Assembly (NCBI GenBank): GCA_002189035.1 | Contig: NEEC01000007.1 | Coordinates: forward strand, 3,348,001-3,412,000 | Direction: 5' to 3' | DNA: 64,000 nt | Source: Utricularia gibba | Taxonomy: Eukaryota; Streptophyta; Magnoliopsida; Lamiales; Lentibulariaceae | Shown: in pieces, positions 1 to 64,000 of the stretch | Layout of the letters: every line of letters starts with the position of its first letter | How positions within the stretch are numbered: the stretch's first letter is position 1 | Notes under the pieces: generated by a model | What the model was told of the DNA's origin: nothing | Database searches by the model: none | The model's input: the letters and a program-made list of their open reading frames with translations, nothing else | Program-made: the position numbers and the translations under genes

Positions 1-700
1 CATTTCATAATTTACGTTGTCTCTCCCTTGTAATTGATAATCAGTTGATTTTGAATGACACTATTTAATAAGGACTGCTAATACCGATTGAATGCTCATC
101 TTAGTTCAATTTTATTGGAGTTCTTGAAAGTTTGCATTTAGGTATGTTGCGCTTTTAATCTTTGGTTTTCATATTGCAGTTATTGAAAGTTTGCATTCAG
201 GTTTCTTATCCCTTCCGTGTGTGTGGATCTCTGGAATCGGGAAGATATTTTTTAGGGGGTCAAATGCAATGAAAATGTGTTTTTGACTTCTTGATGAGTC
301 ATAGAGAAGTGAAAAAAGATGTTTTTTTTTTTATAATCACAACTAGTCTATGGTGCAAATACTATCATAGATTGGGTTTTGCATTGGTTTAAGATAAAAA
401 AAATGTAACATTTTTTTTTATAATATATTGCACATTGTGAGATTAGTAAAATGTGTGCTTTTTACTTGTAATTTTTTATGGATTAGTGTTATTTCTTCTC
501 CAGGATTATGTGCTCTTTGTATTATGCTATCACTAAGGGAGCCTTATGTTCTTTGTATGCATGTTTTATAAAGATTTTCCATATGACTTATGTTATGCTT
601 CGTGTTAGTCCCATCAAAATAATGGGTGTTGGTTGTCCTCTTCAATCTTATTGTTGATTTCTTAGTTGATGTATTTGTAGATATGAATACTTACATGAAG
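1..700. other. AT-rich stretch with no recognisable gene
   Basis: I see no protein-family signal here. It leads directly into the Mutator-like transposase remnant, so part of it may be the 5' terminal or untranslated portion of that element, but I could not recognise a terminal inverted repeat. Confidence 0.4.
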
Positions 701-3000
701 TATGAAAACAGCTTCAAATTAGACTACGGGAGTGAGGAGGAAGACTATAATCGACGACCAATTGCCCATCGAGAATGATGATTATGGACTATCTTTGCAA
801 GTTCTTGTATCCGAAGGGGTACAATTGGAAGCTCCTCGCAATGAAACAAGTGAAGACCCTTTGAACATTGTTAAAACGAAAAGCAGTAGTGTTCGAATAT
901 AAGAACTTGTGTAAGTATAATTTGTTCTGAATAAATTGTATTATTATTGTTTTTAGTATTTAAATTTTGTTTTATTTATAGGGAAGGATAATCTTTGAAT
1001 TGAAAGCCGAGGCTAAAGACACACTTGAAGGATATTGCATGCAGAAAAGAATCCAATTTTGGTTTGAGAAGAATGATAAGCGTCGTTTGATTGCTCGTTG
1101 TAGAGGTAGTGAAGGGGAAACATGTCTGTGGAAGGTGTATGTGAAGATAACACCGATGACAACTTGGGGTGATTATGAAGTCACTCCACATCACCATTGT
1201 AGGCCACATGTGAAAAAATCAGTGAATGTGCGTTGGCTTGGGAAGATGTACATGGATAGGTTCATCGATTATCCGTTGATGAAGGTTGCGGATCCACTTA
1301 CGAATATAAAATGTGATTGGCATGTGAAGGTGTCTACTCACAAGATGAGGAGAGCGAAAGAAAACGCAAGCAAGATGGCTGTGGGAAGTATGAATAATGA
1401 TTTCGAGCACCTATGAAGTTATTGTAAACAATATCGGGTATCGAATGAAGGTGCTTCTATGACAATATTGGAGGTAGACGATAGTGAAGATGGGAAAAGC
1501 AAAATATGCAAAGGAGTTTATTTTTGTATTAAGGTATGCATTTTTGAAATATTTTTTTATATATTTGTGGATTTATTTTCAATTTTGTAGTATTTTTTCT
1601 TACATATTTTTGGTTGATTTATTGTTGAACATTGTATGTTAGAAGTGTTTTTTATTTATTATGTAATGATAAGTTAGCATTTAATTATTGTTGATTTATT
1701 GGATTATGTGATAATATTTGATTCTTTTTTTTTTAGTATTTTCGTGATTATGTTAATTATAGACTTGTAAAGATGGATTATGTATATATAGCCATAATGT
1801 GATTGGAGTTGATAGCACACATACATTGAGTAAATTGAAAGGGAAAGTGCTAGTAGTGATGGCCTCGGATCCGAACAATGGAGTTTTTCCTCTTGCGTGA
1901 GGTGTTGTTGGTAGTGAAACTTTGATGACATGGACTTGGTTCATAAAATTGCTTGATGAAGACTATGATATTCCAGAGGAGACGCAAGAATCGTTTACCA
2001 TAGTTTCAGATAGAGCTCTTGCAACATTATCCATTTTCAGAGACTTACTTCCGAAAGTCAAGGTAATGCATTGAGCCATATATGTTAAAAATTGTAAACT
2101 AATGATGTTTATTTGACACTTCACTATCATATTTCAGCGAGGTTGACAGCCGTTTTGAAGGGCCATGTGTGGGCTACCAATCGAGGTACAATGTCTGGTC
2201 AGTTTAAGCGTGCTATGAATGTGCTTAAGGAATGCAATCCGAAAACATACGAGTATATGGACGGTATCCCACCATCCTAATGGTGTCTGAGCATTTTTTA
2301 ATCAAGGTAACAAGTGTACCATTTTGTCGAACAACAACTCAAAGTCCCTTAATTCAGCTCTCAACGATGCTAGGAAGCTAGACCTAATCGAGCTTTTGAA
2401 ACAGATTAACGACAAGGTTTTTGATTGGTTTGTTAAGCATCGTCGAGATGCATCAAGATGACATAGAGATTTATGTACAAGAATTGAGAATATTTGAAGC
2501 CAAGCATTGGAAGATGGAAAAAAGGGTCATATGGACGTTTGTGATCAAGATAATTACCGGTGGTTGGAAGGAACAAAAAAATGCACTTTTCAGTTGACCA
2601 AACATTTTTGTGATTGTAAAGCATGGACTCTAGATATACACGTATGACCTATCAAAGAATGTATGACGTTAATGTATTCAAGCTTCCGAGAGCTGAAGAA
2701 TGGCTTTGTATGACCGACTTACCACTACTTCCACCTGAGTGGAAGTGTAGGAAACCTAGCCAGCCATCTACTTCACAAAAACATAGATCCTCCAGGTTTT
2801 GTCTATCACACTCTTTTTTGTATGGATTGGTTTTGGATTTGTATTTAATTGAATGTAACTTGTAGGCTAGTATCATGTTCACATGTGGCAAGAAAGGCCA
2901 CAAGAAAAGAAGATTGCAAAGAGGGAGAATTAAATGAGGATAGGGCTCAATGAATGGAGGATGATGAAACATCCATGGCACCAGAGCCATGTATGGCCAA
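700..3000 (+). pseudogene. Mutator-like (MULE/MuDR) transposase remnant
   Basis: Degenerate transposase of the MuDR class. In order: an amino-terminal MuDR-type segment (about 1000-1416, QFWFEKNDKRRLIARC then a DYEVTPHHHC finger-like end), the DDE catalytic region (about 1786-2060, motif VIGVDSTHTLSKLKGK and, after a stop, ETLMTWTWFIKLL with FTIVSDRA), a helical region (about 2140-2280), a SWIM-type zinc motif (about 2565-2640, CDCKAW) and a zinc-knuckle remnant (about 2872-2920, CGKKGHKK). Stop codons and frameshifts separate every block and intron-like AT-rich gaps lie between them, so it cannot encode a working enzyme. Family order is as known for plant MULEs. No terminal inverted repeats or TSD were found by eye. 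Confidence 0.85.
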
Positions 3001-3439
3001 CATGGAAGTTGTTGATTATTGTAGTTTGATGGAAAAAAAAAAAAAGCAATGAGGAAGTTGGTGACACGTCACAACAAAGCTTTGTAGAAGTAAAGAAAGA
3101 AAATGCTAAACCACATCAAGAAATACCTCTAAAGATGGTCCCAACAAGTGTGGTGTACAACATGCTACATGATCAAACCAACAACAAAGGAGTCATCTTC
3201 AATAGTTGTGTGAATATACGGGTGGAAGTTAGGAGCAACTCGAATGCTTCTGAGTTTCAACTGATTCCAAGAAATAAATGAAGGTGTAAGGCTCCCCATC
3301 TACGGGTGTATAGTGAGTTGATGGACGATGTACTAGATGACATCATTGAATAAGTCGATAGATATGAATCTAACAGAGTATAAATTATGTTTTTTTTGGA
3401 ATTTTTATTCATGATTGATGTTTTTATCTATAGGAAAAT

Positions 3440-4370
3440 CGTGGCATTGCAGTCAACAGGTCATCTAACAAATGCTAATTCATCCACAACCTATGGATGT
3501 AGCATGCCGTGGAGAAAAAGTTTGACTTGGAAATAATTCAAAAGCGGTGTGTGAGACACAATCCATGCAACATTCGTTACATCTTCTTGTCAATTAACAT
3601 GAAGTAAGTTTTTCTATACATATATATTCCTCATTTACCATTAGAATATGTGACACTTTAAATTGTTTCTATGTCTCGCAATGATCATTACACCTTTGCC
3701 AACTCATATTATGCAATCTTGGAGAGAAAAACCAACGGTGAATTCTCGTCTTAGATTTGATGCATAGCATGTCAACTCATATAACAAGTAACATTCGGAA
3801 GTAAGTAGTGTGTTTTAATACCTTATGCTATATTGTGTTTTATTATTAATTTCTATTAATCTTTTTGTTATGCATGATCTATAGATTAGTGGACTCCATT
3901 TTTAAAGTGAACGGTTGGGATGGTGATTGTGTAAAAGAGCTTGAGTTGCCTATTTTTTTATCAGAGGTTAATATGGCTTTGCTAATATTATTTTTTTTCG
4001 TTATTTTAACGTTGATCAACATATAGATCTCTAAACAAAAGGATGCAACTGAGTGCAGGATTTATGTGTTATACTATGTGCATCTCTTCCTACAACAAGT
4101 TCCCAACTTTTACACTATCAAAACACACTCTTTGTTTGTAATTAATTATCAAAATTTGTTGGTTATTTTATTAGTAGGTACCAAGTACTATTATATTGCA
4201 TAGATGGTACGGGATTGGTTCGTTGAAGAAGATGTTCGTGAATTTGTGGGATGGATGGAGATTCCTCGTTGATCTAGGAGCATTCGAGTAAGCAAACCTT
4301 CCAAAAAAAATGTAGACATTGAACTTGTTTGTTGGTATGAACTTGTAGACTTTGTTATTTGTCCTTAACA
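3440..4370 (+). pseudogene. Probable Ulp1-like (C48) peptidase remnant attached to the MULE
   Basis: Downstream of the MULE zinc knuckle the same strand shows broken coding blocks: FDLEIIQKRCVRHNPCNIRY (about 3510-3590), HYTFANSYYAILERK (about 3685-3730), KDATECRIYVLYYVHLFLQQ (about 4038-4100) and WFVEEDVREFVGWMEI (about 4210-4260). The third block resembles the catalytic-cysteine strand of Ulp1/C48 peptidases (D-C-G-x-Y-V-L pattern) and the last resembles the acidic tail that follows it in plant Ulp1-like proteins. MULEs carrying a Ulp1-like domain are known in plants. The assignment rests on short motifs and could be wrong; a non-related MULE tail is the alternative. Confidence 0.45.
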
Positions 4371-4399
4371 ATATTTTTACATTATATTTTTTCTTTAAA

Positions 4400-5258
4400 T
4401 TTTTAAATAAATACTATACAAACAATCATAATATGCTTATGATTTCTGTATTTTTTGAAAATTAATTTATTTGAATATTTATTGCTATCATTCTAATTAC
4501 ATCTAATAAAAAAATAAATATAATTATGTAGAATGGCATAAAAAATACCACATAGCACTCATGCCCCTATAGAGGGTGACACACGGGTGTGGAGCATGGC
4601 ATATGGGCATGGATTATGGTAACCCAAGTCCGTGTGTCACGCCATGTGGAGTATCGCACACGGGCATGGGTTATGGATTATGACATATTTTTTTAAGGTA
4701 TTATTTGTTATATTTGAATTATTCAAATTTAAGAATTTAATTAAAAAAATAATGTAATAAAAGAATATACATTTTATAGAGTAAATAAAGATCGAATACA
4801 TTATTTTTTATTACAAAAAAAACATTCTATCCTTATGACTTTTAAGGATAAATTGTAGTTTTTTATTGTATTATTTTTTATTCATAAAATAATGCATTAA
4901 ATCCTTATTTTTTTAATTAAAGAGTGCATAATTTTATTTATTATGCTTTAATCATAAAATAATGCATCTAATCCTTATATGTACTAAGTAAAGAGTACAT
5001 TACTTTATTTATTAAAAAAAATAAAGATCGAATGATACACATGTGACATTACCATGTTCAGGTTTTTGCATTAGAATTTTAAAAAAAATTGGTATAATGT
5101 TCACATTTTTGCTCTCAAAATGATACACATGTATACCATTTTTGCTCTCAAAATTAAAATTATATTTAATATTAATGTAAACAAAAATAGATTTAAAATA
5201 ATATATTCATTCATCTTATATACAAATATTCTTATGAATAACATTTATTATTAGTATG
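4400..5258. other. AT-rich intergenic DNA with short duplicated phrases
   Basis: No gene seen. It contains a GC-richer patch (about 4550-4690) with a repeated phrase, an AT-rich part with a duplicated AAATAAAGATCGAAT (about 4783 and 5025), and TTTTTGCTCTCAAAAT twice (about 5105 and 5140). These look like decayed transposon DNA but no element could be delimited. Confidence 0.4.
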
Positions 5259-6403
5259 TGATAAATGAAAAATATGCAACATCATTAAATTGCAAATTTC
5301 TCCTATAAAATAAATTTATAATCTAATACACATTCAAAAATAATACAATTATAAGCAGGTACTTGTCATGTGATTATCAATGCATGTAATCAATGCCATA
5401 TTGATAGATTTGATCTTAACTAGGACAAAGTCAAATTTACAAAGAAATACAGTAAAGAAAAGCAACAAACGTTTGAACTCGGTGGTACCTAAGATGAAAT
5501 GGTGGTGTCTTGGGACTCCTAGGGCTTGCATGCTTATCACTAAAATAAACTCACATACACTACAAATCATACATCTAATAAGCAAAAGTCTAGATCTACC
5601 CAAACCCTTGTTTTCCCCTAATCTTTGGTTTACCTCTAATTAGGGTTGTCAAGATGAATATCATTACTTTCTCCTCCTGGATCTATCCTGGTTTGATAAG
5701 GAAGTGGTGTGATCTATGGTTAACAAAATCAAATGATTGATTAGCACATTACATTCCTTTGACCCCAAGGCACCCCTCTAAATGCTTAGCTACTCATAAT
5801 AAGCGAAAAAAATCATTTTTCATAACATATCCTAAACAACATTCTCATCTCAAAGTTAAACAACAGTAAATAGTGCATAACAGAAACAAAGAAGTTAAAT
5901 GGTTCACGCAGTAAGACTAAAACTATTCTAAGCTAAGAATAGTACTCTTCAAGAACATCAGAAATCTTCAAAATAGAGCTTGGATCATGGTTTCATCTTC
6001 TTCGTCATCCATGGTTCTGCTACTCCCTCCTTCCAGATCTCTCTTCCCAGAATTGTTTTTCATGTTCTTCAATGGGAAGATATTTTCTCTTTCCTCATTA
6101 TTTACAAAATCATTTTCTTCTCTTCCTTGGGATTTGATTGTACTTTCTTCATCTTTTTGTCTATATGCTGTGCAATTTCACTGTGCTCTTTTCGGCTCAT
6201 AGGGAATTGAGTTGGCCAAAAATTACTACATTGCTTCAGAAAATAATTAAAACTGAGGTTTTAGATTTAGTCACCACTAGGAATAAAACACATGACTGCA
6301 TTATTAGTTGCAAAAGTATAGAAATTCATTCTAGAACTTAGGTTTTGTGGCAAAATATTAGACATTTTTCTACTTCTAAACATTCAAAAAATATGTGTTA
6401 TCA
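5259..6403 (-). mobile_element. Gypsy-type solo LTR (family C, copy 1) with perfect TSD
   Basis: An 1145-bp LTR reading on the minus strand. On the plus strand it begins TGATAAATG and ends TGTGTTATCA, and both ends are bordered by the same five bases, GTATG (5254-5258 and 6404-6408). A diverged copy lies at 50833-51950 and a third starts at 63810, where the end corresponding to the left end here is followed by a gypsy-style primer-binding site and gag; this identifies the repeat as an LTR and sets its orientation. No internal retrotransposon sequence adjoins it, so it is a solo LTR left by recombination. Short open frames inside are not genes. Confidence 0.88.
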
Positions 6404-6409
6404 GTATGT

Positions 6410-7150
6410 TTTTTATATAAACAAATTTTGTAAATAAAGTTATTCAATGTTATAATATTTTTAATATTTAGTTATAAAATTTATTTCATTTGTTATCATT
6501 TGTGTAATATTATTTGTATCAAATAAGGCAAGATTGAAAACTCTAGCCGCACTTAAGCTTTTTTTAAAATATATAAATCATAGTGCGACTCGTAGTAGGT
6601 CGACCTGGTGGATATTCGGATTGATTGTTGTGCTCATGTGTACAAGTCACTTATCGACCAATATTTATTTCGAAAAAGATTCAATTTTTAAAAAATTTTG
6701 ATAAACTTTATAAGTTAATTATACCAATTTGATAAACGTAATGTGTTAATTATGTTAATTTATCACACTTTGTGGATTAAATATGTAGATTTAACAAACT
6801 TCAAGGGTCAACAATGTCAATTTATTAAACTGTAAAGGTCAAATATGTCAAATTATTGGGTTGAATATATCAATTAGACATTGTACATGGGACCAATAAT
6901 AAATTTATTGGGTCAAATGGACTTCGTTGTAAAGTTTTATAACTTTTTGTTGGATTAAATATGTCTCATTATAATATTTTATGAATTAAAAATGTCAAAA
7001 CTAAATTTTTGTGGGTAAAATATGTTATTTTGTAAATATTTTGGGTCATATATGCCGAACCAATACTGGTTCAAGTCAACTATGTTGAATTGGTTATTTT
7101 GCTATAGGTCAAAAATGCAAAAAATTCAAAATTTTAGGTTAAAAATACCA
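6410..7150. repeat. Degenerate short-period repeat (GGGTCAAATATGTCAA-like)
   Basis: From about 6720 to 7145 variants of a phrase like GGTCAAATATGTCAAxTT recur roughly every 30-60 bases (for example about 6801, 6836, 6954, 7012, 7044 and 7106). This is a diverged low-copy tandem array of a motif often met in plant intergenic repeats. No coding signal. It ends abruptly where the Copia pol fragment begins. Confidence 0.5.
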
Positions 7151-9261
7151 TCACTCGGAAAATAATTACTTCTTACTTTTTATTGATGACTTCTCCAATA
7201 AGGTTTGGAATTATCTTATAAAAAAAAGAGCTTTTTGAAATCTTTAAAAGGTTCCTTGTTAAGGTCTAGAGACAAAGCAGGTTACAACTCAAGACTATCA
7301 AATCTGACAGGGGTGGAGAATTCACTCCCTACAGGTTTTTGGAATTCTGTGAAATCTTAGGCATTCATAAGGCGTTAACAGCAGCTTACTCTCCCAAGTA
7401 TGTTGATAACTGAGAACATGCCTAAGTAATTTTGGGGTGAATCAGTGCACACTGTGCTTTTTCTTCTCAGCTGTTCTATTACCAGAAATGTTCCAAAGAT
7501 GACACCTCAAGAGGCATGAAGTGGCATCAAACCATTAGTCTCTCATTTAAGAATCTCTGGATGTATTGCTTATATGCATATTCCTGATGCAAAGAAAGCA
7601 AAAAAGTGGAAATGCTTGGGTATGACGATGCCTCTGCATGTTACAAACTCTTTGATCCAAAAGAGAAAAAAATTCATATCATGTCAAATGTAATATTTGA
7701 TGAGACAGCATGTTGGGACTGGTAGGACATTCTGATTCAGAAGCAAATTATTCTATGCCTAAAAATGTAGCTGACAATTCAACTCCTAATTGCCAGCAAT
7801 CTTACACATCAATTATTACTTGTGGAAACTCTACAAGTTCTCCAAATGCCACTGGACCGAGAGGGAAAAGGCCTATCTTTGATATGTATAACAGATTACG
7901 CTGAGATTTTGATGATGGAATTCATGCTGATTTTTCTTTCTTTCTTGATGAAACTCCTTTGAGTTTTCAAGAAGCAATTAAACATGTTGAATGGAATCGG
8001 GAGATGGATTTCATTGTGAAGGATAACACATGGGAACTCACTACAAAATGCTATTGGTGTAAAGTGGGTCTATAAAGTCAAGAAGAATGCTATTTGAGAT
8101 GTGAAACCCTTAAAAGACAGGCTTGTTGCAAAAGGAAAGAGTTGATTATGATGAAATTTTCTCACTGATTGCTCGTATGGAAACTATTAGATTGATCATC
8201 TCTATCGTTGGTCTTTTTGATTGGAAAGTATTTTAAATGGATGTTAAAACTGTCTTTCTTAATGACATATTGGATTAAGAATTGCATCTCGAGCAACTAC
8301 CTTGCTATACAGTTGAAGGATCAGAACATCTTGTGTTACGATTGAAGAAAGTCTTGTATGGTCTTAAGCAAACACCAAGGGCTTGGAACACTGGGATTGA
8401 TGGATATTTTGCAGTTGGGATTTGTACTCTGTACTCATGAGCATGCCTTATACACTCCAAAAAATATAGCAGGAGAAATTCTTAATTCTTTTTTTGTATG
8501 TTGATGATCTTATCATCACAAGGTCTGATTCTCGGGGTGCAGAAGAGTTCAAAGTAGCGACGCAAAAATGAATTCGAAATGACTGACCTTGACTTTCTAC
8601 TTGGGAGTGGAAGTAAAAGACTCCATCAGGTATCTTTATCTCACAAGAAAAATTCGAAAAAGAGGTTCTACATTAGTTTGGCATGTCTGGTTGCGATAGA
8701 GCTGATACTCTAAGGCAAAAAGGATTCTGTGTTACATCAAAGGGACTGTGAAATTTGGCTAATGGTATGGCAATTCCACATCTCCTTCTTTTGAACTAAT
8801 GGATTCTGAGATAGTGATTGAGTTGGTAGTAAGGATGACTCTAGAAGCACCACCGGGTTCACTTATTTTATGGGATTATTGTCTTTGCTTGGAGTTCTAA
8901 GAAGCAATCGGTTGTAACTCTTGCGGAGTATATTGCGGCGATATCATGCCTGTCATGGCCTGTGGTTGAGATATTTACTAGAAAATCTCAGTTATGTGTA
9001 AATCAGAACCTACCAAGGTTTTTATAGACAACAAACCAGCAATTGCTCTCAGAAAAAATCCAGCTATGCATGATCGCTACAAGCACATTCTGACAAGGTT
9101 TCAATTTATTGGAGATTGTTTTATGGAAAAAAAGTTCGAACTTCTCTGTTAAATGAAATGATCAAGTTGCTGATATGTTCACGAAGACTTTCAAGTCTGT
9201 ATGTTTCACAGAGCTGCTTCACTCACTTGGAATGAGAAGAGCTTTGAGTTTTAAGGGAGGA
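7150..9261 (+). pseudogene. 5'-truncated Ty1/Copia pol (integrase, reverse transcriptase, RNase H)
   Basis: Plus-strand Copia polyprotein remnant. It begins inside the integrase core (about 7160, FLLFIDDFSNKVW) and continues through the integrase C-terminal part (about 7500-7700, CIAYMHIPDAKKAKK and SNVIFDE), the reverse transcriptase (about 7970-8560, including LFVCxDDL-like VDDLIITR) and the RNase H/C-terminal part (about 8820-9230). Frameshifts and stops occur throughout. Gag, protease and the 5' LTR are missing; the left end joins an unrelated degenerate repeat. The right end runs into a purine tract and an LTR. Confidence 0.88.
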
Positions 9262-9547
9262 TGCTGAAATATAAACTCAAAGTAGATAAGGCTACTGGTT
9301 CATGAAGGCTCTTGGATGGACTCTTACAGGAAGTTACAAATGTTATCTGGAAATTAGTTTACGGTTTGGTTTTAGATAATATCTGGTAGTTACTAGTTGA
9401 TAGCATCAGGTAGTGATTATTTATCTATAAAAAAAAGTGTGATGTACTGGAACCATCGAGCATGAGTTTGAAAGAAATATTGTTCTTGGAACAAAAAGAC
9501 TTCTTTTCTGATTGCCATATCTTTTACTCTTATGCAACATTCCAACA
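9262..9547 (+). mobile_element. 3' LTR of the truncated Copia element
   Basis: Immediately after a polypurine tract (AAGGGAGGA, 9253-9261) the sequence begins TGCTGAAATATAAAC, a typical Copia LTR start. A TATA-like TATAAAAAAAAG lies near 9425. The right end is placed at CATTCCAACA because dynamin-like coding sequence starts directly after; an end seven bases earlier (GCAACA) fits too. Without the 5' LTR the exact boundary and TSD cannot be confirmed. Confidence 0.6.
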
Positions 9548-10560
9548 CCAAGTTGTACAAGATGAACCTTTCGTACTTGGTGAACATATGGTTTATACAT
9601 CAGAGGGTACAAGAGCTTTAGCTGGAACTACGTCGTGAAATTGAGGATAAGTTCCTGCAACGTATTACAACTACGCTTGTAGTACTAGGGACGCATTTTA
9701 AAATTCAGTTTTGTGAAAGCTAATACTTTTCAAGACAGCAGGTGGAAAGTGGTTGCTAGTTTTTAGGGTAATTTCCCAAATAGGATTAAACAGTTACTGC
9801 TGGATCGGTATCTTGATATGAGCAATGTGTATGCAATTTTTTTTATATAAAATGTTTTGTGATGGTATTATCTCTGTTAAAGAACCTTTCACATATGAAT
9901 AGATTGTGCTCGAAGCAGGTGGCTGGCTATCAATATTATGTCTCCTGAGAAAGGATCGAGGTCACTGATAAATGCTGTTTTAGAATTGGCTCAAGATCCT
10001 TGACGCCTTTTGCGTTGATGAGGTAAGCTTAATCTGATTAAGCTTGATGGGATAAGCAGAGTGGTTGTTGATACTGTTGCAGCTGCAGCAAATGCCACAC
10101 CAGGACTAGGAAAATACCCTCCCTTCAACATGGAGGTGAATCCATTTTTCCAGTAAACTAATGATATGCACATCGTTGATGCCCTCCCTATTCTGTTGTT
10201 CAAAATGTATAGGTTATAGCCATTAGCCATAGCCACAACTGCTTTAGAATGCTCCTCCGGTTGAAATGGTGCAAAGACGGTATATAGTGTGGTTCCTTTG
10301 GAGATGTGGTTTGTAACTCAGAGGGAGGGACGGGACGCCTTCTAGAAAGGCAGCTGATGCAGAGACAGCAGCTCATTTTACATAGGGTGAACATCTTGAG
10401 TTTTGTGTATTTCACAATATGTTTGAGGAGTAATGCACTGCATCTAGTTGTAGCCTGTAGGCTACCAGCCCGCAGATTGGAGGGAAGCTTAAAATCATTA
10501 AAACAAAGAAAATCAACAGCACCAAGACGTGTGAGAAGCATAAAACTGCAAGGTTAATAA
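9548..10560 (+). pseudogene. Intron-containing fragment of a dynamin-related protein 2 (DRP2) gene
   Basis: Broken plus-strand blocks match the middle of plant DRP2 (the large dynamin class with PH domain, acting in clathrin-vesicle scission): QVVQDEPFVLGEHMVYTSEG then LRREIEDKFLQ (9550-9660); WKVVASF and GNFPNRIKQLLLDRYLDMSN (about 9752-9830); IVLEAGGW, then MSPEKGSRSLINAVLELAQD after a frameshift (9903-9998); CVDE just before a GTAAGC donor (about 10010); [20 protein letters not shown] (about 10060-10120); KAADAET (about 10340); TSPQIGGKLKIIKT (about 10467-10510). The blocks are separated by what look like original introns, including AG acceptors before WKVV and IVLEA and a GTGAAT donor at about 10136. 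The GTPase domain is absent upstream and the PH/GED end is absent downstream. Frameshifts and stops make it a pseudogene. The retained introns argue against a retrocopy. Confidence 0.8.
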
Positions 10561-11040
10561 TGAAATGAATCAGTCACCTGCTGCTCTTGTAGCTTTTATC
10601 CTCTCAACAGCATTTAGGATTTAATGAATTGTGCCCAGAAAATAACAAGGAGAAGAAACCTTATCCAATTTTTGGCTATTCGATGCTGCTCAAGGAACTC
10701 CTTAACTATTCGATTGATTGATTGTAGGCTATTGGATGATTGTTAGAGGAGAGTTGGGGGTATTTACAAGATCGATCCTTTCTACCAAAATGCCACCCAC
10801 TACTTCCCAAATTTCTGTTCATCCCTCATTAAAAGTCTTCCCTCATCTAGCCTTGGGCCATACTGGGATATCTGGGAAGACTGTCGTCGTGATTCATGAA
10901 AGGCTTGCTTCCAAACCAACCCCCTTCAAATAAAATAACTCAATCCTCCCAACAAAAAACATAAACTCATGTTCCCAGCAGAAATCAATTTTAAGCACAA
11001 CACGAATAGAAGAAGAACAAAGGAGTAGCCGAAATCAGGA
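10561..11040. other. Gap between DRP2 pseudogene and eEF1B-gamma; probable 3' UTR
   Basis: No coding signal. The right part should hold the 3' untranslated region of the minus-strand eEF1B-gamma gene. The left part may be decayed DRP2 intron or intergenic DNA. Confidence 0.4.
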
Positions 11041-11048
11041 GGATCATC

Positions 11049-12977
11049 CTACCCCCTCCGCTTACTTGAAACATTTAGCATCCAACAAGGGCTCCCCTCG
11101 AACGGCTCCGCATCTTCGATCATTTGATTCACGCGTTCCTTCTGGGCCTCATCGCTGGTATCAACCTTGCTCCACTCATACAGTTCCATGTCGTAGCACT
11201 CGTCCAAAACGAACTGCGGGATTCCAGTGCCCCTGAAGAGCCATAGCCCCTTCACCTTGTATGGTGGGTTCCCACCGATAACCAGCATCTTCCCAAATGC
11301 ATATTTGCGGGCCAAATCCATCCGCTGTAGGAACCCACTCACCTTGTTCAAGGTGACGAACGAAACTGTATTCTCCTCGTTATATTTGTAGTCACAGAAC
11401 CAGAGGGAGTATCCTTCGGCGTCATACATATCCCAGAACCCTGTAAAGACACGTGTCAGAAAAATATGCGACAATGCTCGAATTGCAGTAGATAATGAGA
11501 CGGCACCTTTGATGGCAACTTCACGGAAGTTGGTTTTGGTGTTGGAGTAAAGGCGCTTCCACTCGTCGAGGATCATCTTGCTTGGAGGCAGGAGATCCAA
11601 GGGATTCTTTGCTTTAGGCTTGGGTGCTTCTTCTTCCTCATCAAGATCTCTGGGCTTCGCCTCCTCTTTCTTTGCTGCCTTTGGTTCCTCTTTTGGCTTC
11701 GCTGTTTCCTTTGGTTTGGCAGGTTCCTTAGGCTGAATAGGCTTCTTCGAAGCCACCGGTGGAATAGAATCTGCTTGGATTACATCTCCCCATATCTTCT
11801 TGAAATGTGGCTGATTGATCAGAGTCCATATGTAGCGCTCAACATGAAGGAACTCTGAGGTGAAACTCTTGGTCAAAATAGTCTTGAATCCAAAACCCAA
11901 ATTACATGTCATGATGATGTCTGCAAGCGTGACACCATGACCAACTAAATAGGTATTGGACGTAAGGTGAGTATTAAGTGCACCAAGCGCCCTCTTCAGT
12001 GCAGCAATTGCAGCCTCCTCAGCCTTGGCACACCATCAGAGAACATGAGAAGATAAAATAGGAGACATTGGAACTAAAAACAAACACCATATTCTTTGCA
12101 TACCGGAGGAAGATACAAACGAAATCCCAGACGGGGAAACAGCCAGTTTCCAATATTTGCATCTATTTCAGAAGCAGAAAAATCTATCCATTGCTCAATT
12201 TGACCCTAAAAAATTAATAACAAGAGTTAGTAAATATTAGATCAGGAAAAACAAATCAATACACCATCCAGCAGCTTACATAATCAAGTGAAGTAGAGCC
12301 ATACAAACCACCTTCTGGATTCAAACGGGCCACTAAAAAATGCCAAACAAACGCAAAAGAAATGCCTTAGACTCACTGATGCAAAAACACGTGCAGTAGT
12401 TAAGGTTACCGTATCGTGCAATTGCATTGCTCTCAAATACTGGGCCATCAGGGGTTTCAAGCACAGGGATCTAACAAAAGAAAACCTTTCAGATTAGCAC
12501 AAGAGTCAAGTCTTAACTATGAAAACACATTTTCCCTAAACAACCTGATTATACCTTTCCAATAGGATTCAACTTGACAAATTCAGGGGTCTTATTGGTT
12601 ACACCCATCTGAAAATCCTTGGATAATTCAACCTTCACGCCACTATACTCTGCTGCAATAAGCGCCTTGTAGGCGTTCTTATTCCCAGGGTTGGAATGCA
12701 GAATCTGAAGGCCAAAGAATAAATTAATTAAGGTGATGTTTGCGTCTTCCCACAGTTTTAATTTTCAATTACAACGAATACATGCAAACACTGAGGAGCT
12801 GAAGTTACAAAAAACTAGTACACACGAAATCAGATAGAAACATGAGAAATCGGAAACTTATAACTCGGTATACAAGAAAAATGATCACGAATCTCCATAC
12901 ACACCAATAACAACAGTAGATCCACGCGGATACAGAGCAAAAAAACAGTAAAAAAAAAGGCCACTCACCAGAGCCAT
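11049..12977 (-). CDS. Elongation factor 1-gamma (eEF1B-gamma), C-terminal frameshift
   Basis: Structural subunit of the eEF1B nucleotide-exchange complex that recycles eEF1A-GTP in cytosolic translation. Seven coding exons in minus order: 12977-12969 (MAL), 12704-12555, 12470-12410, 12332-12280, 12205-12104, 12023-11507, 11440-11049; all junctions GT-AG and in phase. The protein has an N-terminal glutathione-S-transferase-like domain (ILHSNPGNKNAYKAL to about residue 200), a lysine/proline/glutamate-rich linker (KPKETAKPKEEPKAAKKEEA) and the conserved C-terminal eEF1G domain (FWDMYDAEGYSLWFCDYKYN). The expected ending, EPLLDAKCFK then TAA at 11064-11062, is present but out of frame: the G-run at 11097-11094 (CCCC on plus) is one base shorter than needed, so the annotated frame ends SPCWMLNVSSKRRG with a stop at 11051-11049 (about 427 residues instead of 423). 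This is either a real one-base loss or a homopolymer error. The very short first coding exon is typical of plant copies. Confidence 0.96.
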
Positions 12978-13159
12978 TGCTAACGACCTTTCAATTCCAC
13001 CGAGACCAGAAATTCTACAAGAAGAAGAAAAAAACAATCCTCATCAGCATAGCGATCACGGTGCATACACAACGAAGAACTAAAAGCATACGCAGCGCTA
13101 GCACACGGCACACACTGGGCGAACGAGACAACCGCAGACCTGATCCCCGCAGTGAACCC

Positions 13160-13236
13160 TAGGGTTTGAATGGTACCATACACATATATATACGTATATA
13201 TCTTGTCCAGAAGTTTTTCCAGGGGCATTTTGGGCT
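13160..13236 (-). promoter_or_regulatory. eEF1B-gamma core promoter: TATA, telo-box, site II
   Basis: Reading on the minus strand: a site II-like TGGGCT core in opposite orientation (13231-13236), a TATATATAC-type TATA region (about 13183-13201) and a telo-box AAACCCTA (13167-13160). Telo-box plus site II is a known pairing in plant translation-gene promoters. The start codon lies about 185 bases downstream at 12977, leaving room for a 5' UTR. Confidence 0.6.
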
Positions 13237-13491
13237 TTTAACCCGTGAGTGACATCTTTTTCTGGTATCCGTTGTTTCCAGTGATTATTTATTATTCATT
13301 AAAAAAAACACACGAAACAACCACAAAAGACATTGTGTTGTATGGGTCAGGCAATGAACTTCACCAATTCAAACAAAAAGCAATAATTCCAGCCTTGGGC
13401 TACGCTACTGCTATCCGACAGAGGCATCATGGAAAGGAACCAAATCGGAACATTGAACATCTTAGTAGTACAGTTGCCCATAGAAAAACAG

Positions 13492-15437
13492 CTAAGATTG
13501 CTCCATGCGATCATCCTCATCTTCATCATCAGAGTCACCGCTCTCCCGAAATCTTGGATTCTTCTCCTGCTCAATGAAAGGGCAAGTCCATAAGAACAAT
13601 TTACAATCTTCTTCTTCGTCCAAGAACTGGTAAAATGAGGGAGAGGAGGACTACTTACAGGCCTGGATTCATTGTCTGCATTCCTCCTATACACAAAATC
13701 CGATTTCCTTCTTGTGAATTCAGGTCCAGTTCTATCATCTTCTCTCCGGCGCTTGCGGTGATCTGCTTCCGTTAAAGGAAAGGTTAGTAGACTCCATGTG
13801 AACGTGACTAATTATGCGCTAAGATGGGAATCACACCTCTGCTGTTACGATAAGCTCCCCCATGACCATAATTCCTACCGTCTGCAATACAACAGCATAT
13901 TACTTCAAGTGCAAGGATAAAACATTTGGAGGTAAGTGATGGATCACGCATTATGCAATTCTAAGTACCCCAAGCGTTTTCTAGGCAAAAATACCAATAC
14001 AAAAAGAGCTTTTTATTCACAATGCTTCATTTTGGAACACAGCACAGTATGTTAGTCTGATCCATGCCAATACAAATACCTCCAGAACTAGTTTTTTTTT
14101 TCTAAATAAAGATTTAGTGGTACTGGAGTTCAAGTTCCCCAGAAAGGAAAGAGCTAAAAACTTACAGTTTGGAGCCATAACAAGTGGAAATGAGCCTAAG
14201 GATCCAGCACCATAATCCACCATCTGCCTCTGTGCCTCTAATTCCTTTTGTACCAACTTGCCATAACCACCTCTACGTTGGACATATTAAGGTATTCAAT
14301 TACCAGCATTATCTTCAGAATGTAACCACTATTTTCCAACAGGTCTGGCGTTGAAACAAGAAGCTTCCAGGATCACTAGCACAACCAACACACACTGCTT
14401 TCAATAAAAATCAAAGAAATCAAATGGTCATGAATTTGTAAAAACTGGTTCATCAAGTCAAATCGGCCCTTTTAAAATCCAACCAACACTAGAACAATGC
14501 TTGTAGAAGTAGATTAAAATTAACAGACACTCCCCTCCCCAAGGGAAATGCAGCGTTGAAAGGATATCTGGATCATAGTCAGTGCGGTATTCATCACGAA
14601 CCTGAAAAATCATAGAACAAGATGGATACAATGACAACAAGAAAGAATCAAAATCAAGACAGTTATGGATGCTGAAACTCTCAGATGGGCTTCATTGGAC
14701 AATGAATTCTCAATAGAATTATGCATTCCTTACAATAAAAAAAAATAAAAATTCTAAAAAATCACCTGCCCACCACTTCGACCACGACCCCATTGCCGGC
14801 CTTCTTGGAACCCCCAGTCAAAATCAACACGAATAGGACGATCATCAAGAATAGTTCCACTGATACATTTTACAGAGTCTTCAGCATCCTCTCTTGAATA
14901 GTAACTGGCATAATAAAAAAACACCAAGATATCAGGATTTAATCAAAGAAAGGCAAGAGGCCTTCAGAAACAAAACTGAAATTGCTAACACATACAGCAC
15001 AAAGCAGAAGCCGCAGGGGGTTTTGCTGTTCTTATCCAAACCCATGATTATTTTTTTAATCTCTCCCGCTCGTGAGAACAATTCATAAACTTGCTCCTCA
15101 GTCGTATAAAATGACATATTCCCCACATACACAGTAATCGAATTCTGCAGCGCCTCCTCATACTCTTCCTGAGTCCCAGAAAACCTTCTGTCCCTATACG
15201 CAGAAAGCTTGTTCGGGTCCTGCCACCCACCAAATTAAACGCGTAATGGCTTGAAGCACTACTAAAATTCTTTTCAGAAACCCAGAATTAAGAGCTCAAA
15301 CAGCAATAACCGACAAAAAAAGCCCTAATACGATCAAAATTACAAGCGAGCGACGAAAAAAACCCCCAAAAGGAAATGGAAACTTCCCTCAACACGAAGC
15401 CTCAGACACAGCGAACTACCTTAAACAGAGACGCCAT
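13492..15437 (-). CDS. CBP20: Nuclear cap-binding protein subunit 2 (CBP20)
   Basis: Small subunit of the nuclear cap-binding complex, which binds the m7G cap of RNA polymerase II transcripts with CBP80 and acts in splicing and microRNA processing. Eight coding exons in minus order: 15437-15420, 15219-14996, 14904-14766, 14601-14568, 14276-14166, 13881-13837, 13762-13659, 13566-13492; 249 residues, near the usual plant length (about 257). An RRM spans about residues 34-112 with RNP2 VYVGNMSF and RNP1-like [10 protein letters not shown]14 and Y37 correspond to the cap-stacking tyrosines of the family. The C-terminal tail is rich in R, G, D and E with basic KRRR and RRK stretches (a nuclear-localisation signal is known in this tail) and ends DDRMEQS. 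Exon 4 to exon 5 is joined by an AT-AC U12-type intron; other introns are GT-AG. It lies about 0.5 kb downstream-strand from the eEF1B-gamma promoter in the same orientation. Confidence 0.97.
14277..14567 (-). other. U12-type AT-AC intron 4 of CBP20
   Basis: On the minus strand exon 4 ends DYDP plus the first base of a glycine codon. The intron starts ATATCCTTTC (from 14567), the exact U12 5' splice consensus, and ends GTCCAAC (14283-14277). A branch-site match TACCTTAAT lies at 14294-14286, with the branch A about ten bases from the acceptor, the short spacing typical of the minor spliceosome. Joining across it restores DPGRGGYGKL in frame, and no GT-AG alternative does. A U12 intron in plant CBP20 is, to my recollection, described in Arabidopsis. 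Confidence 0.93.
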
Positions 15438-15559
15438 ACCGAATTCCCGCCGAAGAACGAAAGGAAAAACCGTAAGAACGAGATGAAGGATGACCTCAGA
15501 GATGTTGGATCCGAAAACAGATGGCTCCGCTCCAGACCCGGCTAACTCAGAATTATTTG

Positions 15560-18500
15560 GACCGGATTGGAATTATGAAATAAGCTTTGGAGGGTATTTA
15601 ATATCTAATATAATTACATGTGAAAATTTTAAAATATTTAAATATTCTCTTTAATTTTTATATATCCGTAGTATAACATTTATTATTTTTTCTATAAAAT
15701 TCTATTAATTTAAAGATTACTTTATATGAAACTTATAAAAGTAACTTTTTTTTACCTACTTCAAAAGTGAAGACCTATGATTTCTAACTTATTGCAAATT
15801 ATTTCTAACAATAAAGTCCTTTAAAATTCAATTTAGAATAAGAAAAATAATATAAATGAATAGCGACAATTATAAAAATAAATTAAACTAATAAGAATAA
15901 CTGTCACCAAATATAATAAAGTGATATAAATAACTTGAATAGAATTAGCTAATTAATTTAAATATATTATTATTAAAACAAAAATTTGCCACATATTTTT
16001 AACGAGTGTTTGAGGAGGCGTAGGAGTGATTAAAAAGTTAAACCTATAGGTTTATGAATAAGTGCATGTGTTGGTACCTTCATGTGAGTTTTTACAAAAC
16101 TACGCATAGCTTAGACTCATAAGCTAATGCAAATTCATGTTCCACGTGAGTTTGCGTAAACCTATAATATAGCATAGTATTTTTTTTATGACAATTTTAC
16201 CTGATCATTGCACTCTCGTTGTCCTGGTGGCGAGCCCACCAATTGGCGATGATCGCTGAAGGGGAACACCAACCAATTGGCAAGAAACTCAAACACAAAA
16301 GACTGCGCAACTGAACCACCGGTTACAACTATGGTCGCATCGATACGAGTGAATGGGAGGGGGACAAGGCCTGAAGAGGCTCAGACCGTGTTGAAATTAG
16401 AGATTCGATGAGTTAGGCAAACGTACACGTAAAGTTCAAGTACATAAGAAACGTAAATCATAATAGAAAAAATTAGATCCAATCAATTATTAATGATTTG
16501 TAATTTTTTATATACTCAATTATTATATTTTTATTTTTCGATATAATATTATGTATTAACTTTCAAGAAGTTAGTCTGTATAGATTATGCAGGTATGATG
16601 AAGATCCAAATGACCTCATAGGGTATGGGGGGAGTTTGTGCGATCAGCATATGCAGGATGGAATGCTAGGGGTAGGAACTAGCAGTATGCAAGTCACACG
16701 CACAAGAGTGGACATGCTGTTGGCATGGTGAGACAATGGATTGGCTACATAGACACACAAGTCATCGCACACGCAAAGCGTGATGTGGCATGACCAGGGT
16801 AGGGCACGGAAAGTGGAGGCCGCACATGACACCCGGGACAGTGAGACTACTCCATGATATAGTAAGGGGGGTACTGGTGAGGCATTTTATGCAATAGAGG
16901 ACTTGAGTGAGGAATGTTTCGAGACATATTATTCATCGCAGGGTAGTAGTGAGGCATTTTGTTCACTATGGGGGCAATGATGATGTTTGGAGTTGTAGTT
17001 GATGTTCATAATGGGAATACAATATCAATACAAGCTTGTGTATGAGTAAAGCTGCAATGCAATTGACATTTGTGGCATTAGTATCATGTATAATCTTGGT
17101 AATACAAAGCCAACTGATATTTGGGATTGCGATTGATACCTGTAACCACAAGCATATGAGTAGGATGACCAATGCATATGCTGGTAAGCATGAGGTCTGG
17201 CCACCACTCACGCAAGGAGTGGCAAGCAGGAATGCTTCCACCCGATGACTACACTACTCGAAGGATATCACTAGAGGACGTCGGCGAGGGGCAAGTCACA
17301 CGAGGACACTAACCCTTGATTCCATATAGGGAGCAGAGCAAGGAATGAAGGGGTTGAGTGATTTATAAAAGGGAAGGTCTATTAGAAATCTATTACAAGG
17401 CTGTGGATGGATGCGCAGTCCTTTTGTAATCCTCTACGCTATTCTTTTTGCCCCTAAGTACCGCCCACCACTTTATCATCTCGTCCCCAATGTCAATCCC
17501 TAGCCTTCTTCCTTCAACCCCTCTTCTGCCCACCCTTCTCGTCACCATTCCAACACGTTGGAATCCAATAGAGAAAATTAAAAATTGATGTCATCGAGAT
17601 TTTTGTAAAACCTAAGATTGTGTTTAATATATAAATAAATTATATCAGAGATAAAAGAGAATATATGACGATATAATTTTATTCCAACTTCTAATTTTCC
17701 ATTATTTTATATCATATTCGTAAAATAAATTATCTTGAGTATAATTTATCTTATCTATCAAACATCTTATTTTTCTTTTTTCATTTAACTATCCTTCTTT
17801 ATATTTTATATCAAACACACTATAAGGATATTAATATTATTATAATAAAATAAAAAGCTATAATTGGTATTTTATATTATTTATCTATAAATCTTTATTT
17901 TTAAAATATTTATGAGACACACATTTTTTTAAACTCCCATAATAATGGCTTATCTAAAAAATGATTAAAATCATAATAATTCTAAATCTCATTATCAAAT
18001 ACGTATTGATAAAGTAATTAAGTTAGTCAATAACATATTCAATATTAAAATAAATATATGCACATGATTAAAATTAAAAAAACTATAAATATTTACTTAT
18101 AGTGATAATACGTTTGATTGATGTACTTACAATAAAAGAAAAAAAAATAAATTTACGTAAGAGAAAGCATGACTGAAGTATTATATAAATCATAAATGGA
18201 CACATGTATTAGACAACAAGTATACCAAATAAACTCATTACATAAAATCACATCCCCTCTAAAGTTTATTTTTAGCATGGGATAAAGATGTTTTATATAA
18301 AGCTGATTAGCGATCAAAATAGACGTCTTAATCCTAGATTTCAGTCCCTTGACATCAATTCGGCATGGACCGCAATCCCTATTAAGCCCTTGATAACTAT
18401 TAATTAGCCTGGAATATTTTTTCCCCAGGAGAGATTAATGGATGTGTTTGGACTAAAAAGGCATTATTCTCGTTGGGGCGGTTAGCACCTCGTCCGGGGC

Positions 18501-18790
18501 GGAGGGGCGTCTTGCTTTTTTTTCAGTATAAAGCAACGACCCAACTCAAAAAAGTGAGACACCACGCCGGCCACAGCGTGGAATCAGCTGCTGACAGTTT
18601 AATAATGACTTCCCATTCCCCAAAGGGTGTTCCAGACTCAACACTCGCTGCATTCCCAATAAAAGCACAAGGAAAAATGGGTGTTTAAGGCGTGTAAAAA
18701 TACCTTTCAAAAGGGGCGTTTTACCTTCTAAATTTTGACAGTGTTTCCCTGTTAGCTGTACAGTCGCACCTTTTGGAGCGTTGATCCTTT
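15560..18790. other. Long AT-rich gene-free interval with one GC-richer block
   Basis: No protein family recognised. 15600-16030 and 17580-18440 are strongly AT-rich. 16200-17580 is less AT-rich, contains an internal duplicated phrase (TGAGGCATTTT at about 16880 and 16952) and ends with a TATA-like TTTATAAAAGGG (about 17360) followed by a pyrimidine-rich tract to about 17560, a layout reminiscent of an LTR or a decayed transcription unit. Boundaries and identity are unknown. Short open frames here have no recognisable content. Confidence 0.45.
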
Positions 18791-18805
18791 ACACCCCAGC
18801 CGCAA

Positions 18806-19060
18806 GGCAAGGGGAGGCCATCAAACTCGCCTATGTATGTTTGTTTCAACGCTTAATGAATGTTGGCCTGCGCAAGGGCTGCTTCTCAAAACAATTCGGC
18901 GTACAAACTTTCAAAAAACACATTTTTCTTTTTTTGAAGAACAAGGCCTTAAAAGCGAGTGTGTGCATCGTGGTACCTCCTTGTCAAGGTCAATTAGAAG
19001 CCAGGAGAGCACCATCAAACTCTCCCTTGTTTGTTTCCACGGAAAATTAATGAATGCTGT
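18806..19060 (+). repeat. Diverged tandem duplication upstream of the polygalacturonase
   Basis: The phrase CCATCAAACTC...GTTTGTTTC...TTAATGAATG occurs at about 18818-18863 and again at about 19012-19056, a spacing near 194 bases, with a shared GCAAGGGGAGG/GCCAGGAGAGC lead. The two copies are imperfect. They lie 320-580 bases before the polygalacturonase start codon, so they may be part of its promoter region. Confidence 0.5.
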
Positions 19061-19382
19061 CGTGTTCCATTCATCTTTCAACAATAAACTACCTGCTAGC
19101 AACAAAAACTCTCAGAATCTAAGGAAAAAAGGGGGTCAAAATGATATCAGAACGTGAGTGCGTTTGAGTATGAGGAGTGAAGCAATGTCATTACCGATGC
19201 GATGATTACCAGTTTCTTGCCCTTGAAGGCTGGCCAAATATGGAGACAGTAAAATGTTCGTACACTTGTAAGCCAAGCCATGGAGTATAACTCCACTTTC
19301 TTCCACCTACAATGCAATATAAACGAAGACATAGATCTCATCCTCATGTCCTCCAGCAAAGATAGCATATCTAAGAAACAAC

Positions 19383-21533
19383 ATGGACAACTTGTTGTTC
19401 CTTACCTTACTTGTCTTGATTGCAACCCCTCTTAGAGCTGAGATTTTTGATGAAGACTCTGATGAGGAGTATGAGCTGCCGGAAATGTTAACCCAGCAAC
19501 ACGGTAACAAAATTCTTGCAAATGTGGATGGATTTGGTGCTGCTGGAGACGGAGTTTCTGATGATACTCAGGTCAGTGCCGCAACCACAGGTAAGTCATA
19601 AATGAGGACAAAGTTCAGGGGTGTTCTAACCTGTCAGAATCCAAAATTTTCAGGCATTCGTGAGTGCATGGAAGCTAGCTTGTTCCGCGCCAAATCCAGT
19701 TTTTTTAGTTCCCGAGGGGCGCAGATATCTCGTCAATGCTACAAGGTTTCAGGGACCCTGTGCAGACAGTATTGTACTACAGGTATCATGTGTTCAATCT
19801 GCTAAATCACATACATAATTTTCTATAACCATCAACTGTATAACAATTTCTGTTCAATGTATGAAACGTATCTGCAGATTGAAGGAACGATTGTGGCACC
19901 TGATGATCCAGAGAGTTGGGATCCCAGAAGCCAGCGCACTTGGCTTAGCTTCCACAATGTAACCATGGCTCTTTTCCAAGGAAATGGAGTTATTGATGGA
20001 TCTGGCAGCAAATGGTGGTCAACATCTTGCAAACGAAACAAAACCAATGTAAATCCTGACATACTCAAAGTTGTCTGAGCTTCACACAAGAGTTGCACAA
20101 CATAACTGACCACTCTTTTTCTTAAATTCTCAATCCCTTGAATCCGGTCCTGTGCGTTTCTCATGCAGCCATGTAGAGAAGCCCCTACGGTGAGATTTCT
20201 TTCATGCTTAATAAACTTTACATCAATTGACGACAAGAGCAGTTAACAGGAACTACCACCCTCTGCAGGCATTCACCATAGAATCAAGCTCTTTCGTTAA
20301 AGTGAGTGGCCTCACCATCCAGAACAGCCAACAGATGAATTTCGCGGTTTCTCACTCTCAGTCAATCCGTGTGACCAATGTTAAAGTATCATCACCAGGA
20401 GACAGTCCCAACACTGATGGAATCCACATAACTGGATCAACAAATGTACTTCTGCAGAACTGTAAAATACAAACAGGTTCTTATTTTGGAGTGCTCCCTC
20501 AATCGATATCAGACATGTTTAACACTTTGATGTAAAATTCTCTCTATACCATTGATCATAGGTGATGACTGCATCTCAATTGTGAGTGGCAGCTCAAGCA
20601 TCAGAATGAAGAACATACATTGTGGACCTGGCCATGGAATCAGGTAAAACTCCATGTTTCAACCTCAATAGCATACCTATTAATGTATACATTAAGGCTA
20701 ATGGTCCCCACAAGAGACACGAAGATAAGCATAGTATCAGATATATTGATTTTCAGCAAGACTGCACATATTTAACTGCACAATTTATTATTTGTTCGCA
20801 ATGTGCCAGCATAGGCAGTCTTGGAAAGAACAACTCCAGCGGCATGGTTGAGAAGGTTTTCTTGGACACTGCATTCATCAGAAGCACAACAAATGGGCTT
20901 AGAATAAAAACATGGCAGGCAAATCTCACGCTCCCATGGAAGTAACGTTATTTTCAAGCCTAAATTCAAACAATATATTACACATGTGTATACAGGGAGG
21001 TATAGGATATGTGCGGTCAGTCCGCTTTCAGAGGGTCACCATGAATAACGTCTCAAACCCAATAATCATAGACCAATTCTACTGTGATTCACGCATACCA
21101 TGCCAAAATCAGGTGATGTATATTCATAATAGTGCAGCTATGTAACCTCAGACTGCAAGGGCTCTTATTACTCTAACCAATGCAACAGACTTCAGCTGTG
21201 GAGATAAGCAAAATAATGTACCAAGACATAATTGGGATATCAAGAAGCAAAGAAGCGATACGATTTGCATGCAGTGATACGGTACCCTGCTCACAGATAC
21301 TTCTCAAAAACATCAACATACAGAATGAAGATGGTGGTACAGTGGAAACCTTCTGCAACTCTGCCTCAGGCACGCAGGTTGGGAATGTTCAACCATCAGC
21401 TGGATGTTTGGCCTCCTCGGGTAGTAATATGATGACATTACAAGAAACAGAGATCTGCAGTATCCAAAGTAACCGGCAGTTTTCAATCAACAGAAGTACA
21501 ACAAGTGAACCTCCAGATGATTTGAAGATGTAG
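19383..21533 (+). CDS. Polygalacturonase (glycoside hydrolase family 28), secreted
   Basis: Hydrolyses alpha-1,4 galacturonan of pectin in the cell wall. Nine exons: 19383-19571, 19654-19782, 19878-20048, 20169-20189, 20269-20476, 20562-20643, 20810-20918, 20996-21112, 21189-21533; 456 residues, in phase throughout. A signal peptide (MDNLLFLTLLVLIATPLRA) precedes an acidic stretch, then the parallel beta-helix. All four GH28 signatures are present: NTDGIH (218-223), GDDCISI with catalytic D241 and D242, GHGISIG with H264, and RIK (298-300). The C-terminal region contains the conserved ACSDTVPC-type cysteines. Intron 7 has a GC donor (CAG|GCAAAT at 20919). Exon 4 is only 21 bases. It resembles the plant exopolygalacturonase-like clade expressed outside pollen; substrate mode is inferred from family only. 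The gene is convergent with the RING gene, 288 bases apart. Confidence 0.95.
20919..20995 (+). other. GC-AG intron 7 of the polygalacturonase
   Basis: A 77-base intron with donor CAG|GCAAATC and acceptor TATACAG|GG. Joining it preserves RIKTWQ then GGIGYVRSVRFQ, the conserved GH28 continuation. GT alternatives nearby would shift the frame. Confidence 0.85.
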
Positions 21534-21821
21534 CAGCAGCAACTGCACTGAAGTTATTTTTGCTACACAGTTAAAAGTACAAGAATGGAATACGCATGCT
21601 CTTTCCTCTAAGATTGAGTATCATATATATGATGTGTATATACGTATACAAACAGATATACACTGTTTTCACATCTCAAGCAGAATGAAATCCCACATTA
21701 CAAGCATTAGCACTAAAAATCTCCTTAAATGCAAAGCAAGGTTCAACGTTGAAAAATATATCTAAAGAAAAGACTAAAAGATCAAACACAGACAAATCCA
21801 ATAATCTTCAGTAATGGAGTA

Positions 21822-22741
21822 TCAATCTTGATGACCTCCATGGCGACCAAGGAGAACTGCTCGATAAAGTGCCCCAACATGGAAGAAGCAAATGAATACG
21901 ACAATCAGATCATCAAGCAAGCCAAATATGCCCATCATTCCTGTCAAATGCAAATATTGAAGAGCCTTCTTCAAGACTCGTAAAAACATAGTCAACAAGA
22001 AGAAGCCAAATGCAATAATACCTTCTGGAATGAGATCCACAGGACTGATTACGTAGATCGCACTGACAGCAACCTACACATTGTCCACTAAAAGGATTCA
22101 TCCATCAAGATTAAAAGTATATCTGCTATATGGACAATTTAACCTCACAACAACAAAAAATAATGAAATAAGTACTTAACTGCCAAATACACACGTGCTT
22201 GGATAAGCATGGGGAGTGACCGTTGTGGATCCATAATTTCCCGCAACAGCCTTCTTAGAAGAAATGGGAGGTCTTGCAATTTCTGCCAACCAGAAAAATA
22301 TCGTTGCCCAAACCTCTACGTCTTGGGGATACGCTCATACGCACAAATACGAAAAGCATCAAAACTGTAACCTGCATCAGTCCAGCTGTCTGTTCACCAT
22401 ACAAACGGTTATACCTCTGAATCCTCTGCAAAGTCTCGGTAACATTGGCATTGTGCTGCATCCTCGATGAAGCCTCACTCGGAACTAACATAGTGATCAC
22501 ACGTCGGCATAAGGGACATTTGCAAGGGTGAAGAGCACCGGAATGGTCCCAGTGTTGTAAAATACAACCACCTGAAAGCAGCAGTATTAGCTCCTGAGCC
22601 AATATATATAAAAAAAAAACTATTACTCAGATCGCACAAGAGATACCCACCGCAAAACCAATGACTGCAATTGGCTTGACAAGGAACATGAAAATCGCTG
22701 TGGCATATCGAACAGACATCGTTCTCCGGTGGCCCGTCCAT
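21822..22741 (-). CDS. RNF170-like RING E3 ubiquitin ligase with DUF1232 membrane tail
   Basis: Predicted membrane-anchored E3 ubiquitin ligase. Four exons in minus order: 22741-22651, 22571-22372, 22282-22181, 22073-21822; 214 residues; all introns GT-AG and in phase. The RING finger uses C10, C13, C25, H27, C30, C33, C49 and C52 (start DVCSICH, middle CSHWFCGGC, end CKCPLCRR). A linker with LQRIQRYNRLYG follows. The C-terminal half is the DUF1232-type hydrophobic region (SPVDLIPEGIIAFGFFLLT, then GLLDDLIVVFICFFHVGALY), predicted to span membranes. The start is set because an in-frame stop lies 24 codons upstream with no other ATG between. Human RNF170 acts at the endoplasmic reticulum; the plant role is not shown by sequence. 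Confidence 0.92.
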
Positions 22742-22899
22742 TTGCAGGCCTCTAATCTCTATCGGTGCCTCGGGAATGGGGATGAAGAGCGACTCCCGGA
22801 GAAACGAATTGATCCCAGGCTACCGGAATGAAATATCAGTGAAGGTTGTGTTTGTCGGTGAACCCGCGTTGTCCGATCGCTCAAGATCAAAGCTTTACG

Positions 22900-23300
22900 A
22901 GACGACAATCAGTTTTCGCTCCTGAGAGCTTCTGTTTCGTTTCAAGCATGCCTCAAATGTCATTCAGAGCGTGCGGTTCGCAGTTTTTAGGTTGTTAGGA
23001 TCCATTTTGTGCACGATATATATGGGACCTGTTCTGTGTTTAAATTTTTGTTCAGATTATGTAAAATAGAATCAGTTTAGAGATTATATGAATAGAATCA
23101 GTTTTAGATTGTAAAACTGTTTTATGGGATAAAATAAAATTATATTATAAATATTAATAAAATAAAATATATATTATAAAGTTTAATATATTAAATTATT
23201 GTATAATTTAATGTAATGATATAAATATATTTTTAGAACAAATAAAACATGATTAGTATAATTTTACTATAGAATAATCAAAGATAAGAATCTTAAAAAT
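22900..23300. other. Promoter side of RNF170-like gene, then AT-rich DNA
   Basis: No gene. The first part should contain the RNF170-like promoter and 5' UTR, and from 23040 the sequence becomes plain AT-rich DNA leading into the hAT remnant. Confidence 0.4.
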
Positions 23301-24181
23301 TAAACAAAATCACTTTAAGAAATTATGTTAAGCTATTAGTATAACATAGTCACCGCATTCATATTAATAAAATTATCGACATCAAAGTCATCTTCAATTA
23401 CCTCATGATAATCATTTTCATCATTGTTGATCTTATTCTCAAACATGTCTTTAGCATTCAATTCCAAATTAGTAGTGTTTAGAATTCCATAATTCAAATT
23501 ATCATTCGAATGAATTGCTTGTGGCATTGGAATATCTAAACCTATAGCAAATACATGATTTTATAAATTTTGAAAAAAAAAACTAGAAAATGTTGACGAA
23601 TTAAGAATATACTAACCATCATTCTTCTCACTAACTCTTGCAAACTTGAGTTCTTCATAAAGAGTATTTTCAATATCCTTAACATCAAGAAATATATCAT
23701 CATAATCCTCGTTAACTCAAATATCAACCTCACCAATATAATTGATATCAATAAAGTCATAATGTTTACTTTCAAATTGCCATCTATAGTTTAAATGCAT
23801 GCAACTTGTAATATATAGTATACATTCATGAAATTCAATTGATAAATCACAATATAATTAAAAAACATATTTTTCTTAAAGATTACCATTGTATTGCACA
23901 AGCACAAGATCATTAAATTGTTTATGCTTTTATCGATTGTGTTTCTTGATATGTGTATGATAAAAAACATTCTAATTTTACTCACAACTAGAAAAAGAAC
24001 ATGTTTATCCAAGAATCTTCACATTAAAATCTCTTAACAATGGGATACTTGAACCAAAGAACTTTCACATTTGTGCTATAATACGAATGCCAATGACATG
24101 TATCAATAACAAATATGAAGTACAATAAAATCAAAGAAAATAATATAAAATTGGTAACATATATTATATTTAGTTTGACTG

Positions 24182-24711
24182 TGTTAAGGTTGGAAATCGG
24201 CACTAGGGTCAATACCGATTTCAAATTTGTAGAATTCGTTGGAGACGTCGAACCCGGATGTGAGTTTTGTGCTTGCTTTGGTGCGCATTATGAAAATAGA
24301 TGTGGAGGAAGACTTTTTACGTGAAAACCATCGAGGGACGGGAAAACCACAGAGCTGTCGAGGCTCGCCGGAAAAATCTTCACTCGACAGAGATGGTGTG
24401 AAAAAGTACAAGTTGGAGGGCTTAAAGTCGAACCCTTTCTTCCTTATGATTTCTTCTATTTATAGAAGATGTTGATTCATCCGAGTCCTGACTTTTGCAG
24501 ATGTCGGTTGCTTTCTGTGCCTGCTATGTGATCTCGCTTTTCAAATATCGGCCGCCTGCTCTGTAGTTCGGCCGCATTTCAGATTGTGCCATACAGCCAT
24601 CGCTAACAGATTTCTGACACATATTGGTCTGTTGACTGGCGTTATCCCACTAGAGCCTTTTTTGGCAGCCTTTTAGAAGCTGATTATTCTCAGCCGATTC
24701 ATACCCTACCA
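24182..24711 (-). mobile_element. Solo LTR, family L1 copy 1, inside hAT remnant
   Basis: A 530-bp LTR bounded by TGTTAAGG and CTACCA on the plus strand, flanked by GACTG (24177-24181) and TACTG (24712-24716), a TSD with one mismatch. It aligns along its length with 61246-61787 and, inverted, with 44096-44722. The TATA box TATAAATA reads on the minus strand (24464-24457), so transcription orientation is minus. No internal retrotransposon sequence adjoins it. Confidence 0.85.
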
Positions 24712-26490
24712 TACTGTAATTTCATATTCCTAACAACTTATTGAGCCATTATTCTTGCAAGTATATTCGTTTTTTTCCCTAAAATGATTCATTTGTATTA
24801 TATATTCATTGATATCATTTACTAATTTACTTGTGCATCCTTGATCATCTTATCATTCCAATTTCTCTCAATGATTTTTGTAAATGTATCATAGATTCTT
24901 TCATTTCAGCTACAACATATATTCATTATTTCAATTACTTTTAACATACCACTATAAATATATCCAATTATTAATCTTTTTTTCCATATCAACAATCCTT
25001 AGAAACTTTATAAGAGGTTTTATTATTATGATTATAACTTTACAATCACTTCAATGATGTCTAAAAATTTCTTTGAACTCTCGACCTTTTCTATCTTTTT
25101 TCAATATGAAGTTTGAAAAGTTTCTATTTAATCCAATAGCTTGAAGATCATCTTGATGAGCAACAAGACTAGAGAGAGCAATGAAGTTTGTTCCAAATAC
25201 TGATGGTGTGATTATTCAAATTTTCTCTTTTTCACAACTATGTAAACTAATGACCATGATTATATATTAATTTTAAAATAATAGATGTACTTTCAACAAA
25301 TAACTTAATATTAGACAATAATCTAATATATTTGAACATCAGGTTGATCCAATGAGTGGCACATGGAGATCATATAAGTGCGATGGTGTAACTTACATAA
25401 TCTCCCTACTTTATAATAGTTGTTTGCATTACTAATAATAACATGAACAACATTTTTTGGGTCAATCCATTCAATGACTTCCACAAACAATAATCATAAT
25501 GTCTTTACATCCTAAATTTTGGAAGACAAATCAATAGATTTATAAAATAGAGTTCCATTAACACTATATATTCAGAAATTCACTAAAGACTTAGAGCTCA
25601 TATCAATCTAATTATCAGCTATCATAGTTGTATTGGTTTCAACTCAATTACTTCTCATAACATTTATCTAAAGCATCAATTTTTGTTTAATATATTTCTA
25701 TGCAACATCAATTCTATTACTATTTTATGATGGTGGATATGATTCTAGAGTTTCAACCTTCCATACTATCTAATCAAAGAAGAATAAAAAATCAAACATA
25801 AACAATTATACTTAGATAAGTAAGACCCAAAACATGATAAATTGAGAATTACATTAGAGCAAAAAACAAATGGGTGACATATAAATAATCTCATATCAAA
25901 TTTAATAAGAAAATATTGCTAACAGATTTCAACAAATATAGATAAATTGTAATTAAGATAACAAAAAAACTTTTACTCAAAAAAATGACGAAAAATGTTT
26001 AAGAATACTTGGGGAAGAAAAAAAATCTATAAATTTAGAGCTATTGTTGAAAGAGGATGTTGTTAAACAATATGTAGGTGAAGAAAAATTATAATTAATG
26101 TTTCTTCTCGATGTTGTTGAAGGAATCTCAGGCACATAAACTTTGAAAAAAAAAGGTGAGAGAAGCACCGTAAATCATAAAATGTTTAAAATAAAAAATT
26201 GATCTACCGATTAATCAAAGGGATCAAAAAATACGATTAACTGTTTTGAACCACAAATTAAGCAGTGGAATCAAACAACCAATGTGATCATTAATTTTGT
26301 CATTAATTCTTGGTGCTAATCAAACAACAAAATTTATATGATTTATTACCACATATCAAAAATTCATTATAACTACTATTCAAAACTTTTATTCAAATTT
26401 CCAAACAAAACAGCAAGCGAATAAAAAACAATAAAAACAATCAAAGTCTAGAATGAGTGTAAACTAATTAGCTAAATCAAGCAACTATAA

Positions 26491-26957
26491 TGATGGGTCC
26501 CTCCATGTAGGGCTCATCCAAATGTAAAAAAAAGGCACATGGTTAGTGCCATTGGTTGGGAAGAATTGATAGCATTGATTGAAGGGGGTCGATGGTTTCT
26601 CTCTATAAATAGAGGGGAATACATCCCCATACATATATCCAATCCCAACATAATAGCTCTTAGGTGCTTTTGAGTGAGTTTTTAATTTTCGAAGGTAGAA
26701 TATTGAAAAGAGAAAGATATTATTCTTTCATATTCATGTGTTTCACCCGATAGAGTTTTCGAGAAGATGATAGAATTAAAGGATAAAACCCAATAGTTTA
26801 CCAGGATAAATCTTTTTATATTCACTAAGGTAAATAGTGAATTTTTTTAGAGTTGGGTGTGAATCCCTTATTTTGGGATGAACCACATTTAATCTTTGTG
26901 TCTGTTTTCTTGATTTTTGCGGGAATATTTATTATTAGGTATCGATTGTGCACAACA
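26491..26957 (+). mobile_element. Solo LTR (separate family) with perfect TSD, inside hAT remnant
   Basis: A 467-bp segment starting TGATGGGTCC and ending GTGCACAACA, flanked on both sides by TATAA (26486-26490 and 26958-26962). It carries a TATA box TATAAATA at 26604-26611 followed by a pyrimidine-rich leader. No second copy of this LTR was seen in the window. It is an LTR by structure only: TG...CA ends, TSD, promoter. Confidence 0.8.
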
Positions 26958-28315
26958 TATAATTCTCCTCATGCAATGATATTAACCATAATCTCGCGTT
27001 TCGGAATCGAACTACCTAGAAAACAATCAAGAGTAACATCATCCCTTGTAGCAAATTGAATCACCTTCAGCCTTTGTGTAATTGACAATTTAGTAGATTT
27101 CATATTAAAGATTTAGTCAATATCCTTTTTTTTCTTCTCATGTAGATCCTTTCTTAGGCAAATTAGTTTATTATCAAGATCTTGTATAAAAGCATTATAA
27201 TCTTTACTTAGTTCCCTCAATTCAGCTAGTAGATCCTCAAACTCATTTTTCGATATCCTTTTATTTTTTTTTCAGCACTTCTTACCTTATCATCACTCTT
27301 TGAACTTGTGTTAACATTCTTTCTCTTCTTTCCTCGAAATGCAAATGGTATCTCCTTCTGAAATAGAAAAGACTCATTATGAGCACAATATTTATCATTG
27401 GATTCAAATAATAGATTTAAGAAAAGTAGATGATATACCCTCTTGATATAATATTTTTTGTAATGATTATATATTTACAAATAATATAATATTTGATAAT
27501 TATAATAATTATTACTCTATATAAACAAAAAATATGATAAAAAAATATTGTATTGATTGTATATAATTTATAAGAATTATATGTTAATATATATTTTTGA
27601 AAAAAATTTTATATATCAAAATGACAACAAATTCTATAATACAATTTTATCCAATAATTATTGGTTCACTCATCAATGTGATGATAATAAATGTAAAAAA
27701 TAAAATCCTCCGCCCTTTTAATTTCCACGGACAAAAACTACTGTATATCTAAATCTAATTCCTTCCATTTTCCTTTCGACTTCCTTCTGCAGCTGCGTCA
27801 AATTTCTTCGAAGGTAACAAATAGGTTTTTGAATTTCATAAAATCTTGCCCATAAGTACTTTGAAGATGTGGGTATGGTTAATTTCTTCATTAATGCTTA
27901 TTTTGGAATAATAAGTTATGTATTTGTTTTTTTAAAATCTTAAATCTAATAGAATTGATTATATTTGTCTAATTTGTGTTTGTGAAGTAGTTCTATTGCT
28001 ATTTGGAAATCATTTATATTTCTTTACACTACTAGAATTATTTGAACAACTAAACATGATGTAGAATTATTTTTTAGAAATCATACCATGCATTTTCTTT
28101 AATTTTTTTCATTTACCATTACTTTCAAGCCAAAGCTCTTCCAATTTTATGAATGTTGGTTTATTGATCTGAATTTGTTTACATGAAATTAAGTCGATTT
28201 ATTTATGTGTTAATTTGGCATATTTGCAGTTTAATCAGTAATTTTAATAGAATGGTATTTAAATAAAATGTCATTGTATATATAATATATATTGCATTTT
28301 TTTCATGTAGGCACA

Positions 28316-31300
28316 ATGAGTTCGATGGCAAGATGAACTGATGAAGAAGTTAGTATTTTAGTTTGAGCTTGGTTAAACACTTCTATTAATTTAATTTTTG
28401 GAAATTCTTAAAAAGCATAATCTTTTTGGAAAGTTATAGCTTCCTTCTATTGTGATGCAATCAAGACCAACACCAGCAATGCAAAGTTTCGTGATAACAG
28501 TAAGTCTTGGTCTAAGCTCGGATTAACAGTGGTAAACAAATTCAGTAAACAAGGTAGGTAAGCAATATCAGGTCTCAACGCTAAAAGTAACATGTACTGG
28601 TTCTAACTTAAAATAACATGAAGATGCCTTTAGGATCTGTAGGTGGTGTTATACTAAGATGCATAATTTAATTTACCATGTTTCTACACTCACAACTTCA
28701 AATAACCTAAGTCTACCCAGGTCATTCATCATATTTTCGGCTAAGCTAGTCCCAAATATCATAACCAACATTGCAATTAAGTCTACCTGCATGCAAAACA
28801 TATAGAACTAGGTTTACCTAAGACTTAAGGCAACATTGCAATTAGAAACAAGAGTTAAGGAACACACATAAATTTCATCATCAACCCTAAGCATACACCA
28901 CCCCACTTCACCTTAAGGCATCCCTAAGACTTTAGCCACTCATGCTTGGGAAATAAAACACGATGTCATTCATATAAGTTGGTCAAAATGACATAAACAT
29001 TGTAAACAAGTCAAATGCAAAAACTCGAAATGTTCAGAAAACAGAAAGCAAATAAAGATTGTTCTGTCGCTCAGTTGCTACTGTTTACAGCCCGAAACAG
29101 TAGCGCTGGACTGGGCTCTGGTGGTGCTCTTGAGGACGAAGGCCTTCTTTCCCCCTTCTGGTTCAGTGCTCGTCATGTTGGGGAGAAGCCCCCTCCTCGG
29201 GTCTGCCCATCTTCTCTTTCTTCTCGCTCCTCCAAAAATATCTTCACATTTTTTTTCCATTTTTCAAAATCAGTCTACTGTTTCTTACATCTGTACTATT
29301 CCTGGCCTGAACCTGTAGACTGTGGACGGCTAAACAGTGCATTATGTCTCCTCTTTTAATGCTGCCCATTCTTCCAAATCTTTACATGCATGAAATTCAT
29401 GTCTCCTACCTGATTTTAGAACTTTGCTGTTGGACTAGACAAAATGTTAATAACATGGGATGGGCTAAATCCTTTGATTTAGCCCATTAACTCATAAAAT
29501 CACATTATGTTCTAAAATTTGGTAAAAATACTAAAAACTATAAGATAAACACTTAAAACATGATTCAAAAGCATAATTTCCTTACTCTAATAATAGGAAA
29601 ATTGGTGTGTTATCAGTACAATCGACTATGGCTCTAAACATGAAACAAAGAGAGGATTCAGAGACTCCAACTCTAGAGCGTCCCATTGGTCAAAAGGGTG
29701 CTAAAAAACGTCTACTTCGAGGTAGTCCTTCGAGAGGCATTTTTGAAGAGAAAAGAGCTAGAGAGGAACTTTTGATTGACAAGTTAAATGGATATAGATT
29801 GGAGATGGTAAGACACAATGACCTGTTTCAACAACATATATCTGTTAACAATGCACAGGTTTTAGTCAACTCCACACATGAGTTGAGGCTACTAATCGAT
29901 ATGGATATGTCAAACATTGAGTCTAAACCTGCAAATCAACCTAAATCAACATTCCAGGACAACTCTCAGGAGCCACTTGTTGATTTTAGTGACGACTTAG
30001 ATCTTTGGTGATTTCTCAGATTTTTAATTATTGTTGTTTATGACTTTTATGACTTTAATGGTATTGTAATGAGATTTGGATTGTGAACTACTATTTTTAA
30101 TCATTTACATGTTTTTTAGGTGTGATACAAATAAGGTTACCAGAAAATGTAACCTCACCTTATATGGACGTGGTTTGGTAACCTAAAAGACTTCTACCTA
30201 CCACGTTTACCAAAACTCTCAAAGTAACACATTAACTAAAATACTTCTATCTACCATACCTATCAAAGTAGTGTATCAAACAAAAGTTCTCTACCTACCA
30301 CACCTATCAAATTAGTGTACCAACCGAAAGTCTTTTACCTACCACACCTACCAAAGTAGTGCAACAACCGAAAGTACTCTACCAACCACACCTACCACAA
30401 TGTTTTCAATCCAAATTACCTTATATATATACCATAGCACGAAAGTTCTTTCACAATGGATCCTCACAACTCCGACAATGTTCCATATCCAAATGTTCAT
30501 TTCAATCCGAATGATATTCCATTTTTTATGCATAGCCATAGTGATGTTATCATTGATGTTGTTGAAGCTATTGTTGATTTATTGGAAGATGAACCAAATC
30601 CATCTTGAAGGCAAAGAGGAAAGCGTGCATATATTGATCGTGGTCGTGAGATTGGCAACACTCGTTTGGTAGCAGATTATTTCTCTATTAATGCTACATA
30701 CACTGATCAAATGTTTTGCCATTATTTTAGAATGTGTTGTTGTTTGTTTGATCATATTATGTGCAGTGTTCAAGAAATAGAGCCATATTTACAAGAAAGC
30801 ATTGATGCAATAGGCCTTGTCTCATTAACCACAATACAAAAGTACACTGCTGCTATGCAAATGATGACTTATGGATATAGTGCTGATGCTTGTGAGGAAT
30901 ATCTTCAAATTGGTGAGTCTACCGCTCTCAAATGCTTAAGATCTTTTGTATCTGCAATTCATATTATATTCGAGACAGAATATATGAGGCATCCCAATTC
31001 AAGTGATATTTAAAAATTGCTTTTATGAGAAGAGGAAAGAGGTTTCCCAGGCATGCTCGGAAGTATAGATTGTATGCATTGAGAGTAAAAGAATTGTCAA
31101 GTGGCTTGAAAAGATCAATATAGTCATGGGCATGGTTCGTCTACTATTATTCTAAAGGTTGTAGGTTCAAATTATACTAGGATATGACATTTTTTATTTG
31201 GAACTCCTAGTTTTAATAATGATTTTAATATGTTGTCTCATTCACTTTTATTCGATGATTTGCATTGAGATATTATCTCTCCGATCAAATACTTTGTGAA

Positions 31301-31340
31301 TGGAAAGAAATATGACTTGTAATACTTTGAAGATTATGAT
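28316..31340 (+). pseudogene. PIF/Harbinger transposon remnant (Myb-like ORF1 and DDE transposase)
   Basis: ORF1 starts MSSMAR at 28316 with TDEEVSILV and AWLNTSINLIFGN, the trihelix/Myb-like DNA-binding start of PIF-associated proteins. It is interrupted by a gypsy LTR (about 28460-29615) and resumes at 29620-30011 (ERPIGQKGAKKR, EKRAREELLIDKLN, ending LVDFSDDLDLW). The transposase follows: MDPHNSDNVPYPNVHF at 30456, RGKRAYIDRGREIGNTRLVA (about 30612), GYSADACEEYLQIGESTALK (about 30870) and GFPGMLGSIDCMH with FGTPSFNNDFNML (31030-31240), the DDE/ALP1-like nuclease core. Several stops fall at expected tryptophan codons (for example after LEDEPNPS, and at SIDCMH*E). Terminal inverted repeats were not confirmed. 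Confidence 0.85.
28460..29615 (-). mobile_element. Gypsy-type LTR, family A copy 1, inserted in PIF ORF1
   Basis: On the minus strand it starts TGATAACACACCAATTTTCC at 29615, and on that strand it matches the plus-strand copy at 36616-37984 (shared CCTAAGTCTACCCAGG/inverse, the TTTAGCCCAT hairpin, and CTTxGTCTAAGCT). The left boundary is blurred; homology fades between 28500 and 28450. No TSD found. Likely a solo or truncated LTR. Confidence 0.65.
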
Positions 31341-31760
31341 CAAGTTAATGTTAGACAAGTGTCCAATCTACTGAGACAAAATATTTATGATTTTAAAGAT
31401 TATGTTGGTAGATTTATAAAATCCAGAGAAAAAATATTGCACAAACAATTCAAGACGTACTTGATCGGTCACATTTGAGCTAAGTTTGATTAATTTAAAG
31501 TGTCTCATATTAAATTGTTTCTTATGTTATATAGTTGTTGTATTTTTAAATAACAAATAATAAATTTAAATAATATGAAAATGGATAAATGTTAAAGTAA
31601 TAATGTTTAAACACCAATATTAGAAAGGATGGAAAGATGTGTAATATTTAATATTAAATTTTAATTAAAATAAGTATAATGTGAAAAATAGAGAATATGA
31701 TGTAGAAAAAAAATTAATTGACTTGGGGAAACACCAATGTGGATGCTCTTAGATTGGGTA
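31341..31760. other. AT-rich end of PIF element region
   Basis: No further coding signal. CACCAATGTGGATGCTCTTA at about 31734 looks like the kind of end seen in PIF/Harbinger elements, but no matching inverted copy was found near 27700. Confidence 0.35.
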
Positions 31761-31926
31761 AAATTTAAGCTAGATCACCAGGTTCGGGTGATGGGCAGAC
31801 CAAAGACAATTATAAATAACATTACTCAACACAAAATTTTCTTCTTGGCCCAAGCAATAGGGCGGTACAGATGTCAGCTCGACTGAGAACCATAACCAAA
31901 GACAGACAGGATGGATAGATATATAA

Positions 31927-33706
<1,780 letters not shown>

Positions 33707-33741
33707 CGTCCCTGGAGACACCGCAAACACTACAGCAATGG

Positions 33742-33836
33742 AAACCCTAGCAGGAATTTATAGAGAAGAAAACCTGCGGTGGCACCAAACGGGCGCGTTC
33801 AGTATTAACAGGCCCAGTCGAAATTTGGGCTGGGCC
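33742..33836 (-). promoter_or_regulatory. eL6 promoter: site II elements, TATA and telo-box
   Basis: Upstream of the start codon: telo-box AAACCCTAG on the plus strand (33742-33750), TATA box CTATAAAT reading minus (33763-33756), and two site II-type TGGGCC/GGCCCA motifs (about 33811-33817 and 33825-33836). This arrangement is characteristic of plant ribosomal-protein promoters. Confidence 0.65.
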
Positions 33837-33859
33837 ATCTCCAACACATCCCATTAAGT

Positions 33860-34183
33860 AAAATTTTTAAAAACCCCTAAATGGTATATAAAAATATATT
33901 TTAGGTATATTAAATAAATTTTAACAATTCATCATTTAACCCTTAAATCTGATGTTCAAGTAACGTTAGCTAATCATATGATACAAAAATAAAATTATAC
34001 TATTTTTTTCTCCAACTATCACTTTTATTTCTTTTTTCTTATCAATACATTTTTAATCTTTCATAAAAATTCTCTTCAACATAACTAATTAACTCCCTAC
34101 AAACTACATTCGAATATTTTAAATTAACTCTTTAATTTATGTGTTCTAGTGTTCTCTTCTTCATTGCTTTGCTAGAGGAGATT
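33860..34183. other. AT-rich spacer between eL6 and the gypsy element
   Basis: No gene or motif seen; ends at the TSD of the gypsy element (AGATT, 34179-34183). Confidence 0.4.
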
Positions 34184-34555
34184 TGATGCAGTTCGATACA
34201 AAAGGATTCCTTTCAAGGCCAACTAACCCACACGATACTAAAGGAGTTGTGTGTCCAAACCAGTTACTTTAGACAAGAAAATAAATTCAGGAACTGTAGT
34301 ATGAAAGGTTGATCCCCATGCAAAGCTTTAGTCAAAGTCTCACACCAGACAATAACTACAAGATCACGGCGATGCCTCTTGTTGAAGATCCGACTATTAT
34401 TACTGAAATTCCATCCAATTCCAAAAACCACCGCCCCTCCACCATGTTCCCCCCTTTTTGACCCAAGTCTCCAAAATGAGTTATACGGCAGCACTTGGAC
34501 CACTTACTTGGAATGGGTCATAAGCCCATTAGTCACAACCTCATCATCCCCACTA

Positions 34556-35030
34556 GGCATTGAAACATTCTTCTTGGAATGAGGGTGATAGAGAAATAGA
34601 TGGCGAACATTGAAGACGTCAGACATAGAATAGCCAAATGGGAGATGAACCTTATAAGCATTGGAGTTGATCTTGGCAAGGATCGCTAAAAGAAAATCCA
34701 TACTCAAAACCACCCAAGGTTGAGAAGAGATGGGAAGCAGCAAATATAATCCAGCATTAGAACTTTGATCCTTAGCACGTTGGCATACATGACATTGCCT
34801 CACAAATTTAGCGACATGGCATTGTTGACCTAGCCAATAGTAAAGTTCATGCAAAAGAAAGAGAGTGTGATCATGCCCCACATGTCCCTCATTGTGTAGA
34901 TCACGAATCATATAAAATTGGAGGCTAGAGCTTGGAATACATAACTTTGTGCCTTTAAATAAATAACCATCTATAAGAGAACAAAAGAAGATAGTTACCC
35001 TATGAGAGCCCATGAAGTATCACCGAGAAA
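34556..35030 (-). pseudogene. Gypsy integrase remnant lacking its catalytic core
   Basis: The HHCC zinc domain is present (YMIRDLHNEGHVGHDHTLFL, then CHVCQRAKD). Immediately after the start of the core (QPWVVLSMDFLLAIL) the reading frame jumps to the integrase C-terminal segment (AKINSNAYKVHLPFGY, SDVFNVRHLFLYH). The DDE core, about two hundred residues in relatives, is therefore missing, with the frame kept open. Confidence 0.85.
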
Positions 35031-35299
35031 TATGGGTCAGATTTATATAATGAGGGAAGAGATTCAAAACCAACTACAAACCACCTTCATGATAGTATGA
35101 CAAGTGCGCTGTCGACTCAATGCATCAGCCACACAATTGTGGGAGCCATCCTTATGTCTAATCTAAATGGTAAATTGCTGAAGATAATTCAACCACTTGA
35201 CATGTATATTGAATACCTTGTCTTGGGAATTGATGTGACGAAGGGAATCATGATCTATCCACATAACAAAATCCTATTGAAATAGACCATGACATCAGT

Positions 35300-36590
35300 G
35301 TTTCACAGCCTATACAAGAGAAAACAACTCAAGATCATATGTTGAGTAGTGACGTTTACCACCATCCAAATTTTCACTAAAATAGGCAATGAGACGTCCA
35401 CCCTGGCTAAGAACAACACCAATACCCATAGTTGAGGTATCACAATGTAATTCAAAAGCTTGATAGACATTTGTAATGCTAGTATAGGTGCAGTAGTCAT
35501 GATAGTCTTTATATTTTCAAATGTTGTTTCTGCTGCAGGTGATAAAAAAAAAACTACTGCCATGCTTACAATCTATAATGGGAGCCATCTTGAAGCTGAA
35601 ATGAGGGAAAATGACGATAGAATGATGCCATTCCATGAAAACTCCGAACTTCAGTAATGGATATAGGGGATGGCCATGATTTTATAGTGTGGACCTTTGC
35701 AGAATCCACCTCCAACCCAATTCCTGAAATGACATAACCTAAGAATAATACCCTATCAGTGAAAAATACACATTTATGAGCAGATGCAAATAATTGCTCC
35801 TGTCATAGAACATTTCAAACATCTCTAACATGCTGCTTATGTGAGGCTAGATCACGACTATATATCAAAATATCATCAAAGTAGACAACTAAACATTGTA
35901 TAATAAAAGGCCGAAGAAGTTGATTCATAACCTTCATAAATGTACTTGGAGCATTAGAAAAACCGAATGGCATGACTAGCCATTCATATAGACCTTCTCG
36001 GGTCTTGAATGTAGTTTTCCACTCATCCCTGAGACCATTCTGAGTTTGATTGTATCCACTTTTCAGATATAATTTGCTAAAAATGGTAGCACCATGTATT
36101 TGATCCAACAAATCATCTAATCTTGGGATGGGAAACCGACCCTTCACCATAATCTTATTAATGACACGACTATTCACACGCATCCTCCATGTTCCTTGTT
36201 TTTTTGGTACTAAGATCACAGACACAACACATGGACTTTAACTCTCTCAAATGTGTCTGTTGCACAATAAATTTTCAACTTGTGGTCTTAACTTCTCGTG
36301 CTCGCTTGAGCTCATGTGATAATGAGGCTTCTTTGGCAATATAGATACTAGAATGAAGTCAATTTGATGTTAAATATCTTGAAGAGGTGGTAACATAGTG
36401 GGCAACTCCATGGGAAACACATCAGAAAATTCATCCAAAAAAATTGCAGCATTCTTTGACATAATGTCTCATTGTTGAGTAGACTCTTTTTCCACAATTA
36501 AGAAAGCCATAGATTGTTCTAGTTCCCCTTAAAGTTGAGCACAAGTAAATATGTTGACTAAGTCCTTCACTTCTATGCTAGGTGGACGGC
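35300..36590 (-). pseudogene. Gypsy reverse transcriptase and RNase H remnant
   Basis: Reverse transcriptase blocks: [56 protein letters not shown] and the catalytic [13 protein letters not shown] (about 35815-36225), then FLGYVISGIGLEVD. RNase H remnant with ISQGGR-like and WIDHDSLR-like pieces at about 35160-35480. Stops and frameshifts are present, though the YFDD catalytic motif itself is intact. Confidence 0.88.
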
Positions 36591-36615
36591 TTGGCAAAAG
36601 AATTATTTTGGTTCC

Positions 36616-37984
36616 TGATAACACATAAATTTTCTTGTTTTTCTAATATGGAAAGTATTAACTTTTTAATTATGTTTTAGTTGTTTATTGTATAATTTTA
36701 AGTATTTTTATATAATATAGGGAATGTATTAGTTTTATGTACAAATGAGCTAAATCTTTGAATTTAGCCCATTCTATGTTACTAATGTGTTTTGAGTCTA
36801 GTATCAATTCCCAAAAATCAGGAGAGACAATATGGATTTCGTGCAAGCATCCGATGGCAGAAGAAAAGATAGCATAACGGAAGGAACAATGAGTGTACTG
36901 TCATAGTAGCAGACTGCAAGTCAGGGGTAGGACCAGTAGTGATATCAGATATAGTACTTGTTTTGGGAAATGAGAGAGGAGAAGACAATTTGGAGGATAG
37001 ATAGTCGCAAGGGAGAGAGAGCTTCGAGGGCAACAAAGAGCACACACGAAGAAGCTCCAAGAACATGACCACAAGAACCAAAAAGAAGAAGAAGTAGATT
37101 TTTGGAAAGAAGACTCACATCCTCAATAACACCATCAAGACCCAATTTAGCTCTACTGTTCCAAGTTGTGAACAGTAGCAGACGGGAATCGAAACTCTTT
37201 TATTTTATTTTCATTTGCTGAATGTTTTTTTAGTTTTTGTGACTGACTGCCTTGCAGTGTTTCTATTACTTTGGATATTTCATCTTAATGATATTATGTT
37301 TTATCTCCAACACATGATTAGCTAAACTTTGGCGATGACTTAAGGTGTAGAATGGTGATATGGGGTGAGGGTTCATAAGGCAATTGATCTTTGTTTTTTA
37401 GCTTTTGTTTCTATTATTCCTGAGGTAGACCTAAGGGAGGAAACAAGTAACTTTACAACTCAAATGTTTGATTTAGAAGTAGAGCAACAAATCAAAGCGA
37501 GGTGACCTAGTTCTACATATTTCACACATACGTAGACCTAAGTGTGGAATGGGTGATGAAATCAAGGACTACGTTAACAAAAAACATGAAAAATAACCTG
37601 GGTAGACTTAGGTTATTTGGGGTGTAGTGTATACAAACATTGTAAATTAAGTTAAGAACCTTAGCACCACGTCACTTGCATACCCTTAAGGCATATGAGT
37701 GTTACTTTGTACTAGAACTAGTATTTGTTACCTTTCGCATTGAGATTTTATCTTACGTATTGAACTTGCCTACTATTACTAGTTTCAGCTTAGACTAAGA
37801 ACAATGTTTATCTGAATTCTGCATCTGCTAAAACACTTTGCAAGCATTAGCTTCTTGTGATTGACCCCGAATTCCACTTTATATTTTGTATTTAATTTAC
37901 ATTTTTTGAGGATTTGGGATTATAAATTTTTTTGTTACGAAGATTTCATTTCTTGCAACGATTTTAAGAAATTTTTGTTAATCA
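36616..37984 (+). mobile_element. Gypsy-type LTR, family A copy 2, inside the gypsy element
   Basis: Begins TGATAACACATAAATTTTC and ends GTTTTTGTTAATCA-like (TTGTTAATCA at 37975-37984). The last 30 bases resemble the LTR end next to the primer-binding site at 63810 (TTGCAACGAT then TTTATCA), which fixes the orientation as plus. The inverted copy is at about 28460-29615. The left flank GTTCC and the right flank after removing the next LTR (ATTTC) agree at only three of five bases, so the TSD is uncertain. Confidence 0.7.
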
Positions 37985-37985
37985 A

Positions 37986-39338
37986 TGTTAAGTGTCATTT
38001 TATTACTAATTCTTAGGTTGTTTTTATGCTTAATTATGATTAGGACTGTCTAATTAAGAGTCTATAATATGAGATTTAGGTTTTTATCTAGTTTAGGGTA
38101 ATTATCTTAAATCTTGTATTTTATCTATTAATTTTAATAGTTTTAATTGAGTTTTTCTAGAGGCACACACGTGGCAGGAAGTGAGAGAAAGAGGGCATCA
38201 GATGGCGACAAATTGGATTTTCCCGAACTGACATTCCCTTGATTTCCAGAAGACTGCAGACCCCTAATCATGAGCCTTGACATGCGGAACACGAGAGTCT
38301 CTGACAGGCGGCATCATTAGCGTACCAGTGTCAGACGTTGCTTGCAAGTCATCCCAAGTTCAGCAGAATCACAAGGACACGAAAGCTTCCCTCAATGAAG
38401 TTTAATCCTGTTCAGACAAGTTGAAGGAGAACCTTCAGTTTTACTTTTAGTATAGTTTTCCTTTTGTTTCTCCCTCTAGAGGAATTTTCCTCTAGCTTCT
38501 CTCTAGACCTTGTTTCGTTTTCTTTAGTTTGGATGGCCGTTCGCGGCTAGAAACTTCCGTTTCTGGGTTGAAACACCACCATATCTATGTTCTGTTAGCT
38601 TATCTTCATATCTTCTTTGAATCCAAATGAGTTTCGTATGTCTTCGTGCGACTATGTTGCAGTCTTTCCGTAACAATCCCCTTATTCACGGTTCATGGTT
38701 AGCTGATCACTACCCGCGGATTTTGGAGAGGAGCCAGGTGAAAAGCACCAACTCGGGCCCTTTTGGCAGGAGGAAGACAACATTTGGTCTATGGCCGTAC
38801 CTCAGGATCAATGGATAGGTAATGACCTCGTATCTGGACTCATTGGGTCAGGCCATACTCGGGCACACGCGCGCAATTCGGCCGTGAGGGTATGTTGGCA
38901 GGACCTCTTATTCTCACGTTCGTCCAAGGAGGAGTAACATCGGGCTATTCCCGTGCCTTCTTGCAAGAGAGTGTAAGGGAGGGTAGGCAATTCCTTACTC
39001 CTATAACTGAGTACTCGAGAGGACCAAGAAGAGTGAAGACACGACGAACATAGCTGGACATGATTCCAAACCCAGGAACATTTACTTTATTTAAGGTTCA
39101 TCGCTTACGTTCATTTTAGTTGTTTGCTCAAAACCCCTCTCTTTCCTTTACTCAAGCTTCATCATCAACGTTTCTCGCACCTTTTACCTTCAAAACCGTT
39201 TATAAATCGTGACAGTTGTATTCGGGGTGCCTCACCTTTCACTCAAAAACAACTCCCTGTGTTCGACACCCGTACTACACTTTAGTGTTTTACGAGTTTT
39301 AAAAGTATTAAAATTTGTTGTGGAAACGACACGCATCA
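37986..39338 (+). mobile_element. Gypsy-type solo LTR (family B) with perfect TSD
   Basis: A 1353-bp segment starting TGTTAAGTGTC and ending AACGACACGCATCA, flanked by ATCAA on both sides (37981-37985 and 39339-39343). The right part has the look of a gypsy R-U5 region, with the run GTGTTCGACACCCGTACTAC near the end. It sits exactly at the terminus of LTR A. Because the right flank partly repeats the LTR end (CATCAATCAA), the TSD could be partly coincidental. Confidence 0.7.
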
Positions 39339-39359
39339 ATCAATTTCGTTGAACAAGAA

Positions 39360-40890
39360 GGAGTAAGTATTTTCTCGTCCACAATGAGTAGTGCGTCGAT
39401 TAAATTGCCATGGTTGTCCAAGTAATAGATGACATGCATCCATTTTGAGAACATCACACCATATTTCATCTCGATAAGTCTTGCCCATGGTGAATGGAAT
39501 GAGAGCTCGCATAGTTACTCAAAAAACTTCTTTCTTTTCTAGCCAAGCTAACTGGTATGGCATGGTTAGAGCTATAGTGGGTATATTTAACTTGGTGACA
39601 GCTTCTTTAGATACAAAATTATTACAATTGCTGCCATCAATAACCACTTTACAAACCTTGCCTTTCATGATACATGCAGACTGAAAAATATTATGTTGTA
39701 GTCATGTATCTTCAATGGCTAGTATGGGAGTGAGACAAGCATGTCGAGTCACTAGATTGTGACCAATATCTCCTATAACCCCTCCTCATCTACTGATGCA
39801 TTAAATAAATATGAAGTTCATTATCATGCTCATCCTCAATTTTCTCGTCATCAATCATCATGTTTCTTTTTTCCTTCTTCATACAATTCACTTCTTTGTG
39901 ATCGAACTTGCCACAATCATAGCATTTAACATTCAGCATCGGCTTCTGATTGCTTGACTCTCATGTGGATTTGGAACCAGTGAAATCTGATGTTTCCTTA
40001 CCAAGAGTCAATGTTCCTATACAGAGGCCATAATGATGCAATTGCCCTCTCATGGATTGTTTCTCTAATACCATAGCTCTCTGGTATGCTTATGCTATGG
40101 TTAGAGGATCAAACATATTCAAAACATTTTGCAATGAAGGTTTCAATCTTGTTATATATCGTCCCAAAAGTTGTTCCTCATTTTCTTGAAGTTCTATCCA
40201 GGGCAGCAGCTGATAAAAATATTTGGTTTGTTCTTCAATAGATTTGGTTCCTTGCTTCAAAGATAATAACTATTGAAATAAATTATGTTGATAATTATAG
40301 GGTAGAAAAGTAGCCCGCATATGCTTCTTTAACTTATCCCAAGATTGGATTTTTCATTTCCCCATATGAGTTTTAGGAAATTTTGAGTTGTTGCCACCAT
40401 GTTGAAGCATGTCCTGAAATCTGGTGGCAACAAGAGCTACTCTTCGCTCTTCTGGTACATTCTTAAATTCCAATGCTTCTTCAATAGTTGCCAGCCAATC
40501 TAAAAACTCTTCTACTTGAAGGCTTCCATGAAACTCCAGGATTTTAATTAGAAATCCGAATTCCCAGCATCGATCTATGTCATGATTCACCAAACTTGAG
40601 CATTCATTTGGTTCTTTGCCCACATCAACTAAGCTGAAATGGAACGAGTTGGGCAAATCCGACTTTGTCCTCACTCAAGGCCCTACTAGTGTTGAGCTCT
40701 GATGAGCCGATTTTCCCAACAATCTTTCCATTTTGACCATGAGCTGCTCTACTCTTTTTTCTAAAGCCTCAAAACGTTGCTCCCAAATGTAGTCACTGTT
40801 TGTAGAGAACTGTAACCTCCACAGCCCATTCCCGTTCAACCTGCCATGGGATAGTTTAATATGCCCTTCCTCTAGCACCAAATGATGCAG
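39360..40890 (-). pseudogene. Gypsy gag, CCHC knuckle and protease remnant
   Basis: Gag matches at 40354-40674 (FLIKILEFHGSLQVEEFLDW, then EERRVALVATRF) with a coiled start (FEALEKRVEQLMVKMERLLG, about 40700-40780). A CCHC zinc knuckle CYDCGKFDHKEVNC is at about 39930-39885. Protease-like VVIDGSNCNNFVSKEAV is near 39625-39675 and the protease end MDACHLLLGQPWQFNRRTTH at about 39435-39380 runs up to the nested LTRs, resuming at 36605 as KIILLPSRPPSIE. Frameshifts throughout. Confidence 0.85.
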
Positions 40891-41262
40891 TTCAATAGAG
40901 AAGGATTTCTTAAAACTTGCACAAAAGTGATTCTTGAGTACAAGACCAACTAAGCCACATGATACTAGAGGAGTTGTGTGTCCAAAACCAAGTACATTAG
41001 ATAAAGAAAGACCCAACTGCAGTATGAAATATAGATCCCCACACTGAGCTTCAATTAAAGTTTTGCACCAGACAATAACTCCAAGACCACGGCATCACCT
41101 CTCGATGAAGACCCAACTGTTATTGCTCAAATTTCTTCCAATTCTAAAAACTACCGCTCCATCATGTTCCCTCATTTTTTACTGAAGTCTACAAAATGGG
41201 TTACATGGCAGCACTTGGACCACTTGGAATAGGGCATAAGCCCATTAGTCACAACCTCATCA

Positions 41263-42175
41263 AGATCACAATTTGAATATCATTTCTTTTATTATTTTTT
41301 TCAAAAATCACTTGAAAGAAAATTAAATGGTTTCTTTGTTTGATTATGTGTAATTCAAGACTTCCTAATGAAAAGAATCTTTACTTGGACCCTTCTCACG
41401 GCAGAGAGAATAGAACAGACACCTTGCCAGAAGGTAGGGGACAATAAACTCCATCCAAGTGACAAGATTTTGAAAGTGAAGAATCTAAGTGAGAAGCATT
41501 CAGGGCAATAGATTATGGTGGTACACAGTTGCAATGACACTCAACCCATGAAATAGTGTGTAGAATCATTCCTCAACTTGCAAGTAATTGAAAGTAAATT
41601 CATCATCATCACACAAGAAAGTTTGGTATCTCAGCATATGATGTGACAATGAAATATGGACAAGCTGAAATGAGGACAAGACTAAGAGCTCAGCCTATAG
41701 GGAAGTCATTATTTTTGCATTGTGGTTCTCATTTACATAAGAATGCAGCAGCGTATGAAGGTTATTAATAAGAATAAAAAGTTTGAAACCCAGAATCTTG
41801 GAGGTGTTTGTCGAAATAGGAACAAAAATCTCAAGATCAAATTTGTAGTAAATCCTTAGGGAGAAACAGTCTGTTGATCGAAGTATAATGCTGGTTCTAT
41901 GACATTTATCAGAAAAGGCCTTCATATCAGAGATTGTTGATAAGAAAACGAATTTGGTGATCACAAGGTTGAAGGCTCTATGACACAATCACTTAATCTA
42001 GGATGTGGGTGGGTGTTAATCAAATGTGGAAACATGATCATAAACTAAAGCATTTGCAAATCATGAGTCAAATCCCCTGAAATCATGACATTAATTTGAG
42101 TATGCAAAACTAATGCCAATACTGGCTCCCAAAGCCACAAATGCCCAACACGTTATTGGGCTTCCTATAAGGGAT
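41263..42175. other. Unassigned spacer between gypsy and Copia elements
   Basis: No protein family recognised on either strand; short broken frames only. It lies between two TSD-bounded elements, so it may be genuine pre-insertion host DNA or an older unrecognised repeat. Confidence 0.4.
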
Positions 42176-42540
42176 TGTTTGGTCTATGCCTTCAGTTTGC
42201 TACAACCTAAGCTATTATAATTCAGTTCAATGACAAGATCACGTGTCTCTCATAGAACATGCCATAGGTTGAGAGATAAGTCATTTCTTTCAAGAATTTT
42301 AATGCTACTGTGTTCTTCTTCTTCCTTGAGTCATTTTGTATCCTGTGTACCATAGCTTCATTTATTTCTCCATTGCATTAGTGGATGATTTCATCTCCCA
42401 TGATTTTCTCCCACCTTGGGTATTCACATAAAACCGGTGTATCTCCCTTTACTCTTCTTGTTTTCAATCAAGCTTCCAAACACACCATCATGTAAAGTTT
42501 TGATCTCTAACACATACAAGCGCAAACGATCCTTACAAAG

Positions 42541-42552
42541 TGGTATCAAAGT
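42541..42552 (+). other. Copia primer-binding site
   Basis: TGGTATCAAAGT lies three bases after the 5' LTR end; the usual Copia sequence is TGGTATCAGAGC. Confidence 0.8.
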
Positions 42553-42689
42553 AGATTAGGCTCGTGCTCAAAAATTGTTGTCATTTCTTATGCCCTCTTT
42601 TCCATGTTAACAAGGGGTCTGTATTATTTTGGTTTTCTATTTGCCTTGCTAACTACTTGTGAGAGTTCTCTATGGCATTAAAAACTTGA

Positions 42690-44095
42690 ATGAAGTGGAT
42701 TTTAGTTTACTATTTAGCAGATGAAGATGAAAGTTGTGTTAAACCAACTTAACTTAGATGATGCGATTCAATATATTGGTCTCATGAACTCGACTTGCAC
42801 ACATGAACATAACATCATGAGGGATCAGAAAGCCATGAATCAGATTTAACTACAAAAGATCTATGGAAGAAACTACAAGGAATCTGCATTACAAAGTCTC
42901 TTAATGATAAACTTCACTCAAAGATAAAACTTTATTCACAAGGATTATAAGAAGGTGGTGATTTGAAGCCTCATATATCAAAATTTAAGGAGATTGTGGC
43001 TGATCTTACAATAGCTGATGCTGTCCCTCGGAAGAAGATTTGGCAATGGTGAAATTGTGCTCTCTGCCTCCCTCATACAATAGCTTTAGAGATTCTCTCT
43101 ACTACACCAAACACAAGATTGATCTAGATGATCTCTATATTCGAAAAGTAAGGCTAAACATGTTGTTTATGGAACTACCTTACAAGGTGAAGGTTTGTTT
43201 CATGGAAGCAAAGAGAAATGAAAGGATCGTAATCATCTATTGGAAAATTGAAGAAATTCTGTGTTTACTGCAAGAAAAATAACATTTGAAATCTGAATGC
43301 AGAAAATTACAGCAAAAGAAAAAGACGAAGTCTAAGGACCTCGAAAAAAAACAAGAAAAAAAGGATAATTCCAAGAAATGAAAACCACAATCACAGGGTC
43401 AAGTACACCTCGTTATGGAAGTTTGTAGTGAAGCGGAAATGTTGGCAACTTCCAAATAACTCTTGGCTTATGGAGAGATGCTTGGACTCTAGACAGTGCA
43501 TGCGCATATCATTATACATCAAGAGAAGAATAGTTCTCTACATAGGTTGACTAAAAGTTTAGAGATATTTCAGCTCCTGATGATTGTCCAATGAAATGTG
43601 CTGGGATTTGAACTATAAAGCTAAAACTTCATGATGACTTTGCAAAAATTCTAGCTTCGATGAAGCACATACCCTCACTCAAGAAGAATTTAATGTCTCT
43701 TAATACTCATGGTAAAAAGAGTTGTAAATTCAGTGGTGATAATAGGGTGACAATAGAGGCCTATTGATCTGTACATTTTACAAGGTATCACGAAATCTAC
43801 TTATTTCAATGCAGTGACCAGAAACGACAAAAATGCCTCATCTCTATGGCATTGTCAACTAGCACACATGAGTGTGTGAGGGTTGCAAACATTGTGGTGC
43901 AACAAAAATGTAAACCAGGACTTCACACAAGTCCACACCCTTTGGCTTATCTCCACATTTTGGTGGTGCAACTTACTTCATGTCCATCATTGATGATTAT
44001 TCTTGAGAAACACGAATTTTCTTCCTCAAGCACAAGTCTGAAGCTATCTAGAATTTTAGGACTTGAAAAATAATGATAAAAAAGCAAACAAACAT
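42690..44095 (+). pseudogene. Copia gag, CCHC knuckle, protease and integrase start
   Basis: Gag UBN2-like part: MKVVLNQLNLDDAIQY (about 42727), SLNDKLHSKIKLYSQG (about 42898-42945), HISKFKEIVADLTIADAV (about 42970-43020), then LCSLPPSYNSF (43052) and DDLYIRKVRL. The knuckle CVYCKKNN then HLKSEC (43260-43310) is split by a one-base loss. Protease-like remnants lie near 43460. Integrase HLAHMS-like zinc end about 43850 and core start TYFMSIIDDYS (about 43970) run to the inserted LTR at 44096. Many stops. Confidence 0.82.
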
Positions 44096-44722
44096 TAATG
44101 GTGTTAAAAATCGGTATGCAGTACGGAGAAGATATAAATGCAATATAAGACCCTAGGTAGTAAAATTCAGAGAGGGAAATCGAAAGGCAATTCAAATGCT
44201 AAATCAGATACCTAGTCGGATTGGACAAATACTACTTGAACTGGAAAGTGGGATCGGTCACCAAATGGAGCAAAAACAACGATTTTAGCATAGTTTGAAA
44301 AGAAACCTGCCTACAAGAGTTTAGACCAGGTGGCGGTTATATGTCAAAAGAACCACAAGTGAAGCTAGCATATTCATCTAGCCATAGAAAGTGACTAACT
44401 CTTTCAAAATCGATCGGCCGGGATCCCCTATAAATAAGAGCTCCATTTCAAAAAGAAGGCACGCTCTACATTATGCGTCCCTCATGCCCCTTGTAATCCT
44501 CTCCTTCTCTCCTTAGTGAAATCCATTTTTCCAGTGAACTCCTTCAACTCCGTGGTTTTTCATCACTATGGTTTCTACATAAAAAACTCTCGATTTTATT
44601 TTCGTACTTGTCATATCATCAAAACTTTAAATCTTATAAATTGGTAAATCATATCACCAAAATCATCGGTTTTCTCTTCATCAAATCGGTTCATTTCTTT
44701 TATACCAATTTCAACCACAACA
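44096..44722 (+). mobile_element. Solo LTR, family L1 copy 2, interrupting the Copia integrase
   Basis: A 627-bp insertion flanked by AACAT (44091-44095 and 44723-44727). Its reverse complement starts TGTTGTGGTTGAAATTGG and aligns with the LTRs at 24182 and 61246, including the GTGGTTTTTC and TATAAATA (44429-44436) segments. It reads on the plus strand, ends ...CCACAACA, and its left end is TAATGGTG, so the outermost TG has mutated. Integrase coding ends FLKHKSEA...QTNI before it and resumes VKRLRTDNGLEYC after it. Confidence 0.82.
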
Positions 44723-44727
44723 AACAT

Positions 44728-45061
44728 GTATGTGAAAAGGTTGAGAACTGATAATGGTCTTGAGTATTGTTCAATTGAATTGGATGTTCTTTGCAAGGAA
44801 ACTGGTATTGTGAGAGATAAAATAAATAGGCATACTCCAATGCCAAATGGGGAGAATGAGAGAATGATTCGCATGATTATGGAAAAGTAATGATGTATGC
44901 TTTTCACAATTGGGCTCTTTGAAAAGTATTGGGTGGAAGCAGCGGAATATGTGGTGATGATCATCAATTGATCTTCAAAACTTCACAATGGCAAGACCCC
45001 ACTTGACTTGTGAAAAGGAGAACCGGTGGATACTCTAGATTGAAGATATTTGGTTCTCCAA
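44728..45061 (+). pseudogene. Copia integrase core, continuation
   Basis: VKRLRTDNGLEYC, CKETGIVRDKINRHTPMPNG then ERMIRMIMEK, up to the hAT insertion site in the LKIFGSP segment. Frameshifted near 44890. Confidence 0.8.
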
Positions 45062-47923
45062 TATGGGCGTAATCAAGCCGAGTCAGGTCGAGTTTTCGGT
45101 GTGCTTGGCTCCACTTGGCTAACTTTACATCGAGCTCGAGTTTGATTCGAGCTCGGACTGAGCCTGCCAACTTGTGCTTGAGTAGGCTCGAGGCTCGGCT
45201 CGCACTCAAGGAGGATCAAGTATGTGGCTCAAGTTCCAACAGGTTGGGTCTCCTATCTCTATGCATTAATTAATGCTGCAAATTCAATCTCATAAAAGAC
45301 ATGGAATTTTGCTTTTTTTATTGTAAAAAAGGCATGAATTTAGAACAAAATTCAACAAAAGGTACTCATTTTAAAAAAGAAGGTGATGACATCAACAAAA
45401 CCCTCTCAATTCTACAAACTAACACCACAAATAGAGTTATTCAATGCCCATAAATCATCGTTCTTGATAGCATTATTACCCTCAGCAAAATATTGCCATC
45501 GTCTACCCCCATCTCTTAGTAGCAAACAAACATGAAATATGAATACAAATCATAACTCAAATTCAAAAAGTATGCAATATGAATAATCACAGATTGCCAA
45601 AAGTTCTATTTCCAAGTTCTAACAATTCACAACACGGTTTCATGATCAAGTAAAGTAAATTCCAAAGGTTCTTCTTCCATCTGAATGAAATGAGGTAAAC
45701 ATTATTAGAATAATAAATAGTGCTATTGATATGGAATGAAAAATAAAAACTCTTGTACCGATTTAGATTTTTTAATGCCATGAAGATGAAGAACCTAATC
45801 ACCGCCGCATAAAAGAACTTGGATAGCCTCTTTTGACAAAGAAGCGTGATATGAATCAAGAACCCTTTCTCCATTACTAAAAGTTGATTCTGATGCAACT
45901 GTAGTAGAAGGAATATATAAAATATCATATGACATGCATGATAATATTTTGTATTTCAGTTCATTTGCCTTCCACCACTACAACACATCAAATTTTAAGG
46001 ATTCTTCTTCCCTTTTGGCTTAAAACAGTTTTTCTTTCAAGTAAAGCTCTAGCTCAGATTTTTCAAGTTGGAGACTATGTGAAAAGTGCAGAATTGATTA
46101 AAATCAGGCCATCCAATGAATACCTGATTATTTGAATGTGAAATATTAGCAGAAGAGCCAATCAAGTTAAAATTTCATCTGATGAACGATTTCAAAAAAC
46201 CTCTTAAATCTTGCTTTTGATGTAGTGATATACCGTACACCATCTCTAATCACTTGAATGACATTTTTAATCTTCAACAATCCATCTTGAACAATCAAAT
46301 TTAAAATGTGAGCAATACACCTAATATGAAACATTTTTCCCCAATAAAGGCAAGTTGCGAACACCTGAAAAGGTTTTTCTTAATGTCCAAATTGCCACAT
46401 TATTTGCTGAAGCATTATTAACCGCAATAGAGAATACTTTTTCTCCAATTTCCCAATCTCTAATGCATCGACTCACTGATTCAGCAATTTCTATTCCCGA
46501 ATGTGGAGGGGGAATATCAAGAAAACTAAGTAAACATTTTTCAAGCTTCCAATCAAGCACAAAATGACTCATAATACACATATAAGATATCCCTTGTGAT
46601 AAGCATTTCCATATATCAGTGGTAAGAGATATTTCTTACCATCTTCAAAAGTATTTTCAATTTGTTCTTCTCTTTCTCGTACACAGCCATGTAATCATTT
46701 TTATCTCTATCTTGTGATATCTTTGTATATCCAGGTAAGTGAAGTTTCATTATAAATAGAAATTCTTATTCTTAAACCACACCAAAAGCCTACTCGTGCA
46801 TAAAGTATCCAATGTGTCATAGCTCTTCCCGTTGTCTTCTATGATCATATGTACCACTTGAAATGATGGGCCCTTCCACTTTAGATTCCATTGGTTGAAG
46901 ATTTAAATTTCTCTAATTCTTCAAAAAGGGCTCTAGCTAAACATGTTTTTTTTTCCAAATGCCTTTTCAAATGAGTAGTTGATTGACTTTTGGATATACT
47001 CAACTTACGCTTACAATGTATACACTTGGCCTTTTTCTCACCATTAGGCAAAGTAATTTCCTCAAACTCCTTCAGTTTTTTTTTCCTTTCTCTGAAATGA
47101 TCGTCTTCATCACCATCTTTTTCTTCCTCAGGTGCAATAACATCATCATCTATGTGAATTTCTTCTTATTCAACATCAGCACTTAATAATTCCTCTAAAC
47201 CAAGGTTTCCTGATCCACCTTTCTCCATATATTCTGAATTTTCTTCCATCTAAATCCTAGAGAAGAAAGACTCGATATAATTAACAAAAGGTTCAAAAAG
47301 ATACATAATAAAGCAATTCAAAAACTTAAGAAATTCAGAAATCCACAAACGATTTCTAACAGATTAAAAAACCTACATACAATTCAAAAACTTAAGCAAT
47401 ACAATAATTCAAAAATGATTTGTAATCCAAAAATGATTTCTAATGATTTTCATAATCCAAATATTCAGTAATTTAGCAATACATTTGACTAGAGAACAAT
47501 CAAAATCCGAATCATGTTTCTGAAACCCAAAAATATAAGCCCTTAGAAAAAAAATGCATGTAAATACATAAATGAATTTATACTAAATGTAGTTAATGTA
47601 AATAAATAAAAAATCTGATATAACTTATCAATACCTTTGTTCTCAGTCATTGTAGCATGCAAGGTTTAATTGATCAAATCATAAAATAAGATACACTAGG
47701 GTTTCTTACACATATTTAAAGCCTAAACCCTTTAATTACCCGGGTTGAGCCTTGAGTCATTGTGCCGAGCCCATGCTTGATCAGGCTCGACCCGATTAAG
47801 TGTATTGAGCTCGGTTGGTGGATCTAGCTCGGTCTTGGGCTCATGCAAATCGAACTCGGGCCAAGTCTTTATCGAGCCGAGCTTCGAGCCGCTTGATTAA
47901 GACCCAGCCTGATTGCACCCCTA
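45062..47923 (-). mobile_element. hAT DNA transposon with terminal repeats and 8-bp TSD
   Basis: A 2862-bp element inserted in the Copia integrase. Ends: TATGGGCGTAATCAAG on the left and, inverted, TAGGGGTGCAATCAGG on the right. TSD: TTCTCCAA (45054-45061) and TTCTCCAG (47924-47931), one mismatch, the 8-base size expected of hAT elements. Both ends carry dense GAGCTCG/GGCTCGA/GCCGAGC subterminal motifs (45090-45250 and 47740-47905). A broken transposase lies inside on the minus strand. Confidence 0.92.
45787..47249 (-). pseudogene. hAT transposase (BED finger to dimerisation domain), inactivated
   Basis: From MEENSEYMEKGGSGNLGLEE at 47249: a BED-type finger (CIHCKRKLS, THLKRHLEKKTC, about 47030-46950), a transposase core with DIPPPHSGIEIAES and VFSIAVNNASANN (46540-46400) and FHIRCIAHILNLIVQDGL (46340-46280), then LYLKEKLF, IPSTTVASESTFSNGERVLD and SYHASLSKEAIQVLLCGGD (45920-45800), the C-terminal hAT dimerisation motif. 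A stop after LLSADVE and several frameshifts inactivate it. The order is complete, so the element was once autonomous. Confidence 0.9.
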
Positions 47924-47931
47924 TTCTCCAG

Positions 47932-49800
47932 TATATGCCTATGTCAATGACGAAAAGCTATAACCAAGAAAATGCATTTTTATTGGTTTCAAACCCATTA
48001 CCAAAGGTTGTAAGCTATGGAGTCCCAACCTGAAACATGTGATTATGTGTGAGGATGTTGTATTCAATGAAAAGTCTCTTATGTACAAAAAATCTGAGGA
48101 AAGGAAAAATGTTAAAATTGCTTCCCAAGAGACTTCCTCAAGTAAAAACCAGTTGAGTATTGAATTTGTAGAATCCAAAGTTGAACAAAATGCTAAGGGT
48201 GATGCTTCTAAGTATGCTAACGAGCTATCCACAACCCTTGAAAATTTAGAGCAAACCATAGTTATTTGAAGAACTTGAAGAGAAGTTAAAATTTCTGCTA
48301 TATATATTGAAGCTGACCTAATAGCTTTTGCTCTTGTAATAGCTGATGATCTTGAGTTGGAAGATGAACCTAGCACTCTCCAAGATGCTACAAAGTCCAA
48401 AAATTCGAAGTAATGGCATGAAGCCATGGGTGAATAAATTGCCTGTCTACAAAAAAAAAAAAAAAAAGACATGGTCTCTTGTTCTGCTTCCTGCATGAAA
48501 GAAAGTTGTAAAATGCAAATTAAGTAATAGAATTAAGGATGGAATTCTTGGGGTTGAACCAAGAAGATTCAAAGTAAGGCTAGTGGCTAAAGGTTTTAGT
48601 CAAATTCCCGACTTGGATTTTATGATGCTTATTTCATGGTAGTTAAACTCACTACCATTCAACTTATCCCAAGTCTGGTTGTAAGAAAGAATTTGGAGCT
48701 ACATTAGATGGATATAAAGATTGCATTTTTAAATGGCACACTCAATGAGGAGATTTACATGCTTCAACCCGAATGATACATTAAACAAGGAACTATAGAA
48801 CTTGAGTGGAAGCTGAATATAGCTTTTTACGAGCTCAAGCAATCGCCCTAACAATGATATAAGCGATTTGCTATCTTTTTATTCAATATTAGCTTCTTAC
48901 AAATTGCTTATGATCCTTATTTCTTTTTCTTAAAACAAGCTAATGATGTTGATATGGTGTTCTTATTAGTATATATTGAAAATATACTTCTTGTTGCAAA
49001 GTTTACTTATGTTATTCAACAACTTAAGCATAAGCTTGTCTCAAAGTTCGAGATGAAAGATCTCAATGAAGCATAAAAAATTCTTAGCATCAAAATTTTC
49101 TAGGACAAGTCAAAAGGGTACTTTGCTGATGACTCAATCCTCTTACATGCAAAAGGTTCTTGAAAAATTTCTTATATTTGATGAAAAACCTGTTAGTGTT
49201 CCTCTTGCTGCTCACTTTAAGTTATCGGCATCATTGTGCCCAAAAAATGTTGAAAAAGTGCAAGAGATGGAATGTATGTCGTATGCCAATGTGTTTGACT
49301 CTCTAATGCATTATATAATATGCACAAGACTCGATTTTTCTCATACTATGAGTGTGTTAAGTCGATACATGGGAAACTTGGGAAAAAAACATTGGCATGT
49401 TGCTCAGTGGACTTTGAGATTCCTTGCTAGAACTCAAAACGTCTTTTATTCACTTCTTCAAACATTGGAGTTATTGGTTTCTCTAACTCTTGATTTGGAC
49501 TCTCGAAAATCCCTTATTGTCTATATATTCTTATTGAGAAATACAACTATATCATGGAAGGCAATGTTACAACATTCACCAGCACTTTCCACCACCAAGA
49601 TCGAATTAATGTCACTTACCGTGGCTGTCAAAGAAGCTATTTGGCTTAATGGTTTTCTCTCTAAACTTGGTGTGCAAAAACTGATGAAAGGAGTTCTATG
49701 TTTTAGTTGAAGTGCAATTTTTTTGGCTAAAGATTCTATGTTTCACAACCGCACAAAGCATATTGATGTTTGTTACAGTACATCCAAGAAGTGATTGAGA
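47932..49800 (+). pseudogene. Copia integrase end, reverse transcriptase and RNase H remnant
   Basis: WAYVNDEKL-like restart after the hAT TSD, then CIFLGFKPITKGCKLW-like and VVFNEKSLMYKK (47960-48090), reverse-transcriptase start RRFKVRLVAKGFSQIPDLDF (about 48568-48620), catalytic region ISIYIENILLVAKF-like (about 48966-49005) where the usual YVDD is YIEN, and the C-terminal/RNase H part at 49066-49710 (SYMQKVLEKFLIFD, SVLSRYMGNLGKKHW, ALSTTKIELMSLTVAVKEAI). Stops in the RT part. Confidence 0.88.
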
Positions 49801-50439
49801 AGGATCAAGTGCAAGTGTTAACCAAAGTGTTGTCGACAACCAAATTCCTCACTTTGAGGAGGCTAGTGGGTCTTCTTGAGAACAAAGTTATTAGCATCTG
49901 AAGTCGTCCACTCATTCTGTAGGGATGGTTCTCCTCTACCGTGACTTATGTTGCCGAGTGCTACAGTGAGGAGAAGGTGTCGAGAACTCTATTGACAGGG
50001 CATTGAAGGAAGTTAATGATGTGCATTTATGTTACTATGAACCATATTGAGTAAACTCTTAGTCAAGGGGATATTTGTTGAGTCTATGTCTCTCGTTTGA
50101 TATAACTTGGGTCATTATAATTCAACCCAAAGACAAGACGTGGCATCTCTCTCACGTAACATGGCATAGACAAAGTGATAAGACATTTCTTTTAAGGATG
50201 TTACAGGTGTCGCGTTCTTCTTATTCCTTTAGTCATTTTGTCTCTTGTATATTTTAACTTCATTGATTTTTTCTTTACATTAGTAGATAGCTTCATCGCT
50301 CGTGGTTTTCTTTCACCTTGGGTTTTCATGTAAAATCAGTGTATCTTCCTTTTCTCTTTTTGTTTTCGATCAAGCTTTCAAACACCCTATCACATAAAGT
50401 TTTGATCTCTAACACATACGAGCACGAACGATCATTATA

Positions 50440-50832
50440 GGTATCCTACGTACTCCAAATGACACTCCGTTAGCTTCATAAGTTTAAGATCAATTACAAT
50501 TCCATGTAGACACAAAGTCACAAGATTACATCGAAAGGGAGTAGGAGAAATAGAACTTTGTTCCTATTCTACTGAAATCGAGAAACCGACGAGATAGGAA
50601 ATTGTCTCAAAATGTAAATAAATAAAGAGTCCTTTTACATAAAATTGATGATTATCAAGTGCGTAACTCACTGAAAAGAAGAAGACCCAAGAAGGGGCCG
50701 ATGAGTGAAGCATACACGAAGCAACGCATGCCTAGATCAATGCAAGCATCCCACTTAGCGTTCAAATGATACTTCACCAGAATCTAAGGTTCTTTCTCGT
50801 CCACTGTTTTTTGAAGTTTACCCATGAAACAT
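50440..50832. other. Spacer between Copia element and gypsy solo LTR
   Basis: No gene seen; ordinary intergenic or decayed repeat DNA. Confidence 0.4.
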
Positions 50833-51950
50833 TGATAAACGAAAAATATGCAATGTATACAATTATGAGCATAGTGTTTAGGGTCGAACACAAAAAGTAG
50901 GTACTTGTTATGTGATATCAATGCATGCAATCAATGTCACGTTGATAGATTTAGTCTTAATTAGGACTAAAACCGGTCTGTGATAAAATACAGAAAAGAA
51001 AAGCAATAAATTCTTGAGCTCGGTTATGCTTAAGATGAGATGGGTGGTGCCTTGGGACTTCTAGGACTTGCATGCTGATCACTAAAATAACTTCACATAT
51101 ACCACAAATCATACATCTAACAAGCAAAAGTCTAGATCTATCCAAACCCTTGTTTTCTCATAATTTTTTGTCTACCTCTAATTAGGGTTGTTAAGATGAA
51201 TTTTACTCATTCCCTCTCTTAGATCTATCCTAGTTTGATAAGGAAGTAGTGTGATCTATGGTTAACAAGGTCAAATCATTAATTAGCACATTATAGCTCT
51301 TTTGCCCCAAGGCAACCTTTCTAAGTACTTAGCCACTCATAACAAAGAAAAAGAAATCATTTTCATAACATATCCTATGCAATATTCTAATGTCAAAGTG
51401 AAACGACAACATAAGATGTATAACAGAATATAAACAACAAATTGTTCATGTAGAAAAACTAGAACTAGTCTTAGTTAGGAAAGTGTTCTTCAAAAGTAGA
51501 AGAAATCTTCCAAAAGGGAGCTCGTTTTTTTGGAACATCTTCCCTATTCTCCTTGGTGTTCACGTGATGAGGAGATATTTTTCTAGAAGTCTCCAGCCTA
51601 TTGTTCAATGTCCTCCTCCTCTTCTTTCTCTCCCATCATTTCCAAAAATCCTATTTTTTACTTCTTTGAGATTTGTTTGTACTTCATCTAGCTTTTTGCC
51701 CATATTTTCTATGACTACACTGTTCTTTTTCGGTTCCTCGAGATTTGGGGTGGCTGACAATTGTTGCATTGCTCTAAGGAATTATTAGAAACAAGGTTGA
51801 GACTAAATCATAGATTTAGTCATAACTAGGAATAAAACATGCGATTGTAATGTTAGTCGTAAAACCATAGAAATTCATATTAGAACTTAAGTTTTGTGAC
51901 AAAATATCAAATATTTTTTACTCTTAAACATTCAAAAATATGTGTTATCA
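50833..51950 (-). mobile_element. Gypsy-type solo LTR, family C copy 2
   Basis: An 1118-bp copy of the LTR at 5259-6403, starting TGATAAACG and ending TGTGTTATCA on the plus strand. Flanks AACAT (50828-50832) and AACTT (51951-51955) are a TSD with one mismatch. Orientation minus, by comparison with the LTR-PBS junction at 63810. Confidence 0.85.
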
Positions 51951-52146
51951 AACTTATTTCAAATTCTTTCGTTGGTATTCTTAGGGTCATCATCAAATGC
52001 CCAATTGACCCTTTGATTGGGCTTATTGCTTTTAATTTTATAGTGACCCAATCATCTTTATAAAAACATCATCCTTGTCGGCTTCGAGCGGGGAATATCT
52101 GATTGACAATTCCAATCGCGATCCCGGTTGTGCAGTGAGACCAGAA

Positions 52147-54169
52147 ATGGCCACCTGTGGGGAAGTGATTTCTAGTGTCCAAGTACCTCTACTAGACGAC
52201 TCCGTGGAGGGCTGCGTCGACATCAAAGGTCGCCCTGTTTTCCGATCCAAATCCGGTGGCTGGAAGTCTGCAGCTTTCATCATAGGTACTTTATTTACTC
52301 CATATCCTCGCTCGAATTCTTTATTTTCGACTTTTCTTTTTGTTTCTGTGACCGGAGCGAGCAATTTCAGGAGTTGAGGTGGCGGAGAGATTCAGTTACT
52401 ATGGAATTAGTTCGAATCTGATCAGCTATTTGACCGGGCCTCTGGGCCAGTCCACGGCCACGGCGGCGGAGAATGTGAATGCGTGGGCTGGGACGGCGTC
52501 ACTTCAACCGCTATTGGGTGCTTTTGTAGCTGACTCTTTTCTGGGTCGATATCGAATGATCGTTCTTGCTTCGATCCTTTATGTTGTGGTTGGTAGTCAC
52601 ATTCTTCAGCGAAACTGTCGTTTTCTTTTTGCTGGTTAAGCTCTTTGTTCATATATTTCCACTGATTTCAGGGCCTTGGATGCTTGGCTCTGTCAGCTCT
52701 GATTTACACATCAAACTCATCCAACTGCCGAAGTTCACCGAGTGATTCTTGTTCACCACCAACTTTCCAAATTGTTCTTTTCTTCTTCTCTCTGTATATG
52801 GTAGCTCTAGCTCAAGGAGGGCACAAGCCTTGTGTCCAAGCTTTTGGAGCAGACCAGTTTGATGAAAGAAATCCACGAGAATGTAAAGACAAGAGCTCCT
52901 TCTTCAACTGGTGGTACTTTTCATTCTGCTCTGGTGTTTTAGTAGCGCTTTCAGTTTTAAGCTACATACAAGACAACTTGAGTTGGGCCCTTGGTTTTGG
53001 TATCCCCTGCATCATCATGGTCATGGCCCTGATTCTCTTTCTGCTTGGAACTTCCACATACCGGTTCCATGTCGAAAATGATAATGAAAATCCATTCCTC
53101 AGAATAGGTAGAGTGTTTGTTAGAGCAGCAAAAAATTGGCGTGTTACAGATGCAGCTGTAGCAGCAGAAGCCGAGGCTCAGGGAATTCTTCTTCACCAAG
53201 GGTTTCAGCACTACAAGTAGGTATCCTTGAAGTATCCTTTTGCTTCATCCGTTGAAAGCATGGTCTTGCCACATAAACTGTTGGTCACTTGATTTCATGT
53301 GCTGCTTTGGCTTCTTGCTTCTTCTGAGGATTAACTCAAGTTTATGCATTGCTGATAGGTGTCTTAATAAAGCGTTAATTGTACCTGAAGGATCAAGTAG
53401 AAATTCCAATGTCTGCAGCATCAGTGGCATTGAAGAAGCCAAAGCTGCTCTGAGGCTCGTTCCAATATGGGCATCATGCTTGATTTACACGGTAGTGTAC
53501 GCTCAAGTCACAACTTTTTTCACCAAGCAAGGGACTACCATGGACCGCCAAATCACTGCAAGCTTTCAAGTGCCACCTGCCTCTCTTCAGTTACTCGTTA
53601 CTCTATCCATCGTTCTCTTCATTCCTATCTACGACCGCATCCTGGTTCCAGTAGCACGAGCCATAACTAAGAGACCATCAGGTATAACAATGCTTCAGCG
53701 AATTGGAACAGGATTGTTCCTCTCTGCACTTTCGATGGTGTATGCTGCCCTAGTGGAGAAGAAACGCCTTGATACGGCAATTGAACATGGGCTGATCGAC
53801 AAACCAAAGGTGACAGTCCCAATGAGCGTGTGGTGGTTGGCACCTCAGTACTTGCTCTCTGGGATTTCAGATGTGTTCACAATTGTTGGCTTGCAAGAGT
53901 TGTTCTATGATCAGGTTCCCAATGAGCTCAGAAGTATTGGCTTAGCTTTGTATCTTAGCATATTTGGAGTGGGGAGTTTCATCAGCACTTTTCTTATATC
54001 TTGTATAGAGAGAGCCACAGGTGGCCCCGGTCGGGATAGCTGGTTCTCGAACAACCTTAATCGAGCTCACCTGGATTATTTCTACTGGCTCCTGGCTAGC
54101 CTCAGTGCAGCTTCACTTGTGGCCTATCTCCTGTTTGCGAGCTCCTATGTTTACACCAGAAAAAGGTGA
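52147..54169 (+). CDS. NRT1/PTR family (NPF) proton-coupled transporter
   Basis: Proton-coupled solute transporter of the plant NPF group (nitrate, peptides, hormones or glucosinolates in different members). Four exons: 52147-52285, 52371-52588, 52672-53216, 53359-54169; 570 residues, in phase, all GT-AG. The proton-coupling motif EVAER (residues 49-53) is intact after [10 protein letters not shown], followed by [20 protein letters not shown]. The rest shows the family layout: [12 protein letters not shown], about twelve hydrophobic segments, [26 protein letters not shown], and the C-terminal half with [20 protein letters not shown] and [20 protein letters not shown]. Closest in feel to the NPF5 clade; substrate cannot be read from sequence. 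The residue before LNKAL is C where most relatives have F. The start is the first ATG; there is no in-frame ATG between it and the upstream TATA-like TTTATAAAAAC (about 52057). Convergent with the patellin gene. Confidence 0.95.
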
Positions 54170-54559
54170 AGCGCCTCAGAGTGGCATCACTCTGCATCAC
54201 CAAGGCATGTCAGTTATATTCATGCGAATACAACAAACAGAGGTGGATTCTGATCAATACACTTGGACGGTTAGAATTCAAGCTATAGTTTCTTGCATGA
54301 TCTGAGACATCACATGGATGCTTTGGTCTTGTCTGCTTTCTTCAATCGGTGTGCGAGATGTATGATGTGTAAGACAAGAATAAACTTTTGCTTGCTCCTT
54401 GGGGTCAGCAGATCTGCAAATTTATATATTCTTTCTGTTGCCATTCCCCCTTGTTCAAAAGTGCCCCTACTCTCGAGCCTCGGCAACTTGGTCTATGGAC
54501 CTTGTTGTTCTAAAACCATGCCAGCCATTGAAGAAACAATTGAAGGGGTGAAATGATCA

Positions 54560-55000
54560 ATACACCAAGGTGTGTGTTTGGCAGGAGGTCTGGATTAATA
54601 AAAATTAGAATTAACAAGGTTTAAAACTGAGCTCAAATTTATTCTTATTTAGATAAAAATAAATTTGATAGTGATGCTTATTTAAAACGTGATTTATAAT
54701 GTGAATTATTTAATATAAAACATCCAATTTATTTTAAACATACAAGGAGGTAGGTTGAGTTTGAATTCAAGAAGTGTAGAAAAATGATGTTTAACTTAAA
54801 CTTGTATTTTTAAATTAACCCCTTCTAACAAACATGGATAATATTAAACCAAATCCAATAAAATCAAGCTAAACACCCCTACCAAACAGCCCCTAATAGG
54901 ATTATTCAAAGACACATACTATACAAGCTCATAATCTGCAACATACAACATGAAAGCATCAAAACAGACACAGAAAAGCAACCTTTCCAAGCTTCTTTAC
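54560..55000. other. Convergent 3' region between NPF and patellin genes
   Basis: No coding signal; AT-rich, presumably holding the ends of the two 3' UTRs. Confidence 0.4.
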
Positions 55001-55001
55001 A

Positions 55002-56788
55002 TCAGTTGGTGTACTGAGTAACTTTGAGGCGATAAAGCAGCATCTTTTTCTTTTTCGTGGAATTGCTGATTATGAGGAGTATCTTACCTAGCTCGCCAGC
55101 TGGGAATCTACCAGAGACGATTGGCTCATCAGTTGGAAGCATCTTACGAGTCCTTTGGATGAGCACTGTGAATCCAGACTTCGGAATGAATTCTGCGCTG
55201 TATCTGACTCCCCATCCAATCACTCGAAGCTCCCATACGACAGTGCACATCTGCAAAGTAGTCCATGAGATCCATACTTGACGGGAACGCAAAAAAAAAA
55301 TGTTGATAACAAACCTCATTGACGGCAATCTCGATGGTTCGCTTAGTTGCTGGTTTGATTGTGAGCTTTGTAGCAGGATCATTCATGGTGAACTCCGGAT
55401 TGCATTCACAGGGATCCAAGCTGAGACCACCGTACACTACCGGCACTTGTTCTGGTCGTATGTACCTGCGGTAGCAACAATGTTATAAAAAATGAGAAAC
55501 AAGCTATCCTGTACAGAAGTTGGCATGACCAATATTGGATCACTAACTTGAAGAGGGTTTTGGCCGTCTTCATCGGACTGGAAAACACGAATTTGCTCTT
55601 GGTTCGTTGCGTGAGAAACGGAGTCATCATTGAGTAGAAAGCCAAGTACCACCAAGGAACATTTATGAAAACCTATGTGAACAAAACGTTGGTCGAGTGT
55701 GATTCAAACCGCATAAAGGTTTCTCACCAAGAATGCAGAAGGTCTGATCCAACGACAACAAAATATAACTACTCCAGAATTGCCAAGCTGTAAGTGCGTC
55801 CCAAAAATTGATATGTTGGTGATGACAATTGAGTCAGAACTAAAAAACTTGCCTGCTTTGCAACGAAGCCAGGGTAATTATCCTGCAACACTTGCAGCGC
55901 TTGTTGAGTTGCACTCCTCAGTCCCCTCAGCCCTGGGCCCGTAGAGTTTTTCAGGTCACTAACCTGAAAAATGGTGTTTATCCCACCAGGGCTGTAGTCC
56001 AACTTCCTTATATTTCTCTCCAAGAACTGAATCCTCCACCGCAGAAACCTCACTCTCTTATCTTCATCAGCAAAGGCTTTTGCATACACCTCTTTATTCG
56101 TAAACTCCCCATAGACATTATAACAAACAGGACGCCCGCATTTGTCTTGCCCGTGCATGAACACGATCTTCTCGAAGTCATCGCCTAAATCTTGCTTCAC
56201 CAATTCGTCTACACCAAAATCCCTTCTCCATTGTATAGTATTTCTCAGCATGGAGAAGGCTTCATTGACGTCGAAATCGCGCGCGCGTAAAAATTTGAGC
56301 AAAACAACTTCCGTTCGATCGTCTTTCATCAGAGGCACCTCCCAAATTGAGGTGTCATTTACATTTGAACCTGCCAATAGATGTTTCATATCTTCTAATG
56401 CTTTGAGCTCGAGATCTGAGAGATCCTCAGATTTGCTGCTTTCTTCCTTGACAGAAGTCGGCGACAGTGGAGACTTATTCTTACTTTTCTTGTCCACTAC
56501 TGGCGTCTCCGAAGATTCAGAATCCGATCTCATCAACATAGAAGCCAGCTTTGGACTCTCTTCTCTTTCTCCTAACGCTGCCATCACCGTTACACGTGGC
56601 GTAGGTAACGGTTCTTCTTCTTCCAAGACCGTGACCGCCGATTCCAGCTTCACCTCATGAACTGTACCCGACGTCTGGGGTGACGCTGGAGTTGGGGCTG
56701 AATCCTGCAGAATGCCCAACTCCACCGACGCCAGAGGCGGCTCGAATATGGATTCCGGTGGGAACGCTTGGAGAGTCTCATCCACCAT
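55002..56788 (-). CDS. Patellin (SEC14/CRAL-TRIO plus GOLD domain protein)
   Basis: Phosphoinositide-binding membrane-trafficking protein of the patellin family, which acts at the cell plate and plasma membrane. Four exons in minus order: 56788-55853, 55672-55548, 55465-55315, 55250-55002; 486 residues. An acidic, serine-rich N-terminal region (about residues 1-130) precedes a CRAL-TRIO N domain (VVLLKFLRARDFDVNEAFSM, about 160-185), the SEC14 lipid-binding domain (CGRPVCYNVYGEF, then FQVSDLKN, DNYPGFVAKQ, VFINVPWWYLAFYSMMTPFL, YIRPEQVPVVYGGLS) and a C-terminal GOLD domain (CTVVWELRVIGWGVRYSAEF, then GKILLIISNSTKKKKMLLYR). Intron 1 has a GC donor (CAG|GCAAGT). The shorter N-terminal region resembles the smaller patellins rather than PATL1/2. 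Start is the first in-frame ATG. Confidence 0.95.
55673..55852 (-). other. GC-AG intron 1 of the patellin gene
   Basis: Donor AAGCAG|GCAAGTTTT at 55852, acceptor CACATAG|GTTTTC at 55673. Joining gives FVAKQ then VFINVPWWY, the conserved SEC14 continuation. GCAAGT is the preferred form of GC donors. Confidence 0.88.
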
Positions 56789-56879
56789 TTGGAGATTGGT
56801 GGTGCGTCACGGGAACGATTGTTACTCAACTCTGCTTCACTCCTATTCCTCCTCCTCTCAACATGGTTTAGGTAACTTT

Positions 56880-58200
56880 TGATGACAATCTGGGTCATCA
56901 GGCCACCCAAATATGATGTATTTTTTACAACACCGCTTATTAAAATATTTATAAAAAATAATAATTGAAAAATCAGCAACAAGAAAAGATACGAAATTAA
57001 TATTTTCATTTTAGTTTCATCTTGAAATTTAAATAGTATTAGAGCATAGTGGTATCATTATGCAGCAAGTTAAATTTCATATACATCTAGATTGATTGGT
57101 CTTTATTTTATCTACTGTAGTATATTATAAATGTTCATAGCATGCAATCTTAAATTATTCCATATTTAAAATAAAATTGAAGCCTCGAAAACAAATTAAA
57201 TTCGAGGAAACTCTATCCAATTATTCAGAGAAGATGAATAAAGCCGATTAATGTATGATGATGTGACAACACCCACCGAATAGGTCGGATAATATGCCCG
57301 ATTTTCTTACATGCACCCCCGGGTTGGGGGCCAGACGCCATTTTAGAACACATGGGGAGAGAAGTGAAAATTATTCATTCATTCATTCAGGCTTGTATTG
57401 TTCTTTGGTTTCGTGTGTTTGGAATTATCGGAAATGGGACCCGCCAATTATGTATCGCTGTTCGGGGTAAGAAGATGAGGCGCATGCGGCGGGTGGTGAC
57501 GCGGCAGTTGCCCAGAGCGGGCACGCAGACGCGCGTGTGACAAGGTACGCCGGTAGGAGCGGTCGGACGGTCGGTCGGTCGGTCAGTGGTTATCTCTGTT
57601 CTGTTCAGGAACTAGGGGCAAAACGGGGTTTCCAACCTGGCGCATCCATACGTAAAGTATTTAAGGCCTAATTTTGTAAAATACTATTGTCAAGTTAATT
57701 TTATTACTTATATACCTTTTCCTCTTTAGTACATCTGCTATTTATCTTTTTTATCATTCTTTATTGGCAAGTTACTTTAGTTAGTCTATTTCTTTGTATT
57801 TTACCTTTGCTAACATTTTTATTGACAATTTACCTTAAATGTTCATTTATTTTGGCTATTTACATTTTTTTAGTAATTTACTTTCAGTATTCATTTTTTA
57901 TTGATAATTTACTTTAAATATATAGCTTATTAGCAATTTATTGTGTTCAAAAGCAATTGACATAAATAATGAATAATATATATAATATTATTAATACATG
58001 ATTAAATATTATATTTATTAAATTACAAAGATTAAAATAATCAAAATAAAACATTGTGTTTGAATAATTATTATCATATTCAAAATATACTATAGTGTTA
58101 CAATATTATTAACATATTCTGTAATTTTCATTCATTGATTTTGAAATAAAATTTAAAAATGTATAATTAAATAATTAATTACTTTATGAATCAACATCAT
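56880..58200. other. Patellin upstream region and AT-rich spacer with a GGTC tetranucleotide run
   Basis: The patellin promoter should lie at the left. 57280-57640 is GC-rich and includes (GGTC)n-like repeats at about 57561-57588 (CGGTCGGACGGTCGGTCGGT). From 57660 the DNA is very AT-rich, with repeated ATTTAC-containing phrases to 57960. No gene recognised. Confidence 0.45.
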
Positions 58201-58239
58201 TTTTTCTTATCCTTCCTCGATAGTCCAAAATGTTGTCCT

Positions 58240-60780
58240 CACCATCCCAAATGAGATTTTTGTGATGACCTCAACAATGAATCAGATGGGATGATTATAG
58301 AAGGAAATATGAACATTGATGATTGTGGATACCTCAAAGAATTTCTAGCATTAATATAGCCCGAGTTATCTATAAGTTTGTGATTTTTCCTTAATATGAT
58401 GAATATTGGATGCTTGTGGCTGAGCATGAGAATCAGAGGGCAATAGGATGTTATCTAATCTTTGGTGTAGTATATACCTTGACGGGCAAAGTGAATCCCA
58501 TCGATATGTTGTCGCATGATAAAATTGATCAAAAGGTTGAGAGTTGAAATCCCTAGGATCTGATTCATTAGTAACACTCTTATGACGTCTTCCTGAATTC
58601 TAAAAATCCACAAGTCCCTTGTGACTTGCCATGTTTTGTGCACTTTCTTGATAGATCAACTTGAAATAGAAATAACATAGGTGCTGAATAATACTCATCT
58701 CATACCAGTAGAACTTGAGCACTATATGTATTCACCAAATATATTGTCTTATAATACTCGTTCATATGATCTCTTGGCTTTATCTAAAATGGATGGCAAG
58801 CCTACATTTTATAAAAGTGAACACAATCATTAATATTTAGTTAATAAATCATTGAAATGAGTTGCACAACATACCTTTTGTGTATGAGCACATGAATACC
58901 TATCAAAATGTCAAACTCTGCAATCACATGTCTACTCTCGAATGCATACCCTATTAATTGTTGTACCATGCAGGCCTATTAATTTCACTTCTATAATCAT
59001 ATTTCTTGTATCATATATTATGCATGTAAACAAAGAAAGTTTTCTAGAGGCTCCTCATACTTCTTAGTAACTTGATCACCAAAGGGAATCCCTTTGTTTT
59101 GTTTGTGGAGTACATCTATCTTATACTATTCAAAATATTGTCGAGTCTTCTTAAATGCCACCTAAATAAAGATATATACATATGATTATTACAATATATA
59201 ATAACTTATATTGATAATGAGATTACCTTTGACAATCCATGTAGGTGTAACACATCGATTCTCTTGAAGTACATTGTTTAAGAACTCTACATAATTCATA
59301 GTTATTATTGTATGTTTGATTATCAAAATATAAAGTTAATAAAATAAAATAATTTAAAATAGAATATGAATATAAAATTGATAAATGTACATATAGCCTC
59401 TATCCTAAAGTATCATTTATTCCTCATATGTGATATTGCTCATGTATTCAACAGTTTTTGAGGATCATCATGCTAACAAGTTCATTACATGTATTAAATT
59501 TATCACATTCTGAGCATATGCTACTTGCATAATAAATTGTGAAATTCCTTTGGATTTTGAGCTAATAATGGCTCATACAATTCTTTCTTATGCGAAATAC
59601 ACACCATATATGTATCCCATGAGGGGAATTGAATTGTAGATAAGTTTCATACGTAGAAACAAGTCCAAAACCATGATTACTTATTACAAAAACTCCATGT
59701 CTTAAACGGACATGTATATCCAACATTCATAAAAACCATCCTCAATCAAATCCAAACTGCAGTGGAAATATTGCATATGCAATAAGACATACATAGTTGT
59801 TGACGTCAACAACAACAACAACCAGTAACTTATAATTATATCGACCATAAAGATGAGTACCATCAATACATAAGACTAGATAACAATATTGAATGGTATT
59901 CGTTGAAAATCCATAAGCTCAAAATATATGAGTAAAGTGATCCCATTTTCACCCATAATAGATTTATATTTTTCAATAGTTTTAGGATTTTGTTTATACA
60001 CCTCCATGAGATACCATAGCAGATCTAAAGTTGATGTTTCTCATGAATCATATTGTAATTCATATGCCCCATATTAAACAAGTCCATACAGGCTAGTCTT
60101 ACACTTCATAATTTTTTTTTATTAATGATTATCATAATTTCCTTAGCTTTTAATTGAGAGTGTAGTAGAGTAACTAAACGAGGAGCAATATAAAATAGAT
60201 AAGTTGACATGTGTATTTTTTCCAAATTCCGATGTGACATCACGTGTATGAGAATGTACAAGTTTAGTAATTTTCCACGTAGCCGTCCATTGTGCATCCC
60301 TGCACACAAGTAGAATGGACATATGAATTTTTCAGAAAGAGCTTTAGCACAATATATCTTATATTGAGTATTATTATTCTTTTTCACCTTTCTCTTTGAA
60401 CCACACAAATATAATATTTCACAATCACATCATTTAAGCTTTGTTTAGGTTTGAAATATATATCTTTTGGTAACTCCATTGTTTTTCATTATAATAATCT
60501 ATTTCCATTGATTTATCAAAACTATCTGCATAATAGAAATCATCTTCATTATGATGAAAAATATTTTGGTTGTTCGATTGTAAGATTGAATAACATTGAT
60601 GCTGTAAATTATTAGTAAATTCAAAATCCTGATCCTTAATAATATCTTTAAAAGTAGAAATTTTCTCATCAGTTGAATTCTATGAAAAATAATCAAAGTT
60701 AGCATATGAATATTCATGATATGTATGATCTTCATCATCATATAAATGAGAGATTCTTCGATAATTTATATATCATAAGG
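58240..60780 (-). pseudogene. Mutator-like (MULE) transposase remnant
   Basis: Minus-strand MULE with many stops. In order: N-terminal finger-like part (KVKKNNNTQYKIYCAKALSE, FICPFYLCAGMHNGR, about 60395-60290), the DDE region CIDGTHLYGRYNYKLLVVVV then DVNNYVCLIAYAI (about 59870-59780) and RLRHGVFVISNHGFGLVSTY (about 59710-59650), and a SWIM zinc motif CDCRVxHFDRYSCAHTQK (about 58925-58870). The order matches MuDR-type transposases. No terminal inverted repeats or TSD recognised. Confidence 0.82.
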
Positions 60781-61245
60781 GTGTACATGATGAAAATCAA
60801 AGAAATATATAATAATTAGGTGCTAATGATAATATTTGATGAATAAAAATATTTTACAATTAATTTATGTCAAAGTCAAATATTGCAATTTATGAAATTA
60901 TTTAGAAATATACCTAGTTTCTGATTTTTTTAATAATCCACTCATTATACAAAATCTTTTATAAAATACATTCTTAATGATAATTATAAACATAACATTA
61001 TTTGGGAATTTTATCAAAACTTATTATTTGTTATGGATCAAAGAATTTTAAAAATATAATATGTCTAAATACACTAAAAATAATTATTTTAAGTTTGATG
61101 AACAAGTCATTTTTTATATTTTAATGTATAATTATAATAACACATTTTTTTACAACTTATTAACATCATTCAATACAAAAAAAGAATATTTATGCAAGTG
61201 ATATTTATTATTTCTAATGTTATTTTTCAGTTTTATTTATTACTA
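60781..61245. other. AT-rich spacer
   Basis: No gene or element recognised. Ends in TACTA (61241-61245), the TSD of the next solo LTR. Confidence 0.4.
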
Positions 61246-61787
61246 TGTTAAGGGTCAAATCGGTATCCGGTGTAAGACCGATTTAAGGTGATAAGTGCGG
61301 TCGGAATTTGCGTCACTTAGTCGCGTTGTTCGCGGTTGATTCGATCGAAACAAGAATGAGCGGGGGTTTTTTATGTGGAAACCGTCGGAAAGTAGAAAAA
61401 CCATGGAACTGCCGGAGCTCGCCGGAAAAGATTTCCACTAGATAGAGAGGGGCGAAGACGAGGTTACAAGTCTAAGAATTCTCTCTATTCCTTTTCTTGC
61501 ATCCAACCCCCACCTTCGTCATGATTCTTCCTATTTATAGGAGAGCTCACTCTGACCGAATTCTGACGTCTGCAAATATCGGTTGTCTTTTGCTCCTGCT
61601 ATATGATCTCGCTTTTCAAACATCGGCCGCCTGTTATGTCGTAATTCGGCTGCTTTTCAGACTGTCATATGGCCATACCTGTCAGATTTCTGACAGATAT
61701 CGATCTATCGTCTGGCGTTATCCCTTCAGGATCATTTTTGGCAACCTTTTAGGAGCCGATTATGTCAAACCGGTTTATCCCCTATCA
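61246..61787 (-). mobile_element. Solo LTR, family L1 copy 3, with perfect TSD
   Basis: A 542-bp LTR starting TGTTAAGGGTC and ending CCCTATCA on the plus strand, flanked by TACTA on both sides (61241-61245 and 61788-61792). On the minus strand it carries TATAAATA (61539-61532), a pyrimidine-rich leader and ends ...CTTAACA, a Copia-like layout. Matches 24182-24711 directly and 44096-44722 inverted. Confidence 0.92.
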
Positions 61788-61792
61788 TACTA

Positions 61793-62980
61793 GAAACTCA
61801 ATATAGATGAAGAGTTGATTAGATTTTCATGGCTAGTAGCAATTGAAATGCATTTACATGTTTGGGCAATTCCAAAATTTTCAAATTACACAAATAAAAA
61901 TTTTCCAATATTGAAATTCATGTAAATTTAATTTAATTGTCAATCCAAAAAAAATATCAAGAAATGATAATTTATTTGATATATTTTTTTACACAATATT
62001 TGATATCACCTTCATCATAAGATGTAGTTATATTTTCCAGTCTGTTCTCTTCTTTTGGATCCACGATTCTCTAATTTTTGTTTAACATGAAGTAAAGAAG
62101 ATTTAATGATTACAATTTTAATTGATTTTCTAACAAGAATCATGATCCTTGAAAATAAATAAAAAAAGAATCACAATACATTCACAAAAGGAATTATATC
62201 TCTTCTTTCAACAGTCCTAAGAGAAAGAATAAATATTTGCTATTGATCCCTATTTCCACCTATTTGAAGCCTTCATGAAGCATGAAAGTTAACGTTAGTC
62301 ATTTAAGAATAAAATAGTTATTTATGCCATGCAAAAACAAATGAAATATAATTTTTAAAATATAAAGTAAGGTAAAATACAAATAAAATAAGAAAATGAT
62401 GGTATATTACCAATTATGTTGAAATTGTTTATGTAAAATCTCATTGTATCCCTTCATTAAATTAACATAAAAATAAGTACAAAAGATTAGGTAAATTATC
62501 AATTAAATTAAATAATTGGGGTAAAATAATAATAAATTTCAAAATGAATTTAATATAATTTTTTTTAAAAAAAATTAGGATAGTTAACTTATTATCTCGA
62601 TAAAATCTCATTTGCATGGAGATGGTGGATTTTTTGCTGAATACCCTAACCCAAGCATACTCAATGTGTTGACAGAAATAATGTACTAACCAAAACATAA
62701 ACCCAACTAGCAAAACTCCTTGGGTGACTTTGGTTAGAGGTTTTTCATGAGTTTTCCTATAGGTTTACCATTAAACCCATATTTGGCATGTGGCTTGCAG
62801 GTGCATAAAAATAAATATGTCTGCTATCTACATTTCCACGAGATATTGTTGAGACTAGTTTAGATAAATTAAAGTGGGAGATCAATTTATGTGAACACGA
62901 TTTCTGACATAGCAGCAATATTTTTTCGTGAGTTCAATTTCTGAAACCCTGAGCTTACTTTCCACTTTGTATATTCTTTT
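61793..62980. other. AT-rich region with no recognisable gene
   Basis: Expected position of gypsy protease/pol downstream of the gag at 62990, but none is visible; the element is probably deleted or interrupted here. Confidence 0.4.
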
Positions 62981-62989
62981 GTTTGAGGC

Positions 62990-63640
62990 CTACTTTCTGA
63001 TAATATGCGTGGAATGCTCAGCCAACTCCTCAAGTAAGTAAACAGTTTCAATTGGTGTCTTTTTTCTCAAGAATCTCCCTACTGTTGAATCAACCATGGA
63101 CCTATTAGTGCACACTAATCCATCATAGAAATATTTGACCAAAAAAGTAGATTGAAAACCATGGTGAGGACAAGATCTAAACAATTGATTAAACTTCTCC
63201 CAATATTCATGAAGTGGCTCCCTAGTCATTTGCTGAATGTCACTGATTTCCTTTCTAATTCCTTAAGCTTTAGAGATAGGGAAATATTTGCTCAAGAATG
63301 CTTTCTTCATGTCAACCCAATCTGATATGCTTTCAGTTTCAAGGAATTAAACCACATCCTTGCTTCTCCTTCCAAAGTAAATTGAAATGCCCTCAAACAA
63401 ATTGCTTCTTCCATCACTCCTATAATTTTAAATGATGTGCAAACTATTGTAATATTATCCAAGTTCTCGTGTGGATTTTCTCCAATCTTCCCATAGGACT
63501 TTGGAAAAAAATTGATCATGACCGATTTAAGTTCACTTGCTGCATCATCTCGAAAATTGATACATAATCCGTTGTAAGTGTGGTCAGCAGCTTCTAATTC
63601 AATCAGTGTCTTCTCCTGTTTGGCCATTTTCAAATTCGGT
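62990..63640 (-). pseudogene. Gypsy gag remnant
   Basis: Two minus-strand blocks: 63633-63307 (EEAICLRAFQFTLEGEARMW, FNSL) and 63229-62990 (PLHEYWEKFNQLFRSCPHHG, FLVKYFYDGLVCTNRSMVDS, VGRFLRKKTPIETVYLLEEL), the retrotransposon gag core of the Athila/related gypsy type. Stops between the blocks. Continues from the primer-binding site at 63790. Confidence 0.88.
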
Positions 63641-63784
63641 AAGGAGTTTCTTCAACTTGACTGCTTCCCTTGACTTTTTTTTCGAGTCCTCTTAGCAGCC
63701 CTCTCAACCTCAAGATTGAAATCGAAATTCACTACACCAAAGGAACACAAATGCATCAACTAAAAAACACAAAACAATTGAACA

Positions 63785-63809
63785 CCATTCCTCGACAATG
63801 GCACCAATT
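63785..63809 (-). other. Gypsy primer-binding region
   Basis: On the minus strand, directly after the LTR end, AATTGGTGCCATTGTCGAGG resembles the TTTGGCGCCGTTGCCGGGGA-type sequence that follows 5' LTRs in many plant gypsy elements. Confidence 0.75.
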
Positions 63810-64000
63810 TGATAAACAGAAATTTTGAATATCGTTGCAATAAAATCAAATTCCATATCAAATAAATTTATAAGCCCTATTATTCACAAAATACAAGTTC
63901 AAAGAACATACATAGTAGTTTTTGGGGGTCGATCACAAAGAGCGAATGCTTGCTATGCATTCTAGTTTATGCAAGATCACAGAATAATTTCAGTTTTAGT
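63810..64000 (-). mobile_element. 5' LTR of a gypsy element (family C copy 3), cut by window edge
   Basis: Starts TGATAAACAG on the plus strand like the solo LTRs at 50833 and 5259, shows the shared GTCGATCACAAAGAG.GAATGCTTGCTATG segment, and runs off the right edge. It shows that the repeats at 5259 and 50833 are gypsy LTRs. Confidence 0.8.

Follow-up and report, generated by a model that had tools for sequence, protein, structure and literature searches.

The eEF1B-gamma gene and its surroundings

The window (the whole 64,000-nucleotide stretch of Utricularia gibba DNA that was analyzed) carries on its minus strand, from position 12977 to position 11049, a plant eEF1B-gamma gene that is complete and has seven exons. 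Its splice sites have GT at every donor and AG at every acceptor, and the spliced coding sequence runs without internal stops to the ending MIEDAEPFEGSPCWMLNVSSKRRG and a stop codon. The gene product matched the EF1G C-terminal domain profile (PF00647) with 123.6 bits against a cut-off of 23.3 (E 3.8e-36), and this domain resembles that of the human protein in 1PBU, in an alignment that stops short of the last residues. A sequence-only reading of this DNA had described the gene as intact ahead of a frame break at its end; in agreement, the seven exons, the splice sites, and the 413 codons ahead of the lesion were all sound. The features of the gene are as follows.

12969-12977, minus strand: exon 1 (ATG, MAL), with donor gtgagt
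12555-12704, minus strand: exon 2, from the spliced coding sequence
12410-12470, minus strand: exon 3, from the spliced coding sequence
12280-12332, minus strand: exon 4, from the spliced coding sequence
12104-12205, minus strand: exon 5, from the spliced coding sequence
11507-12023, minus strand: exon 6, covering the last of the GST-like part, the Lys-rich linker, and the first portion of the C-terminal domain
11049-11440, minus strand: exon 7 in the open frame, with TAG at 11051-11049 (PF00647 profile positions 33-106)
11094-11097, minus strand: CCCC (GGGG in gene orientation), where the base is missing, as read from the sequence
11062-11094, minus strand: family ending EPLLDAKCFK and TAA, one frame off, by translation
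11049-11093, minus strand: 14-residue tail SPCWMLNVSSKRRG and TAG in the open frame, by translation

Elsewhere in the window lie an NPF/PTR2 transporter (52036-54169), a patellin with CRAL-TRIO and GOLD domains (55002-56806), and the first exon of ribosomal protein L6 (RPL6; 33416-33757); the main exons of these three genes displayed no clear frame break. Transposon fragments were found at 982-1416, 34504-36237, and 49057-49710, namely a piece of MuDR-type transposase identified by a Pfam match and Ty3/gypsy-like and copia-like pieces that were assigned by eye only.

The C-terminal frame break and the intact paralog

The plus strand reads CCCC at exactly 11094-11097, where the sequence-only reading had placed a G run on the gene strand that is one base short. 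From 11094 the neighboring frame reads GAGCCCTTGTTGGATGCTAAATGTTTCAAGTAA, which encodes EPLLDAKCFK and the TAA stop and has its last base at 11062, so the family ending is present but out of frame, as had been proposed. The different 14-residue tail that had also been predicted was likewise recovered: the open frame continues from ...DAEPFEG into SPCWMLNVSSKRRG and stops at 11051-11049, and the family C-terminus EPLLDAKCFK, as it stands in the paralog described below, is not found in the open frame of the window gene. Our literature search returned no match for LLDAKCFK and none for plant eEF1B gamma.

We searched a genome sequence of 100 Mb in 516 contigs and found one eEF1B-gamma paralog (G000:C304, L007), which is 78% identical to the window gene in the last two exons, matches it in the lengths of exons 2-6, and ends EPFEGEPLLDAKCFK in frame, followed by a stop codon. 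A haplotig or other second representation of the window locus was sought in the assembly, and only this 78% identical paralog was found. At the site that matches the lesion the paralog reads GAG GGA GAG, and any GGN glycine codon that loses its third base at this position yields the observed GAGGGGAG; the lost base thus need not have belonged to a G run. The glycine codons of the window gene are GGT (9), GGG (7), GGA (7), and GGC (4). The claim that one base is missing stands, but its origin in the G run, as a loss from G5 to G4, is plausible rather than established. In the window, G/C runs of length four number 122 and those of length five number 24, with no deficit of fives, so run-length statistics alone do not expose an error.

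Over the 412 codons before the lesion, comparison of the window gene with its paralog gave dN of ∼0.10 and dS of ∼1.0 (dN/dS ∼0.1), which indicates that the window copy has been under purifying selection. Past the lesion, 3 of 33 bases differ between the copies (TTG/CTG, GCT/GCC, and TAA/TGA), each of them a synonymous difference when read in the family frame. Of the 99 single changes possible in those 33 bases, only 18 would be synonymous, so three of three would arise by chance with a frequency of ∼0.006. Translation therefore used the family frame up to the very recent past, or does so even now, and this frame was in use for nearly all of the history of both eEF1B-gamma copies.

These observations bear on two alternatives. 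If the window copy were a decaying pseudogene, the frameshift would be its first visible lesion, and the second, intact copy that is ∼78% identical over the last two exons could be taken as consistent with such decay. The seven exons, the splice sites, the 413 intact codons ahead of the lesion, and the dN/dS of ∼0.1 against the paralog all argue the other way, and we regard a pseudogene as very unlikely. The second alternative is that programmed -1 frameshifting or some other recoding restores the family ending in translation, as might be suggested by the overlap of the two endings in different frames and by the location of the site at a G run. The site reads TTC GAG GGG AGC CCT and lacks an in-frame X XXY YYZ slippery heptamer, the paralog has the ending plainly in frame, and no such recoding is known in plant nuclear eEF1B-gamma. 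Because no slippery heptamer is present at the site, recoding was rejected, and we consider it exceedingly improbable.

One-base losses elsewhere in the assembly

Conserved domains of HSP70, HSP90, tubulin, RPB2, and PROCN were searched across the genome, and the matches, totaling ∼69 kb, contained 12 frame changes without room for an intron, one of which was counted twice since it lies in both C241 and C304. The net length change was exactly -1 in 8 of the 12 and exactly +1 in none of them. Nine frame breaks, in HSP70, HSP90, and Prp8, could be placed, and in every case precisely one base has been lost, in most of them next to a G/C run. When the genes were aligned with intact copies at the nucleotide level, single-base deletions were located in HSP70 genes (one on C496, one on C451, and two on C255) and in HSP90 genes (one on C451 and two on C255), and a third HSP90 gene, on C414, reads CGGG, one base short of the family frame. 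The contexts of deletions in the nucleotide alignments included GC-CCC, TC-CCC, AT-CCC, and CGGG for CGGGG. HSP70 on C1, HSP70 on C241/C304, and tubulin on C1 were left out as proof, as the affected base could not be placed. The exons of Pol II RPB2 displayed no clear frame break, so errors are common, not universal.

The copies of HSP70 and HSP90 on C255 (L014 and L020; C255:2809484-2811383 and 3188504-3190013) have two one-base deletions each, and L020 also lacks nine in-frame bases; the contig may be of lower accuracy, or the copies may be real pseudogenes. A divergent HSP70 copy (L011:6790 and L012:2470) has the same frame change in C241 and C304; the copy may truly be a pseudogene, or both contigs may share an error. 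The search also found an open frame of 1085 residues that matches RNA polymerase beta (G000:C516:38666-39835). It probably represents plastid rpoB, and on that basis C516 may be the plastid genome.

The most clear-cut case is Prp8, where the true sequence can be judged from function. The Prp8 central domain had one match only in the searched genome, and an exon of this gene has a frame break at GCCCCAGACC, a CCCC site (L027:5700-5980; G000:C412:∼508300). Two open frames that overlap in the genome, with no intron, match human Prp8 up to residue 408 and from residue 407 onward, respectively. With a single central domain, the plant would lack an essential splicing factor if the break were true, which should be lethal, although the single-copy status is subject to the genome sequence possibly being incomplete (one contig has exactly 8,500,000 bases). 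The Prp8 break is most likely an assembly error.

A second, independent measure of accuracy came from doubled sequence. C241 repeats part of C304 (C304:2223600-2238500; L011, L012, L029, and L030) and looks like a redundant contig. When C241:16497 to 30399 was compared with C304, excluding a diverged edge, ∼13.7 kb aligned with zero substitutions and nine one-base length differences, all of them in runs of at least two bases; this identity except in run length points to sequencing error and not to diverged alleles. The shorter run was in C241 in six cases and in C304 in three, and the differences included C5/C4 and C4/C3, in which the large contig has the shorter run. The error rate of the large contig (C304) estimated from the doubled sequence is ∼1 per 4.6 kb; C241, a small contig, may be less accurate than the contig that carries the window. 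One-base errors are thus seen elsewhere in this assembly, at places where the true sequence can be inferred. In its large contigs the assembly loses roughly one single base per 5-10 kb. At this rate the probability that a coding sequence of 1.28 kb is hit is ∼13-25%, and the several kilobases of coding sequence in the window would be expected to contain one error.

Origin of the altered ending and comparison with known systems

The sequence-only reading had left the choice between a real allele and a homopolymer error. In the first case, a recent frameshift allele, fixed or heterozygous, would replace the last ten residues with the 14-residue tail while the intact paralog covers for it. The frame does stay open for 14 residues before a stop, an intact eEF1B-gamma paralog does exist, and the lesion falls within the final ten codons, the part of the gene most likely to tolerate a real allele; in addition, real pseudogenes may be present among the broken HSP copies, which would weaken the case for error. 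Against this, the old frame shows only synonymous differences past the lesion, which would require a very young change, and one-base losses are common in the assembly, the 13-25% per coding sequence being much larger than our estimate of how often a conserved gene would carry a true frameshift. We consider a real allele unlikely. It gained no positive support, whereas an error is strongly favored by the one-base losses elsewhere, even if its homopolymer origin is not established.

We propose that the assembly dropped a single base at the glycine codon that precedes EPLLDAKCFK, which would cause the ending to be misread in an otherwise ordinary, functional plant gene. The frame break, in a gene whose paralog is intact, would then be one more of the one-base losses observed repeatedly in this assembly, and we regard it as very probably an assembly or sequencing deletion rather than a new C-terminus. 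Like the paralog, the true protein most likely has the ending EPFEGEPLLDAKCFK. The altered eEF1B-gamma ending matters little alone, and the by-product of the analysis is a caution about the assembly: an isolated frame break in any of its genes says little about biology, and findings from the Utricularia gibba genome that depend on one such break should be discounted where reads do not back them.

Like the plant eEF1B-gamma family (EF1G, PF00647), the window gene encodes a GST-like part, a Lys-rich linker, and a conserved C-terminal domain, and as assembled it differs from the family only in the last ten residues. Homopolymer-length errors persist in long-read assemblies, according to the Polypolish report (PMC8812927), and such errors break genes in these assemblies, as described in the Kastor report (PMC12007338). 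The pattern found here resembles the errors in those accounts in that single-base losses break otherwise intact conserved genes. Both reports deal with small or bacterial genomes, unlike that of Utricularia gibba, where the losses lie in short runs, mostly of G/C, and their pattern suggests the source of error.
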